Position numbers and translations under genes: made by a program | Shown: positions 1 to 64,000 of the stretch, in pieces | Position numbering within the stretch: the stretch's first letter is position 1 | Layout: each line of letters opens with the position of its first letter | Assembly (NCBI RefSeq): GCF_030546755.1 | Contig: NZ_JAUOPE010000001.1 | Location: 124,001 to 188,000 of the forward strand | Origin: Colwellia sp. 1_MG-2023 | GTDB taxonomy: Bacteria > Pseudomonadota > Gammaproteobacteria > Enterobacterales > Alteromonadaceae | Reading direction: 5' to 3' | Length of the DNA stretch: 64,000 bases | The notes under the pieces: generated by a model | Seen by the model: only the letters and a program-made list of their open reading frames with translations | Told to the model about the DNA's origin: nothing | Databases searched by the model: none

Positions 1-369
1 TAACATGGCTTCCATTAAGCAAACATGATTTTCTTTAGCCGTTGTTACCATCATCTGAAACTCATTGCTATTAACTGCAATAGGCTTTTCACATAAAACA
101 TGCTTACCTGCTTCCATCATTTTTATCGCTTGTTTTGCATGTAAACTATTTGGAGAAGCGATATAAACAGCATCAATGTCTGCACAAGAAGCTAATTGGG
201 ATAAATCATCAAAAAAGGTATGAGCATTATGTTCTTTAGCAAATAATTGTGCGGTATCAATATTGCGAGAATACACCGCGTGTAAATGAAATCGCTCGTC
301 ATGTTTAGCCGCAGCTAAAAACATTTTCGTTATTTTACTGGTACCGATAACCGCAAACTTTATCTTCAC
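1..369 (-). CDS. Gfo/Idh/MocA family oxidoreductase (N-terminal part)
   Basis: The reading frame runs off the left edge of the window, so only the first 123 codons are visible. The N-terminus carries a Rossmann-type beta strand and glycine turn (FAVIGTSKIT, about residues 4-13), and the conserved Glu-Lys-Pro motif (CEKPIAV) lies near residue 97. Both are hallmarks of the Gfo/Idh/MocA family of NAD(P)-dependent dehydrogenases that act on sugars or dihydrodiols. The only in-frame start is a GTG at 367-369; a nearby ATG is out of frame. The substrate cannot be read from the N-terminal domain alone. The gene points the same way as the response regulator upstream of it, about 90 bp away, but a functional link is not evident. 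Confidence 0.8.
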   Translation of the reverse strand, partial: MKIKFAVIGTSKITKMFLAAAKHDERFHLHAVYSRNIDTAQLFAKEHNAHTFFDDLSQLASCADIDAVYIASPNSLHAKQAIKMMEAGKHVLCEKPIAVNSNEFQMMVTTAKENHVCLMEAML

Positions 370-461
370 ATCATTGCCTATTTAATTTTTTATATGGTTT
401 ATTTATTGATAGTAAGTGACTTTTTCATTCTCTCTTTATTCACTCTTCATTCGATTTTCAT

Positions 462-1145
462 TCACTGTTCATTAGGCAAAAACCGATACCCCACGCCATA
501 AACTGAATGAATTAACTCTTCGCTGGGACTTAATTGATGGATTTTTTTTCTTAATTTTTTAATATGGCTATCAATTGTTCTATCACTGACAATGCGGTTA
601 TCTTCGTACATATTTTGCATTAATTGTTCACGAGAAAATACTCGGCCAGGCTCAGCGCACATTGGTTTGAGTAACTGAAATTCAACCGCAGTTAAATCTA
701 AACTGTTACCTTGATAATTAACTTGATAGCGGCTTTCATCTAATTCCAACGTTGAACTAGATTTTAAAGGGTGTTGACTAAATTGTGTTCTTCGCAGTAC
801 TGCTTTCACCCGTGCCACAACTTCTCTTGGACTAAATGGCTTACAAATATAATCATCTGCACCAAGCTCTAGGCCTAATAGTCGATCTATTTCTTCAACT
901 TTCGCGGTGATCATTAAAATAGGCACTTGGGTAAACTGACGTAACTCACGACAAATTTGCATACCATCTTTATTGGGTAGCATTAAATCAAGTAATATTG
1001 CCGCTGGATTATTTTTCTTTACCCATTCAATGACATCATTACCGTCATGAATGCAATGAGAGGTAAACTGTTCAAGAGAAAAGTAATCTACCAATAAGTT
1101 AGCCAACTTCACTTCGTCTTCAACAATCAAAATTTGATTTGACAT
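462..1145 (-). CDS. BaeR-like OmpR/PhoB-family response regulator
   Basis: This is a DNA-binding response regulator. The receiver domain covers residues 1-118, with the acidic pocket at Glu9-Asp10, phosphoacceptor Asp53 in LLDLMLP, Thr80 and Lys102. A winged-helix DNA-binding domain follows, with the recognition-helix region SDRTIDSHIKKLRKK. The segment VEEIDRLLGLELGADDYICK closely resembles E. coli BaeR, an envelope-stress regulator of efflux and chaperone genes. The frame extends to an ATG at 1175, but that one has no ribosome binding site. The ATG at 1143-1145 has AAGG just upstream and gives the normal family N-terminus, so I prefer it. It follows the sensor kinase gene by about 70 bp and is surely its partner. 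The regulon is unknown. Confidence 0.93.
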   Translation of the reverse strand: MSNQILIVEDEVKLANLLVDYFSLEQFTSHCIHDGNDVIEWVKKNNPAAILLDLMLPNKDGMQICRELRQFTQVPILMITAKVEEIDRLLGLELGADDYICKPFSPREVVARVKAVLRRTQFSQHPLKSSSTLELDESRYQVNYQGNSLDLTAVEFQLLKPMCAEPGRVFSREQLMQNMYEDNRIVSDRTIDSHIKKLRKKIHQLSPSEELIHSVYGVGYRFLPNEQ

Positions 1146-1215
1146 AACACCTTCGAATTCATAGCTTTCTGACATATCTACTGTATAAAAATAAAGGGAA
1201 AAATAACAATAATCT

Positions 1216-2871
1216 TTATTGTAGTGGTAAACATATATGAATAGCTAAACCACCTAAATGAGATTTTTCTGCGTATATTTCACCCTGATGAGCCTGCACA
1301 ATATGCGCGCAAATAGATAAACCTAAACCACTCCCGCCGGTTGCTCTATTACGAGAGCCTTCTACCCGGTACAAATGTTCAAACAATAAGGCCAAATGTT
1401 TATCTTCAACACCAACACCATCATCTTCTACGATAATTTTAATTTTTTTATCTAGATGGTAAATTTGTAATGATAGCCGAACTATCGTGCCTGACTCGGC
1501 ATATTTAATACAGTTATTGATTAGGTTTTCCAATAACTGACATAAACGAGTTTGATCGGCAAAGATCATTGCTTTGTCATGAGGGATCTCTTTTTCTAAT
1601 GTAAAACCTTTTTGAGCAAGATAACTGCCTAGTTTTTCTACTTGTTGGTCGAGGAAAACAACCACGTCGATAGTTTGCTTCCTGTAGCTCATCCCACCAA
1701 TATCAGCACTCGTTAATGCGTGTAAGTCACTAATTAATCTTTGTAAATGAGTAACTTCCTGATGGGCTGAGTGTACATGCTCTAACGATAACTCTCTTAC
1801 GCCGTCAATAACCGCTTCAAGCTCACCTTTTAATATAGCAACTGGCGTTCTAAGTTCATGTGAAATATTAGCTAACCAACGTTTTCTCGCACTTTCATTC
1901 TCCATTAAGGTTTTGGCAAGTTCATTAAAATCTCTCGATAACTGAGAAAACTCATCTTTTCGCTCAATAGATATGTGTGATTTATACTGACCTTGAGTCA
2001 GTTGACGCATTCCTTTAGTAAAAGTACGTATTGGCGATATTATATGCCGCGCGAACGGGTAAGTGATCATCATCACCAACAGCATAACCGCAGCAGAAAT
2101 ATACCAAAGATAGTTTTTTTGTTGCTCAACAAAGTCAAACTCATAACCCTGCGCTAACCGGTTTCTTTTTGATATAGCCATAAAACCAATCACTTGCTGA
2201 TTAATCTTTAACGGCGTATAGCTATATTCCCGCTCTTTTGGAAAATAACCAACCACATAATTTTTATTCGCATCTAATAGGGCATAACTTACCGCATGCT
2301 TTCTAACCGGTGCTCGAAGATTATCTGTTTGAACATTATTACTCATAGGATGAGGAATTCCCTCAGCTTTACCCATAGGCTTTTTCGGAGGTTGACCGCT
2401 TCTAGGATGCGCTTGTCCATTGTAGGGTCTATGTTGAGGATGTCCTTGTCTACGGGCTTGTTTTTGCTCTTGTGGTGGTATTTTACTTTCTTTTCTATGG
2501 TCACTTTCACCATAAACTGACCGTCTTTCAAAGCGCTTTTTTTCGTGAAAGCGTGGAGCTTGTCCTAACTCAGAACGAAAGCGAGGCATTCCTGCTGAGT
2601 GTGGTGGCAGTGCAAAGTCACTATTTAATAATGCTTCTCTGAGCATAAAATCAAAATCACGATCAGCCCCTCTTAAACTTTCCCAACTACTATTTTGTTG
2701 ATAAATAATGGCGAGTTGCTGCATAAAAGGACGAAGTTCACTAATTTCTCGCTGATTGACATACTCAATCATGCCTTTATCAAGACTCCACTTCATCAAG
2801 CTCACTAAAGACACCACTAGAACTGTGGCAAATACAATCAAAACACTGAATAATTTATTTTGTATTCTCAT
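1216..2871 (-). CDS. BaeS-like sensor histidine kinase with His/Pro/Arg-rich periplasmic insert
   Basis: This inner-membrane sensor kinase pairs with the adjacent BaeR-like regulator. Membrane segments lie near residues 8-28 and 255-275. A HAMP domain follows, then HisKA with the phosphoacceptor His in SHELRTP (about 337), an N box (NLINNCIKYAE), a G1 box (DDGVGV) and a G2 box (GGSGLGLS, about 512). At 551 residues it is roughly 80 longer than E. coli BaeS. The extra length lies in the periplasmic loop, where about residues 90-185 are low-complexity and rich in His, Pro, Arg and Gln. Such a segment could bind metal or anionic surface polymers, but this is inference. The kinase gene is first in the operon. 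The core catalytic motifs are intact, so the protein should be active. Confidence 0.92.
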   Translation of the reverse strand: MRIQNKLFSVLIVFATVLVVSLVSLMKWSLDKGMIEYVNQREISELRPFMQQLAIIYQQNSSWESLRGADRDFDFMLREALLNSDFALPPHSAGMPRFRSELGQAPRFHEKKRFERRSVYGESDHRKESKIPPQEQKQARRQGHPQHRPYNGQAHPRSGQPPKKPMGKAEGIPHPMSNNVQTDNLRAPVRKHAVSYALLDANKNYVVGYFPKEREYSYTPLKINQQVIGFMAISKRNRLAQGYEFDFVEQQKNYLWYISAAVMLLVMMITYPFARHIISPIRTFTKGMRQLTQGQYKSHISIERKDEFSQLSRDFNELAKTLMENESARKRWLANISHELRTPVAILKGELEAVIDGVRELSLEHVHSAHQEVTHLQRLISDLHALTSADIGGMSYRKQTIDVVVFLDQQVEKLGSYLAQKGFTLEKEIPHDKAMIFADQTRLCQLLENLINNCIKYAESGTIVRLSLQIYHLDKKIKIIVEDDGVGVEDKHLALLFEHLYRVEGSRNRATGGSGLGLSICAHIVQAHQGEIYAEKSHLGGLAIHICLPLQ

Positions 2872-3260
2872 TAATAACCTTGATTGTTCCTTTTACATTT
2901 TATTTTTAAAAAGTGTAACTGACTTGTTTTCTTAGATTTTTATCATTTAATCTTTACTAAGATTACTATTTCATCACACGATTACCTAGTGGTAATTCTC
3001 GCTTCCTTAAAATTTGCCCTTTATTTACACATTTGCTGCACATTTGACGAGTAAATTAGGGGCTGTTGATCTTTCGAGATTGTTTTTTCCGCATTTTGTT
3101 GGGTATTTAAACAAGGCAGAGCCTTTGTAATAGGGTTGTTCCACATAAAAAGGCGATTACGCCGTAAAAATAACCAACAAACGCTGTCCGAAGGATTCGG
3201 CTAAAGATCAACAGCCCCTAAATGATGACGAAATAATATTAGCGATAAGTGAGTAATCAT
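2872..3260. other. Intergenic region between the divergent sensor kinase and cytochrome peroxidase genes
   Basis: This 389-bp gap separates two divergently transcribed genes and must hold both promoters. About 160 bp of it is the MITE-like element described separately at 3057-3220. The remainder is AT-rich, and I see no open reading frame or RNA gene in it. Confidence 0.6.
3057..3220. mobile_element. MITE-like element with perfect terminal inverted repeats
   Basis: The segment is bounded by a perfect 19-bp inverted repeat: 3056-3074, reading TTAGGGGCTGTTGATCTTT, and 3203-3221, its exact complement. The likely element is 3059-3218 (160 bp), flanked on both sides by the dinucleotide TA, which fits target duplication by an IS630/Tc1-mariner-type transposase. 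Inside are weaker inverted segments (TTGTTGG near 3098 with CCAACAA near 3174, and GGCGATTACGCC near 3151), so a transcript could fold into a long hairpin. It has no coding capacity and is non-autonomous if mobile. The parent transposase is not in this window. Confidence 0.7.
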
Positions 3261-4910
3261 ATGAACATAAAATCAGTAACAAACGTTATTCTATTAAGCG
3301 GTATACTCATTAATCAAGGTTTTGCGCAAGAAGGCCCAAGACGTCCTCCTCCACAGCAGCCCCCCGGTCAACCTCAACCACAACCGCCTGGCCAACCACA
3401 GCCTCCGAGCCGAACTGAACCTACTAATGAAAATATTGATGAGCAATTACAAAATATTATTAGTCAACAAAATATTCTCCCCATTGAGCTTAGCAATATT
3501 GATGTTCTTCCCGTGTCAGATCAAAAAGTACAATTGGGAAAAAAATTATTTTTCAGTAAAAACTTAGGTGGGGAACAAAGTGCCGCATGCGTAAGTTGCC
3601 ATCATCCTATGCTAGGTGGCGGTGATGAACTATCTCTTTCTGTTGGCGTTGATGCTGTTGATGAGTTAGATAATCAAGCACATGACTTACTTGGTCATGG
3701 CCGATTTAATGAAAATAATAATCACCCTGTCGTTCCGCGAAACGCCCCTTCACTTTTTAACATTGCGCTATATAACCAAGGGCTATTCTGGGACAGTCGC
3801 GTAGAAAGAACACGAAACGGCGCCATACTCACGCCTGATTCAACCATTGATCAGCAAGGCAGAAGACGTCCAGATCAAAATATTCCACCAGGTGCCACAT
3901 TAGTGAATGCTCAAGCAAGATTCCCAGTCACTTCAGGCGAGGAAATGCGTGGCAGTTTTGCAGCATCATCCAATAATCAAACGTTACGCTCAGCACTTGT
4001 TGCTCGGTTAAATAATGACATTGGTAACATATCAACAACGTGGCCAAGTGAATTTTCACAAGTATATGGCGATCAAGAAGTAACCATAAACCGCGTGTTT
4101 GATGCAATAGGAGAATATGAACGCTCAATGCTATTTGTAAATAATCCATGGCAGTCCTATTTATCAGGAAATACTCAAGCGATTACTGACAGCCAAAAAC
4201 AAGGCGCAATATTATTCTTTACGCCTAGTCAACAAGGAGGCGCCGGTTGTGTCGCTTGCCATAATGGCAATAACTTTTCAAATTCTCGTCATCACTTAGT
4301 CGCATTTCCTCAAATAGGAGTCGGTAAAGGAAACCCTAGTACCACAGAGACAAGTCAGGATTTTGGTCGTGAAAATATCACGGGAAACAGTAATGATAGG
4401 TATCATTTTAGAACACCAAGTTTGCTAAATGTGGCCGTTACTGCACCTTATGGCCATACCGGCGCCTATCAAACTCTCGAAGAAGTGGTTGAACATTATA
4501 ATAACCCTAGACGTGCAATAGAGCGGTTGTTTGCAGCAAGAGACAATCAAGCTCCTATCAATAATAATTCACCTTTTTGCCGTTTACCTCAAATTGAACA
4601 ATTAATGGTAAAACATAATGTTAATTGTGAAGATGTATTTTCAGATTCGTTCGCCAATTCAATTGAAATAGCAAATTACTTACAAGCCGCTCGAAATAAC
4701 AATATAATCGCTTCAGCACCTTTACGTGCAAGGCCTAACTTATCGCCATTTCAAGTAAGTTTAGTGGTTGATTTTCTGCATACTTTAACGGATCCATGCG
4801 TTGAAAGTAGAGAATGTTTAAATCCTTGGCTTCTCGATGATAATGATTTAGCTACTTTTCCTGACTCTCAAGCATTACCAGCAAAGGATAAATTTGGCAA
4901 TGTGCTTTAA
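3261..4910 (+). CDS. MauG-type di-haem cytochrome c peroxidase
   Basis: This is a secreted di-haem c-type cytochrome of the cytochrome c peroxidase/MauG family. A signal peptide (about residues 1-22, ending GFAQ) exports it to the periplasm. A Pro/Gln-rich linker follows at about residues 23-55. Two haem-binding motifs are present: CVSCH near residue 110 and CVACH near 329. Family members reduce hydrogen peroxide with electrons from small cytochromes, or oxidise protein or small-molecule targets. I prefer the ATG at 3261 over an in-frame GTG at 3249 because it gives a standard signal peptide. The gene stands alone, divergent from the sensor kinase gene, and ends at a strong bidirectional terminator. 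Which substrate it acts on cannot be told here. Confidence 0.88.
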   Translation: MNIKSVTNVILLSGILINQGFAQEGPRRPPPQQPPGQPQPQPPGQPQPPSRTEPTNENIDEQLQNIISQQNILPIELSNIDVLPVSDQKVQLGKKLFFSKNLGGEQSAACVSCHHPMLGGGDELSLSVGVDAVDELDNQAHDLLGHGRFNENNNHPVVPRNAPSLFNIALYNQGLFWDSRVERTRNGAILTPDSTIDQQGRRRPDQNIPPGATLVNAQARFPVTSGEEMRGSFAASSNNQTLRSALVARLNNDIGNISTTWPSEFSQVYGDQEVTINRVFDAIGEYERSMLFVNNPWQSYLSGNTQAITDSQKQGAILFFTPSQQGGAGCVACHNGNNFSNSRHHLVAFPQIGVGKGNPSTTETSQDFGRENITGNSNDRYHFRTPSLLNVAVTAPYGHTGAYQTLEEVVEHYNNPRRAIERLFAARDNQAPINNNSPFCRLPQIEQLMVKHNVNCEDVFSDSFANSIEIANYLQAARNNNIIASAPLRARPNLSPFQVSLVVDFLHTLTDPCVESRECLNPWLLDDNDLATFPDSQALPAKDKFGNVL

Positions 4911-4950
4911 CAACTAACCTAAAGGTCGGGAATTCTTTCATCCATCAAAA

Positions 4951-4975
4951 AAAGAGCTTATTTATTAAGCTCTTT
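4951..4975. terminator. Bidirectional intrinsic terminator
   Basis: A perfect 10-bp stem (AAAGAGCTTA with TAAGCTCTTT) and a 5-nt loop are flanked by an A run on the left and a T run on the right. It lies between the ends of the convergent cytochrome and acetyltransferase genes and should stop transcription from both sides. Confidence 0.9.
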
Positions 4976-4993
4976 TTTCGTTTTAACTAGCCG

Positions 4994-5473
4994 TTATTTG
5001 GCAAAGTCTAGTAACGTTTTTCCAGACATTCTATAGCCTAGCCATTCATGTTGTGGTTCAGCACCCAGTGATTCATAGAATTCACGAGAAGGAGTATTCC
5101 AATCTAAACAACTCCATTCAAAACGACCACAACCTTCATTTAAGGCAATTTTCGCTAGTTTTTTTAGTAATGCAACCCCTGCCCCTTGGCCGCGATATTC
5201 TGGAGAAACGTATAAATCTTCTAAATAAAGACCTGGTTTTGCTAACCAAGTAGAGTAGTTGTAAAAATACACTGAAAACCCGATGGCTTTGCCATCAAGT
5301 TCACAAATTAAACCATGTACACCACCCTTTTCACCAAACATACTTGATTTGATTGTTTCTTCTGTCGCAAGCACTTCATGTTCCGCTTTTTCATAAATAG
5401 CAAGTTCACGAATAAAGTATAAGATGGTTGCTGCATCATCAATCGTTGCAGTTCTAATATTTAGGTTTGACAT
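4994..5473 (-). CDS. GNAT-family N-acetyltransferase (SSAT-like)
   Basis: This 159-residue protein is a single GNAT domain that transfers an acetyl group from acetyl-CoA to an amine. The acetyl-CoA pyrophosphate loop is visible as RGQGAG near residue 100, after the beta-4 strand LYLEDLYV. The C-terminal segment WNTPSREFYESLGA matches the end of the domain. The LYLEDLYVSPEYRG region and overall length resemble the spermidine/thialysine acetyltransferase (SSAT) branch, so a polyamine or diamine-like substrate is plausible but not proven. The gene is monocistronic, convergent with the cytochrome gene, and shares its bidirectional terminator. Confidence 0.88.
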   Translation of the reverse strand: MSNLNIRTATIDDAATILYFIRELAIYEKAEHEVLATEETIKSSMFGEKGGVHGLICELDGKAIGFSVYFYNYSTWLAKPGLYLEDLYVSPEYRGQGAGVALLKKLAKIALNEGCGRFEWSCLDWNTPSREFYESLGAEPQHEWLGYRMSGKTLLDFAK

Positions 5474-5748
5474 ATATTGCTCGTTTAAGTGTGTTGTTTA
5501 TATAAATGTGACGATAATAGCGTATTTCAAATACTGACGTTTTTTCACTTATTGCTATTATCAAATTCTGTTTAAAGCTTTATCTAACTGTATAGGTTTA
5601 TTTTTTTATTTATTGTAGCTGTTTTTACCTTGAACCAGTTAATATATTAGAGGTCTACGTTATCAGTTTATATTTGAGATCAACCATTACTATCAAATAT
5701 TGTACGTTAACTGATTTGTTACTTTATTAATATCTGAAAGGAAATCTT

Positions 5749-7278
5749 GTGTTAAAAAACTTGAAAAATTCATCCTTGCTATCACACGCTTTATTGGGAA
5801 TAACTTTGCTGATATTCACTAATAATACTATGGCAGACACAGTGAGTGACCTAGCAAAAAATACTGCACAATACGCAGTAGAAACCTACAAAAAAGACAT
5901 GATTGACAGCCTCAGCCAACTGGTAAAGCACAATACAGTTGCTGTTGAAGGAGTAAAATCTACTGATAACCCAGAACATATTGCCTTTAAAGCAACATTA
6001 AAAGATCAAGCTAAGCACTTAGGCTTAGATTATCACGATGACGGTTATGTGGTGATAATCGGTTTAGGTGACAGCGAAGATAGGGTTGGCATTATCACTC
6101 ATGGTGATATTCAACCTGTTAATCCTGCCAAATGGGCTAAGTCACCTTTTGAATTAGATAGTACCACTGAGCCTGGCAAGTTAATCGCTCGTGGCAGTGA
6201 AGACGATAAAGGGCCAATTTCTACTGTACTTTACGCCATGAAAGCAATTAAAGACAAAAACATTAAATTATCTAAACGATTAGAACTTTATATTTATATG
6301 GCAGAAGAATCTGACTGGGGACCATTACAAGCGTATGTTAAAGAGAACCAGTTACCAGAAATCAATATTACCACAGATGCCGAATACCCTGTTGTTACCG
6401 CAGAAAAAGGCTACGGTACGTTGAAAATAGCATTTAACAAACAAAATAAAGCTAACAGCTTAGACCCATATATTAGTCATTTTGAAGGTGGATATTTTGG
6501 CAGCCAAATACCTGAAGACGCTAAAGCGATTATCGAAAATGCCGACATATCTTTACTGCAAAAATTAATGAATAAAGTACAATTTTATCAAGGAGTCTCA
6601 TTTGATCTGACGTTAAAAGACAATCAATTGATCATTACTGCTTTAGGAAAATCGGCACATTCTTCTAAACCTCAAGAAGGTGTGAACGCTATCCCTTATT
6701 TAGCGGATTTATTGTCGAATACGCGTTGGCCAAACAATGGTGCCGGAACTTTAGTTAATTTTATTAACGACAATATTGGCTTAGGCCTAGAAGGAAAAAA
6801 ATTCGGCAGTATCGCTTACGCTGATGACTTTATGGGACCGATGACAGTGTCACCAACAGTAATCAAACAAAATAAAAACAATGTCGAATTAAATATCAAT
6901 ATCAGACGACCAAAAGGTAAGAGTGCACAGCAATTGCGAAATGAAATTAATCATGCCATTGCCAGCTGGAAGTTAAAGAATATGGCAGATATAACTGAAT
7001 TAGATCATTATATCGGCGACCCCTTTGTACAAGATAAGGCACCACAAACTGAGACATTGTTAGCCGTTTTTTCTCATTTCACGGGTATAGACGATGCTAA
7101 GCCAATTTCAATTGGCGGCGGTACAAACTCTCGTTTATTTCCTAATGCGGTTTCTTTTGGTCCGTCTATGCCTGGCGCTGAATATACAGGGCACTCTGAG
7201 CATGAGTTTATAACGGTAGAACAATTTGTGCTTAATTTAAAAATGTATACCGCGGTATTGGTTGAATTAGCAAAATAA
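5749..7278 (+). CDS. Exported M20-family metallopeptidase (dipeptidase-like)
   Basis: This zinc peptidase of clan MH, family M20, probably cleaves dipeptides or small peptides in the periplasm. A signal peptide ends near residue 29 (TMA-DTV). Metal-ligand and catalytic motifs are visible: HGDIQP near 117, GSEDDKGP near 149, AEESDWGP near 184 and GHSEHEF near the C-terminus. The middle segment with GKSAHSSKP is the lid/dimerisation domain. The start is GTG, supported by AAAGGA eight bases upstream; no ATG gives a signal peptide. The arrangement resembles PepV/carnosinase-type dipeptidases, but the exact substrate is unknown. The gene stands alone and ends at a strong terminator. Confidence 0.9.
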   Translation: MLKNLKNSSLLSHALLGITLLIFTNNTMADTVSDLAKNTAQYAVETYKKDMIDSLSQLVKHNTVAVEGVKSTDNPEHIAFKATLKDQAKHLGLDYHDDGYVVIIGLGDSEDRVGIITHGDIQPVNPAKWAKSPFELDSTTEPGKLIARGSEDDKGPISTVLYAMKAIKDKNIKLSKRLELYIYMAEESDWGPLQAYVKENQLPEINITTDAEYPVVTAEKGYGTLKIAFNKQNKANSLDPYISHFEGGYFGSQIPEDAKAIIENADISLLQKLMNKVQFYQGVSFDLTLKDNQLIITALGKSAHSSKPQEGVNAIPYLADLLSNTRWPNNGAGTLVNFINDNIGLGLEGKKFGSIAYADDFMGPMTVSPTVIKQNKNNVELNINIRRPKGKSAQQLRNEINHAIASWKLKNMADITELDHYIGDPFVQDKAPQTETLLAVFSHFTGIDDAKPISIGGGTNSRLFPNAVSFGPSMPGAEYTGHSEHEFITVEQFVLNLKMYTAVLVELAK

Positions 7279-7342
7279 GTTTATTTGATTATTTATCTAA
7301 CTCATTAATTACACTAATAAAAAAACAAAATCAACAAACAAA

Positions 7343-7368
7343 AAAGGCGAGTCAGATGACTCGCCTTT
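7343..7368. terminator. Bidirectional intrinsic terminator
   Basis: An 11- to 12-bp GC-containing stem (AAAGGCGAGTCA with its complement), a tiny loop and A/T tails lie between the convergent M20 peptidase and deaD genes. Confidence 0.9.
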
Positions 7369-7401
7369 CCTTTAAATATTACTGCTTATCAGTATTAATA
7401 C

Positions 7402-9201
7402 TTAGTTTGCGCGTCTTGGACGCTCAGTTCTATTTGAACGACGAGGACGGTCTTTAACCAAAGCCGCATCTGAAACTGAAATTTCTAATGCTTGACGTCT
7501 AATGCGAACATTCTTTAATTGTTTAAATGACTTATCAGGCATACCTTTTGGTAATTGCACAAAAGTATGACGTTCATGTAAATTAATTTGGCCAATGTAA
7601 CTGCTATCAAGTGAAATTTCATTAGCAATAGCACCAACAATATCACCAGGTTTAGCGCCATGCTCTTTACCAACTTCTAAACGGTAAGTTTGCCAATCTA
7701 CATCGTTACGTACTTCTTTTGCTTTACGAGGAGCACGTTCAGCACCATTATCACGACCACCGCGGTTATCTCTACCACGACCTTCGCCACGAGCATCACG
7801 ACGAGAGTCATTTCGACCACGTCCATCTCTATCATTGCGATTTTCTGAACGCGCATCACGACGAGGTTTAGGATCTTCTTTCGGCTGTAAAGGTTGCTTT
7901 AATTGTTTTTGGAACAATAAAGCTGCCGCTAAATCTGTCATAGAAAGTTCAGACTCTGCAGCCATACCTTCAATAATTTCGCGCATTGCTGATAAATCTT
8001 TTTCAGCAATTATTTCAGCTATTTCAGTGCGTGTTCTTTCGATACGTTTTTTACCAATTTCTTGAATATTTGGTAAGTCGTAAGGTTTCACTACCCCTGA
8101 AGTTAAACGTTCGTAATGACGTAATGAATACATTTCACGCGGACGAACAAAAGAGATTGATGTCCCTTCACGACCCGCACGACCCGTACGACCAATACGA
8201 TGAACATATGATTCATTATCGCTCGGTAAATCATAGTTAATAACTAAAGAAATACGAGGAATATCTAAACCACGTGCCACTACATCAGTAGCAACTAGAA
8301 TAGAAGAGCCACCTGATTTTAATTGGTCAATCGTACGTTCACGCTGTTGTTGGTTCATATCACCATTAAGCGCTAAAGCCGGATAACCTGCACGCTCTAA
8401 TTTTTCAGCCACATCAACTGTATCGTTACGGGTACGTACAAAAATAATCATCGCATCGTATTCAACGATTTCAGCAATACGTGTTAAGGCTGTAATTTTT
8501 TGAATGCCGCTAACTTTCCACGCATATTGTGTAATGTTAGCTTTTTCTTTCTTAACCGCGGCAATTTTTACATGTACCGGATCTTTTAAGAATCGATTAG
8601 CAATTTTACGAATACCAGCTGGCATTGTTGCTGAAAATAAACACATTTGTGTAGATTCAGGCACATGATCTAATGTCCAAGTAATGTCTTCTAAAAAGCC
8701 CATGTTTAACATTTCATCAGCTTCATCAAGCACACAAACTTTTAACTGGTCTAATTTAAGACTCTTACGACGTAAGTGATCCATTAAACGGCCAGGTGTG
8801 CCAACAACTACTTGTGCACCACGCTCTAATTGCTGAAATTGTGGGCCATAAGATTGACCACCATATAAAGTAGCAACCTTAAGTCCATTAATATTTTTCG
8901 CGAATGACTCAATTGCTTCTGCAACTTGCATGGCTAATTCACGTGTTGGTGCTAACACCATCAATTGTGGTTTTCTAATTGAAGTATCTATTTTAGCTAA
9001 GGCAGGTAAGCCAAAAGCCGCCGTTTTACCGGTACCAGTTTGCGCCTCACCTAAGACATCATAACCTTCTAATAAAGGTGGAATTGTCTTTGATTGAATG
9101 GGTGTTGCATTATCAAAACCAAGTGTTTTAAGGGCAGATAATAGATTTTCAGGCAAACCAAGGGCATCAAAGCCTACAGAGGCATTGTCAATATTTAACA
9201 T
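7402..9201 (-). CDS. deaD: ATP-dependent DEAD-box RNA helicase DeaD (CsdA)
   Basis: DeaD unwinds structured RNA during ribosome assembly and mRNA decay and matters most at low temperature. The Q motif (GFDNATPIQ), Walker A AQTGTGKT near residue 53, DEAD near 157, SAT, RGLD and HRIGRTGR are all present in order. A DbpA-type RNA-binding domain lies at about residues 505-575, after an Arg/Asp/Gly-rich linker, and the tail is Arg-rich. Length (599) and domain order match E. coli DeaD (629) rather than the shorter RhlB, RhlE or SrmB. A promoter and palindrome lie about 140 bp upstream, leaving a leader of about 135 nt. Long leaders are typical of cold-induced mRNAs. Confidence 0.96.
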   Translation of the reverse strand: MLNIDNASVGFDALGLPENLLSALKTLGFDNATPIQSKTIPPLLEGYDVLGEAQTGTGKTAAFGLPALAKIDTSIRKPQLMVLAPTRELAMQVAEAIESFAKNINGLKVATLYGGQSYGPQFQQLERGAQVVVGTPGRLMDHLRRKSLKLDQLKVCVLDEADEMLNMGFLEDITWTLDHVPESTQMCLFSATMPAGIRKIANRFLKDPVHVKIAAVKKEKANITQYAWKVSGIQKITALTRIAEIVEYDAMIIFVRTRNDTVDVAEKLERAGYPALALNGDMNQQQRERTIDQLKSGGSSILVATDVVARGLDIPRISLVINYDLPSDNESYVHRIGRTGRAGREGTSISFVRPREMYSLRHYERLTSGVVKPYDLPNIQEIGKKRIERTRTEIAEIIAEKDLSAMREIIEGMAAESELSMTDLAAALLFQKQLKQPLQPKEDPKPRRDARSENRNDRDGRGRNDSRRDARGEGRGRDNRGGRDNGAERAPRKAKEVRNDVDWQTYRLEVGKEHGAKPGDIVGAIANEISLDSSYIGQINLHERHTFVQLPKGMPDKSFKQLKNVRIRRQALEISVSDAALVKDRPRRSNRTERPRRAN

Positions 9202-9343
9202 AAATTTTGTCTTCTCAATGGCAGGTATAGCTGTAAACTAACAACCCCTGCGTTCAATAACGAGGAAACCACCGGAAGACTCAAGGCACATTCTAAAGCT
9301 TAGTTAGGAAACTAGCTGGGCAAGTCTATTGGGATAACCCCAC

Positions 9344-9383
9344 ACTATAATAAATATATCAGGTACATCCAACGACCTGATAT
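9344..9383 (-). promoter_or_regulatory. Candidate deaD promoter with an overlapping palindromic operator
   Basis: On the minus strand a TTGGAT -35 box (9367-9372) and a TATAGT -10 box (9344-9349) are separated by exactly 17 bp. The -35 box sits inside the spacer of a perfect 9-bp inverted repeat, ATATCAGGT (9356-9364) and ACCTGATAT (9375-9383). A protein bound to this palindrome would block RNA polymerase. The regulator is unknown. Confidence 0.55.
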
Positions 9384-9492
9384 CGAGGCGCGCATTATAC
9401 AGATGTTTAAAATAGAAGCAAGTAAAACCCAACTAAACGCTAAATTATTGCAATTTAGCGTTATTTAACGACACAATTAAGTTAATTACCGA

Positions 9493-10317
9493 CTAGCTAT
9501 CTATATTAAATCCGCCTTTAACATTATCAACTGTTAAGCCACCTGAGCCTGATTCTAAGATTTTCAACCCACCGACATTATCGACCGTAATACTGCCTGA
9601 ACCATCATCAATGGTAACCATACCGGTAATTTGTTTTACGGTTAAATCACCAGAACCATCATCAATATCAGCACTACCTTGAATATTACTCACGTAAATA
9701 GTTCCTGAGCCATCATCTATTTCAATATTGCCTTTAATTTCATTAATATTTATTTCACCTGAGCCATCAATAACATGCAAATTACCTTTAACTTGACTCA
9801 CGTCTATTTCCCCAGAGCCATCATTAATATTGGTATCGCCTTCAATATCTTGAACCAATACACCACCCGAGCCATCTTTTATATCCAGTTGACCAAGTAT
9901 GTTTTTCACTTCAATATCACCAGAGCCATCATTAATCGCTATCGACATAGACTTAGGCAGATGAATAACTACGTCAATATGCGGTGAGTTGCCTACCCAA
10001 TAGCCTGATGTACTATGATTTTTCGCCACAAAAAAGCCAGAACTTCCCGACTTATTTAAAGAAAGTTCATAGTTATCGGTATATTTTTTATCCATATAAA
10101 TATCAGCAGTCACTTGAATTTCAGTTAACTCTGCATCACCAACCACCGTTAATGAACCACTACCTGTTTCAATATCTAAAGCCGTTAAAGAACTAGCGTC
10201 TAAGGATAGTTCTTTTTGGATATGAAAATCTGCGCGAGAAGGTGAAGAAGCGATCACTACGCAACCACTCATTAATGTTGCAAGCGTAATAGCTGTAATT
10301 ATTTTTATATGTTTCAT
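9493..10317 (-). CDS. DUF4097-like lipoprotein with eight 18-residue DGSG repeats
   Basis: The protein is a predicted lipoprotein: a short signal peptide ends at the lipobox LMSGC near residue 19. After an N-terminal beta-rich part, the region from about residue 129 to the end consists of eight tandem repeats of exactly 18 residues. Each begins DGSG (SGSG in the last) and is followed by alternating hydrophobic residues and a conserved Gly. This pattern predicts a regular right-handed beta-solenoid and fits the DUF4097/DUF2807-like group of putative surface adhesins. The ATG at 10315-10317 has AAGGA nine bases upstream; the TTG two codons earlier is too close to that site. The function is not known. 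The protein probably sits in a membrane facing the periplasm or the outside. Confidence 0.8.
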   Translation of the reverse strand: MKHIKIITAITLATLMSGCVVIASSPSRADFHIQKELSLDASSLTALDIETGSGSLTVVGDAELTEIQVTADIYMDKKYTDNYELSLNKSGSSGFFVAKNHSTSGYWVGNSPHIDVVIHLPKSMSIAINDGSGDIEVKNILGQLDIKDGSGGVLVQDIEGDTNINDGSGEIDVSQVKGNLHVIDGSGEININEIKGNIEIDDGSGTIYVSNIQGSADIDDGSGDLTVKQITGMVTIDDGSGSITVDNVGGLKILESGSGGLTVDNVKGGFNIDS

Positions 10318-10523
10318 TTGCAATATTCCTTGAATAATAAATAAAAGATCATCGTACGGATCAATTTACCAAGGATGTATACAAACATCGCGCCAATATA
10401 ATTTTTATAAATTTAACAATGAGTTAAAAATAAACTTGTATTAACTGATTTATTTAACAGCCTATAAATAGTCAAGAAAACAATAAGTTTGTTAAATTAA
10501 CCAAGTCATTATTTTATAAAGAA

Positions 10524-11969
10524 TTAAATCGCCTGTAATACACTACCGATAGCATCAGGAAAAATACCAATTGCTAAGCCAGTAAAAATAAATAAGGTAA
10601 CGACAAACTTTTCAAGCAGCGACATAGAAACGGTATGTTTATCATCACTCACTTGATCTTGCGAAAACAACGAAAATATAACCGGTAAATAATAAGCTAA
10701 AGCAATACCGCTACCGATAATCAGCGCAGCTAATAATGCCCAAAGTGATTGATTAGCCGCTAAACTGACTAAATAAAACTTACCAATAAACCCAGCTGTT
10801 AAGGGGATGCCTGCAAAGCTTAACAAAGAAAAGATTAACAAGCATGCTTTCAAAGGCTGCTGCCAAAATAATCCACACCAATCGTTAATCGTAACATCGA
10901 GGTACACATCACGGTCTCGATCCATCAAAGTTATTACCGTAAAAATTGACGCATTCGCCAAAAGGTAAGCAGTTAAATAAAACAACACACTCTGCCATGC
11001 CATATTAAGTCCACTGCTGTTACTGATCAGCACTACAATTAACAGATAACCCATATGTGCAATTGAAGAATAAGCCAGCAAGCGCTTAATCGATTGTTGT
11101 TTTAATGCCAGGCTATTACCGACAATCATCGATAAAATGGCAATCCACGATATAAATTCAAAGAGCTTTTCATGCTGTAATACCGCCAAGTTTGTTGCGG
11201 TATAACAACATTTTAATAACACGATAAACATCGCACACTTAGAAACAGTCGCTAATAACATAGCTACAGGAGAACTTGCTCCTTGATAAACGTCTGGTGT
11301 CCAAAAATGAAAAGGCACCAAAGATAACTTGAACGCTACCCCTGAAAAAAACAGCATAAAACCAATTTGGTAAAGCAAAGGTATAGTCAAACCAGTATTT
11401 TCTATACTTGACTGTGTAAAACTTAAATCACCCGTTTGAGCATAAATAAATGCAATGCCAAGTAACATAAAACTCGATGCACTGGCACTTAAAATCAGAT
11501 ATTTAAATCCGGTTTCAACGGCATTGGGCGCTTTTCGGCAATAACCAACTAAACCAACCAATGCGATGCTTAATAATTCAAAACCTAGAAATAAACTAGC
11601 AAAATGATCACTAACAACTAAAATTCCAGCCCCTAACACCACTAATAATAATAATAAGTAATATTCGTCATGTACGTCTTCGACTTGTTTAAGCATTATT
11701 TTGCTCAAATACAAACAAATCATAGTTGCCGATAACACTAAAATAAAAGCAAAACGGCTATAATCATCAACCGCTAATAACTGAGTGACCGATAATTTAT
11801 CGACCCCAAAACCATTAATCGTCGCAACCAATGAAAGTATTAAAATAAACAAAGTGAAGTTTGCAATAAGTTGCTGACTTCTTCGCCATGCCACTAACAA
11901 CATAGCTAAAACAATACCTGCAGCAATAATTAATTGTGGGATAATCATACTAAGGGCAAGTAAATCCAT
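10524..11969 (-). CDS. nuoN: NADH-quinone oxidoreductase subunit N
   Basis: NuoN is one of three antiporter-like, proton-pumping membrane subunits of complex I. The 481-residue sequence is a run of about 14 hydrophobic helices. It includes the conserved Lys-containing helix around YQGASSPVAMLLATVSK and the broken-helix region KRLLAYSSIAHMGY typical of the Mrp-antiporter fold. It is the last gene of the nuo operon, starting 2 bp after the nuoM stop. No clear intrinsic terminator follows it in the 200 bp before the DGSG lipoprotein gene. Confidence 0.96.
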   Translation of the reverse strand: MDLLALSMIIPQLIIAAGIVLAMLLVAWRRSQQLIANFTLFILILSLVATINGFGVDKLSVTQLLAVDDYSRFAFILVLSATMICLYLSKIMLKQVEDVHDEYYLLLLLVVLGAGILVVSDHFASLFLGFELLSIALVGLVGYCRKAPNAVETGFKYLILSASASSFMLLGIAFIYAQTGDLSFTQSSIENTGLTIPLLYQIGFMLFFSGVAFKLSLVPFHFWTPDVYQGASSPVAMLLATVSKCAMFIVLLKCCYTATNLAVLQHEKLFEFISWIAILSMIVGNSLALKQQSIKRLLAYSSIAHMGYLLIVVLISNSSGLNMAWQSVLFYLTAYLLANASIFTVITLMDRDRDVYLDVTINDWCGLFWQQPLKACLLIFSLLSFAGIPLTAGFIGKFYLVSLAANQSLWALLAALIIGSGIALAYYLPVIFSLFSQDQVSDDKHTVSMSLLEKFVVTLFIFTGLAIGIFPDAIGSVLQAI

Positions 11970-11971
11970 GG

Positions 11972-13408
11972 TTATAGCCCTCCATTATAAGAATACTGCA
12001 ACACTAAATTTGGAAATAGTCCGAGTACTAACAGAAAAATAAAAAGACTTGCCGCGATAAATCCTTCTCTTATCGATAAATCAATAAAACTGTTTTTTAC
12101 CGGCCCCTGAAAACTCGACTGAAACAGTAACATGCCATAAATCGCTGAACCTATAATGCCTAAAGCGGCAAGGATAGTGATCAAAGGAAAACGTTGAAAT
12201 GCGCCAATCAAACTATAAAATTCACCAATAAAGTTCGCCAAGCCCGGCATACCAAATGCCGCAGCAGCAAATGCTAAAGCAAAACCTCCCATCACTGGCG
12301 ATGATCGCCAAAAACCTCCCATCTGCCTTAAGTCTCGTGAGTGAATACGCGCATAAATCATGCCTGCAAAGGCAAATAATGCCGCACTGCTTAAACCATG
12401 AGCAACTAAGGTAATAACCGCCCCTTGAAAGGCATTAGCATTAAAAGCAAATAACGCCAACATTACAAAGCCCATATGACTAATACTGCTGTAAGCGACT
12501 AATCGTTTAAAATCGGTTTGTGCAAAAGCCATTTTCGCGCCATATAAAATACTGATTAAAGCTAACACCGCAGCAATTGGCGCAAACTCAGCACTCGCTT
12601 GAGGAAATAAGACGATCACAAAGCGAATTAAACCATACGCCCCTGTTTTTAATAAAATACCGGCAAGTAAAACACTGCCTGCCGTTGGTGCTTGCGTATG
12701 AGCATCAGGTAACCAACTATGCACAGGAAAAGAAGGCAGCTTAACTGCAAAAGCAATAAAAAATCCTAACATTAAATAATAAGAATAATCTGCAGTAAGG
12801 GTTAAAGTTAACCAGTCTTCATAAGCAAAACTTAACTGACCTACTTGTTGCTTATGAAGAAAAGCCATCATGATAATAGCAATGAGCATTAATAAACTAC
12901 TCACTTGAGTGAATATGAAAAATTTAATTGCCGCAAATTGACGATTTTCATGTCCCCATATCGCTATCAATGCAGTCATCGGTAACAGCATCACTTCCCA
13001 GAAGAAGAAAAATAGAAACATATCTACTGCAGTAAATACCCCAATAATACCTGCAATAGTGGTTAATAAATTAAAATAGTAGAAACCTTGTCGATGAGTG
13101 ATCTCACGCCATGAAATTAAAATAGCCACAACAGTTAGTATGAACGTTAGTATTAACAACAAGTTACTTAAGTTATCTAAAGCGATCATATAACGGATAT
13201 TAAACACCGAAATCCATGTCACATTGGTTAGTAACACTAAATCGGCAAAACTATCAGGCGAGGTAACAATATAAAGGGTAAAACTAAATCCTAGTACTAG
13301 TGTTGCTAACAAGGCAATAAACTTTGCTTGACCTGACCGTTTTGTTTCCATATACCAAGCAAAACCACCCGATAAAACAAGCCCAATCATCAGTAAAGAA
13401 ATGATCAT
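11972..13408 (-). CDS. nuoM: NADH-quinone oxidoreductase subunit M
   Basis: NuoM is the central antiporter-like subunit of the complex I membrane arm. The conserved Glu in FFFWEVMLLPM (about residue 135), the PSFPVHSWLPDAHTQAPT segment and KRLVAYSSISHMGF are all visible. The frame stays open upstream to 13465. The correct start is the ATG at 13406-13408, because it overlaps the nuoL stop as ATGA, the translational coupling seen elsewhere in this operon, and gives a normal 478-residue protein. Confidence 0.96.
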   Translation of the reverse strand: MIISLLMIGLVLSGGFAWYMETKRSGQAKFIALLATLVLGFSFTLYIVTSPDSFADLVLLTNVTWISVFNIRYMIALDNLSNLLLILTFILTVVAILISWREITHRQGFYYFNLLTTIAGIIGVFTAVDMFLFFFFWEVMLLPMTALIAIWGHENRQFAAIKFFIFTQVSSLLMLIAIIMMAFLHKQQVGQLSFAYEDWLTLTLTADYSYYLMLGFFIAFAVKLPSFPVHSWLPDAHTQAPTAGSVLLAGILLKTGAYGLIRFVIVLFPQASAEFAPIAAVLALISILYGAKMAFAQTDFKRLVAYSSISHMGFVMLALFAFNANAFQGAVITLVAHGLSSAALFAFAGMIYARIHSRDLRQMGGFWRSSPVMGGFALAFAAAAFGMPGLANFIGEFYSLIGAFQRFPLITILAALGIIGSAIYGMLLFQSSFQGPVKNSFIDLSIREGFIAASLFIFLLVLGLFPNLVLQYSYNGGL

Positions 13409-15267
13409 AATAACCAGCCTCCAATAAAGCAGACCAAACCTATTGCAAAGGCTGCAGCATACCAACGCATTAAACCATTTTGACTATATACTAATACGTC
13501 TCGCCATAAGCCAATATACCAAGTAAGACTCATCACTAATTGATCAACCACATCACGTTTATTTAAACGAGCAATAGCAACAAAAGGTTTGATCAAAAGT
13601 ATTTCATATAAACGATCAAAACCAAGCCCTGAAAAACAAAAGCGAACAATCGGGTTTTGGTTTTGTTCAGCCTTTTGGTAGTTCATAGGCTCTACACTGC
13701 GATACTTGCTAAAATAAAACCAAGAAAACACAATGCCAATGATAGGTGTCGCAATAGCCACAGCATGTAACCATTGAGGCTCAACCATATGACTCACCTC
13801 TTGAGACGCTTTAGCGAAAACGGTTGATAAATCAGGAGCGAGAAAACCGCCAACAAGGGATAAAACAGCTAACGTAATTAACGATATTTTTAATCCTACA
13901 CTTGATAAGTTTTCAACTTGATGACTGAACCGCTCTTTACTTAAAAAAGCAATAAAAAATAGCCGACAGCTATAAATACTGGTTAGTAATGCACCTAAAA
14001 TGGCACACCACCATAAGGCCTGCCCCGCAGTTGGTGAAGACCAAAGATGAGCAATAATGGCTTCTTTTGAAAAAAAGCCAGACGTTCCCGGTAACGCCAT
14101 CAGACAGATCAAGCCAATAATAAACAGACCTGACTCAAACGGTAACCGCTTTAACACGCCTCCCATTTTAAAAATATTTTGTTGATGATGTAATGCATAA
14201 ATAATCGCACCTGCAGTTAAAAACAGTAACGCTTTGAAAAAAGCGTGAGTCATCAAATGAAAAATACCCGCAGACCAAGCACCAGCACCTAAAGCTAACA
14301 TCATATAACCTATTTGACTCATGGTGGAATAAGCTAAAACTCGTTTGATATCAGACTGTACCAGCGCAGCAAAGCCGGCTAGAAGTAAAGTGCTTGCTCC
14401 AATCCAGGCAACATAATTCATCACTTGCGGTGACAAGATAAATAAGCCGTTCATCCGCGCAATTAAATAAACACCTGCCGTTACCATAGTTGCCGCATGA
14501 ATCAAGGCGCTTACGGGTGTTGGCCCAGCCATCGCGTCAGGCAACCATGTTTGTAAAGGTAGTTGCGCTGATTTTCCTACCGCGCCACCTAGCAACAATA
14601 AACAAATCCAATAAGCGTCATTATTCCCAACTTGCCATTGAGCCGTGGCAAGCTCATTCACTTCAACAATATTTACGCTACCTAAGGAGTTAAAGAGCAT
14701 AAAGAGCCCTATTGCCATTGACGTGTCGCCGATGCGCGTGACAATAAAAGCTTTTCTTGCTGCTAATACATTGGCTTTTTCTTGATACCAAAAACCAATC
14801 AGTAAAAAACTACACAGGCCAACGCCTTCCCAACCTAAATAAAGCAAAACTAAATTATCGGCTAAAACCAAAATCAGCATCGCAACGATAAATAAATTCA
14901 TATACGCCATAAAGCGAGAAAAATTCTCATCTTCTTTCATATAAACAGCGGCAAAAAGGTGAATAAGAAAACCCACACAAGACACAACGCAAATCATCAC
15001 TGCAGATAATGCGTCAAGATAAAAAGAAAAATTAACACTGGCAAAACTATCGCCATCACTTAATGAAAACCACCGCCATAAATGAGAGGTAATGACCCCA
15101 TCAGGTGCTTGATTTAATGTATTTAATAACACTAAACTCGTAATAGCGCATATCAACATAGCACCAACACTTAGCACGCTAGTTTGCCACCATGACAGTT
15201 GTTTTTTTAATAGAACTATTAATAAGAAACTGATTAACGGATAAAAAGGTAACAGACTTAATAACAT
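13405..15267 (-). CDS. nuoL: NADH-quinone oxidoreductase subunit L
   Basis: NuoL is the distal antiporter-like subunit of complex I, carrying the long lateral helix HL at its C-terminal end. The sequence has LGWEGVGLCSFLLIGFWY (conserved Glu near 144), LPLQTWLPDAMAGPTPVSAL, and the channel-lining KRVLAYSTMSQIGY. The start is the ATG at 15265-15267, with AGGAG five bases upstream. A GTG two codons earlier would sit directly against this ribosome binding site. Translation is coupled to nuoK, whose stop lies within the binding-site region. Confidence 0.96.
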   Translation of the reverse strand: MLLSLLPFYPLISFLLIVLLKKQLSWWQTSVLSVGAMLICAITSLVLLNTLNQAPDGVITSHLWRWFSLSDGDSFASVNFSFYLDALSAVMICVVSCVGFLIHLFAAVYMKEDENFSRFMAYMNLFIVAMLILVLADNLVLLYLGWEGVGLCSFLLIGFWYQEKANVLAARKAFIVTRIGDTSMAIGLFMLFNSLGSVNIVEVNELATAQWQVGNNDAYWICLLLLGGAVGKSAQLPLQTWLPDAMAGPTPVSALIHAATMVTAGVYLIARMNGLFILSPQVMNYVAWIGASTLLLAGFAALVQSDIKRVLAYSTMSQIGYMMLALGAGAWSAGIFHLMTHAFFKALLFLTAGAIIYALHHQQNIFKMGGVLKRLPFESGLFIIGLICLMALPGTSGFFSKEAIIAHLWSSPTAGQALWWCAILGALLTSIYSCRLFFIAFLSKERFSHQVENLSSVGLKISLITLAVLSLVGGFLAPDLSTVFAKASQEVSHMVEPQWLHAVAIATPIIGIVFSWFYFSKYRSVEPMNYQKAEQNQNPIVRFCFSGLGFDRLYEILLIKPFVAIARLNKRDVVDQLVMSLTWYIGLWRDVLVYSQNGLMRWYAAAFAIGLVCFIGGWLL

Positions 15268-15275
15268 GATCACTC

Positions 15276-15584
15276 CTACCCTTTTAATTGGCTTAAACAG
15301 TCGATATCGAGAGACTTAAACCTTTGCTGTAAACGAATAAGTAACGCGAGTCCAACGGCCACTTCTGCTGCCGCCAATGTTAATATTAAAATAAACATCA
15401 CTTGTCCATCTGCTTGCTGCCACACACTGCCTGCACCAATAAATGCAACGCCGACCGCATTTAGCATTACTTCTAAACTCATCAACATAAACAACGTGTT
15501 TTTTCGAACGATCACACCAAAAAAACCGATGGTAAAAAGAATGCAAGCCAAAATTAATACGTGCTCAAGTGGTATGGCTGTCAT
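15276..15584 (-). CDS. nuoK: NADH-quinone oxidoreductase subunit K
   Basis: NuoK is a 102-residue subunit with three transmembrane helices, homologous to MrpC and mitochondrial ND4L. The conserved membrane Glu residues used in proton transfer are in [13 protein letters not shown] (about residue 36) and [14 protein letters not shown] (about 72). The start codon overlaps the nuoJ stop as ATGA. Confidence 0.96.
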
Positions 15585-16111
15585 AAATGACCTCCTTGGG
15601 CGTCAGGTTTTGCATAATGATAACCAGCGACAAGACCGGCTAATAAAAGAAAAGAGGCTATTTCAACCGCAAGTAAATACGGACCATAAAGCAGAATACC
15701 CACTTCTTTAGAGCTTATGACGGTTGCATTGAGTTGCTGCTGAATATCAGCGCTATCAAAAGAAAACAATAAGGCGACCAGCAATAATACCGCTAATACA
15801 CATGGGCCAAGCCAAATCGTTAATCCTTTACTTTGCGGGGCATACTTCGTTTCATCATTTTTTAAACCAAACATCATAATGGCAAAAACAAATAACACTA
15901 AAATTGCGCCAGCATAAACAATGACCTCTAAACCGGCGGCGAAAGGAGCTCCCATCAAATAAAAACAAACGGCAACAGCTAGCAAAGATACGACTAAATA
16001 TAACAAGGCATGCACGGTATTTTTTTGCGTCACCACTTTTAAACTGGCGATTATGGCAATCAAGGCCGCTAGATAAAATAACGATTCAATTGAAGCAAAA
16101 CGAACAATCAT
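15581..16111 (-). CDS. nuoJ: NADH-quinone oxidoreductase subunit J
   Basis: NuoJ (ND6 homologue) is a five-helix membrane subunit that couples quinone reduction to the pumping modules. The family signature with a pi-bulge helix, [19 protein letters not shown], lies at about residues 62-80. The length of 176 is normal. It overlaps both nuoI and nuoK by 4 bp (ATGA), so translation is coupled. Confidence 0.95.
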
Positions 16112-16623
16112 GGCATTAACCCCTTCACATCAATCGGCGGTTTCTCTTGTACGCCTTCCCCTTTATCTTTGTCTTTTATTTTGATACCTGACTGTTGATA
16201 AAAACTATAATCAGGATATTTACCGACACCTTTTATTAACAAATGTTCTTTTTCGTACACCAAATTTTGACGGTCATATTCGGCTAACTCAACATCTGGG
16301 GTTAACTGAATGGCATAAGTAGGACAGGCTTCTTCACAAAACCCACATAAAATACAACGAGAAAAATTTATCCGAAAAAATTCGGCTCGCTTTCTTCCGT
16401 CATCATCAATGGTTTGTTGCAAAGCGATACAATCAACAGGGCAAGCTACCGCACATAAATTACAGGCAACACAACGCTCTTCGCCATTAGGCTCTCTTGT
16501 TAAGACAATACGCCCTCTATATCTTGGCGCTAGGTATGGTTTTTGTTCAGGGTATTCAACCGTATCCGCCTTAGTAAATGTATGTTTTAGCACTAACCAC
16601 ATGGTTCTTAATTGACTAAACAT
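16108..16623 (-). CDS. nuoI: NADH-quinone oxidoreductase subunit I
   Basis: NuoI (TYKY homologue) carries clusters N6a and N6b, which pass electrons toward NuoB. Two ferredoxin motifs are present: [15 protein letters not shown] near residue 52 and [15 protein letters not shown] near residue 91. The N-terminal amphipathic segment before [10 protein letters not shown] is as in other bacterial NuoI. Its start overlaps the nuoH stop by one base (TAATG). Confidence 0.97.
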
Positions 16624-17594
16624 TACAATACCTCCATCAGTTTGAGTGCTGCGGTGGCCAATAAATTAAAAAGCGCCAGTGGTAACATCACTAACCAACC
16701 AAACGCTAATAACTGATCGAACCTTGGCCGTGGTAATGAGGTGCGAAGGAGAATAAAAAATAAAATGAAAAAAGCAATTTTAACGATAAACCACACTATC
16801 GCTGGCAACCATGTATCTAAAGGTGCGGGCATTAACCAACCACCAAAAAATAACACCACTGACATTGCCGAAATTAATGTCACGCCTAAATATTCTCCTA
16901 AAAAGAATAAGGCGAATTTCAAGCCTGAATATTCGGTATGAAAGCCTGCGGTTAACTCCGTTTCAGCTTCTGGTAAATCAAATGGCAAACGATGACTTTC
17001 AGCAATACCCGCCACTAAAAAAACAAAACAGCCAATAAATTGTGATTGAATAAACCACCCTTCCGATTGCGCTAATACGACCTCGCGTAAATTAAAACTC
17101 CCCGAAAGTATCACCACCCCCATCACGGATAAGCCCATGAACACTTCGTAACTCACCGTTTGCGCCGCCGCTCTCATGCCGCCAAGTAAGGCATATTTCG
17201 AATTTGAAGCCCAGCCCGCCAATACAACGGAGTAAACTGCCAGTGAAGCCATCGCGAGAAAAAACAACAAACCGATATTTAGATCAGAAACGCCAATATC
17301 AGGGGCAAAAGGGATCACCGCAAAACTCATCAATACACAAACGGCACCAATAATTGGTGCTAAGGTAAAAACTAACTTTTCACTAAAAGGTGGGATCCAA
17401 TCTTCTTTGCCGAGAATTTTTAATAAATCGGCAAAAGACTGCAAAATCCCAAAAGGCCCTACTCGATTAGGTCCTAAACGGTCTTGCCATATACCTATCA
17501 TACGGCGCTCAACCCACACTAACATGGCTGCCATAGGGATCAATAAGGCAATAATGATAGATATTTCAACGAGTTTCCAAATCATTTCAGGCAT
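16623..17594 (-). CDS. nuoH: NADH-quinone oxidoreductase subunit H
   Basis: NuoH (ND1 homologue) forms the membrane part of the quinone-binding chamber. The signature [19 protein letters not shown] (residues about 29-47) and the Glu-rich loop [20 protein letters not shown] (about 203-222) are intact. The start at 17594 is supported by AGGAGG eight bases upstream. It overlaps the end of nuoG by 8 bp. An ATG three codons later is less well placed. Confidence 0.97.
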
Positions 17595-20436
17595 TATCTA
17601 ACCCTCCTGAGACTAATCGAATTGGAATATAAGCGTCTTGTACTTTAAGTTTTTCAAGGATCAACGCTTTATCTTGATTTGCTTTTTGTCGTAATTGTTG
17701 ACACCGGTTTTGATAACTTTCTACTTGTTGTGCACTTGCAATTGAGACACTAACCTCGCTATAAATTCGATCAGGCAATTGGTCGATATCACCATAAATT
17801 AAATCACCGGTTAGTTTTTCATCCAGCAAAAGTTGCGCAATATATTGTCTTTTTTCACCGGTACACGCAGCGGTAAGTTCAAGGCTCACCCAATGATTTT
17901 CCATTAATTGTCTTTTCGCTATTTCGGTTGATGACATAAAAACCTTATTTACTTGATGTAATAAAGCAAATTCCGGATTCAAACTCGATTGCAAACCGCT
18001 TCGGTGCCATGGTATTTGCGGGTAAAAACATTGCTGATGCTCACTTAAAGGTGTTCGAGGCTCTATTACACGTTTAATGTCAGTGAAATCAATAAACTGG
18101 GCGTTTGCTTGATGGGTTAACTGCCCGGCTACCTTTCGTTGAAATTGATGAATTGATTGATTTGAATTCCAGCCAGGAGACCAAGTAAAAGGCATTTCTG
18201 TAGCATGATTTAAATCTCCACCTTCCATTGAAAATCGATAATTGTCTGTACTTTGACTAACTTTCGCTTCATGAACACTGATATTGGCCATTTTAGCCGT
18301 GCGACCGCTAGCTCGATGAGGCTCTCTTGCTATTGCTTTAATAGCCTTAGCATCATTAGCGTTTGCCGCTGTATTCAGCGGCCAATTTGCATCTTGTTGA
18401 AAAAAGAGCTGATGAAGTTCTGCTAATGAATCAACTTCTTGTGCAAGGGCATGTTTAGGGTAAATAGCTTTAGCAATTAATGATAACCAACGCCAACTCT
18501 CTTGCACCGGTAAAACACTTGGATGGACTTGATAAAAGGCTTGGATTTGACCTTGATAATTGACCAAATGCCCATCACTTTCTGTGATCGGCGCAGCAGG
18601 AAAAATAATATCAGCCAAAGCCGTTATTTGATTGTCACTGTGATCTAAACAAATGATAGTTTTATCCGTTTCTTTTAAACAATTTAGCTGTGCATCATTG
18701 AGCACCGCAAAGTCATTTTCTAACAGGATAAGACCATCGATTTCATCTTCTGTATCCATGACCTTATAGAGGACTTGTTCAATCGATAAACTGTTTTCAT
18801 CCATCAAGGCTAATTGCCCAATACTATTGGCTTCGGGCGGTAATAAACACGCTCGTAAAGTATGTTTAGCCTTAGACAACACCGCAATAAATTCAATGGT
18901 TGCGCTAAATAAAGCGGATGATTGATGACTCCAACCACCTACAATTAAAGGCTTTTTAGCCGCTAATAATTTATTCAACAACGAAACATTATCATCACTT
19001 AATTTTGACAATTCATGATTATTTTGAAGCAAGGTGGTAAACAAATGTAGCAGTTCAATGGTGTCTTGCGTTTTTTGCAATATCACCGCTTCAGCAACAT
19101 CGTCTAATTTAGTTGCTTTACTTTGCAGTAAATACAATGGTGAGAGGGTGTTACCTCCTATAGTTCTCACGGCACTGTCTTGCCATGAAGGCACGCCCAG
19201 TTTTTCAGCTTGTTCAATACTTGCATTACGTAATGCTTGACGCACCGAAAGCGCTATTCTTGGAGCAATTTGGGTAATATCTTCATCAATAATAAGCACA
19301 AAATCGCTTTGCTCAATTTCAGCTAAACTAGGCGCTTTATGATGCTTTAAAAATTGTTGATGTTGCTCTGCAAATACCATTTCATTGTGGCTATAACCTA
19401 GAGAGAATTGTTTTTTTCCAACAAGTTGTTGCAAATAATAGTTTGCTTCAAATGAAGCACGGGCAGAGCCAACACCGATAAAGTGCTTTCCTTTAAAATG
19501 TACTAAGGCTTTACTTACATCTAAGCGGCTCAGTTTATTAGGGAATTGTGGCGAGATCCCTTTGGTTTTTCTAATCCGAGTCAACCCATTAACAAAACCA
19601 ATACCAAATCGTCCTTTATCACATAAAAAATAACCATTTATGTCATAGTTATAACGATTCATCACTCGTCGAACACTGCCATAACGCTCACCAACGCTAG
19701 TATTACAACCAACGGAGCAAAATGAACAAATGGAAGGAGCCGATTGTAAATCCCATTTTCGCGTATAGTGGGCAGAAAAGAGTTTATTGGTGAAAACACC
19801 CGTTGGACAAACTTCAATTAAATTACCGCTGAATTCGCTTTCAAGTTGCCCTTCTTCTTGGCGACCAAAACACACTTTATTACTTGTGCCATACACACCG
19901 AAATCAGTACCGCCAGCATAATCTTTGTAATAACGAACACAGCGATAACAAGTAATACAACGATTCATTTCATGACCAACAAATTCACCCAAATTTTGAT
20001 TAACAAAGGTGCGCTTGTCGCCTTTATATTCTCGTGTGCTATGACCTGTCATTACCGTCATATCTTGTAAATGACATTCACCACCTTCAGCGCAAACCGG
20101 ACAATCATGCGGGTGATTAGTCATCATGGCTGAAATAACTTGCTCTCTAAAAGTTTCAGATTGACTGTCTTTTAAACTAATGCGCATGCCGTCTGTAACA
20201 GGTGTTGTGCAAGCCATGACTAAACGGCCGCGTTGATCATTTTCATCTTGATATTGAGTAACAGCACATTGTCGACATGCGCCAACAGAGCCCATTGAAG
20301 GGTGCCAACAAAAATAAGGTAGGTTTAGTTTTTGTGAAAGCACGCCAGCCAATAAATTATCGTCGGTACTCACTTGATAGGGTTGATCATCAATATACAC
20401 AGTAACTGTATTTGGCGTGTTGTTATCATCACTCAT
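17587..20436 (-). CDS. nuoG: NADH-quinone oxidoreductase subunit G
   Basis: NuoG is the large Fe-S subunit of the complex I peripheral arm, with a molybdopterin-oxidoreductase-like fold. The ligands of N1b (CWHPSMGSVGACRQC), N5 (HPHDCPVCAEGGEC) and N4 (CITCYRC with a distal CPTG) are visible. The extra off-path N7 motif CSFCSVGC followed by CDKG near residue 277 is present, as in E. coli but not in all bacteria. The frame is open to 20496. The ATG at 20434-20436, one base after the nuoF stop and with GGAG nine bases upstream, is the likely start. At 949 residues it is slightly longer than E. coli NuoG (908). Confidence 0.96.
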   Translation of the reverse strand: MSDDNNTPNTVTVYIDDQPYQVSTDDNLLAGVLSQKLNLPYFCWHPSMGSVGACRQCAVTQYQDENDQRGRLVMACTTPVTDGMRISLKDSQSETFREQVISAMMTNHPHDCPVCAEGGECHLQDMTVMTGHSTREYKGDKRTFVNQNLGEFVGHEMNRCITCYRCVRYYKDYAGGTDFGVYGTSNKVCFGRQEEGQLESEFSGNLIEVCPTGVFTNKLFSAHYTRKWDLQSAPSICSFCSVGCNTSVGERYGSVRRVMNRYNYDINGYFLCDKGRFGIGFVNGLTRIRKTKGISPQFPNKLSRLDVSKALVHFKGKHFIGVGSARASFEANYYLQQLVGKKQFSLGYSHNEMVFAEQHQQFLKHHKAPSLAEIEQSDFVLIIDEDITQIAPRIALSVRQALRNASIEQAEKLGVPSWQDSAVRTIGGNTLSPLYLLQSKATKLDDVAEAVILQKTQDTIELLHLFTTLLQNNHELSKLSDDNVSLLNKLLAAKKPLIVGGWSHQSSALFSATIEFIAVLSKAKHTLRACLLPPEANSIGQLALMDENSLSIEQVLYKVMDTEDEIDGLILLENDFAVLNDAQLNCLKETDKTIICLDHSDNQITALADIIFPAAPITESDGHLVNYQGQIQAFYQVHPSVLPVQESWRWLSLIAKAIYPKHALAQEVDSLAELHQLFFQQDANWPLNTAANANDAKAIKAIAREPHRASGRTAKMANISVHEAKVSQSTDNYRFSMEGGDLNHATEMPFTWSPGWNSNQSIHQFQRKVAGQLTHQANAQFIDFTDIKRVIEPRTPLSEHQQCFYPQIPWHRSGLQSSLNPEFALLHQVNKVFMSSTEIAKRQLMENHWVSLELTAACTGEKRQYIAQLLLDEKLTGDLIYGDIDQLPDRIYSEVSVSIASAQQVESYQNRCQQLRQKANQDKALILEKLKVQDAYIPIRLVSGGLDNA

Positions 20437-20437
20437 C

Positions 20438-21739
20438 TTAGTAAGCTCCATGATAAGGGCAACAACCATGTTCAATGTGTTGCATAAATTCATCATTAAA
20501 ATACGTTAACGCGCTTTTTAATGGCTCAACGGCACCAGGGGCTAATGCACAGTGGGTTTTGCCTATCCACATAAAATCACATAATTTTAACAGCGAATCG
20601 ATGTCGTCAATGGTGCCTTTTCCTTGTTCAATACGCGTTAATATTTCAACCGCCCATGGAGTCCCATCACGACAAGGTGTACACCAACCACACGATTCTT
20701 GTGCAAAAAATTGTAAAAGATTTAACACCATAGCCACAGGACAATTCTTATCATCTAAGACAATTAAACCACCGGTACCTAATCGGCTTCCTGCTTTAGC
20801 AATAGAGTCATAATCCATCGGAGTATCTAAATGTTCAGGCAATAGAAAGTCTGTTGATGCGCCGCCTGGTAACAAGCCTTTAAGCTTCAAGCCATCTTGC
20901 ATGCCGCCAGCATGTGTATTAAGCACTTCACCAATCGTGACCCCCATAGGCAATTCCCATAAACCAGGATTTTTTATCCGACCACATGCACCATATATTT
21001 TACTGCCGGCATCACTATTAGGGCTGATGTTAATAAACCAATCAGGACCATTTTTAAGAATATGAGGAAGGTTACTTAAAGTTTCGACATTATTAACAAT
21101 TGTAGGTTTGCCAAATAAACCTGCTACTTGAGGAAATGGCGGCTTAGCACGAGGATTAGCACGTTTACCTTCAAGCGCATTAATCAAGGCCGTTTCTTCA
21201 CCACAGATGTAACGCCCGGCACTAGTATGTAAATATAAATCTAGCTGATACTCACTGCCTTGAATATTTTCCCCTAGCCAATTAGCTTGATAAGCCTCTT
21301 TCAACGCAGATTCGATACGTTTTGCCGCGAGATGATATTCGCCACGTAAAAATATATAGGCTTTATTAGCGCCTATGGTATAGGCAGCTATAATCATAGC
21401 TTCAATTAATTGATGAGGCACACCTTCGAGTAATAAACGATCTTTAAAAGTGCCCGGCTCCATCTCATCAGCGTTACAGACTAAGTATTTATTATCTTGG
21501 CTGCGTGCATCTGATTCATCATAATGTGGTACAAAGCTCCATTTCATCCCAGTTGGAAAGCCCGCACCGCCACGGCCTTTTAATTGTGAATTTTTCACAA
21601 TATCGAGCACTTGCGACGGGCTATACTCTTTCAACGCTTTTTCAGCGCCTAAATAACCACCTTGTTGAGAATATTCATTTAAATTCAAAGGCGATTGTAA
21701 ATTAACTAAATGGGTCAATGGATGAGTTAAGGCATTCAT
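20438..21739 (-). CDS. nuoF: NADH-quinone oxidoreductase subunit F
   Basis: NuoF binds NADH and FMN and carries cluster N3. The nucleotide-binding motif GRGGAGFPTGMKW lies near residue 55, the FMN-region segment YICGEETALINALEG near 178, and the N3 ligands ESCGWCTPCRDG near 345, with a distal Cys near 389. Length (433) is normal. The start overlaps the nuoE stop as ATGA. Confidence 0.97.
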   Translation of the reverse strand: MNALTHPLTHLVNLQSPLNLNEYSQQGGYLGAEKALKEYSPSQVLDIVKNSQLKGRGGAGFPTGMKWSFVPHYDESDARSQDNKYLVCNADEMEPGTFKDRLLLEGVPHQLIEAMIIAAYTIGANKAYIFLRGEYHLAAKRIESALKEAYQANWLGENIQGSEYQLDLYLHTSAGRYICGEETALINALEGKRANPRAKPPFPQVAGLFGKPTIVNNVETLSNLPHILKNGPDWFINISPNSDAGSKIYGACGRIKNPGLWELPMGVTIGEVLNTHAGGMQDGLKLKGLLPGGASTDFLLPEHLDTPMDYDSIAKAGSRLGTGGLIVLDDKNCPVAMVLNLLQFFAQESCGWCTPCRDGTPWAVEILTRIEQGKGTIDDIDSLLKLCDFMWIGKTHCALAPGAVEPLKSALTYFNDEFMQHIEHGCCPYHGAY

Positions 21740-22275
21740 AATTCAACCTCAACGTTTTCATTTTGATTTTGATTTTGCAAAGCTGTGATGATTTCAACGG
21801 CTTTTTCCGGGGTTAAATGCTCATAGTGTTGTTTGCCTATCATCATCACAGGCGCCTTATCACAGCCGCCTAAGCAAACATTTGATAGCAAAGTAAAAAG
21901 GTTATCTTCAGTCGTTTGTCCATAGCCAATATTAAGGTGTTGTACTATGGCATTGAGCACTTGTTGATAACCCGTTAAGTGACAACTCACACTATCACAA
22001 AGATGGATCACATATTTGCCAACAGGTTGTCGATAAATCAAATTGTAAAATGTTGCGACACCCTCCAATTCAGCTGACGACATCCGTAAATAAGTCGCGA
22101 TAACATGTAACGACTCGTCACTGATCCAACCGCGATGTGCTTGCACAACTTTTAACGCTTCAATGCCGGCCGCCTCGCGAGTTTCCATAATGCTAATTTC
22201 ATGATCAATTTCTGCCAATTCTTGTGAGGTTAAGTAATCTTTTGGATGTACTGTAATTGTTTTAATGATTTCCAA
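21736..22275 (-). CDS. nuoE: NADH-quinone oxidoreductase subunit E
   Basis: NuoE is the thioredoxin-fold subunit that holds the [2Fe-2S] cluster N1a beside NuoF. The four Cys ligands are visible as CDSVSC near residue 93 and CLGGC near 134. The start is an unusual TTG at 22273-22275. It is strongly supported by AGGAGG eight bases upstream, and no in-frame ATG exists before the conserved part. It begins 14 bp after the nuoCD stop, the only real spacer in this half of the operon. Confidence 0.95.
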   Translation of the reverse strand: MEIIKTITVHPKDYLTSQELAEIDHEISIMETREAAGIEALKVVQAHRGWISDESLHVIATYLRMSSAELEGVATFYNLIYRQPVGKYVIHLCDSVSCHLTGYQQVLNAIVQHLNIGYGQTTEDNLFTLLSNVCLGGCDKAPVMMIGKQHYEHLTPEKAVEIITALQNQNQNENVEVEL

Positions 22276-22289
22276 TGCAACTTCCTCCT

Positions 22290-24086
22290 CTATCTATCAA
22301 CATCAGCCATGACATAATCAACACTGCCTAACGTGGCGATTAAATCTGCTACCATTTGCCCTTTGCAGATCACCGGTAGCATTTGTAAATGAGCAAAACT
22401 TGGCGTGCGAATACGGGTGCGATAACTCATGGTTGAGCCATCACTAATCAAGTGATAAGCCATAATGCCTTTTGTGGCTTCAACACTCATTGAAACCTCT
22501 CCTGCTGGAATAGTTGGTCCCCAAGAAACATTGACAAAGTGTGGGATCAAACTGTCGATATCTGTCATGGTATTTGCTTTATTTGGCGGCGTAGTTTGCG
22601 GATGTTCTGCCTTGTAAGGACCTTCAGGCATATTATTTAAGCATTGCTCAATAATACGAATGCTTTGACGCATTTCCTCAACGCGGACACGACAACGATC
22701 GTAACAATCACCTTTATGACCAAGTGGCACTTCAAAATCAAATTGCTCATAACCGCTATAGGGTCGTTGTTTACGTAGATCCCAAGAAAAGCCGGTAGCC
22801 CGTAATCCAGGTCCTGTAATCCCCCATTCAATGGCTTCTTTCGTTGAATAAGCGCCAACATCAACCGTTCTTTTTTTCAGAAGACTGTTTTGCATCACCA
22901 TTTTTTCATATTCATCGAGTCGCTTAGGCAAATAATTAACGTAATCACGCACTAAGCTATCCCAACCTTTTGGCAAGTCTGAAGCTATGCCACCAATACG
23001 AAACCAACTTGGATGCATTCTTGCCCCAGTAAAGGCTTCAATAATGCCAAAGAGTTTTTCTCGATCGACAAACATATAAAATATTGGCGAAAGTGCACCA
23101 ATATCTTGAGCAAAGGTGCCATAGAAGAGTAAATGAGAAAGGATACGAAACATTTCAGAGGTCATAATGCGGATCATTTTCGCCCGCTCAGGTACTTCAA
23201 TTCCCGCTAATTTTTCCACCGCCATCACATAGGGAAAATTATTCATCACGCCACCGAGGTAATCGATACGGTCGGTATAGGGAATATAACTATGCCAAGA
23301 TTGACGTTCGCCCATTTTTTCAGCACCGCGATGGTGATAACCGATATCAGGAACACAATCGACAATTTCTTCGCCGTCCATTTGTAGCACAATGCGAAAC
23401 GCGCCATGAACACTAGGATGGTTTGGACCAAGATTTAAGAACATAAAATCATTATCTTGGCTCTGGCGTTTCATTCCCCAGGCTTCAGGGTTAAATTGTA
23501 AGGCTTGTTGCTCTTCATCTTGCTTATGAGGAGGAAGTACGAAAGGATCCATTTCAGTGGCACGAGCAGGATGGGTTTTCAATAGTGGGTGACCTTGCCA
23601 GGTATTGGGCATTAAAATTCGCGTTAAATGCGGATGTCCCTCAAAAATAATACCGAACATGTCCCATACTTCACGTTCATACCAGTTGGCATTTGGCCAA
23701 AATGAACAAACGCTTGCTAAGGTTTTATCATCGTTAGTTAGGGCAACTTTAATGCGAATGTCTTGGTTTCTTTGATAAGATCGCAAGTGATAACTAACCG
23801 TAAAATCACTGACGAGGCCTGCAACATGCTGCCTTTCAGACTCATCGATAGCGCTGATATCAAAACACATATCAAACGGCTCTGATAAGTCAAACCTAAG
23901 TACTTGCATTAATTGTGTTAATTGCTTTTTATCCAGCCAAAATGTCTCTATACCATCAACAATATTTTCAATCGCTGTAACCGGCGTTAACACTAAATGA
24001 TCGGCGATTGCTTGTATTTCGTCACAAATAGGTAACACGTGAGTCGGTTGCCAATCTTTACTGGCTTTTAAGTCTATATTCGCCAT
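22290..24086 (-). CDS. nuoCD: NADH-quinone oxidoreductase fused subunit C/D
   Basis: This is the fused NuoC-NuoD protein typical of Gammaproteobacteria. The N-terminal third (about residues 1-190) is the 30-kDa NuoC domain, with [11 protein letters not shown] near 136. The C-terminal part is the 49-kDa NuoD domain, with [13 protein letters not shown] near 218, [10 protein letters not shown] near 247 and the quinone-site end [15 protein letters not shown]. Length (598) matches E. coli NuoCD. The start overlaps the nuoB stop by one base. Confidence 0.97.
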
Positions 24087-24724
24087 TAAATTGAATCCGG
24101 CTCATCAAGATTAGTGACATTCATGCGATGTTCGTGTTTGATGTCACGTAATGAAGGTTTCGCGATTTGTGACACAGATTGTTCGCCAACCACCCAGCTT
24201 AATGGTCTTGGCTGATGGGCAATAGAGTTTTGCAATAATAATAACGCCTCCAATAAGGCTTCAGGTCTGGGAGGACAACCGGGCACATAAACATCAACAG
24301 GGATAAATTTATCAACGCCTTGCACAACACTATATATGTCGTACATACCGCCAGAATTTGCACAAGAGCCCATTGAGATGATCCAACGAGGTTCTAATAA
24401 TTGTTCATATAGATGTTGGATCACAGGCGCCATTTTTCGAAAGCAAGTGCCAGAGATCACCATCAAATCGGCTTGTCTTGGTGTTGCTCTGATGACTTCA
24501 GCACCAAAACGAGCAATATCATGTCGAGAAGTAAAGCTGGTTGCCATTTCTACATAACAACAACTTAAGCCAAAATTAAATGGCCAGATTGAGTTTTTTC
24601 TCCCCCAATTCACCATATCATCAAGCTTGGCCATAAAGACATTTCGCTTAAGCTCTTCTTCAGAAACTTGTTGAGCTTGCGCCATGGCTTCATCTAATTT
24701 AGCTTTTGTTAACGACCACTCCAT
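24086..24724 (-). CDS. nuoB: NADH-quinone oxidoreductase subunit B
   Basis: NuoB carries the terminal cluster N2, which donates electrons to quinone. The tandem Cys pair in LSCCYVEM (about residues 50-51), a third Cys in GSCANSGG and the fourth in [10 protein letters not shown] are all in place. Length is 212. It overlaps nuoA by one base (TAATG). Confidence 0.97.
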
Positions 24725-25191
24725 TAAGCACCTCTCGAATTATCAGTAAATTGATGTGATGATTTAGGGGGGGTTGCACTAGGATTAGTTAATTGTGATA
24801 GTCGATAAGGTAAGTGACGCTTTTTCAGTGATAAGCCACCAATGCGCCAGATATAGATCAGGGCAACCAGCAAAACGATTATAAAAATGCTCGCTTCAAT
24901 AAATCCTAACCAACCCACTTCATCAAATGCAATTACCCAAGCGAACAGATAAATCGTTTCTAAATCGAAAATAACAAAGAAAATAGCGTAGAGAAAAAAA
25001 TGGCTGGTAAAACGTGTTTTGTTGTCTGACACTGAAATGATGCCAGATTCATAAGGTGTGTTTTTTGCGCGACTTTTAGTTTTAGGCCCCAAAAAGTGAG
25101 ACAATAACATCATCACCGCCAGCATTGCCGCCAATATTAAAAAATATGCAGCGATAGGCCATAACTGATCTATTTGATTCGATTTATCCAC
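24724..25191 (-). CDS. nuoA: NADH-quinone oxidoreductase subunit A
   Basis: NuoA (ND3 homologue) is a three-helix membrane subunit. Its conserved loop [10 protein letters not shown]-type segment appears as [13 protein letters not shown], followed by acidic helix [10 protein letters not shown]. It is the promoter-proximal gene of the nuo operon. Two starts are possible. The GTG at 25189-25191 has GAGG five bases upstream and gives 155 residues. A TTG at 25225-25227 lacks a ribosome binding site and would add 12 residues. I prefer the GTG. Confidence 0.93.
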
Positions 25192-25762
25192 GACGCCCTC
25201 ACAACTGACAGTATTAACTACTGACAAAAACGATAGACAACTGACTTATCGTACCCAAAATAAAGAATGCTACGGTTTTATAATTGAGTATTCGTTTACT
25301 TTTTAACCATCTTTATTAAATGATAAACCAAAGTCAAAAAATTGCAAAATATTCTTAAAATTCAACAACTTTAATAATTTAAGGCATGCATTAGTCGGGG
25401 CGTCAGAGCGAAAGTGACGTCAAGTGAAGCGGCAAAATGAGCATGCCATATCGGATAAAGACCTTAATGCGTTTCACTGAAAGCAGTAATAGCGCGTTAC
25501 TCAGTTTACAAGCAGTTAAGGGTATTGTTTTTTATTATTGTTATAAACCATCCTTCTCTACAGAGTATTGATAATTTTTTAAAAACGCAGTTATCTATGA
25601 ATTAAATCAATTATCAATTTAATAAAACGATAAATGTATATTTTGATCTCAGTATAGAAAGAAAAACTTTATTTGCTTAATTTTTAAACAAATAAAGTTT
25701 TTGAAGTGATTGAACGTACAAGGGGAATTTATTGTACGATTGAAGTAAAGCTTTGGCTGGAC
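25192..25762. other. Long intergenic region upstream of nuoA with a structured GC-richer island
   Basis: This 571-bp gap should contain the nuo operon promoter, but I could not pick out a convincing -35/-10 pair. From 25379 to about 25520 composition becomes visibly less AT-rich. Several inverted repeats occur there: GGCATGC 25383-25389 with GCATGCC 25441-25447; TTAAGG 25379-25384 with CCTTAA 25462-25467; CGTCA/TGACG near 25401-25419. On the minus strand one frame reads PIWHAHFAASLDVTFAL and on to a stop, about 30 codons with no start. It may be a dispersed repeat, a gene remnant or a small RNA gene. Confidence 0.4.
25662..25702 (-). terminator. Intrinsic terminator of the Lon-like protease gene
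   Basis: A perfect 14-bp stem (AAAAACTTTATTTG with its complement) and a 13-nt loop lie about 60 bp past the stop codon of the Lon-like gene. On the minus strand the stem ends in a T-rich run. It is AT-rich, so termination may be only moderate. A smaller hairpin (CGTACA/TGTACG, 25714-25737) lies just before it. Confidence 0.6.
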
Positions 25763-28153
25763 TTAACCTTCGCCACCTTCTAATAATTCTGACAAATGAG
25801 ACAACTTGTTTAGTACTAAAGCGTGAATTGATTTTCTTGGATATCGCCCTACGCTATTCATCACACCAGCGCTTTGTCCCATCAATATTTCTAATGATTG
25901 ATCAACATTATCAACCGCATAAATATGAAAATCATCGTTTTTAACCGCATTAATCACTTCATCACACAACATTAAGTTAATCACATTAGTTTTAGGAATG
26001 ATCACTCCTTGTTCACCTGTTAAACCTTTATCTTTACATAAACGATAAAAGCCTTCGATTTTTTCATTTACGCCGCCAATAGATTGCACTTCACCATGTT
26101 GGTTCATTGAACCCGTAATCGCGATACTTTGATCGATAGGCAAGTGAGAAATAGCAGAAATAAGCGCGCAAAGTTCAGCCATTGAGGCACTATCTCCATC
26201 AATATGACCATAAGATTGTTCAATGGCGATATTGGCAGATATTGCCACGGGTAAGTTTTGTCCATATTTATGGCCAATATATCCAGACAGTAACAATACA
26301 CCTTTTGAGTGGATTGACTTGCCTAAATCAACTTCTCGTTCAATATCAGTTATACCGTGGCTACCAGCATAAACAGTTGCAGTTATTCTTGCCGGTGTGC
26401 CAAAAACACTATCACCAATTTCGAGTACGGTTAAACCGTTTACTTTACCGATCTGCTTACCTTGCGTGCTGATCAATACTTGTTCTTCCTTTATTTCAGA
26501 AAGCCATGCTTCACTAATTCTTCCCGTTCTTCGCTGTTGTGCATTTAATGCTTGAACAACAAATTCAGGTGTTAGCATGTTTTGCACCGTTTGCTTTTTC
26601 CAAAAATAAACGGACTCATCCAATAAGTCATTAACCTGAACAATATTGGACGATATTTTATGTTGATGCTCAGCTCTTCGTAAGGCATATTTTACTAATT
26701 CTTTAATGGCAGCATCTGAAACCTTAGGATAATCATATTTTTCGGCACGCTGTCTGATCAATTGCGCATACTCAATCAAATTCTGATCGGTACTATCTAA
26801 ATAACGGTCAAAGTCTGCTAGCACTCTAAATAGTTCAGTAAATTCTTGATCGTAGTCTTGCAACATATAATAAATTTCAGGATCACCTAATAAAATTACT
26901 TTAACTTTCAGCGGGATTTTTTCAGGTTGTAAACTAAATGCCCCTGGCTGTGAAAATTCAGAGTAAGGATTTTCAATGGTAATTTCTTGGGTTTTAAGCG
27001 CCAACTTTAATCGTGACCATACCAAAGGTTGATTCAGCAGTTTTTCCGCCTCCAATAGTAAATAACCACCATTAGCTTTATGTAACGCGCCCGGTCTAAT
27101 TAAACGGTAACTGGTATAAGAGCTTCCCTGAAAACTAGCAAAATCAACATGGCCAAATAAATTTTGAAAAGTTGGATTTTGTTCATAAACAACAGGCGCT
27201 CCCTCTTCGGGTTCACGCGCAACAAGTAAGTTTGGTAAAAAGCGTTCTTGCATCAACTTACGAGCATCTTTGTCGTTTTGGTTTTCGTTACCTTCATCGA
27301 CTAAAATTTCAAGCACCGCATCAACCACATGCGCTTTAACTTTTGAAAGATACTTGAGTACACCAATATTGCTGGCAAATTCATGCTCTAACTCTTTTAA
27401 AAATGGCCGAATACTTTGTTCAGCCGTTTCATGTTTAAGTTTGCGCATTTTATCGGAAGAAATGCGTTTCCAAAGGGGTAACTCGATCAATTGCTCAGAC
27501 AATAAGTTTTCTAATTTTTCCAATAAAACATAAAAATCATTACGTTTTTTTTCATCTAAATTAGCAAATTCTTTATCGCCTAACGGTTTACCATCCACTA
27601 ATAACGAAAAGCCAATTTCACCATTTTCTTCAAATAAAATGACATCATTTTTTAAAGCTGTCTCTTCAACTTTACTGATCGCTTCGTCATACTTTTGATT
27701 AAACTCGCGATCAATAGCCGCTTTTTGTCGTTGATAGCCTGGATTATCAAATATTTCAGGAAATAAATCTAACAACTCGTCTATAAATGTGTTGATTCGA
27801 GTAAGTAACTGCTTACCATCACCAGGACTTACATAGAGTTTATAAGGGGCATGTACATCATCAAAATTATTAATGTAGCACCATTCAGAAGGTGTTGATT
27901 GCTCACTGGCTTTTGCACTTAACATTTGTCTAATTAATGTTTGACGACCTGTACCATGCTCTCCCATAGCAAAGACATTAAAACCGCGAGATTCCATAGA
28001 CAAACCAAAATCTAAGGCTTCTTTAGCACGATGATGACCAAGAAAAATATCGTTGTTATCGCTATTTTGCTCCGATAACGAAAAAATATCATCACGTAAA
28101 TCGGCCGTTAATTGTTTTGGAGATAAACGCCATTGCGTTGAATGTTGAGTCAT
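25763..28153 (-). CDS. Lon-like ATP-dependent protease (LonB/YcbZ type)
   Basis: This AAA+ protease has a C-terminal Lon (S16) proteolytic domain, with catalytic Ser in GDSASMAEL (about residue 654) and Lys in GGVNEKIEGF (about 697). The N-terminal ATPase has a Walker A variant GEHGTGRQT, with Arg in the usual Lys position, which is common in the AAA_32 branch. A coiled insert of about 200 residues follows. The protein is the long (about 800-residue) relative of E. coli YcbZ, distinct from canonical Lon, and is expected to be cytosolic. The ATG at 28151-28153 (MTQHSTQ) has GGTG upstream; a longer frame from 28195 has no such site. Natural targets are poorly known. Confidence 0.9.
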   Translation of the reverse strand: MTQHSTQWRLSPKQLTADLRDDIFSLSEQNSDNNDIFLGHHRAKEALDFGLSMESRGFNVFAMGEHGTGRQTLIRQMLSAKASEQSTPSEWCYINNFDDVHAPYKLYVSPGDGKQLLTRINTFIDELLDLFPEIFDNPGYQRQKAAIDREFNQKYDEAISKVEETALKNDVILFEENGEIGFSLLVDGKPLGDKEFANLDEKKRNDFYVLLEKLENLLSEQLIELPLWKRISSDKMRKLKHETAEQSIRPFLKELEHEFASNIGVLKYLSKVKAHVVDAVLEILVDEGNENQNDKDARKLMQERFLPNLLVAREPEEGAPVVYEQNPTFQNLFGHVDFASFQGSSYTSYRLIRPGALHKANGGYLLLEAEKLLNQPLVWSRLKLALKTQEITIENPYSEFSQPGAFSLQPEKIPLKVKVILLGDPEIYYMLQDYDQEFTELFRVLADFDRYLDSTDQNLIEYAQLIRQRAEKYDYPKVSDAAIKELVKYALRRAEHQHKISSNIVQVNDLLDESVYFWKKQTVQNMLTPEFVVQALNAQQRRTGRISEAWLSEIKEEQVLISTQGKQIGKVNGLTVLEIGDSVFGTPARITATVYAGSHGITDIEREVDLGKSIHSKGVLLLSGYIGHKYGQNLPVAISANIAIEQSYGHIDGDSASMAELCALISAISHLPIDQSIAITGSMNQHGEVQSIGGVNEKIEGFYRLCKDKGLTGEQGVIIPKTNVINLMLCDEVINAVKNDDFHIYAVDNVDQSLEILMGQSAGVMNSVGRYPRKSIHALVLNKLSHLSELLEGGEG

Positions 28154-28263
28154 GAATGAATCACCGTAAGCACCTAAAGCATATTTTGCGAACATAGTTA
28201 ATGATGGATGATTGTACTCGCTAAGCGTTTTAATTGGAAAAAGATCTTAAGCTATTCAAACAA

Positions 28264-28746
28264 TTAAGGGGTTAAACTTTTTCTTAAAAATTGATTATGT
28301 CCACAATGCAAACAATTATTCACGATAGAGAAGTGAGTGATTTGTTGGGTTTTCGAGCATTTTTGACATGCTAATAAACCAAAACCGATCACATCATTGG
28401 TTTGATAAATACCATCATGCTCAAAGTCTTCGCATAATTCTGCCCACTCCACTTGAGATTTATCGGTAATATTAGCCATAACAGCCCAGAAAGATTCTTT
28501 CATTAAACCTAAATAAATAGAATGTTTGGCCTGTTCTTGATTCTGCTGATAAAACTCATGTAAATCGTATTTAAAATTATCAATAAATTGTTTAAGTTTT
28601 TCTTCTGGAATTTCCTCAGCGGCTTTAATTAAAACTTTAGCATGTTCAATTAATTCAACGGCTTGGGTGACTTCGTGTTTTTTAACATCAGTTAGCCATT
28701 GCGCCAAGTTTTGATAAAAATCTGCTAATATATTTTTATTCGCCAT
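28264..28746 (-). CDS. YbeL-family zinc-ribbon protein (DUF1451)
   Basis: The C-terminal part has the zinc ribbon CQKCSKT...CLHCGHNQF, and the preceding ESFWAVMANITDKSQVEWAEL segment matches E. coli YbeL. The N-terminal half is helical and charged. E. coli ybeL lies next to leuS and divergent from it, exactly as here, which supports the assignment. The role is unknown. The ATG at 28744-28746 follows GGGG with good spacing; a GTG one codon earlier is an alternative start. Confidence 0.9.
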   Translation of the reverse strand: MANKNILADFYQNLAQWLTDVKKHEVTQAVELIEHAKVLIKAAEEIPEEKLKQFIDNFKYDLHEFYQQNQEQAKHSIYLGLMKESFWAVMANITDKSQVEWAELCEDFEHDGIYQTNDVIGFGLLACQKCSKTQQITHFSIVNNCLHCGHNQFLRKSLTP

Positions 28747-28908
28747 CACTCGCCCCTTATTCGTCTTTAATTAATTTATAGCTTAATTAACTCACGAATA
28801 CCTAACTAATACCGCATTAATAGGCCAGTAAGTTGGTTGTTCAGTTATTTAAGCGATAATTTTGATGAAAAACCACTCTATATCACGGATTAAACTTGTC
28901 GACTGTAG

Positions 28909-31593
<2,685 letters not shown>

Positions 31594-31612
31594 TCCATTT
31601 TCTATAAGAGAA

Positions 31613-32188
31613 ATGATCGTTAATATGAGTCAAGTAAATAAACATTTAGCATTAATTAAACGTTCGGTTTTATTAGTTGCTCGCGCTAAATTAAGCACTT
31701 TCAAACCTAATCAGTGGTTACTGCCACTGGTTATACCACTGATGGTAACAGGATGTGGCTTTAAATTTCGTGGTGATTATTTACTTGCTCCTGAGCTACA
31801 AACTTTGTATCTCAGCTCGGTTGATAAACATGGCGAATTAACCCGATTAACTCGCCAACATTTAACCCGAAATCAAGTAACACTAACAGAAACATTTACT
31901 CGACAAACCCCAGAGTTACGCATACTAAAAGATGAATTAGACCGCCGCACTTTATCCGTGTTTCCCAATGGGCAAGTGGCTGAATATGAATTAATTTATA
32001 CCGTCAAATATCAATTACGTTTTGCCAATGAAGAAATTCAGTCATTTAAATTTGAAATCAATCGTGATTATCAAGATGATCCCGATATTGCGTTAGCTAA
32101 AAGTCGTGAATTGTCATTAATGCTAAGAGAAATGCGACAAGAAGCGGCTGATAAAATATTAAGAAATATGGCCACCATTCAACGATAA
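31613..32188 (+). CDS. lptE: LPS-assembly lipoprotein LptE
   Basis: LptE is the outer-membrane lipoprotein that plugs LptD and helps deliver lipopolysaccharide to the cell surface. The lipobox VTGC is followed by GFKFRG, the usual mature N-terminus (CGF.LRG in E. coli). The position right after leuS and before holA matches the conserved gene order. An oddity is that the lipobox Cys lies near residue 47, much later than usual. The true start may be the ATG at 31625 or even further in, but no internal site has an obvious ribosome binding site. Confidence 0.9.
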   Translation: MIVNMSQVNKHLALIKRSVLLVARAKLSTFKPNQWLLPLVIPLMVTGCGFKFRGDYLLAPELQTLYLSSVDKHGELTRLTRQHLTRNQVTLTETFTRQTPELRILKDELDRRTLSVFPNGQVAEYELIYTVKYQLRFANEEIQSFKFEINRDYQDDPDIALAKSRELSLMLREMRQEAADKILRNMATIQR

Positions 32189-32238
32189 CACACGAGTAAT
32201 ACAACTAGTTTTTCCGTTGAATTGCCAAGGTAATCAAT

Positions 32239-33282
32239 ATGCGTATTTATCATAACCAATTAATCAACACATTAAATCAAGGCGTTAAACCTGTTTGGTT
32301 GATATTTGGTGATGAGCCTTGGCAAAAAAACGACAGCCTTTCAAACATTAAAGCTCACTTTAAACAACAAGGGTTTGATGAATTAATTCGCTTTAGCGTG
32401 GATGATAAATTTGATTGGTCTTTGCTATTACAAGAATACCAAGCCATGAGTTTATTTTCGAGCCAGCGCATTATCGAGCTTGAGTTAATGACTAACAAAT
32501 TGGGTGATAAAGGCAGCAAAGCTCTAGCTCAAATCAGTGAACAATTACATCCTGATGTCTTGCTTATTTTACACGGCGCGAAAATGGATGCTGCGGGTCA
32601 GAAACGAAAATGGTTTAAGGCTTTAGAAAAAAACGGTTGTTTTTTACCGCTTTATGATATTGAAGGTAAACAATTAACCCAATGGATTCAACGCCAGGCC
32701 AGACAAAACAATCTTAATTTACACCCTGATGTTTTCCTCATGTTAGCGGAATTATTTGAAGGTAATTTGAACGCCTTAACGCAAGAAATTCAAAAACTCT
32801 CAATATTATTCGGACAACAATTAATTACAATAACTGATGCAGAAAACTTACTGGTTAAACAGGCTAAATTTAATCCATTTCAATTAATAGATGCGATGTT
32901 AGTAGGTGATATCAATAAGTGTGTAGCCATGTTAGATCAGCTGCAACAAGATGGAACGGCCATTAATCAACTTATTTGGTTTATTCATAAAGAAATTAAA
33001 CAGTTGTTTGTAATACAAGAAAAAATGGCGATGGGAGAATCGTTCGCTAACCTGTGTAAAGAGTTTCGTATTTGGGATAAAAGAAAACCTTTATATCAAC
33101 AAGCCATCAATAGCATTTCTTCACATAACTTAGCCTATGCACAAGCAAGAATTGCGGATGTTGATACTATCAGTAAAACCAATAGTGAATTTAATCCCTT
33201 TGTATTACTCGCTGATGTGCTTGTCAGTTTGTATCATGGCGAAACAATGAAGCATTATTCATTAAATTATGACTATGGATAA
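32239..33282 (+). CDS. holA: DNA polymerase III subunit delta
   Basis: HolA is the delta subunit of the clamp loader, which opens the beta sliding clamp. The 347-residue sequence has the family N-terminus (LINTLNQGVKPVWLIFGDEPWQKND) and the C-terminal all-alpha collar domain. The start has AAGG eight bases upstream. The gene overlaps the probable start of nadD by 14 bp. Confidence 0.96.
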   Translation: MRIYHNQLINTLNQGVKPVWLIFGDEPWQKNDSLSNIKAHFKQQGFDELIRFSVDDKFDWSLLLQEYQAMSLFSSQRIIELELMTNKLGDKGSKALAQISEQLHPDVLLILHGAKMDAAGQKRKWFKALEKNGCFLPLYDIEGKQLTQWIQRQARQNNLNLHPDVFLMLAELFEGNLNALTQEIQKLSILFGQQLITITDAENLLVKQAKFNPFQLIDAMLVGDINKCVAMLDQLQQDGTAINQLIWFIHKEIKQLFVIQEKMAMGESFANLCKEFRIWDKRKPLYQQAINSISSHNLAYAQARIADVDTISKTNSEFNPFVLLADVLVSLYHGETMKHYSLNYDYG

Positions 33283-33994
33283 GTTTTTGAAACAAAAGTG
33301 CCAAAAAGATAAAAGTGAACAGCAAAGCACTTCAGTAAAATCGAAAATTTCTCCTATGGCACGTATTGGTATTTTAGGTGGTACGTTTGATCCTATTCAT
33401 CAAGGTCATATTACCCTCGCTTTAGAAAATGCTAAATGGTTATCTTTAAATTCAATTTACCTCTTACCTGCGCATATTCCGCCGCATAAAACACAAACAA
33501 CAGCCAGTGCAATTCACCGTAAAGCTATGGTTGAATTAGTTTGTCAGCAATATCCCATCTTGCAACTTGATGAGCGTGAGTTAACAAAAAACACACCTTC
33601 TTATACAGTAGAGAGCTTAAAAGAGATCAAGGAGCAAAATCCAAATAGCCAAATATTTTTTATCATTGGCATGGACTCATTATTAACCTTTACCCAATGG
33701 CATCGCTGGTCTGAAATACTCCAATATTGCCACTTAGTGGTGAATACTCGACCAGACTATGATTTAAAAAAACTTAAACAAGCTTGCCACCAATCTTTAT
33801 CACTCTACTTTACTGATGACCTTAAAATATTGGATTGTGTAAAATCTGGAAAGATCATCTTTTACCAGAACACGCATATCGACATTTCTTCTACCGATAT
33901 TCGACGTGAACTGAGCCAAGGAATATTTGCTCAAAACAAACTTTCAACTAAGGTAATCGACTATATCAAACAACATCAGTTATATAGCCAATAA
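33269..33994 (+). CDS. nadD: Nicotinate-nucleotide adenylyltransferase
   Basis: NadD makes deamido-NAD from nicotinate mononucleotide and ATP. The nucleotidyltransferase motif GGTFDPIHQGH lies near residue 38 and the second motif SSTDIRREL near 207. As drawn, the protein has about 30 polar, Lys-rich residues before the conserved core that E. coli NadD lacks. The ATG at 33356 (MARIGILGG) would give a normal 212-residue enzyme. The long form overlaps holA, which suggests translational coupling. I cannot decide between the two starts. Confidence 0.93.
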   Translation: MTMDKFLKQKCQKDKSEQQSTSVKSKISPMARIGILGGTFDPIHQGHITLALENAKWLSLNSIYLLPAHIPPHKTQTTASAIHRKAMVELVCQQYPILQLDERELTKNTPSYTVESLKEIKEQNPNSQIFFIIGMDSLLTFTQWHRWSEILQYCHLVVNTRPDYDLKKLKQACHQSLSLYFTDDLKILDCVKSGKIIFYQNTHIDISSTDIRRELSQGIFAQNKLSTKVIDYIKQHQLYSQ

Positions 33995-34045
33995 TAAAGT
34001 TGCCAGTATAAAAACGCGATGTGTGAATCCTAAATGCGTAAAAAT

Positions 34046-34058
34046 ATAGCGTCGCTAT
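34046..34058. repeat. Short palindrome in the nadD-rsfS gap
   Basis: ATAGCG-T-CGCTAT is a perfect palindrome in the 133-bp gap between nadD and rsfS, the longest spacer inside this block. It may mark an operator or an internal promoter region. Confidence 0.35.
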
Positions 34059-34127
34059 TAACCTAGCTATAGAATAGTGATATTATTAAACAATATATCC
34101 GTTTATAAATGATGAAGAGAATTTACT

Positions 34128-34445
34128 TTGCAAATTGAAGCATTAACCGCTTTTGTTATTGAAAAAATAGAAGACATGAAAGGGCGTGATCTTATCACGT
34201 TGAATATTGCCGAAAAATCTGACTTTGCAGATGTTATGATCATTGCGTCTGGCAACTCAAACCGTCATGTAAAATCAATCGCACAATCATTAACAGCCGA
34301 ATGCCGTGCTGCTGGTACTGAGCCACTAGGTGTTGAAGGTAACGATGTTGGTGAATGGGCTTTAGTTGATTTAGGCGAAATTGTGGTTCATATCATGACA
34401 GACACCACCCGTGATACTTATCAACTAGAACAACTGTGGGAATAA
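34128..34445 (+). CDS. rsfS: Ribosome silencing factor RsfS
   Basis: RsfS binds ribosomal protein L14 and blocks 30S-50S joining during starvation. The sequence aligns along its whole 105 residues with E. coli RsfS, including SGNSNRHVKSIA, PLGVEGNDVGEW and DLGEIVVHIM. The start is TTG (MQIEALTAF, parallel to E. coli MQGKALQDF), with AGAG eight bases upstream. rlmH follows after 9 bp. Confidence 0.96.
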   Translation: MQIEALTAFVIEKIEDMKGRDLITLNIAEKSDFADVMIIASGNSNRHVKSIAQSLTAECRAAGTEPLGVEGNDVGEWALVDLGEIVVHIMTDTTRDTYQLEQLWE

Positions 34446-34454
34446 GTTAAACAC

Positions 34455-34925
34455 ATGCGTTTAACCCTATATGCTGTAGGCAATAAAATGCCTACATGGG
34501 TCACTCAAGGTTTCAACGAATATAGCCGTCGTTTCCCAAGAGATATGTCATTTCATTTAGTTGAAATTACCCCAGGAAAACGCGGTAAAAACGCCGATAT
34601 CGCCCGCATATTAGAAAAAGAAGGTGAGCAAATGCTCGCCGCTATTCCCAAAGGTAGTCGTATAGTTACGCTAGAAGTTGAAGGCAAGCCTTGGACAACA
34701 CCGCAATTGGCAAAACAACTGCAAAGCTGGCAACTCGATAGTCGCGATGTGGCATTATTAGTCGGTGGCCCTGAAGGTTTAGCACCCGCTTGTATTAAAG
34801 CATCTGAACAAAAATGGTCCTTATCACCATTGACACTTCCTCATCCAATGGTAAGAATTGTGCTCGCTGAAAGTTTATATCGCGCATGGAGCATTAACAA
34901 TAACCACCCTTATCACCGAGAATAA
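34455..34925 (+). CDS. rlmH: 23S rRNA pseudouridine-1915 N3-methyltransferase RlmH
   Basis: RlmH methylates pseudouridine 1915 in helix 69 of 23S rRNA on 70S ribosomes. The SPOUT-fold knot is marked by [11 protein letters not shown] near residue 101 and the C-terminal [20 protein letters not shown]. The length of 156 is close to E. coli (155). It sits between rsfS and mrdA as in E. coli. Confidence 0.97.
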
Positions 34926-34927
34926 AG

Positions 34928-36925
34928 ATGCCTAGGCAAAAACGTGTCGTTATTCGAAATCATAGTGCTGAAGCAAATTTATTTGCCCGTCGAGCATTTA
35001 TAACGTTACTAGGTGTGATTGTTATCATTCTTATCTTGTTCAATAATATTTATGAACTAGAGATCAGCTCTTATGAAAAATATCAAACACGTTCAAATTC
35101 TAATCGGATAAAACTCCTCCCTGTTGCGCCTAACAGAGGGCTAATTTATGACAGAAATGGCGTATTGCTTGCCGAAAACAAGCCTATTTATAGTTTAGAA
35201 GTTATCCCTGAACAGGTTGAAGATCTTGAAAAAAGCATCAAAGAAGTCAGTGAATTATTAGACATTCCGCAAGAGAAACAAAGCAAACTGTTTGAGTCAT
35301 TGCGCAGTAAACGACGCTTTAAACCATTAGAGTTGATTTCAAGGTTAAGTGATCAACAAGTTGCGTTATTTTCAGTTAATCAACATAAATTTCCAGGCTT
35401 GTTTATCGATGCTCGATTAAAAAGATACTATCCTTTTGCCGATTTAACGACACACTCGTTAGGTTATGTAGCTCGCATTAATCGCCGAGATGCTATTAAA
35501 TTAGAAGAACAAGGAAAAGAAGAAAACTATGCTGCGACGCGAAATATAGGCAAGTTGGGCTTAGAAAAGTTTTATCAAGATATTCTCCATGGCACCATTG
35601 GTCACCAAGAGGTAGAGATAAACAACCAAGGTCGCATTATTCGCACGTTAAGCTTTACTCCACCAGTGCCGGGTAAAGACTTAACTTTAACACTTGATAT
35701 TGAATTACAAATGATTGCTAAGCGTGCCTTATCAGGCAAACGTGGCGCCATAGTCGCTATTGATCCGCGCGACGGCGGAGTGCTCGCCATGTACTCTAAC
35801 CCCAGTTATAACGGCAATTTATTTGTGCACGGCATCAGTAGTAATAATTATAAAAAATTACTCAGCTCTCACGACCGACCACTTATTAACCGGACTGTAC
35901 AAGGTTATCCCCCTGCTTCAACCATCAAGCCGCTACTTGCTCTCACTGGATTAGAAGAAGAATTAATAACCCCCGAAAAAGAAATTTATGATCCCGGGTT
36001 TTATCAACTACCGGGTATTGAAACTAAGCGTCGTGATTGGAAAAAATGGGGACATGGTAAAGTCAACCTATCTAAATCTTTAGAACAATCCTGTAATGTT
36101 TATTACTATGATTTATCTTATAAATTAGGGATCACACGTATTGCAAGGATGATGGAAAAATTTGGTTTTGGTGAATATACTGGCATAGATATTTATGAAG
36201 AAAACCGAGCAATAATGCCTAGCGTAGAATGGAAGCGTGCTCGTTATAACCAACCTTGGTATACCGGTGAAACTTTATCAGTAGGTATAGGGCAAAGTTT
36301 TTGGACTGTAACCCCACTGCAATTAGCACAAGCAATGTCGATATTAGTGAATAAAGGACAAATCAAAGTCCCCCATTTATTAAAAGCAACCACAGAAATT
36401 TCATTAACACCCAATGAAAATCAAGATGAACAGCCTCATCGCTCAGAAATAGTCCTTGAAATGCCAATTGATGAAAAACCCCCTATTGTGCTAACAAAAG
36501 ACAGCTATTGGGACATCGTCCTTGATGGTATGCATAATACAGTACAGAAAGTAGGGGCTACCGGTTATTCTGCCTTTAAAGGAAGTAAATATGATGCCGC
36601 AGGTAAAACAGGTTCAGCACAAACAGCCAACATAGGGCAAGATGAAAAATACGATGCTGAAACAATTCAAGAAAATCAGCGAGATAATGCAATGTTTGTC
36701 GCTTTCGCACCTTATGAAAAGCCTGAAATAGTCGTTGCTGTTGCCATAGAAAACGTGGCAAAAGGTGGTGGCGGCACCAATGCTGCTCCGGTAGCTCGTC
36801 AAATAATGGATCAATACTTTGGTAATCGAGTTATTATTAGTAAAAAAGCTCATCCACATCATGAAGAAACCTATGGTGAGCAATATCTTGAAGTCAATAA
36901 CAATAATAGCTCAGGAAATAACTAA
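34928..36925 (+). CDS. mrdA: Penicillin-binding protein 2 (elongasome transpeptidase)
   Basis: PBP2 is the peptidoglycan transpeptidase of the rod complex, working with RodA. It has one N-terminal membrane anchor (about residues 23-43), a non-catalytic dimerisation domain with APNRGLIYDRNG, and the transpeptidase domain. The active-site motifs are STIK (in YPPASTIKP, Ser near 330), SCN near 387 and KTG near 558. It overlaps rodA by one base, so the pair is translationally coupled. Confidence 0.97.
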   Translation: MPRQKRVVIRNHSAEANLFARRAFITLLGVIVIILILFNNIYELEISSYEKYQTRSNSNRIKLLPVAPNRGLIYDRNGVLLAENKPIYSLEVIPEQVEDLEKSIKEVSELLDIPQEKQSKLFESLRSKRRFKPLELISRLSDQQVALFSVNQHKFPGLFIDARLKRYYPFADLTTHSLGYVARINRRDAIKLEEQGKEENYAATRNIGKLGLEKFYQDILHGTIGHQEVEINNQGRIIRTLSFTPPVPGKDLTLTLDIELQMIAKRALSGKRGAIVAIDPRDGGVLAMYSNPSYNGNLFVHGISSNNYKKLLSSHDRPLINRTVQGYPPASTIKPLLALTGLEEELITPEKEIYDPGFYQLPGIETKRRDWKKWGHGKVNLSKSLEQSCNVYYYDLSYKLGITRIARMMEKFGFGEYTGIDIYEENRAIMPSVEWKRARYNQPWYTGETLSVGIGQSFWTVTPLQLAQAMSILVNKGQIKVPHLLKATTEISLTPNENQDEQPHRSEIVLEMPIDEKPPIVLTKDSYWDIVLDGMHNTVQKVGATGYSAFKGSKYDAAGKTGSAQTANIGQDEKYDAETIQENQRDNAMFVAFAPYEKPEIVVAVAIENVAKGGGGTNAAPVARQIMDQYFGNRVIISKKAHPHHEETYGEQYLEVNNNNSSGNN

Positions 36926-38040
36926 TGCGTTCTATTGGTCATGATCAACAAAAACAACGCAGTATTTGGTATCGATTAAATATTGATGTGCCCTTATTAG
37001 TGGGGATTTTATCTTTACTTACCTTAGGTTTATGTGTGGTTTACAGTGCTGGTGGTCAAAGTGCTGATATGGCAATTAGGCATGCTAAACGAATTGGTAT
37101 CGCATTATTTGTTATGTTCTTTGTCGCTCAAATCCCCCCGTTAGTTTATCGTAAATGGGCGGTTCCAGCTTTTATTGTTGGTATTGCCTTGTTAGTGTCA
37201 GTTCTCTTATTTGGTCATGTGGGCAAAGGTGCACAACGTTGGATAGACCTAGGGTTTACCATGTTTCAGCCTTCGGAAATTATGAAATTAATCGTTCCTA
37301 TTATGATCGCTTGGTATGTCAGTCAATTCAATTTACCTACTAAAATCATACATATTCTTGCCGCATTTACTTTAGTATTGATCCCAACATTATTAATCGC
37401 CAAACAGCCAGATTTAGGCACATCATTACTTATTGCTAGCTCAGGCATTTTCGTGATTTTTTTAGCGGGCGCAAGCTGGAAACTCATTGGCACATGCGCA
37501 GTGATAGGCTCAGCTTTTGCTCCTATCTTATGGTTGTTTTTAATGAAAGATTACCAAAAGCAACGTGTACTTACGTTTTTAAACCCTGAGCAAGATCCGC
37601 TTGGCTCAGGTTATCATATCATTCAATCGAAAATAGCGATTGGCTCTGGCGGCTTGCAAGGCAAAGGTTGGCTACAAGGAACTCAATCGCAATTAGAATT
37701 TTTACCTGAACGTCATACTGATTTTATTTTTGCCGTATTTAGTGAAGAATTTGGCTTAATAGGCGTTACTTTATTACTGTTGGTTTATTTAGCAATTGTG
37801 ATGCGTGGTTTATGGATTGCCATCAGCGCCGAGCATGCGTTTACCAAACTGTTAGCCGGCAGTCTTACGCTTACCTTTTTTGTTTACGTTTTTGTCAATA
37901 TTGGTATGGTATCTGGCTTGTTACCCGTTGTAGGTGTACCACTGCCTTTAGTTAGCTACGGCGGAACCTCAATGGTAACCTTAATGGCTGGATTTGGTAT
38001 TTTAATGGCAATCAGTACTCATCGACGCTTTATCGCGTAG
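36925..38040 (+). CDS. rodA: Rod shape-determining protein RodA (SEDS glycosyltransferase)
   Basis: RodA polymerises lipid II into glycan strands during elongation. The 371 residues form about ten membrane helices. The SEDS signatures FQPSEIMKL and RHTDFIFAVFSEEFG near residue 265 are present, and the C-terminal region is PLPLVSYGGTSM. The gene is also called mrdB. It directly follows its partner transpeptidase gene. Confidence 0.97.
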   Translation: MRSIGHDQQKQRSIWYRLNIDVPLLVGILSLLTLGLCVVYSAGGQSADMAIRHAKRIGIALFVMFFVAQIPPLVYRKWAVPAFIVGIALLVSVLLFGHVGKGAQRWIDLGFTMFQPSEIMKLIVPIMIAWYVSQFNLPTKIIHILAAFTLVLIPTLLIAKQPDLGTSLLIASSGIFVIFLAGASWKLIGTCAVIGSAFAPILWLFLMKDYQKQRVLTFLNPEQDPLGSGYHIIQSKIAIGSGGLQGKGWLQGTQSQLEFLPERHTDFIFAVFSEEFGLIGVTLLLLVYLAIVMRGLWIAISAEHAFTKLLAGSLTLTFFVYVFVNIGMVSGLLPVVGVPLPLVSYGGTSMVTLMAGFGILMAISTHRRFIA

Positions 38041-38052
38041 CAACAATTAGAC

Positions 38053-38850
38053 ATGACAAATAAAATCTCACTTTCTCCGACTATTTTCAGCCTCAGTATA
38101 TTACTCATCATTGCAGGGTGTAGTAATAACTACGGTCGATATCAGCAAAAAAATGACAGTACGCCAACAAGATTCCCCACTGAAATTGAATTACGAGATG
38201 CTATACCTCGTCCTGAAGCCAATAGTAGGGGCGGAAATAAACACTATCAAGTGAGAGGAAAAAACTATCAAGTTTTAAGCACTGCTCACAACTTTAAACA
38301 AACAGGTATCGCTTCTTGGTACGGTAAAAAATTTCATGGTCACTTAACGTCAAACGGTGAAATTTATAACATGTATGCGATGAGCGCCGCACATAAAAAT
38401 TTACCGCTACCTACCTATGTGAAAGTAACTAATAACGATAACCAAAAAACCGTTATTGTTCGCGTCAATGATCGAGGCCCCTTCCATCATAACCGAGTGA
38501 TAGATTTGTCCTACAGTGCGGCATTTAAATTAGATATGCTAAAAACAGGAACGGCCAATGTCACTATTGAGGCAATTTCTTATTCAACAGATACCTCTCC
38601 TAACATTATCATTGATAATAAAAAGCAATCAGGCAGTTTTATTCAGGTGTTTGCCACCCGTAATAAATTGTTAGCAGATAAAACCGCACAAACAATTACC
38701 ACGTTATTTAATCACCCTGCCTCAAGTCAAGTAAAACAAGCGCTTTATAAAGTACAAGTTGGCCCCTTTAAGGATGCAACTTTATTAGAAAACGTGTTAA
38801 TTCAGCTCAAAAACAATGGTTATCCTGGAGCCTTCAAGGTCAGTCGTTAA
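38053..38850 (+). CDS. rlpA: Septal ring lytic transglycosylase RlpA-like lipoprotein
   Basis: RlpA is an outer-membrane lipoprotein that acts on denuded glycan strands at the septum. A lipobox (IAGC, Cys near residue 23) is followed by a double-psi beta-barrel domain with ASWYGKKFHGHLTSNGE near 90 and VNDRGPF near 137. A C-terminal SPOR-like domain begins near residue 195 (GSFIQVFAT) and would bind denuded peptidoglycan. Position after rodA and before dacA matches E. coli. Confidence 0.95.
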   Translation: MTNKISLSPTIFSLSILLIIAGCSNNYGRYQQKNDSTPTRFPTEIELRDAIPRPEANSRGGNKHYQVRGKNYQVLSTAHNFKQTGIASWYGKKFHGHLTSNGEIYNMYAMSAAHKNLPLPTYVKVTNNDNQKTVIVRVNDRGPFHHNRVIDLSYSAAFKLDMLKTGTANVTIEAISYSTDTSPNIIIDNKKQSGSFIQVFATRNKLLADKTAQTITTLFNHPASSQVKQALYKVQVGPFKDATLLENVLIQLKNNGYPGAFKVSR

Positions 38851-39003
38851 TTTCTCGAAATAAAGTTTAACATCAAAAAATACATTTGCTTTATTCCCCC
38901 CCATAGCAATCAAAGTTAAAACTGGTATACTGCTGAAAACACTTATTTTCCATGTAGCGTTTTTTCATCAAAACGATTACGTACAACTTTTCACAGGACA
39001 GTT

Positions 39004-40200
39004 ATGCCTCAGCAATTGGCCAAAAAAATGACCAAAAAACATCGCAAAATAATTAGCCTTTTAGGCTCTATCGCATTTACCCTTTCTTCATTATCTCATG
39101 CGGCTACTATTATTCCTTCGCCGCCGCAAATGAATGCAAAAGGTCACATTCTTATCGATTACACCACAGGTAAAGTCATTGCTGCGGGCAATGAAGATAC
39201 GCTATTAGCACCAGCGAGTTTAACTAAAATGATGACAAGCTACATCATAGGTAAAGAGTTAGAGTCAGGTAACATTACCAAAAATGACAAAGTTAAAATT
39301 AGTGAGAACGCCTGGGCGACAGGCAATCCTGTTTTAAGTGGTTCGTCATTAATGTTTTTAGAAGTGGGTAAAGAAGTCGAAGTCGATTTACTCAATCAAG
39401 GTATTATCGTTGCTTCGGGAAACGATGCTTGTATCGCTATGGCAGAGCACATTGCTGGTAGTGAATCAGCGTTTGCTGACTTAATGAATGCTCATGCAGA
39501 ACAATTAGGAATGAGCAGTAGTTATTTCGAAAACAGTCATGGTTTAGATAGTCAAGAACATAAAACAACCCCACGTGACATGGCAACATTAGCTGTGGCG
39601 CTGATTCGTGATGTCCCAGAAGAATACGAACTTTATAAACAAAAATCATTTACCTTTAACAATATCAAACAATATAACCGTAATGGCTTATTGTGGGATA
39701 AAAGCATGAATGTCGATGGTTTAAAAACAGGCCACACTTCTCAAGCTGGCTACAGCTTAGTTACTTCAGCAACGAAAGGAGATATGCGTTTAGTCAGTGT
39801 CGTAATGGGTACTGAAAGCGATCGAGCTCGTAAGGTTGAAAGTAAGAAGTTGCTTAACTATGGTTTTAGATTTTTTGAAACTTATACACCATATAAAGCA
39901 GGTGAAAAGTTTGTTTCTGATCGCGTTTGGATGGGAGATGTTAAAGAAGTTGATCTTGGTATTTTAGAAGATACCCCGATTACCATTCCACGTGGTCAAC
40001 GTAAAAATATTAAAGCCAATTTTGAATTAAACCAACAGTTAATTGCACCGTTATCTAAGGGGCAAGTTGTGGGTAAAGTATTTTTACAACTCGATGGTGA
40101 AGATATTGGTCAATATCCACTCGTCACCCTGCAAGAAATAAATGAAGGTGGTATGTTTGATCGTTTAATGGATTATGTAAAACTACAGTTTCAAAATTAA
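39004..40200 (+). CDS. dacA: D-alanyl-D-alanine carboxypeptidase (PBP5/6)
   Basis: This low-molecular-weight penicillin-binding protein trims the terminal D-Ala from pentapeptide stems. A signal peptide ends near SHA (about residue 33). Active-site motifs are SLTK near 71, SGN near 138 and KTG near 241. The C-terminal beta domain ends in an amphipathic helix (MFDRLMDYVKLQF) that anchors it to the inner membrane. A terminator follows. Confidence 0.96.
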   Translation: MPQQLAKKMTKKHRKIISLLGSIAFTLSSLSHAATIIPSPPQMNAKGHILIDYTTGKVIAAGNEDTLLAPASLTKMMTSYIIGKELESGNITKNDKVKISENAWATGNPVLSGSSLMFLEVGKEVEVDLLNQGIIVASGNDACIAMAEHIAGSESAFADLMNAHAEQLGMSSSYFENSHGLDSQEHKTTPRDMATLAVALIRDVPEEYELYKQKSFTFNNIKQYNRNGLLWDKSMNVDGLKTGHTSQAGYSLVTSATKGDMRLVSVVMGTESDRARKVESKKLLNYGFRFFETYTPYKAGEKFVSDRVWMGDVKEVDLGILEDTPITIPRGQRKNIKANFELNQQLIAPLSKGQVVGKVFLQLDGEDIGQYPLVTLQEINEGGMFDRLMDYVKLQFQN

Positions 40201-40231
40201 TTAACGAAAATATCCGCCATTAATAATATTT

Positions 40232-40260
40232 AAAGCTCAGTTTTAACTGGGCTTTTTTTA
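40232..40260 (+). terminator. Intrinsic terminator after dacA
   Basis: An 11-bp stem (AAAGCTCAGTT with AACTGGGCTTT, one G-U pair) ends in a run of T, 32 bp past the dacA stop. It separates dacA from the ybeD-lipB-lipA group. Confidence 0.88.
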
Positions 40261-40378
40261 TTATCTAAAAAAACTTGATTTATAACAAAACGTCACCATT
40301 TTTCTTACCAAGAAATAATGTTAAAATAATGCCCTTAACGCCGTTATTGTAAAGTTATACTCAAGATTGAGAGCTTAA

Positions 40379-40642
40379 ATGAAAACCAAATTTGATGAAC
40401 TACTTGAATTTCCAACTGTTTTAAACTTCAAAGTGATGGGAGTTGCCAGTGATGATCTACCAGATATTGTCATTGCTGAATTACAGAAACATGCCCCTGG
40501 AGATTACTCACCTACAATAAAACCAAGTTCAAAAGGGAATTATCATTCATTATCGATCCCTGTGACCGTCACCAGTAAAGATCATATTGAAACTATCTAC
40601 AAAACCTTAACCGCTCTTGAACAAGTAAGATACGTGTTGTAA
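40379..40642 (+). CDS. YbeD-family protein (DUF493)
   Basis: This 87-residue protein has the small alpha/beta (ACT-like) fold of the DUF493 family, recognised by [11 protein letters not shown] and by the position between dacA and lipB as in E. coli ybeD. A role linked to lipoate metabolism has been suggested from gene order only. It is probably cytosolic. Confidence 0.93.
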
Positions 40643-40733
40643 CAAGCAACAGTTCAGTACAAATAGTACAGATATTTGAGCTAATTAATTCAACAAGTAA
40701 AACAAAACAGCGCCGCCTAAAACAAGGTATATT

Positions 40734-41393
40734 TTGAAACACTCGCTTATAATTCGGCAACTTAACCAAATGGATTATGTATCCGTTTGGCAGGCCATGC
40801 AAAATTTTACAGATAACCGTGACGAATCAACTCAAGATGAACTCTGGTTAGTTGAACACCCAAGTGTTTTTACTCAGGGGCAAGCAGGTAAAGAAGAACA
40901 TTTACTGATGCCGGGTGATATTCCTGTGGTAAAAGTTGATCGAGGTGGGCAAGTTACCTATCACGGCCCCGGCCAACAAGTTATTTATTTTATGATTAAT
41001 TTGCGCCGCCGTAAAATGGGTGTACGCCAACTGGTTACATTAATCGAAAATGGCATAGTACAGGCGTTAGCGGATTATAATATTCAAGCTAACGCTAAAC
41101 CCGATGCTCCAGGGGTTTATGTGAACGGCGATAAAATTGCTTCATTAGGACTAAGAGTGCGCAAAGGTTGCTCTTTTCATGGTTTAGCACTAAATGTTGA
41201 TATGGATTTATCACCATTTTTACGGATTAATCCATGCGGTTATGCCGGACTAGCCATGACACAAACGGCTAGTCTGAGTACATTAAAAACCCTGGATGAA
41301 GCAGGAAAAGCATTAATCAAACACATGTCAGCCTTATTAGACACTGACACTATTAGTTATCAAACGGGATTGGAGTCATTAAATGACCACTAA
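40734..41393 (+). CDS. lipB: Octanoyltransferase LipB
   Basis: LipB moves octanoate from acyl carrier protein to lipoyl domains, the first step of lipoate synthesis. The [13 protein letters not shown] motif near residue 71, the Lys in [10 protein letters not shown] and the catalytic Cys in RINPCGYAG near 167 are intact. The start is TTG, supported by AAGG six bases upstream and by alignment of the N-terminus with E. coli LipB. Its end overlaps lipA by 11 bp. Confidence 0.96.
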
Positions 41394-42351
41394 ATCATCA
41401 CGCATTGCACCGGGTACAAAATTACGAGACGCTGAAAAAATGGCGCATATCCCCATTAAGGTAGTGCCTTCAGAACGTGAAACCATGTTAAGAAAACCAG
41501 AATGGCTTCGTATTAAATTACCTCGTACAACGGAGCGTATTGATAATATTAAATCTGCTTTACGTAAACATGACTTACACTCGGTTTGTGAAGAAGCTTC
41601 TTGTCCAAATTTATCAGAATGCTTTAACCACGGCACCGCCACTTTTATGATTTTAGGTGATATCTGTACAAGACGTTGTCCTTTCTGTGATGTTGGTCAT
41701 GGTCGTCCGTTAGCACCGAATGCTGAAGAGCCGAAAAAATTAGCGCTAACGTTAAAAGATATGGCATTAAAATACGTCGTGATCACCTCAGTTGACCGGG
41801 ATGACTTACGTGATGGTGGCGCACAACAATTTGCTGAATGTATTAAAGAAATTGCCGTACATGCCCCGAACACAAAAGTAGAGATCTTAGTACCAGACTT
41901 TAGGGGTAGAATGGATAGAGCGTTAGAAATATTAAATGCTCACCCTCCTCACGTTTTTAATCATAATTTAGAAACAGCGCCGCGTTTATATACCAAAGCT
42001 AGACCCGGAGCGAACTATCAATGGTCGTTAGATTTATTGAAAAAATTTGGTGAAGCAAACCCAACGGTCAATACTAAATCAGGTTTAATGGTTGGCTTAG
42101 GTGAAACCAATGAAGAAATTTTACAAGTCATGCGAGACTTACGTGCCCATGGCGTTAAAATGTTAACAATTGGTCAATACTTACAACCGAGTAAGGATCA
42201 TCTCCCTGTTGAACGTTATGTTCATCCAGATGATTTTGACATGTTCCAAGCAGAAGCCATGAAAATGGGCTTTGAACATGCCGCTTGTGGACCATTGGTG
42301 CGTTCTTCGTATCATGCTGATAAACAAGCTGCCGGTGAAGAAGTAAAGTAA
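41383..42351 (+). CDS. lipA: Lipoyl synthase LipA
   Basis: LipA is a radical-SAM enzyme that inserts two sulfurs into protein-bound octanoate. The auxiliary cluster motif is [12 protein letters not shown] near residue 69. The radical-SAM motif is CTRRCPFC near 96. The C-terminal RSSYHAD carries the Ser ligand of the auxiliary cluster. Length (322) matches E. coli (321). It ends the plus-strand block, followed by a strong hairpin. Confidence 0.98.
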
Positions 42352-42360
42352 ACAAGATAA

Positions 42361-42397
42361 TGTGACGTTAAAAGGTGATCTCTGATTTAACGTCACA
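42361..42397. terminator. Hairpin between convergent lipA and the PepSY gene
   Basis: A perfect 12-bp inverted repeat (TGTGACGTTAAA and its complement) with a 13-nt loop lies between the ends of lipA and the PepSY-domain gene. It has only a short T run, so it may act as a weak bidirectional terminator or as 3'-end protection. Confidence 0.6.
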
Positions 42398-42416
42398 ATT
42401 TCAAGGGGCAAGGAAG

Positions 42417-43787
42417 TTACTTAACTAATCGACGCCACAATGTTATGCGTGCGGTCATTAGCCAATCGACACAAATAATGCCTATTAATGTGACTGCTGT
42501 CATAGGGAAAAATAGCGAAAACACCATCATAATTATAGCTACATTTCTGGTATTAATTTTAGCTGCTTTAGGTGCATTTACGCTAATAGTATGCTGACGC
42601 TGTCGTTTTAACCACATGACAAGTCCAGACACCATTAACATAAAAATAATCACGACAAAGACAATATTTAATAACCAATTCCATCGCCCAAGATTGCCTT
42701 CGTGGAACGGGATAAATGCAGCCATCGCCTTCCCCATTGCAGGGTAATCATCAAAAGTGATATTGGCTAATACCTGTCCAGTACTTGGATCAAGATGGAC
42801 AATATTTTCAGCTAAAGGGTTAGTGATATCTCCTGCCATAGTTGTTGCTGATATTGTCCAGACACTATGGTGACCTTGTGGTAAATGCACCCTAAACCCT
42901 TGAAAACCAAATTCTTTAGCAATCTTAGTGACCTCATTAAGCGTTAAATGAATATCATGGCCATGCGATTTAGGTAGTGGTGTCTGTTCTAGCGCCCAAG
43001 GTACGCGATGCGCGCCGTGATCATTTAAGTCACTATGGTTAGCTTCACTGGTTTTAAAACTTGTTCCCGGTAAAGAATTCCATGGTTGGATTAACTTACC
43101 TCCCCAAATATTTGTCCACGCTAAACCAGAAATTAAGAAGAAGAAGAGGGGAATAGCAATAAGCCAACCTATCGTTTTATGTAACTGTCGCCAGTCAGCT
43201 CGCGATTGAAACTTTTTAGGTGGTAATAATGTTCGCCAACCTTGCACAGGCCAAGCTAAATATAAGCCAGTAAACACCAACATCACCGCAAAACCTGCAG
43301 TCACTTCTATGATCAGGTCACCAATGTCACCTAAATATATTGAACCATGTAAAGTCTTGACGGTTTCATACCAAGAATCTGATGAAACGCGATCGCCTAA
43401 AACCTTACCTGTATACGGATTAACATATACCAATATACTTTTAGGGTTATGACCGCCATGTCCTTGAGTATGTGCAGGCTCTAAAGAAAATACCGCGGAA
43501 GCATTTTCATGCTGAGCAGGAATATACAACTTAACGCTATCATGTTGATAATTTTCTTTAACTTTATTCAGTAATACTGAATCAGCAAGCCTATTTTCTT
43601 GAGATTCAACAATTAATAAATGTTGATTTAATGCATCATCCACGGGCTTTGCTAATAACATCAACAAACCTGAGATGGTTAATAACATTAAAATCGGAAT
43701 CACCATAAGTCCAGCGTAAAAATGCCAACGCCACACTGCTTTATATCGCTTATTATGATTTTCCATAGGTAAATTTTCCGTTGTCAT
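42417..43787 (-). CDS. PepSY-associated transmembrane protein (PiuB/iron-uptake reductase type)
   Basis: The protein has a PepSY-TM architecture: an N-terminal helix (about 20-42), a large periplasmic part, helices near 155-170 and 205-225, a second periplasmic part, and three helices near the C-terminus. Conserved His residues lie in the helices (WRWHFYAG, LHGSIYLG, LHKTIGW), as in family members thought to reduce ferric siderophores at the inner membrane. Extra His clusters (HTQGHGGHNP; HSDLNDHGAH) lie in the periplasmic loops and could bind metal. It starts 31 bp after the TonB-dependent receptor stop, so the two form an operon. The ATG is preferred over a GTG one codon earlier. Confidence 0.85.
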   Translation of the reverse strand: MTTENLPMENHNKRYKAVWRWHFYAGLMVIPILMLLTISGLLMLLAKPVDDALNQHLLIVESQENRLADSVLLNKVKENYQHDSVKLYIPAQHENASAVFSLEPAHTQGHGGHNPKSILVYVNPYTGKVLGDRVSSDSWYETVKTLHGSIYLGDIGDLIIEVTAGFAVMLVFTGLYLAWPVQGWRTLLPPKKFQSRADWRQLHKTIGWLIAIPLFFFLISGLAWTNIWGGKLIQPWNSLPGTSFKTSEANHSDLNDHGAHRVPWALEQTPLPKSHGHDIHLTLNEVTKIAKEFGFQGFRVHLPQGHHSVWTISATTMAGDITNPLAENIVHLDPSTGQVLANITFDDYPAMGKAMAAFIPFHEGNLGRWNWLLNIVFVVIIFMLMVSGLVMWLKRQRQHTISVNAPKAAKINTRNVAIIMMVFSLFFPMTAVTLIGIICVDWLMTARITLWRRLVK

Positions 43788-43821
43788 CACCTGCCCTTAA
43801 CAGCTTAAAATATAAATAAGA

Positions 43822-45906
43822 TCAAAAACGATACTTAACGCCAGCATATACAGAACGTGGCTCACCCGCTTGTAAAATTTCTGCACTTGGTAATGTGGTA
43901 TCTTTTACACTAAACACAGATACGTACTCTTGATTTGTGATATTTCGAAGTTCGGCAAATAATTCCCAATTATCTCCCGAAAGACCTGTCCTAAAACCAA
44001 ACAAGTGATAACTATCAATCAGGTAGGAATTACTAAAATCAGCATAACGACCATCAACAAAGTCAAATGTAGGGCCGGCAAAAAAACCACTGGCATGACG
44101 ATAAATGACCTCACCTTTAATCGCGTAATCAGGAGCAACTGGTAGTTTGTTGTTTTGGTAAATCACGTCATCATCAAACGAAAATTTATTATAGGTAACA
44201 TTTAAAACAGGCTCAATTACATGAGTTCCCGCAGAGTTAATAGCAAAACTACCGCCTAACATAACCTCTATGCCAGCATGAATAGTACTTTCTACATTGG
44301 TAGATAAACTCGTACCAGGGGCCATAGGATCATCGATGGATAAAATTTCATCGCTCAGCTTGCCATAGTAAAACGCTAATTCCCAATGCCATTGATCATA
44401 TTTATTGAGCATTTTATTACCTCTAGAGCCAAACTCGATAACATCGCCATTCATGGCCGCCAGTGTTTTACTATCTTGGCTAGCATCATCTTCTAACTCA
44501 TAGGTTGTGGGTGGTTCATATAATCTACTAACATTGGCAAATAACTGATGACTATCTGAGAGTTGATAAATAACACCTAGGCGAGGATTAACTTGTTGAT
44601 AATCGTCCTTTGGGTTATAGAGTGAAAGGTTGGCAACATTAGTATTACGGACTTCTCGCGTTGCAAAAACAAACTGAAAACCGTAAATAAGCCTCCAGTT
44701 AGTGGCAAATTGCCAACGATCTAATAAGAAAAGCTCTAAGCTATCGGCATTATTGTCAACTATCGTACTCAGCTCTTTGCGGATGCCCGCCGATTGACGA
44801 TAATTGCCTCCCTTTACTGTTGTTTGCCCGTAATTCAGACCAACTAAAAAATCATGTGTGTTTACCTTAGCTTGGTAACGTATCGATGTTCCTAACGTGT
44901 GTTGGTCAGTGTCAATCAACAAGCTAAAATAAGGATTCTCAACAATGGGATGATATAAAGATTGTTCTTCATATGACACGCCTACTGATAGGTGACTGTC
45001 TTTATTTAACTGCCAGTCAGTAATATTCGCTAATCGCCATGTTTCCACATTATGTTGAAAATGTCCTGCTATTGAAGAAGGGTTACCTTGATAAGGATCT
45101 TCGTTAAATTGACTTGCAGATAACGCGCCTGGTAACTCTTGATCATTATGAATATAGGTTCCATAAAATCGTGTTTTGATTGTATCATTGAATACCCAGC
45201 CGGCATTAGCATACACCCCTTCTCTACTTTGCTGTTGATGATCCCTAAAACCATCTGTTGTTTTCTTTTCAACTGTCACTAAACCATCAAATTTATCAAC
45301 CACAGTACGAGCAGTGAATCTACCCTGAAAATGGCCATGACTTCCTACATTTAAATAAGTTTCTGGTGTTTGAATATCGTGTGCGGTAGGCGTAATAAAA
45401 TCAATTGCACCACCTAACGTACTTGCACCATAAGCTAACGCATTGGCGCCACGAGCAATGACAGCGTAACGAGCACTTAATGGGTCTACAACACGGTTGT
45501 GATTATTACCATCTGCTGCTGTCACGGGTAAACCATCTTGAAATAGTTTTATACCATTACCATCATAACTCGTCGCGTCTAAATTTGAGCCGCGACTTGA
45601 AAAAAAGGTAGAGTCTCCAGTAGAGCCACTTGCAACCCACATACCCGGAACATAACGAAGCATGTCACCTAAATTAGCTACATTTCGTTGGTATAATTCA
45701 TCACCATCAACAAGGCTTACACCACCAGGTGTTAATGCAGCTTCTGACGCTATTTTTAATTTCTTTTTCTGACCTAGAACCTCAATATGCTCTACGTCAA
45801 CTAATGCCTCTTTATCCTCTGAATATTCAGCACTAAAAACTTGAAATGAACAACTTATGAAAAATGCAATGCTGACAACACGTAATGGCTGTTTCACAAT
45901 TAGCAT
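43822..45906 (-). CDS. TonB-dependent outer-membrane receptor
   Basis: This is a TonB-dependent receptor of 694 residues. A signal peptide ends near FSA (residue 26). The plug domain is at about 45-160 (SLVDGDELYQRNVANLGDML; GGAIDF), followed by a beta-barrel ending in the typical terminal Phe (VYAGVKYRF). A TonB-box-like HIEVLGQ lies near residue 40. Pairing with a PepSY membrane protein suggests iron-siderophore or another metal complex as the substrate, but nothing in the sequence fixes which. An AAGGAT binding site precedes the ATG. A near-palindromic site lies 16 bp upstream of the gene. Confidence 0.92.
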   Translation of the reverse strand: MLIVKQPLRVVSIAFFISCSFQVFSAEYSEDKEALVDVEHIEVLGQKKKLKIASEAALTPGGVSLVDGDELYQRNVANLGDMLRYVPGMWVASGSTGDSTFFSSRGSNLDATSYDGNGIKLFQDGLPVTAADGNNHNRVVDPLSARYAVIARGANALAYGASTLGGAIDFITPTAHDIQTPETYLNVGSHGHFQGRFTARTVVDKFDGLVTVEKKTTDGFRDHQQQSREGVYANAGWVFNDTIKTRFYGTYIHNDQELPGALSASQFNEDPYQGNPSSIAGHFQHNVETWRLANITDWQLNKDSHLSVGVSYEEQSLYHPIVENPYFSLLIDTDQHTLGTSIRYQAKVNTHDFLVGLNYGQTTVKGGNYRQSAGIRKELSTIVDNNADSLELFLLDRWQFATNWRLIYGFQFVFATREVRNTNVANLSLYNPKDDYQQVNPRLGVIYQLSDSHQLFANVSRLYEPPTTYELEDDASQDSKTLAAMNGDVIEFGSRGNKMLNKYDQWHWELAFYYGKLSDEILSIDDPMAPGTSLSTNVESTIHAGIEVMLGGSFAINSAGTHVIEPVLNVTYNKFSFDDDVIYQNNKLPVAPDYAIKGEVIYRHASGFFAGPTFDFVDGRYADFSNSYLIDSYHLFGFRTGLSGDNWELFAELRNITNQEYVSVFSVKDTTLPSAEILQAGEPRSVYAGVKYRF

Positions 45907-45921
45907 GAAATATCCTTTATT

Positions 45922-45935
45922 TATAATATGTTATA
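45922..45935. promoter_or_regulatory. Near-palindromic AT-rich operator candidate before the TonB receptor gene
   Basis: TATAATATGTTATA has symmetric 5-bp arms (TATAA/TTATA) and lies just upstream of the receptor ribosome binding site. It does not match the Fur 19-bp consensus well. It could be a metal-regulator operator or simply a -10 region; the evidence is weak. Confidence 0.35.
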
Positions 45936-46000
45936 AAAGGAAATTTAACGTAAAACACCTAGAGAAAGAATGTGGCAAATTGTCGCAGTTTGTTAAAAAT

Positions 46001-47167
46001 CTATCTTACTTTAATTGAAGAATGCTGATTAATATTTATAAAACAAGCTAAGCCACTTGCAATTAAACACATGATTGCGGCGAATTCGAATGATTGTACA
46101 GCGCCAAAGCCATCTTTCCATAGATAACCGGAAACATAAGCGCCAATCGCGCCACCAATACCGTAAACACCTGCAATATAAATCGCTTGGCCACGATTTT
46201 GTTGGTTGCTTTGAAAATGTTGTTGAACAAACTGAATTGAGGCACTGTGATATAAACCAAAGCTAGCAGCATGTAGTAATTGAGCAACAAATAAAATAAA
46301 GACATTATCGGCAAAGTTACCAGTGATATACCAACGAATCGCGGTGACGAGAAAACTGAAAGCAATTAACAGTCGAGCACCAAAAAGTTGGTATAAGCGC
46401 CCTGCGATAAAAAATACGCCTATTTCAGCGACAACGCCTACACTTATAAACAAACCAACCGCATAACTTGGGTAGGATAAATCTCTTAAAAATAACGCAA
46501 AAAAGCTGTAATAAGGACCAAAACTAACCTGTAACAATAAACCAGAAATAAAAAATAAAATGAAGCTTGGCAAAAGTAGTTTAGATAAAAGAGAATGATT
46601 TTCTGATGCTTTTTTATAAACAACTCTGGGCTGTTTTAACCGTAAGCTCGATAAAAATAATGCCAATAAAATTAACCAACCAATATAAGTAAAGGCTTCT
46701 GAGCTAAACTGTTCTATGACTTTTCCGGCAGTTATTGCTAAAACAATAAAACCGACACTACCCCATAAACGAATACGCGCGTATATTTTGGCGCTTCGAC
46801 GAATAGACGTCATTGTCATCACTTCTAACTGCGGCAAAATAGCGGTCCAAAATAAACTAAACAGCGCTAACGCAAAAGTTATCGGCCAATATCCTGTCAT
46901 CCAAAATAGTAAAGTAAAGGAGAGCAATGCCAAGCCTGAGCCTAATTGAATAATCGATAATTGTTTACCAGACTTATCGGCTAACATGGCCCACAAGGTT
47001 GGCCCAACTATTTTAGTTGCGGTAAATATTGCTAAAATTTCACCAATTTCCATCGAGCTATAATTGCGGCCATCAAGAAACACAGACAAATAAGGGACGA
47101 TAAGACCTAAAATGCCAAAATAAGCAAAATAGCTAAACGAGAGCTTAGTAAAAAGTGGTGAGTTCAT
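46001..47167 (-). CDS. MFS transporter of the HcaT-like (MFS_1-like) family
   Basis: The 388-residue protein has about 12 membrane helices in the major facilitator pattern. The N-terminus (LSFSYFAYFGILGLIVPYLSVFLDGRNYS) and the loop RIRLWGSVGFI are characteristic of the phenylpropionate-permease/nucleoside-symporter-like group to which E. coli HcaT belongs. The substrate cannot be inferred. It precedes the TonB receptor gene by 94 bp on the same strand and follows aroC. A hairpin separates it from aroC. Confidence 0.88.
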   Translation of the reverse strand: MNSPLFTKLSFSYFAYFGILGLIVPYLSVFLDGRNYSSMEIGEILAIFTATKIVGPTLWAMLADKSGKQLSIIQLGSGLALLSFTLLFWMTGYWPITFALALFSLFWTAILPQLEVMTMTSIRRSAKIYARIRLWGSVGFIVLAITAGKVIEQFSSEAFTYIGWLILLALFLSSLRLKQPRVVYKKASENHSLLSKLLLPSFILFFISGLLLQVSFGPYYSFFALFLRDLSYPSYAVGLFISVGVVAEIGVFFIAGRLYQLFGARLLIAFSFLVTAIRWYITGNFADNVFILFVAQLLHAASFGLYHSASIQFVQQHFQSNQQNRGQAIYIAGVYGIGGAIGAYVSGYLWKDGFGAVQSFEFAAIMCLIASGLACFININQHSSIKVR

Positions 47168-47186
47168 TTAAATATCAAGATGAGAG

Positions 47187-47223
47187 TTGCTCTTTCATGC
47201 TTCATGTTAGCATAAAAGAGCAA
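47187..47223. terminator. Hairpin between aroC and the MFS transporter gene
   Basis: Arms TTGCTCTTT and AAAGAGCAA enclose an inner stem ATGC/GCAT, making a stem of about 13 bp with one mismatch pair. It lies 8 bp past the aroC stop. There is no long T run on the aroC strand, so this is a probable but weak terminator. Confidence 0.55.
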
Positions 47224-47230
47224 GGAAATA

Positions 47231-48322
47231 TTACTGACAAATATCAGGGGTAATACAAGAAACATCGGCATTTTGAGCACGATGACGTAGATAATGGTCA
47301 ACTAAAGTTAACGCTAGCATTGCCTCGGCAATAGGAACCGCGCGAATACCCACACAAGGATCATGACGACCTTTAGTAATAATATCGGTAGGCTCTCCTT
47401 GAAGATCAACCGTTTTACCACTGACGCCAATACTAGAGGTGGGCTTCATCGCAATATGAGCAACAATAGGTTGACCAGATGAAATCCCCCCTAAAACACC
47501 ACCGGCATGATTGCTACTAAAACCTTCTGGCGTTAATTCGTCACGGTGTTCTGAACCTTTTTGATTGACCACTTCAAAACCGTCGCCAATTTCAACGCCT
47601 TTTACCGCATTGATACTCATTAAACCATGCGAAATATCGGCATCTAAGCGATCAAATATCGGCTCACCTAAGCCAACCGGAACATTATTCGCCACCACAG
47701 TAACTTTTGCGCCAATAGAGTCTTTTTGACGAATAATACCCCGTAGTAATTCGTCTAGTTGTTCAAGCTTTGACTCATCAGGAAAGAAAAAAGGGTTGTC
47801 TTCAACAATATCCCAATCAAATTTTTCCGCTTTAATATCACCAATTTGCGTTACACACGCTTGAATAGTAATACCAAATTTTTCCGCTAAATATTTTTTA
47901 GCTACCGCACCAGCCGCCACTCGCATTGCCGTTTCACGTGCCGAAGAACGTCCGCCGCCTCGGTAATCTCTTAAACCATATTTTTGCCAATAAGTGTAAT
48001 CAGCATGACCTGGGCGAAAACTTTGCGCAATATTGCCATAATCTTTTGAACGTTGATCGGTGTTTTCTATCATCAAACCAATTGGCGTACCAGTAGTTTT
48101 ACCTTCAAAAACCCCGGACATTATTTTCACTTGATCAGGCTCTCTGCGAGCTGTGGTATAACGAGAAGTGCCAGGTCGTCTTCGGTCTAAATCATGTTGC
48201 AAATCCGCTTCTGATAATTCAATCCCAGGAGGGCAACCATCAATAATCGCTCCTAACCCTAAGCCATGGCTTTCGCCAAATGATGTAACTGTAAATAATT
48301 TTCCGAATGTATTACCTGACAT
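47231..48322 (-). CDS. aroC: Chorismate synthase
   Basis: AroC converts EPSP to chorismate, the branch point to aromatic amino acids, folate and quinones, using reduced FMN. The signatures [18 protein letters not shown] near residue 15, [16 protein letters not shown] near 48 and [18 protein letters not shown] near 122 are complete. Length is 363. It follows prmB, as in E. coli. Confidence 0.98.
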
Positions 48323-48364
48323 ATTTATTTCTCAACATATTTATTACTCGACACAGCTAATTTT

Positions 48365-49312
48365 TCACTCACTATTTTTTAATGCATAGTTAAAAATTTC
48401 TTGAAACTCAACTAACTGCTGTTGCGTTAGCATAAAAACTCCATGGCCACCCCGTTCAAAGGTTAACCATTGAAAATCAACTTCCGGATAAAGCGCTTCA
48501 ACATGTATTTGTGAATTACCAACTTCACATATCAAAATACCATCGTCATTTAAATGTTCAGCACTTTGAGCCAAGATTTTACGAACAATATCTAAACCAT
48601 CAGCGCCACAACCTAACCCCATTTCGGGTTCATGAGTAAACTCAGTTGGTAACGAGTCAATATCTTCTTGATCAACATAAGGAGGATTAGTGACAATTAA
48701 ATCATATTTCTGCCCTACTATCCCAGAAAAAACATCAGATTGAATTGGAATAACTTGTTCTGTTAACCCATGATTTTCAATATTTATCTGGGCAACATTT
48801 AAAGCGTCAATTGATAAATCGACCGCATCAACTTCAGCTTCTGGAAAATAACTCGCACAAGCAATTGCTATACAGCCACTACCTGTGCATAAATCAAGAA
48901 TGCGACCAACGCTTTTTTCATCATCAATAATAGGAGAAAAACGCTTTTCAATCCATTCACCAATGGGCGAACGAGGCACTAATACGCGCTCATCGACATA
49001 AAAAGGTAGATCAGCAAAATAAGCTTGGTTAGTAATATAAGCTGCCGGAATTTTTTGCTCAATTCGGCACTGAATAATCTCCAATGCTTGCCTTTTTTCT
49101 TCAATGGTTAATCGACATTGCATGATATGTTCGGTTAATTGGTCCGGTAATTCGAGAACAAACATGATTAACGTAATAGCTTCATCCCATGCATTATCAT
49201 GTCCATGACCAAAAAATAAATCAGCACGATTAAATTCACTCGCCGCATATCGAATATAGTCGGCTACGGTATGCAACTGCTCTGTTATATCTGTTGATTG
49301 CTGTATAACCAC
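48365..49312 (-). CDS. prmB: 50S ribosomal protein L3 glutamine methyltransferase PrmB
   Basis: PrmB methylates a Gln of ribosomal protein L3 using SAM. The SAM-binding motif DLCTGSGCIAIACA lies near residue 141 and the catalytic NPPY (in LIVTNPPYVDQED) near 208. The N-terminal helical part matches YfcB of E. coli rather than PrmC. The start is GTG, with GGGGAG four bases upstream; no ATG is available nearby. It is followed by aroC and divergent from smrB, the E. coli arrangement. Confidence 0.95.
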   Translation of the reverse strand: MVIQQSTDITEQLHTVADYIRYAASEFNRADLFFGHGHDNAWDEAITLIMFVLELPDQLTEHIMQCRLTIEEKRQALEIIQCRIEQKIPAAYITNQAYFADLPFYVDERVLVPRSPIGEWIEKRFSPIIDDEKSVGRILDLCTGSGCIAIACASYFPEAEVDAVDLSIDALNVAQINIENHGLTEQVIPIQSDVFSGIVGQKYDLIVTNPPYVDQEDIDSLPTEFTHEPEMGLGCGADGLDIVRKILAQSAEHLNDDGILICEVGNSQIHVEALYPEVDFQWLTFERGGHGVFMLTQQQLVEFQEIFNYALKNSE

Positions 49313-49426
49313 TCAACTCCCCTAAATTTAAATTAAAACTATAAAGATTGAGCGAAAAGAAGGTAAAATTCACTCATAAAACTCATTTATAGTGCTATTG
49401 TACAGGTAAAATTTTAGACTGCGCAT

Positions 49427-49972
49427 ATGAAATTTAAAGATATTCTCTCAAAACAAGAAAAACAGCTCTTTAAAGACGCGATAGGTAAAGTAAAACCTAT
49501 GGTGCAAGATAAAATACCGCCAAGTAAAAAAAACATTCAAGCAAATAAAACTCCCACCAAACACAAAAACGCTAAACAACAAGCAAGCTTTTATTTCTCT
49601 GATGAGTTTGAACCGAATCTAAACGATCAAGGCCCGACAAAATATGTCAGAGATGACGCTAACAGTTTTGAAGCTAAAAACTTACGCCGAGGTGTTTATG
49701 CGCCTGATCTTATCCTTGACCTACATGGCTTAGATCAAAACCAAGCAAAACAGGAAATAGCCGCGTTATTATATGCTTGCCAAAAAGAACATGCGCAATG
49801 TGTTTGTATTGTGCACGGTTTAGGTGGCAGAATTTTAAAAACGAAAGTGCCGCATTGGTTAGTACAACATCCAGATGTGATAGCTTTCCATCAAGCTCCT
49901 TTGGAATGGGGAGGTAATGGTGCGCTACTAGTATTGATTGATTTACACGATAAATTTAACGTAAAAGATTAG
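49427..49972 (+). CDS. smrB: Ribosome rescue endonuclease SmrB
   Basis: SmrB cleaves mRNA between collided ribosomes. The Smr domain occupies the C-terminal half, with LDLHG near residue 101 and the HGLGGR motif near 128. The N-terminal half is Lys-rich and probably extended, contacting the ribosome. Divergent position from prmB and the nearby sixA match the E. coli locus (yfcN). Confidence 0.95.
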   Translation: MKFKDILSKQEKQLFKDAIGKVKPMVQDKIPPSKKNIQANKTPTKHKNAKQQASFYFSDEFEPNLNDQGPTKYVRDDANSFEAKNLRRGVYAPDLILDLHGLDQNQAKQEIAALLYACQKEHAQCVCIVHGLGGRILKTKVPHWLVQHPDVIAFHQAPLEWGGNGALLVLIDLHDKFNVKD

Positions 49973-49991
49973 CTCTGTTAAATATTTAAAC

Positions 49992-50468
49992 TTAAACAAG
50001 ATCAGCAGGAGAGATAAGTTTTACTAAACTACCCGCCATTTTTTCAACATCATAGTTAATGTGAGCAATTGCCGCGGTTTGAAAAATGGGCGATTGATGT
50101 TCTAAGGTCAACTCTGCAACTAAATAGCTCACCAAAGGCATATGCGAAACAATTAACAGATGCTCAATTTCTGACACACCACATATACCATCGATAAAAT
50201 CATGTACTTGCTTTGCGTTATCAAGTGGAGTAATAAAATCTAGGGTTTCTGGTTTTACTGAATCGTTCAGTTCAATGAGCAATGTTTTAGCCGTTTGTTG
50301 AGCTCGGGCATATGGACTCATCAAAACTTTATCAAAGACAACTGCTTGGTCGTTAAACCATTTTCCCATACATTGTGCTTCTTTATAGCCAACAGGTGTT
50401 AATTCACGTAAATGATCAATGTTTCCCATTGGATCTGCTTGACCATGACGCATGATATAAAGCTGCAT
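49992..50468 (-). CDS. sixA: Phosphohistidine phosphatase SixA
   Basis: SixA removes phosphate from phosphohistidine, in E. coli from the nitrogen phosphotransfer protein NPr or ArcB. The catalytic MRHGQAD is at residues 6-12, a conserved Arg in SPYARAQQTA near 57, and the second catalytic His in IVSHMPLV near 108. Length is 158. It converges with smrB with only 19 bp between their ends. Confidence 0.94.
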   Translation of the reverse strand: MQLYIMRHGQADPMGNIDHLRELTPVGYKEAQCMGKWFNDQAVVFDKVLMSPYARAQQTAKTLLIELNDSVKPETLDFITPLDNAKQVHDFIDGICGVSEIEHLLIVSHMPLVSYLVAELTLEHQSPIFQTAAIAHINYDVEKMAGSLVKLISPADLV

Positions 50469-50656
50469 ATTCTTACCACAATGCTAAAAAGGTTTAATGA
50501 ACTTGTTATTTGCGGCTATAGTAAAGGAATCTAAGCAATTGTTATAACATCCGTTAAGAATAAAATAGACTCACCTTATTCCATAGGGTAATTTAGAAGA
50601 CCAATAATGATAATTTTTGCTTATGTCACTCGTAAAGGAATCCGTCGGAGCATGTA

Positions 50657-53440
50657 TTGAAACAAAGTCCTAATGATCACAAACAATATTTTCCATTTAC
50701 CTTGGAAAATGGTTTAAGGGTTTTAGCCGTACATAATAAAGACACGCAAAAGTCTGCAGCTGCCTTAGCCGTTAATGTCGGCCACTTTAGCGATCCTATT
50801 GATAGACAAGGTCTTGCTCACTTTTTAGAACATATGTTGTTTCTCGGGACAAAGAATTATCCTGATGGTAGTGAGTATCAGAAATTTATTAGCCAATATG
50901 GCGGTAGCAATAATGCATGGACAGCAACAGAACACACCTGTTTCTTTTTTGACATCCATCATCAACATTTTGAACCAGCATTAGACAGATTCAGCCAGTT
51001 CTTTATTTCACCACTATTATCTGAAGAGTTCGTCAATAAAGAGCGTAAAAATATTGACGCTGAATTTAAATTAAAATTAAAAGATGATATCCGACGTTTA
51101 TATGACGTACACAAAGAAACGATTAACCCTGAGCACCCTTTCGCAAAATTCTCAGTTGGTAATACCGAAACACTTTCAGATCGTCCAGGTAAACATTTAA
51201 GAGATGAAGTAGAAGATTTTTTTCTACAACATTATGTCGCTAAAGCAATGACGCTAGTCATTGAAGGGCCACAGTCATTAGAAATATTACAACAATTAGC
51301 AGTAGATAAATTCAGTGATATTTCAAGCAACGACATAAGTCAACGCAAGCCAGACATTCCTCTTTACCTACCAGAGCATCAACAAATATGCCTGCAAGTA
51401 AAACCGGTTAAAAATGATCGCCAGCTAATCCTCAGTTTTGCGATGCCAAGTATTGATGAATTCTATCGAGAAAAGCCTGAGTCGTTAATTTCCTACTTAA
51501 TGGGCCATGAAGGGCCGCATTCAATTTTATCTTTACTGAAAAAAAATCAATGGGCACTAGGCTTAACTGCAGGCTCAGGGGTCAATGGCTATAATTTTAA
51601 AGATTTTAATATTAGTATTCGTTTGACCCAAGCAGGCGAAAAACAGGTAGACGAAATTATATCTATCGTTTTTTCATATATTTACTTACTTAAACAAGCT
51701 CCGCTGGCCGAATATTACTATCAAGAAAAAAAGCAAATAGCAGAGCTATCTTTTCATTATCACGAAAAAATGAAACCGTTAGATTCGGTGAGTCAATTAG
51801 TCATTAACATGCAGCATTATCCTCAAGAAGATTACATTTTTGGTGATTATGTCATGGAGAACATGAATCAGCAGCAGTTAACTAATTTACTTAATTATTT
51901 AACTCCAGAGAATATGCGCACGATTTATATTAATAAAAATGTGCCCACCGACAAAGTTAGTCGTTGGTATCAAGTGCCATATCAAGTGGAAAAAATTGCA
52001 AAAAATCAGATAAACAAATGGCGTGAATGTCAATTACATCAAGAACTAGCTTTGCCACCTAAAAATAAATATATCGTTGAAAAACCAAAACTTTATGGAT
52101 TAAAAAAACCAGATAACTCGTTAACGCCACAATTATTTAAGCAAGAGAACGGTTTACAATTTTGGTATAAGCAAGATCATACTTTTAATGTCCCCAAAGG
52201 CTATATTTACCTTGGTATCGATAGCCCTAAAACATTAGAAAACGAAACGAATATAGCCATGACACGACTTTTTGTTGATTTATATACAGAGTCGGTCATT
52301 GAAAAACATTATGATGCGGAATTAGCCGGTATTCATTATCATTTGTACTCTCACCAAGGTGGCTTAACGCTGCAATTGTCTGGAGTTAGTGAAAACCAAG
52401 GCTTTTTACTCAAACAACTTTTAGCTGAGTTGCAAATGTTTTCTTTTTCTGAAGAAATTTTTCACTTGATGAAACAGCATTTAATTAATCATTGGAAAAA
52501 TGCAGATAACAGCAAATCAATTTCACAGTTATTTTCGGTTTTAAGTTCAACAATGCAACCAAAGTGCCCAAGCTCTGAAACGCTAGCAAATGCATTAATA
52601 AACGTTGACTTTCAACAGTTTAACGATTTTTGTCATACTATATTTAATGAGATTAATTTAGACGTGTTAGTCCATGGAAACTGGCGTGAACAAGACGCTG
52701 CTGAAATACATTCGATTATTAAACAAGCATTCAATGGACAATACGCTCAACAACACCAAGTAAAAATTCCTGTTTTAAATATAAAAGATCAAGCAAGTAT
52801 CCAATATCCTCTGCATCTTCCAGAACATGATTATGCGGGAGTTATTTATTACCCTATGGAAGAAAGAAGCTTATTGACTGTGGCTAAAACTATGATAGCG
52901 AGCCAAATTTTATCACCGCAGTTTTTCCACCAAATGCGTACTGAAAAACAATATGGTTATCTTGTTGGTGTAGGATTTGTCCCCATTAATCGCTACCCTG
53001 GCATCGCTTTTTATATTCAATCACCCAATTTTGAAGCAAACCTTTTACTTGAGGCAATGGATGAATTTATTAATGAATGCCATTTAGTGGTTGAAAACAT
53101 GCCTGAAGCAGATTGGCAACATTTACAACACGGACTTGCCAGTCAATTACAAGAGAAAGATACGAGTTTACGTATTAAGAGCCAACGCTTCTGGACATCA
53201 ATTTGTAATAAAGAAACTGATTTTAAGCAAAAGCAACATCTTATTGAAACCATATTGTCATTATCTAAAACTGATATATCTGAATTTTTATTTTCACAAA
53301 TAACGAATAATCAAGGCGTTATCGATAGATTCTGTTTGCTGTCGACAAAACAACCAAAAGAAGAGCAAAATTCAAACACCTCATTAAATGACTCACAATT
53401 ACTTGAATATATTTTCAAAAATTGCTCAATAAAATATTAA
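50657..53440 (+). CDS. M16-family (insulinase/pitrilysin-like) zinc metalloprotease
   Basis: This 927-residue protein has the four-lobed M16A arrangement seen in insulin-degrading enzyme and E. coli pitrilysin. The inverted zinc motif HFLEH (about residues 55-59) and the third ligand in ERKNIDAEFK near 135 are present. The C-terminal lobes keep the typical RTEKQYGYLVG segment. Unlike E. coli pitrilysin it has no signal peptide, so it probably works in the cytosol. The start is TTG with GGAG six bases upstream. It lies between sixA and the large GGDEF-EAL gene, where E. coli has nothing of the kind. Confidence 0.92.
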   Translation: MKQSPNDHKQYFPFTLENGLRVLAVHNKDTQKSAAALAVNVGHFSDPIDRQGLAHFLEHMLFLGTKNYPDGSEYQKFISQYGGSNNAWTATEHTCFFFDIHHQHFEPALDRFSQFFISPLLSEEFVNKERKNIDAEFKLKLKDDIRRLYDVHKETINPEHPFAKFSVGNTETLSDRPGKHLRDEVEDFFLQHYVAKAMTLVIEGPQSLEILQQLAVDKFSDISSNDISQRKPDIPLYLPEHQQICLQVKPVKNDRQLILSFAMPSIDEFYREKPESLISYLMGHEGPHSILSLLKKNQWALGLTAGSGVNGYNFKDFNISIRLTQAGEKQVDEIISIVFSYIYLLKQAPLAEYYYQEKKQIAELSFHYHEKMKPLDSVSQLVINMQHYPQEDYIFGDYVMENMNQQQLTNLLNYLTPENMRTIYINKNVPTDKVSRWYQVPYQVEKIAKNQINKWRECQLHQELALPPKNKYIVEKPKLYGLKKPDNSLTPQLFKQENGLQFWYKQDHTFNVPKGYIYLGIDSPKTLENETNIAMTRLFVDLYTESVIEKHYDAELAGIHYHLYSHQGGLTLQLSGVSENQGFLLKQLLAELQMFSFSEEIFHLMKQHLINHWKNADNSKSISQLFSVLSSTMQPKCPSSETLANALINVDFQQFNDFCHTIFNEINLDVLVHGNWREQDAAEIHSIIKQAFNGQYAQQHQVKIPVLNIKDQASIQYPLHLPEHDYAGVIYYPMEERSLLTVAKTMIASQILSPQFFHQMRTEKQYGYLVGVGFVPINRYPGIAFYIQSPNFEANLLLEAMDEFINECHLVVENMPEADWQHLQHGLASQLQEKDTSLRIKSQRFWTSICNKETDFKQKQHLIETILSLSKTDISEFLFSQITNNQGVIDRFCLLSTKQPKEEQNSNTSLNDSQLLEYIFKNCSIKY

Positions 53441-53586
53441 CTTTGCCGATAAGTTATAGACAACTAATTTAGCCGTTAAGCCATAGCTACTGCTTTATGT
53501 CTAGCTAATAAGTTGACTTAATCGCTGCCATCCTTTGTAATAGTGGCTTCCATAAGAATAATTATAAGTTAAGCAAGGTCGTATTT

Positions 53587-56500
53587 GTGCAATTTTCGTT
53601 TAATAGCTCTGCTTTTTTCCTACGTAACTCCCTGATTTTCTTGCCGCTATTATTTATATTTCTAATAGGTTTAAGTTTTTCTGCTTTTGCTGCTCCTGCC
53701 AATTATGATGAAAATTTAAAATTTAAGCATATTACTGCCGCTGACGGCCTATCACAAAGCTATGTTTTCGATATTATTCAAGATGAAGAAGGTTATATTT
53801 GGCTTGCCACTCAAGATGGTTTAAATAAATACGACGGAGCAAAATTTAAATATTATCGTAGTAATATTCTTGATGAACATTCTTTAGCAGATAATTATAT
53901 TCGAAAATTATTTAAAGATAGCTCAGGCGTTATTTGGGTTGGAACGCAAAATGGTTTGAGCCGTTACAATAAAAAACTAGATAGCTTTGACAATTTCACT
54001 TTAAATATCAACGAAGATAACACACTAATCGATAACACTATTTGGGATATTTATGAAGATAGAGCAAGCGAGACCACTAACTTAGATGTTCCTAATAATA
54101 TATGGGTGTCTACCGCAAAAGGTTTGCATAAATTTGATGTTGCTAATCAAGAGTTTATTAGGACTAAAATTCGACAGCCGAGTAATAACACCTCTATTAG
54201 TCCGCAAGAAATCAAAAGCATCTTTCACGACAAAAATGGCAATTATTGGTTTAGTAGCTACGATAATGGCTTCTATGTCACCAATAAAAATTTATCTATA
54301 GACAACTCTCTTCATAAGCAAATTCAAGCACAAATAGGCAATGAAACGACACAAATCAATAAAATTTTACTGATTGAAAAAGAATACTGGTTAGCGACTA
54401 ATACCGGCGTATATGTTTTAGATGAGCGATATGAATTAACAGAACAATATTCACTTACAGAAGCTGATTCACCAGCCATTCTTGCTAGAAATATAGCCGT
54501 TGCTAGCGATTCTCATATTTGGATCGCAACAGATGAAGGTTTAAAGTCGATAAACCCATTAAATGAAACATCAAAATCGCATCAATACAGTAATGTACAA
54601 GAACAAGAATATAATGATTATACCTATGGGTTATTAGTCGATAATACCGAAAAATTATGGGTTGGCTCTTTAAATGGGTTGTTTGTTCTAGCTCCAGAGT
54701 ACAATATAATTAAAGAAAGTAAGTTTTTAAGCGAGCTAACAAATACTAACATCACATCTTTTACTGCTATTAGTGACTCCGTTTGGTTTTCAAGTGACAA
54801 TGACATTTTTCAACTAACGCCTCAAAAACAAATCAAAAAAATAAATTTAAAGATAGATGGGCTCATTACACATATCCAAAGCAATGAAGCTGATATTTTT
54901 ATTATTACCGATAATAATCAACTATTTACTTATAATATTGAAAACAAAACCATAAATGAACATTCAAATTGGAAAACTAAATCAGACCACAACGGAATAG
55001 CTCCTATCTTTTATGGTGCTGAAAAGATTTGGTACTTAAATCAGTCAGGTGATCTTCGCAGTTATCACCCAAGCACAGAAAACTTTTATTCAACTCCCGA
55101 TGTTGATATAAAATTTACAAATTTATACTTAAACAATGATATTGAAATTTGGCTAACTTCAAAATCAGATAAAATAATTCAGTTCGATGTTAAAAATAAT
55201 AAATTCAATGAATTTAATCTTGAACACAACTCAAATTATCGTATCAACAACACAACTACGATCAATGTTTCTAAAGAAAATTTAATACTTGGTTCATATA
55301 ACCAAGGTGTATTATTAATCAATAAAGAATCCCATAAAACTCAACTATTTAATGAAGATAATTTACTTTCTAACAATTTCGTAGCTGACATCGTTAAAGA
55401 CCAATCAGACAATTTTTGGATAAGTACAAATAAAGGCATAAGCGTTTTTCAAAACAAAAATAGAAAAATTCAAAGTTTTTACATGGATTTTTCTATCAAT
55501 AATAATGAATATTTAAGTAAAAGCTCATTTATAGCTAATAAAGTAGTTTATATCGGCGGTAACAATGGTTTCCATTATTTCTCTCCTAAAGAATTACTCT
55601 CAGTAGAGCAATCCATCAATAAACCGGTATTATCTAATTTGCTTATTGCGAATAAAAAGATAAATATCGAACAAAAAAAACAAATTGAAAATTATACGCT
55701 TCCAGAAAGTTTAAATAATCTATCAAGCATCAAACTCAAATATATTCATTCCCCCTTTAGTATTGAGTTCGTGTCACCTAATGCTAAATTGCCATCGCAA
55801 ATTGGTTATAAATATAAACTTAATGGAGTAGATGAAAATTGGTTAGAAACGGATAAAGATAACCTCAGAGCAACTTACACAAACCTAAGTGCCGGCTCAT
55901 ATACCTTTGAAGTGCAAGCGTTCGATATTTATAATCCGGCAATTTTTAAATCTAAATCCATTGATGTGAAAATATTACCTCCCTGGTGGTTATCAAACAG
56001 TGCTGTATTAATTTACACCTTAACTATATTTCTCATTATCGCTTATTTACTGCAACAATTTCGTCATAAACGTTTATACCACTTACAGATTAAAGCCAGT
56101 GAAGAACGCTTGAAACTTTCACTATGGGGAAGTGGTGATGAAATGTGGGATTGGAATATTAAACGAGGAAAAATATATCGTTCTAATATTTGGGGTATTT
56201 TAGAGTTCCCACAAGACGGAAAACGTAACTTAGGTAATGACGGAGATAATGAAACCAATATAAATCAAGATGATATCGCCCGAATTACCCAATCATTACA
56301 AGAGCATTTTGATGAAAAAACCGAGCATTTCGAAGCTACCTATCGAGTAAAAGATAAAGACAACAAATGGATATGGGTACTCGACCGAGGAAAAATAGTC
56401 GAACGAGACGAAAACAATCAACCTTCTCGTATGACAGGCACATTGAAAGACATTAGCCAAATTAAGAAGGCGGATGAAAGGCTTAAATTATTTGCTAAAT

Positions 56501-58155
56501 GTATCGAAAATATTTCCGATGCTGTCGTCATTTACGATAGAAAGTTTAATATTGTCGATGTTAATAAATCATTTCAACGAATTACCGGTAAAGCAAAACG
56601 ACAAATGATTGGCAAACACATAGCTTTTAGCCGTTACCCTGACAGTTTCACTCAAGATGTAAAAAAACATTTACTTAATAAAGGTGGTTGGCACGGCGAG
56701 ATTGAAAGTAAACGTGATAATGGTGAATTATATTTAACTGATTTAAACATTGATATCATTCGAGACGAAAATAACAGTATTTCGCATTTTGTCGGCGTGT
56801 TTTCAGATATTACTAAACGCAAAGAAACCGAAGCAGAGTTAAGAAAGCTCGCCAATTCAGATACCTTAACAGGTTTACCTAATCGTTCTTTCTTTCAAGC
56901 GAACCAAGCACGTTTAGTTAAAAATAAAATTTCGCATGCGTTATTAGTTTTTGACTTAGATAACTTTAAAAAAGTCAATGATTCAATGGGTCATGAAGTC
57001 GGTGATTTACTGCTGTGTAAAGTGGCGCAAAGAATAAAAAATATTGGCCGTCAACTTGATACCGTTTACCGTTTAGGTGGCGATGAATTTAGTATCATTA
57101 TTGAGGATACTAATGATATTCATACTATAACCACCATAGCAAAGAAAATTTTAAGCACTATTGCTCAGCCTTTAAAACTGAAAAATCAAGAAATAGTACT
57201 TTATTCTAGTATCGGTATTGTACTTTATCCTGAAGATGGCACATCTCCTCAAGAGTTATTAAAAAATGCCGACACAGCCATGTATCACGCAAAACATAAT
57301 GGCGGTAATCAATACCAATTCTTTAACGGTTCAATGAATAAGAAAGCGGTAAAACGCTTACAAATTGAAGGCTTGATCCGTCATGGTTTAAAAGAAGATT
57401 TTTTCTCTGTTTATTATCAACCCAAAATAGAAATATCAACCGGTAAAGTCGCGGGTATGGAAGCCTTGGTGCGTTTTGAAACACCAAGCAAAGGTATTAT
57501 AAGTCCTGTAGTTTTCATTCCTGTTTCGGAAGAAACTGGACAAATCATAGATATTGGTGAAACAGTATTGAGAAAATCATGCTTTGCAACAAAACAATGG
57601 CTTGATGCTGGCTTATTTGATGGACGTATTGCCGTTAACCTTTCTGCGGTACAATTTACCCAACCTAATCTTGTTGGCATGATTGAAGGTATCTTGAAAG
57701 AAAGCCAATTGCCAGCGAAGCACCTAGAATTAGAAATAACCGAAGGAACGGTCATGGACTCTCCACAAAGAGCCATAGAAACCATGTTGCAAATTCGCGC
57801 GATGGGGATTCATTTATCATTAGATGATTTTGGTACCGGTTATTCGTCCTTAGCCTATTTGAAAAAATTCCCTTTAAACACCTTAAAAATAGATAAAGCT
57901 TTTGTCGACGACATAGAGTCATCTGAACAAGGTCGTAACATGGTTGCCACCATTGTTACTATCGCACATAACCTCGGCTTACAGGTTGTCGCTGAAGGGG
58001 TAGAAACTAATCAACAGCTAAGTTTCTTATCTGGATTACGTTGTGAACAGATGCAAGGCTATTTATATAGCAAACCATTACCAGAAAAAGACTTTCGCCG
58101 CTATTTACTTTCTCATCAGATCACTGACAAATCTACGACTTTTAATAAAAATTAA
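53587..58155 (+). CDS. Hybrid c-di-GMP sensor: two-component-type propeller, Y_Y_Y, PAS-PAS, GGDEF and EAL
   Basis: This 1522-residue inner-membrane protein joins a large periplasmic sensor to cytosolic c-di-GMP domains. A signal peptide or anchor lies at 1-36. Regulator-propeller repeats (such as DEEGYIWLATQDGLNKYDG) run from about 45 to 680. A Y_Y_Y domain lies near 720-795 and a membrane helix near 803-822. Two PAS domains follow at about 845-960 and 970-1080. The GGDEF motif (RLGGDEF, about 1164) is intact, with an RQLD inhibitory site five residues before it. The EAL motif (MEALVRF, about 1290) and later DDFGTGYSS and EGVET are intact too. It may make, break or switch c-di-GMP. The start is GTG with AAGG eight bases upstream. 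Confidence 0.94.
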   Translation: MQFSFNSSAFFLRNSLIFLPLLFIFLIGLSFSAFAAPANYDENLKFKHITAADGLSQSYVFDIIQDEEGYIWLATQDGLNKYDGAKFKYYRSNILDEHSLADNYIRKLFKDSSGVIWVGTQNGLSRYNKKLDSFDNFTLNINEDNTLIDNTIWDIYEDRASETTNLDVPNNIWVSTAKGLHKFDVANQEFIRTKIRQPSNNTSISPQEIKSIFHDKNGNYWFSSYDNGFYVTNKNLSIDNSLHKQIQAQIGNETTQINKILLIEKEYWLATNTGVYVLDERYELTEQYSLTEADSPAILARNIAVASDSHIWIATDEGLKSINPLNETSKSHQYSNVQEQEYNDYTYGLLVDNTEKLWVGSLNGLFVLAPEYNIIKESKFLSELTNTNITSFTAISDSVWFSSDNDIFQLTPQKQIKKINLKIDGLITHIQSNEADIFIITDNNQLFTYNIENKTINEHSNWKTKSDHNGIAPIFYGAEKIWYLNQSGDLRSYHPSTENFYSTPDVDIKFTNLYLNNDIEIWLTSKSDKIIQFDVKNNKFNEFNLEHNSNYRINNTTTINVSKENLILGSYNQGVLLINKESHKTQLFNEDNLLSNNFVADIVKDQSDNFWISTNKGISVFQNKNRKIQSFYMDFSINNNEYLSKSSFIANKVVYIGGNNGFHYFSPKELLSVEQSINKPVLSNLLIANKKINIEQKKQIENYTLPESLNNLSSIKLKYIHSPFSIEFVSPNAKLPSQIGYKYKLNGVDENWLETDKDNLRATYTNLSAGSYTFEVQAFDIYNPAIFKSKSIDVKILPPWWLSNSAVLIYTLTIFLIIAYLLQQFRHKRLYHLQIKASEERLKLSLWGSGDEMWDWNIKRGKIYRSNIWGILEFPQDGKRNLGNDGDNETNINQDDIARITQSLQEHFDEKTEHFEATYRVKDKDNKWIWVLDRGKIVERDENNQPSRMTGTLKDISQIKKADERLKLFAKCIENISDAVVIYDRKFNIVDVNKSFQRITGKAKRQMIGKHIAFSRYPDSFTQDVKKHLLNKGGWHGEIESKRDNGELYLTDLNIDIIRDENNSISHFVGVFSDITKRKETEAELRKLANSDTLTGLPNRSFFQANQARLVKNKISHALLVFDLDNFKKVNDSMGHEVGDLLLCKVAQRIKNIGRQLDTVYRLGGDEFSIIIEDTNDIHTITTIAKKILSTIAQPLKLKNQEIVLYSSIGIVLYPEDGTSPQELLKNADTAMYHAKHNGGNQYQFFNGSMNKKAVKRLQIEGLIRHGLKEDFFSVYYQPKIEISTGKVAGMEALVRFETPSKGIISPVVFIPVSEETGQIIDIGETVLRKSCFATKQWLDAGLFDGRIAVNLSAVQFTQPNLVGMIEGILKESQLPAKHLELEITEGTVMDSPQRAIETMLQIRAMGIHLSLDDFGTGYSSLAYLKKFPLNTLKIDKAFVDDIESSEQGRNMVATIVTIAHNLGLQVVAEGVETNQQLSFLSGLRCEQMQGYLYSKPLPEKDFRRYLLSHQITDKSTTFNKN

Positions 58156-58177
58156 TACTCATCTCTACTGACAACTT

Positions 58178-58190
58178 TCTGACAGTCAGA
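58178..58190. promoter_or_regulatory. Palindrome/direct-repeat upstream site, possible activator-binding site
   Basis: TCTGAC-A-GTCAGA is a perfect palindrome. Its left arm CTGACA is repeated 11 bp earlier at 58168-58173, about one helical turn away. It lies roughly 70-90 bp before the predicted start of transcription from the sigma-54-type promoter, a usual place for an enhancer-binding activator. Confidence 0.4.
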
Positions 58191-58230
58191 TAAATCCATC
58201 GCAAAGCCAATAAAAATAGAGCTTTGCGTA

Positions 58231-58248
58231 TTGGCACACTTATCGCTT
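58231..58248 (+). promoter_or_regulatory. Candidate sigma-54 (-24/-12) promoter of the repeat-peptide operon
   Basis: The sequence reads TTGGCAC, five bases, then TCGCTT. The invariant GG (58233-58234) and GC (58245-58246) are separated by exactly 10 bp, as RpoN promoters require. It differs from the consensus TTGGCACG-N4-TTGCTT mainly by one base in the -12 element. Transcription would begin near 58258, leaving a leader of about 34 nt before the ATG at 58292. Confidence 0.55.
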
Positions 58249-58291
58249 TACTTCCTTCGAGTTATTTAACCAATCAGAAAGGAATATATAA

Positions 58292-58624
58292 ATGTTAAGT
58301 TCAATAATTTTATCTCTAGCGATGAACGCAGCTCCAGTTCCAAGTGTTGATGTAGTAACGTTAGATATAGAACAAGTGGGTACTAAGCGCAGTGAAATCA
58401 GATTAAATAATAAATTTGAATCAATTGAAGTTGGTACAAAGCGCGGTGAAATCAGATTAAACAATAGATTTGAATCAATTGAAGTTGGAACAAAGCGTGG
58501 TGAAATCAGATTAAACAATAAATTTGAATCAATTGAAGTTGGAACAAAGCGTGGTGAAATCAGATTAAACAATAAATTTGAATCAATTGAAGTTGGTACA
58601 AAGCGCAGTGAAATCAGACTTTAG
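58292..58624 (+). CDS. Small protein made of 18-residue tandem repeats
   Basis: I do not recognise this 110-residue protein. The first 20 residues are hydrophobic and end MNAAPVPS, which resembles a signal peptide but lacks a positive N-region. From residue 30 on, the unit GTKRGEIRLNNKFESIEV repeats four times, and a final partial unit ends at EIRL and a TAG stop. The repeats alternate basic and acidic residues around hydrophobic ones, suggesting beta strands. AAAGGA eight bases before the ATG supports translation on this strand. A second small ORF follows 9 bp later. It may be a secreted or membrane-associated structural peptide, or a precursor. The function is unknown. Confidence 0.65.
   Translation: MLSSIILSLAMNAAPVPSVDVVTLDIEQVGTKRSEIRLNNKFESIEVGTKRGEIRLNNRFESIEVGTKRGEIRLNNKFESIEVGTKRGEIRLNNKFESIEVGTKRSEIRL
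58379..58624 (+). repeat. 54-bp direct tandem repeat array, 4.6 units
   Basis: Units lie at 58379-58432, 58433-58486, 58487-58540, 58541-58594 and a partial 58595-58624. Units 3 and 4 are identical and the others differ by a few bases, so copy number has probably changed recently by slippage or recombination. The period is a multiple of three, so the frame is kept, and the opposite strand stays open too. Confidence 0.95.
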
Positions 58625-58633
58625 GAGATAATT

Positions 58634-58738
58634 ATGATCAAACTAATTAAGTCATTATTTGTTGAAACACCTAAAGAAAACGCAATTGCTGCAACAATTG
58701 TAATTAAAGAAATGCCTGCTAAATCTTTGTGGTCTTAA
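58634..58738 (+). CDS. 34-residue small ORF of the repeat-peptide operon
   Basis: This short frame starts at ATG 58634 with AGGAGA six bases upstream, one of the best ribosome binding sites in the window, 9 bp after the repeat-protein stop. The product begins MIKLIKSLFVETPKENA and ends AKSLWS. The first ten residues could form a small cationic amphipathic helix. I do not recognise a family. The tight spacing and strong binding site say that it is translated along with the repeat protein. Confidence 0.6.
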   Translation: MIKLIKSLFVETPKENAIAATIVIKEMPAKSLWS

Positions 58739-58764
58739 TATAAGAATTAAAACAAGAGATTTAA

Positions 58765-58810
58765 CTTAGATATTCGCTACACGGACGGTAGCGGCTATAT
58801 TTTAGCTAAG
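58765..58810. repeat. Imperfect long hairpin after the small-ORF operon
   Basis: An inner perfect stem CGCTAC/GTAGCG (loop ACGGACG) is extended outward by ATAT/ATAT and CTTAG/CTAAG with small bulges. It lies 27 bp after the 34-residue ORF. It lacks a T run, so it may stabilise the 3' end rather than terminate. Confidence 0.45.
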
Positions 58811-58866
58811 AAAGGAAGCATTAACAGCCTAAGAGCTTTATCAACCTCCCTTCCCTTAACCGTCAA

Positions 58867-59070
58867 TTACGCTCTGAAAATTAAACAATTAAATCCGAAT
58901 AATCGATTTATTTTCATGCGCTTTTTCATGTTAAACATTGGCCAAATAAATGGGCCAAACATAAAACCTGCAAACGCCCAGCGCTTACGCCCTAAACCGT
59001 TTGATAATGCTTGGCAATAGAAAAATATAGAAAACATTAGTGCAACGATAACAACAAGTAACGACAACAT
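58867..59070 (-). CDS. Small predicted membrane protein
   Basis: The 67-residue product has a hydrophobic N-terminal helix (about residues 2-21), a basic loop GLGRKRW, a second hydrophobic stretch (FAGFMFGPFIWPMF) and a Lys/Arg-rich stretch KKRMK. This looks like a genuine two-helix inner-membrane protein. AGGT lies five bases before the ATG. I do not know its function. It lies between the small-ORF operon and fadJ, on the strand of fadJ, and has terminator hairpins just upstream, so it is probably transcribed on its own. Confidence 0.55.
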   Translation of the reverse strand: MLSLLVVIVALMFSIFFYCQALSNGLGRKRWAFAGFMFGPFIWPMFNMKKRMKINRLFGFNCLIFRA

Positions 59071-59100
59071 ACTTTACCTAAGCTTTAATGATTAAAAGTT

Positions 59101-59119
59101 AAAAACCCCGATTGCGGGG
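59101..59119 (-). terminator. Intrinsic terminator downstream of fadJ (second)
   Basis: On the minus strand a CCCCG/CGGGG stem with a 4-nt loop is followed by TTTTT. It is the second terminator after fadJ and insulates the small membrane-protein gene. Confidence 0.8.
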
Positions 59120-59193
59120 CAATATAATGCAATTAGAGTTTTTATTCAAATAATTCGCAATTAATTTGATAAAACACAATTAAATATCGCATA

Positions 59194-59223
59194 AAAAAGA
59201 GGCAAAAACTTGCCCCTCTTTTT
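59194..59223 (-). terminator. Intrinsic terminator downstream of fadJ (first)
   Basis: On the minus strand a stem AAAAAGAGGGGCAA pairs with TTGCCTCTTTTTT with a 2-nt bulge, ending in a T run. It lies about 65 bp after the fadJ stop. Confidence 0.8.
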
Positions 59224-59286
59224 ACAATATTTGCCACTACAATCGGAAATAAATTTCCTCTTATTCGACTTTCAATTTGGTTGCTT

Positions 59287-61428
59287 TTAGCTATAAAACT
59301 TAGCGTTACTTTCAGCCATTTCGACAAGTTTAGAGCAAGGAGCAAATCGTTCTCCACACTCATGCTTAAAAGCATTCATTTGTTTTACAACTTCCGCGGC
59401 ACCTAAGCTATCAATGTAGTTAAAAGGACCACCTAAAAACGGTGGAAAACCTATACCAAAAATGGCGCCAATATCACCATCTCTAGCATTTCTAATAATT
59501 CCCTCATCTAAACACCTTACCGCTTCATTTAACATCATATAAACGCAACGTAAGCTTATTTGCTCAGCTGATAGCTTTTCTTGCTTAGTAATCGATAATA
59601 ATGGATACACCGTTTCATCAACGACTTTCTTTTTGGTATTGTACTGATAAAAACCTTTTTTCACTTTTCTCCCTAAACGACCATCAGCAATTAATTTATT
59701 AAATGCTTCTGGCGGAGAAAAACGATCGCCCAATTCCGCTTGTAAAATAGGACCTATTTTCGCGCCAATATCAATACCAACTTCATCTAACAATTGCATC
59801 GGACCAACAGGAAAACCAAACTTCACTAAAGCTTTGTCTAATTTTTCAACAGGTTCACCAGCAAGTAACAATTGAGCCGCTTCGTTCATATATGGCGCAA
59901 GAATACGGTTAACATAAAAACCCGCTTTGTCTTTTACAACGATGGGGGTTTTACCTTGTTTTTTCGCTAACGCAACCGTCGTTGAAATCGTCTGATCTGA
60001 GGTTTTATCATGCGCAATAATCTCAGCAAGCGGCATTTTATCAACCGGTGAAAAATAATGTAGACCAATAACATTTTCGGGACGTTGAGCTAATTGCGCA
60101 ATCTGACCAATAGGTAAGCTGGAAGTATTACTAGCGAAAATCGTAGTCTCTTTACAATGACTCTCAATATCAGCCACCATATTTTGTTTTAACGTTAAGT
60201 CCTCAAATACCGCCTCAATAACCACATCAACATTTTTAAAACCTGAGTAATCTGTGGTACCTGTGATCATCGCCAATTGCTTTTGCATTTCGCTTTTCAT
60301 CATAAAGCGACGTTTAACTTTTTTATTTAATAAGTCAAAGCTGTATTTAAGCGCTGAATGTATTCCTTTTTGATTAATATCTTTAATGCGAACCGGAAAT
60401 TTAGCCTTCGTTGCCGTAACAAATGCAATACCGCCGCCCATCAAGCCACCTCCAAGTACACCGACATTATTGACAGCAGCAGCTTCAACGCCTTCAATGC
60501 CTTGCTCTTTTTTCATATCAGTGGTTGCAAAAAATATTTGTCTCAACTGCGCTGAGACATCTGTCATCGCTAATTGTCCAAAATTGTCCGCTTCCAGTTG
60601 ATAACCTTTAGCTTGAGATTGCTCGACACCAGTTTTAATACAATCGATAATTTTTAACGGGGCAGGATAATTGCCTTTGGTCTTTGATAACACCGTTTTA
60701 GTGGCTTGATTAAATAACACTTTACGGCCAAAAGGTGTGCGCTCTAAAATTTTACCAACTACATTTAATTTAACCGTTTTAGCTGATTGAGCACCGGCTT
60801 TAACTTTACCAGATAAAATAAATTTCTCGGCGACTTCTACCAATACAGTGTTAGGCACCACATCGAGCACTAAGCCCGCTTTCAATGCTTGTTTAGCACG
60901 AAGTTGTTTACCCGTTAGCATCATATCTAATGCTTTTTGAATACCTACCAGTTTAGGTAAACGTTGAGTACCACCACTGCCTGGCAACAAGCCTAACTGA
61001 ACTTCAGGTAAACCTAATGCTGTTTTAGGGCTATCGCTACATACGCGCGCATGACATGCCATTGCTAGCTCTAAACCACCACCTAAACATGGACCATCAA
61101 TAGCAGCAATCACCGGGATAGTTAATGATTCAATTTGATCAAAGATCATTTGACCTTTGCGTGATAAAGCGGTTGCTTCTTCTGCGCTTTGACAACCGGC
61201 GATCATATTAATATCAGCACCAGCGACAAAAGAATCTTTTTTACCACTGATTAACACTAAACCTTTTAAGCTTGTGTCGGCTTTGATTTCTTGTAAAACC
61301 TCGGCAATTTCTTCTGCAAATTCTGCTTTTAAGGTATTCATCGACTCATCGGCTACATCCATCATCAAATGAGCAATATTATTTTCTTGACGAATAAGCG
61401 TGAAGGTATTTGTTTTTTTGTTAGTCAT
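59287..61428 (-). CDS. fadJ: Fatty acid oxidation complex subunit alpha FadJ
   Basis: FadJ is the bifunctional enoyl-CoA hydratase/3-hydroxyacyl-CoA dehydrogenase of the FadIJ beta-oxidation complex. The N-terminal crotonase domain has [17 protein letters not shown] near residue 113 and [18 protein letters not shown] near 144. The dehydrogenase part has the NAD-binding [14 protein letters not shown] near 325 and [14 protein letters not shown]. The sequence and the neighbourhood (fadI upstream, sixA nearby) favour FadJ over the aerobic FadB. GGAG eight bases upstream supports the start. It follows fadI by 17 bp. Confidence 0.95.
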
Positions 61429-61445
61429 TAGTCTGTCTCCACTTA

Positions 61446-62750
61446 TTAGTCTGTTTCAACGATCATGGCTGCGCCTAAACCACCAGCGGCGCATGCTGTC
61501 GTTAAGCCTGTTCCACCGCCACGACGTTTTAATTCATTTAAAGTTTGTACGATTAAACGTGTCCCTGTTGCCGCAAATGGATGTCCATAGGCAAGTGAGC
61601 CCCCCATCACATTGAATTTATCCATATCAATATCACCAATCGCTTTATCGCGACCAAGATTTTCCTGAGCAAATTTCTTACTGGCAAACATTTTCATATT
61701 GGCCAAGGCTTGTGCTGCGAAAGCTTCATGCATTTCAATTAAATCTAAATCTTTGAGTTCCATGCCAGCACGTTTAAGTGCGATTGGCGTGGCATAGCTT
61801 GGCCCCATTAACATATCTTGCCACACATCAATCGCGGCAAATCCATAGCTTCGAATATAGCCAAGAGGTTGATAACCCAATTCTTTCGCTCGCCCTTCTC
61901 GCATCATTAAAACGGCTGAAGCACCGTCAGTAAGCGCTGTACTATTTGCGGCGGTAACGGTGCCGTGTTTACGATCAAAACACGGACGTAATTTTGCGTA
62001 ACCGGCTAATTCTGAGTTATCTCTAAAACAATTATCTTTATCGATGAATGCTTTATAAGGCTCAACATGAGCTGCCATCACTTCACCGTCAAGTTTGCCT
62101 TCTTGCCAACTTTTCGTAGCTAGCGTGTGAGAGCGATGCGCTAATTCATCTTGCGCTTGACGAGAAATGTTATGAGTTTTCGCCATTTGTTCAGCCGTCT
62201 GTCCCATAGAAATACCCGTAGAATATTCAGCAACTGCAGGAGGTACAGGTAAAATATCTTTAAAACGTAACGATTTTAAAATCGACAATTTTTGCCCTAA
62301 GGTTTTTGTTTTACTTAAATCAAGTAAAGCACGTGCAAATTTTTTCGATAAACCAATTGGCGCGACAGAAGAAGAGTCTGCACCACCGGCCACACCAACA
62401 TCAACCATGCCTGCCATAATAGATTCAGCTACATTCACCGTTGATTGAAAACTAGTCGCACAAGCTCTTGATACGCTATAGGCGTCTGTATGAACATTCA
62501 TTCCTGTACCTAACACGATTTCACGGGCAATGTTTGGTGCTTCTGGCATTTGTACGACTTGACCAAACACTAATTGATCAATAATTGCGGGATCAACATC
62601 ATTTCTTTTAATGAGTTCATTTACTACCAACTTACCTAAATCAACTGCGGGTACACCGTGAAAAGCCGTAGCTTGTTTAGCAAAGGGTGTTCGCAAACCG
62701 GCGACAATGGCGATGCGTTCACCTTTTGCTGTTTGTAATTTAATTGTCAT
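61446..62750 (-). CDS. fadI: 3-ketoacyl-CoA thiolase FadI
   Basis: FadI cleaves 3-ketoacyl-CoA to acetyl-CoA and a shortened acyl-CoA. The nucleophilic Cys lies in [10 protein letters not shown] near residue 98, the His in [12 protein letters not shown] near 393 and the second Cys in TACAAGGLG near 423. Length (434) matches E. coli FadI (436) and differs from FadA (about 387). It is the first gene of the fadIJ operon, behind a promoter with a FadR-like operator. Confidence 0.95.
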
Positions 62751-62780
62751 TGTTGATCCTTAAAAATTATTGAGCAAACA

Positions 62781-62795
62781 AGAGGTCAGACCTCT
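62781..62795. promoter_or_regulatory. FadR-like operator in front of fadI
   Basis: AGAGGTC-A-GACCTCT is a perfect 7+1+7 palindrome located 31 bp before the fadI start and just downstream of its promoter. The core GGTCAGACC matches the centre of the known FadR site (CTGGTCNGACCAG); the flanks differ. A bound repressor here would block fadIJ until long-chain acyl-CoA releases it. Confidence 0.65.
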
Positions 62796-62808
62796 CAGCT
62801 TTTATTCC

Positions 62809-62836
62809 ATTCTAACGTGTAAAATTGATATTTCAA
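62809..62836 (-). promoter_or_regulatory. Sigma-70-type promoter of fadIJ
   Basis: On the minus strand TTGAAA (62831-62836) and TAGAAT (62809-62814) are separated by 16 bp. Transcription would start near 62802, so the palindrome at 62781-62795 lies in the early transcribed region. Confidence 0.6.
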
Positions 62837-63014
62837 CTTAAAGCAGATGATGTGAGTCATTTTTATCCATATGATGCTCCCTATTACCTAAATTATTCGT
62901 AATAAATTTACTTACAATTTTATATTGGTACTTGTATTTCAAATGAGGAACCATATATAAATCCTAAGGTCGAAACTTTCTCGTAACACTTTAAACAAAT
63001 AAGAATAAACCATT

Positions 63015-63971
63015 ATGGCTATTGAACATTTTTCTTCACTAAAAGAACATTTATCAAAACAAATCATCGGACAACATGCATTAGTAGAGAACTTACTCAT
63101 TGCCTTATTAGCAAATGGTCATTTAATTGTAGAAGGTCCTCCGGGTCTTGCAAAAACACGTGCAGTAAATTCATTAGCACAAGGTTTAGAAGCGGACTTT
63201 CATCGCGTACAATTTACTCCTGACCTTCTACCTGCCGATTTAACAGGAACTGACATCTATCGTCCTGAAGATGGCACCTTTGTTTTTCAACCGGGGCCTT
63301 TATTTAGAAACTTAGTCTTAGCGGATGAAATAAACCGCGCACCGGCTAAAGTGCAATCGGCATTATTAGAAGCAATGGCCGAAGGGCAAATAACGGTTGG
63401 CCGAAACACTTACCCATTGCCCGATTTATTTTTAGTCATGGCAACTCAAAACCCTATTGAACAAGAAGGTACTTATCCATTACCGGAAGCACAATTAGAC
63501 CGATTTTTAATGCACGTTGAAATTGACTATCCCGATGCAGCAAGCGAATTAGAAATACTGAAGCTTAATCGTGGCGAAGCCATTAAACATGAGCAAGAAA
63601 AAGTTCAAGAAATAACCCAAGAGAATATTTTCGCGGCCCGTGAAGAAGTCATGAAAATTCATATGGCGCCTGCAATAGAAAAATATATTGTTGATTTAAT
63701 CATGGCAACTCGCCAACCCGAAAAATATGACGATAATCTTAAAAAATGGTTAGCGTTTGGCGCAAGTCCTCGGGCAACTATTGCTTTAGATAGATGTGCT
63801 CGTGCACGCGCTTGGCTACAAGGCCGAGACTTTGTTGGTCCTGAAGATGTTCAAGCCGTTTTCCATAATGTATTACGTCATCGTATTTTATTGACATATC
63901 AAGCAGAAGCCGAAGGGATCAGCAGTAATCAATTACTCGATCACTTATTAAGTTTAGTGGCGATATCTTAA
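63015..63971 (+). CDS. MoxR-family AAA+ ATPase
   Basis: This 318-residue AAA+ ATPase has Walker A GPPGLAKTR near residue 40, Walker B in LVLADEINRAPAK near 96, sensor 1 in ATQNP near 144 and the EEGTYPLPEAQLDRF-type segment after it. MoxR proteins act as chaperones for protein complexes, often with von Willebrand factor A proteins. An ATG with AAAAGGA upstream occurs at 63992, 20 bp after this gene, and probably opens the usual DUF58 partner, but only three codons are in the window. Confidence 0.93.
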   Translation: MAIEHFSSLKEHLSKQIIGQHALVENLLIALLANGHLIVEGPPGLAKTRAVNSLAQGLEADFHRVQFTPDLLPADLTGTDIYRPEDGTFVFQPGPLFRNLVLADEINRAPAKVQSALLEAMAEGQITVGRNTYPLPDLFLVMATQNPIEQEGTYPLPEAQLDRFLMHVEIDYPDAASELEILKLNRGEAIKHEQEKVQEITQENIFAAREEVMKIHMAPAIEKYIVDLIMATRQPEKYDDNLKKWLAFGASPRATIALDRCARARAWLQGRDFVGPEDVQAVFHNVLRHRILLTYQAEAEGISSNQLLDHLLSLVAIS

Positions 63972-64000
63972 ATAAAAGGATTATTTAAGACATGTGGTTA

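Follow-up and report, generated by a model that had tools for sequence, protein, structure and literature searches.

A sigma-54-type peptide operon adjoining a membrane GGDEF-EAL sensor in Colwellia and its relatives, a possible propeptide-receptor cassette

The window, a stretch of 64,000 nucleotides from Colwellia sp. 1_MG-2023, harbors a compact operon of two small genes on its forward strand (all positions are those of the window). A sigma-54-type -24/-12 promoter, TTGGCACACTTATCGCT (58231-58247), recognized by sequence and conservation, precedes the ribosome binding site AAAGGA (58278-58283) and ORF1 (58292-58624), a putative repeat precursor of 110 aa assigned from the ORF list, a repeat search and coding constraint. 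Within ORF1, the repeat search delimits a tandem array of 4.5 copies of a 54-bp unit with 94% matches (58374-58618). A second ribosome binding site, AGGAG (58623-58627), leads into ORF2 (58634-58738), located 9 bp behind ORF1; the ORF list, a profile and codon comparison identify it as a companion peptide of 34 residues, whose family mostly ends in AxxWW or similar. Both ribosome sites are of the AGGA type. Folding further places a hairpin, CGCTACACGGACGGTAGCG (58775-58793, forward strand), at the 3′ end, with GGA in its loop in the manner of a CsrA site and also with a terminator-like score. The coordinates of both ORFs, the 9-bp gap, the 18-residue (54-bp) repeat and the ribosome sites agree with the original prediction, which had the layout right and had not seen the link to a sensor, the 3′ hairpin or the species specificity of the repeats.

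Upstream of the operon, the ORF list and Pfam identify a sensor gene encoding 1522 aa (53587-58155, forward strand), regarded here as a candidate peptide receptor. Its near-constant upstream neighbor is an M16 peptidase with a PqqF-like C-terminal domain (50657-53440, forward strand; Pfam), whose sequence has no obvious signal peptide. An inverted repeat, CGCAAAGC..GCTTTGCG (58200-58228, forward strand), located just 5′ of the promoter, probably serves to terminate transcription of the sensor gene; inspection by eye showed comparable repeats at the equivalent place in several other loci. The genes downstream are convergent and combine 3-hydroxyacyl-CoA dehydrogenase/enoyl-CoA hydratase and thiolase domains, which we read as fadJ and fadI. 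Between the peptide operon and fadJ lies a convergent, membrane-type ORF of 67 aa (58867-59070, reverse strand), with relatives at the equivalent place in several other genera and also, when read antisense, in g3 genomes devoid of the peptide. Ten further window genes are, by their Pfam names, of housekeeping or transport types, and a small-methyltransferase gene, prmB-like by reading, is found 9 kb from the operon (48365-49312). The neighbors common to 28 loci are the window's own, part of them annotated. A search of the whole window against Rfam gave no match. Among the Pfam-scanned genes between 42.4 and 64 kb, neither a modification enzyme nor a dedicated exporter was recognized beside ORF1, and next to the operon the conserved M16 peptidase was the sole candidate recognized for a processing protease or exporter. 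The original prediction had likewise argued against a classical natural-product cluster from the lack of a modification enzyme or transporter gene; the adjacent upstream membrane GGDEF-EAL sensor had escaped it.

ORF1 begins with the leader MLSSIILSLAMNAAPVP.. and continues with five GTKR[SG]EIRL units separated by acidic spacers of nine residues. Of 196 genomes from the window's GTDB family, 31 gave matches to ORF1, including one seemingly unrelated protein (L030) that was rejected as a DUF4097-like chain by eye. The unit varies between relatives (GTRRGQVRI, GTRPGTVRI, GKSKAEVRI, GDKRGSIRI, GRKGIRI, SSNRIRIQPA, AKGRGIKV) and is nearly uniform inside one array; among members of a clade it is the leader that is conserved, not the unit. 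A second kind of precursor, termed MLK type, starts with MLKAYAxAL..PVA.. and carries C-terminal units such as WKPGSVRI, KAIKVGSVRF, (ALKPRGSIRT)x3 or RPGNGIGF. Arrays were called by rule in 85 of 137 precursors; many others are single-unit, and in many genera one unit sits in a precursor of 44-60 residues, within an overall range of about 44 to 374 aa. The C-terminus of a unit is commonly R or K followed by I, F, L or V, and in 88 of 133 precursors called as complete the last two residues are R/K and a hydrophobic one (61 RI, 12 RF). From residue 21 to the end, net charge has a median of +5 (range -4 to +42, 133 precursors), and cysteine occurs beyond residue 20 in 4/133.

Several observations point to translation of both ORFs. 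The period is a multiple of three in 59/59 arrays detected at the DNA level, and unit-to-unit differences in these arrays fall on codon positions 1, 2 and 3 in numbers of 596, 462 and 1120 (8, 7 and 14 for the window's own array). Single-base codon differences between units comprise 983 synonymous and 324 nonsynonymous ones, with 25% synonymous expected, for arrays chosen by protein identity, a choice that favors synonymous changes. For ORF2, pairs diverged by at most 25%, which are not independent of each other, differ at the three codon positions 1213, 814 and 3020 times. Translation of ORF1 and ORF2 is therefore well supported by these comparative data. Coding constraint, visible in the codon-position patterns of ORF1 arrays and ORF2 pairs, and homologues with conserved start and ribosome site, the two properties on which the original prediction had made itself dependent, are both present. 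Its statement that neither protein resembles a known family is borne out as well: for the two ORFs and their relatives, the Pfam and NCBIfam matches either stay below threshold or are driven by composition, and none spans the protein. ORF1 reaches a sum score of 30.8 bits against PF08964 (cut-off 27.3 bits), with no stretch passing by itself and a best one of 15 residues, and it has a weak DUF4097 (toastrack) match. PDB sequences held nothing describing the precursors. AlphaFold yielded no confident fold for ORF1 (pLDDT 42, from a shallow alignment of eight sequences), a value that neither supports nor disproves a beta-solenoid, which had been considered as a candidate fold.

The leaders of the precursor family differ in how closely they match export signals. 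Family f16, family f7 and part of f6 have leaders that by eye resemble textbook signal peptides, for instance MKSLVLASTLVLSLVAGSAMAA and MKKALSGLVVLVCASFQSDAA, and the MLK type combines one N-terminal lysine with a hydrophobic stretch. Leaders of the window's clade are short and for the most part without charge; across all types, the first 12 residues have a net charge of zero in 81 of 133 precursors. Because the leader often lacks N-terminal charge, Sec export is insecure for the array precursors of this clade. Judged by the look of the leaders, the precursor family is likely exported, and export of the window's ORF1 is uncertain. The secreted or envelope-associated nature that the original prediction proposed is still putative, although leaders in other families have the classic appearance of signal peptides.

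The sensor is composed of an N-terminal membrane segment, two RegProp propellers, a Y_Y_Y domain, a further membrane segment, and PAS, GGDEF and EAL domains, with intact GGDEF (residue 1164) and EAL (residue 1292) motifs and no TPR match. AlphaFold modeled residues 1-880 with a pLDDT of 84 and a pTM of 0.76, and the closest solved fold of the ectodomain is BT4663 (4a2l/4a2m; TM 0.69/0.81, sequence E 5e-156), a sensor of heparin/heparan sulphate. The genome also encodes a paralogue of this sensor.

The promoter element has GG-N10-GC spacing and is close to the consensus TTGGCAC..GC. One -24/-12 match in 64 kb compares with 0.85 expected in shuffled sequence and thus is at chance level by itself; the weight of the window's promoter comes from conservation of the pattern across sensor loci. 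Within 450 bp downstream of the sensor, TGGYAYN7GC is found in 134/164 loci versus a shuffle mean of 2.4 (max 5), and the controls gave 19/815 coding stretches and 2/164 on the reverse strand. A strict form of the promoter occurs downstream of 101 sensors versus 0.2 in shuffles. The median distance from the GC to the start codon is 51 at sensor loci, and a Shine-Dalgarno-like site stands ahead of the precursor in 122 of 137. The genome has one rpoN, judged by a single Sigma54_DBD match over cut-off. Sigma-54 control of ORF1-ORF2 is very likely on the basis of this conservation. The element at 58231-58247 is thereby confirmed with the spacing originally described, and the proposed sigma-54 micro-operon of the two small genes gains comparative support from conserved promoters, starts, ribosome sites and coding constraint. 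Four g14 loci (L096, L098/L194, L103, L104) from large genomes have a single-unit precursor with ORF2 and GGA-rich 3′ ends, and no sigma-54 match.

A promoter and a small precursor lie directly 3′ of the sensor in 137 of 170 distinct loci, a set that includes loci found via ORF1 or ORF2 and hence is biased to positives. The precursor is visible in 135 of these 137 rows; at L150 and L294 the script picked a wrong ORF and the true one was seen separately, at L287 and L049 it picked an early start or promoter, and all four stay counted. Sets collected by the sensor only were a search of 196 genomes of the family, the best 80 of 419 loci and an order-wide search. The periplasmic part matched 102 of the 196 family genomes at E <=1e-40, among which 62 have a strong sensor, defined by our own cut as at least 330 bits. 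ORF2 was positive in 61 of the 196 genomes, and 59 genomes have both a strong sensor and ORF2. The mismatches comprise a divergent ORF2 recognized by eye (G158), sequences stopping at contig ends (G048, G080), a sensor fragment only (G057) and a weak ORF2 match without a promoter (G058). At the 40 weaker sensor loci, a sigma-54 element and a small precursor, mostly of MLK type, were present in 32 of the 37 read, and the five without a precursor belong to four g3 genomes and G029, seemingly not an orthologue.

Among the best 80 of 419 loci from named genomes, 69 were automatic positives, and a later rule gave 72/78 distinct ones. They come from Colwellia, Cognaticolwellia, Pseudocolwellia, Thalassotalea, Thalassomonas, Litorilituus, Bowmanella, Lacimicrobium, Neiella, Idiomarina, Aestuariibacter, Paraglaciecola, Aliiglaciecola, Alteromonas and Neptunicella. 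Among the 11 loci that were not automatic positives, the contig stops within the precursor at L182, L193 and L230, the sequence ends inside the sensor or right after it at L189, L224 and L225, and L194 has a precursor and no promoter match. A Kangiellaceae record (L254) displays a AHNARGVDPRLAT array behind a clear signal-type N-terminus, with a weak promoter match only. No precursor was found at L226 or within the 340 bp available downstream at L203. At L202 (Colwellia maritima), the promoter and array are intact and the leader is in a different frame from the array, possibly a recent loss.

The order-wide sensor search matched 113 of 394 genomes, and by eye a precursor-like ORF was present in 25 of the 40 downstream stretches read. 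Ten loci of family f6, probably Shewanellaceae, have a promoter and mostly arrays of 13-residue units such as AGLPNIKFVDTQV, reaching 374 aa, several of these units not being strongly cationic. Family f16 carries WRKIDI-type units (4/4), and three f15 loci have a short precursor followed by ORF2, with one full promoter match and two restricted to the -24 part. Arrays without a good promoter match were found at four f7 loci of g129 and g144, the g129 locus L276 being the Kangiellaceae record L254 again. The 15 of 40 without a precursor are seven g58 loci, L290, L295-L298, L308 (contig end), L309 and L310. One of them, L295 (family f4), has a sensor relative followed by a 59-residue ORF that ends in LEAHNAEEWFV and is reminiscent of an ORF2 with a hydrophobic leader joined to it. 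A class-wide sensor search gave 7/369 genomes at E <=1e-50, three of them in the own family; one match (L270) was scored and has no precursor. In all, sensors without a precursor include five g3 loci, one g79 locus, the seven g58 loci, in which a transketolase-like gene comes next, and L226 of Colwellia sp. C2M11. Across these searches, linkage of the precursor operon to the sensor is well supported.

An ORF2 profile matched 85 of 395 same-family genomes and 19 of 52 genera (E <=0.01, a few weak matches included), and 10 of 394 genomes in the order-wide draw, where the sole match outside the family has stops. Three genomes, G445, G058 and G076, gave weak matches only (E 0.004 to 0.007); G445 has internal stops and G058 has no promoter. 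By motif, ORF2 follows the precursor in 86 of 95 non-MLK loci and in 0 of 38 MLK loci. It ends in AxxWW or close to it in 75 of these 86, with a consensus end of ..PAxxWW among array-type loci; the window's copy ends in AKSLWS. In most g52 genomes (L124-L134), ORF2 is duplicated in tandem, the second copy usually being the weaker match.

Behind ORF2, folding detects a GGA-loop hairpin in 53 of 78 distinct stretches, versus a shuffle mean of 4.7 (max 11); most g52 genomes are among the 25/78 negatives. This rule supersedes an earlier, stricter one (25/80); it misses visible hairpins (L010, L079, L082) and passes doubtful ones (L022, L129). The stems differ in sequence and are equal in shape, with compensatory changes judged by eye, and ACA and GU flank the GGA in most hairpins, again by eye. 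According to PMC7652899, the CsrA SELEX consensus is RUACARGGAUGU, with ACA and GGA invariant and GU after them. The hairpins here resemble the CsrA/RsmA targets reviewed there by being mostly ACA-NGGA-N-GU with GGA in the loop, and they differ from them in that the message, which encodes peptides, has one putative site, located at its 3′ end. The genome has one csrA. The peptide message is probably CsrA-regulated. A CsrA system has been described in Alteromonas, and the portion of that description available to us does not contain this locus (PMC5864184).

We compared the divergence of the unit, taken as the last nine residues of the precursor, with that of the sensor domains. In 84 full-length pairs, the partial Mantel correlation between unit and ectodomain given the cytoplasmic domain is 0.37 (0/999 permutations), and the reverse, unit with cytoplasmic domain given the ectodomain, is -0.08. 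When M16, the cytoplasmic part and the leader are all controlled for, the correlation of unit and ectodomain is 0.22 in 83 pairs, 0.27 in 58 array-type pairs and 0.36 in 25 MLK-type pairs, values reached by at most 3/499 permutations. In the 25 MLK-type pairs, however, the unit correlates with the cytoplasmic part as well (0.25, 20/999; 0.28, 7/499), and over all 83 pairs it shows a slight correlation with M16 (0.14, 24/499). The leader, used as a control against the ectodomain, gave weak values of 0.13 (11/499), 0.16 and 0.05. Joint divergence of the unit with the periplasmic domain of the sensor, overall stronger than with the cytoplasmic domain, is suggestive, because tests of the partial Mantel kind are liberal and, among the compared domains, the ectodomain diverges fastest (mean distance 1.61 vs 0.45 and 1.07).

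A receptor-type gene, a separate promoter, a leader-bearing and hypervariable precursor, and joint divergence lead us to read the locus as a peptide-signal system. The explanation we favor, tentatively, is a propeptide-receptor cassette in which precursor peptides are read by the adjacent sensor with a c-di-GMP output. A separate, sigma-54-driven operon behind the sensor gene would make ORF1, an export-type precursor consisting of a short hydrophobic leader and one or many copies of a mostly basic unit. The precursor would be exported and cut into short peptides, for which the periplasmic double propeller of the neighboring sensor may be the binding site. Binding would alter the GGDEF/EAL output, so that c-di-GMP would report the peptide level and with it the presence of the own population or kin, or the state of the envelope. 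The copy number of the array might set the dose, and combined change of unit and ectodomain would confer species specificity. ORF2 would be a translated companion, perhaps bound to the membrane surface, that assists or restrains the precursor, and the CsrA-type hairpin may make the message responsive to carbon status. The case for M16 as an indispensable processing protease is weakened by loci that have the pair without M16 and by its lack of an obvious signal peptide. Several observations speak against the cassette: BT4663, the closest solved relative of the ectodomain, senses a glycan, some sensors have no precursor, leaders of the window's clade often lack N-terminal charge, M16 was the sole candidate protease or exporter recognized beside the operon, and the joint divergence is not clean. 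We put slightly less trust in the wider proposal of a widespread Gram-negative peptide-hormone system, in which tandem propeptides, transcribed by sigma-54 and timed by CsrA, would diverge jointly with an adjacent receptor that writes or erases c-di-GMP; as read here, it would span Colwellia, Thalassotalea, Alteromonas-type genera, Neiella, a Kangiellaceae member and further families.

The strongest rival, unlikely in our estimate and yet a serious one, is that the sensor responds to a glycan or some other compound from outside the cell and that ORF1 is an effector produced in that response, a small repeat protein of the surface, matrix or envelope. The unit would then be structural, and the two genes would share a pathway and not a ligand. 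The BT4663 fold, as in Bacteroides HTCS sensors, argues for it, as do the scaffold-like length of the f6 arrays and the weak toastrack match of ORF1. Yet a single unit in a short precursor, as seen in many genera, is more in keeping with a peptide than with a scaffold, the shallow-alignment model of ORF1 shows no confident fold, and the unit is hypervariable next to a conserved leader and tracks the ectodomain, with the reservations given above. We consider it improbable that ORF1 is a secreted cationic antimicrobial or a RiPP-like multi-core precursor, with the sensor serving self-sensing or immunity. The median charge of +5 and the leader followed by repeated, hypervariable cores would suit such a product, but the Pfam scan of the window recognized no modification enzyme or dedicated exporter beside ORF1, cysteines are rare beyond residue 20, and several f6 units are not strongly cationic.

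A marginally less probable alternative is plain conserved gene order, with the peptide operon behind the sensor by descent only. Conserved order by itself proves little, because M16 and fadJ/fadI are conserved neighbors too and need not be partners; fadJ lies downstream even in f6, f15 and f20 loci. However, within the stretches examined, the pair is kept without both M16 and fadJ at L137 and in the Kangiellaceae record, without M16 at L194, and without fadJ at L229, L209 and downstream of the four f16 loci, and the joint divergence likewise speaks against this alternative. Least probable of all is that the transcript acts mainly as a CsrA-binding RNA, either a sponge or a CsrA-timed message, with the peptides mattering less: the 53/78 hairpins and their likeness to the SELEX consensus of PMC7652899 agree with it, but both ORFs are under strong coding constraint, there is usually one hairpin, and 25/78 stretches are negative by the folding rule.

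Our searches of open PMC text found no description of this system or its kind. The combination of precursor, receptor class, promoter type and organism group is unlike any propeptide system known to us. Yeast alpha-factor and RFamide precursors have a signal-type leader and tandem short units that are species-specific. The bacterial precursors, which have no homology to these, share with such eukaryotic propeptides a leader and tandem species-specific units, several ending in RF or RI. In Phr, the active part lies at the C-terminus and the precursor gene has its own alternative-sigma promoter; an active part at the C-terminus is proposed here too, and the promoter is again an alternative-sigma one of its own. 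In RRNPP systems, the propeptide and receptor genes are adjacent (PMC10075063). Rap-Phr and kin of Firmicutes are the closest likeness, with a receptor gene next to a small precursor gene and a short leader. RRNPP propeptides are 10-100 aa long and leave via Sec or SHP export, compared with about 44 to 374 aa and hydrophobic leaders here. Unlike RRNPP, the present systems are Gram-negative, their candidate receptor is a membrane-bound double-propeller GGDEF-EAL protein instead of a cytoplasmic TPR protein of 250-500 aa, and they often have tandem unit arrays, ORF2, a CsrA-type hairpin and sigma-54. The cassette thus resembles RRNPP in layout and is not a member, since receptor type and compartment differ.

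The sensor shares its periplasmic ectodomain of two RegProp propellers and Y_Y_Y with Bacteroides hybrid two-component sensors such as BT4663 (4a2l/4a2m), and differs from them by its PAS-GGDEF-EAL output, which takes the place of a histidine kinase and response regulator. Genes for the Bacteroides sensors stand in the context of polysaccharide utilisation loci, whereas the sensor gene here is followed by a peptide precursor.

In Gram-positive bacteria, peptide signals with dedicated receptors are the rule; to our knowledge, genetically encoded peptide-receptor pairs are hardly known from Gram-negatives. Should the glycan explanation be right, the locus would still represent an undescribed family of peptides, transcribed by sigma-54, probably under CsrA regulation and tied to a c-di-GMP sensor. 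If the cassette holds, the 137 loci would represent more than 100 natural, species-matched candidate peptide-receptor pairs, each of them operon-sized, whose ligand, specificity and c-di-GMP output are directly addressable with short synthetic peptides, and RegProp sensors from outside Bacteroides would gain the units as a class of candidate ligands.
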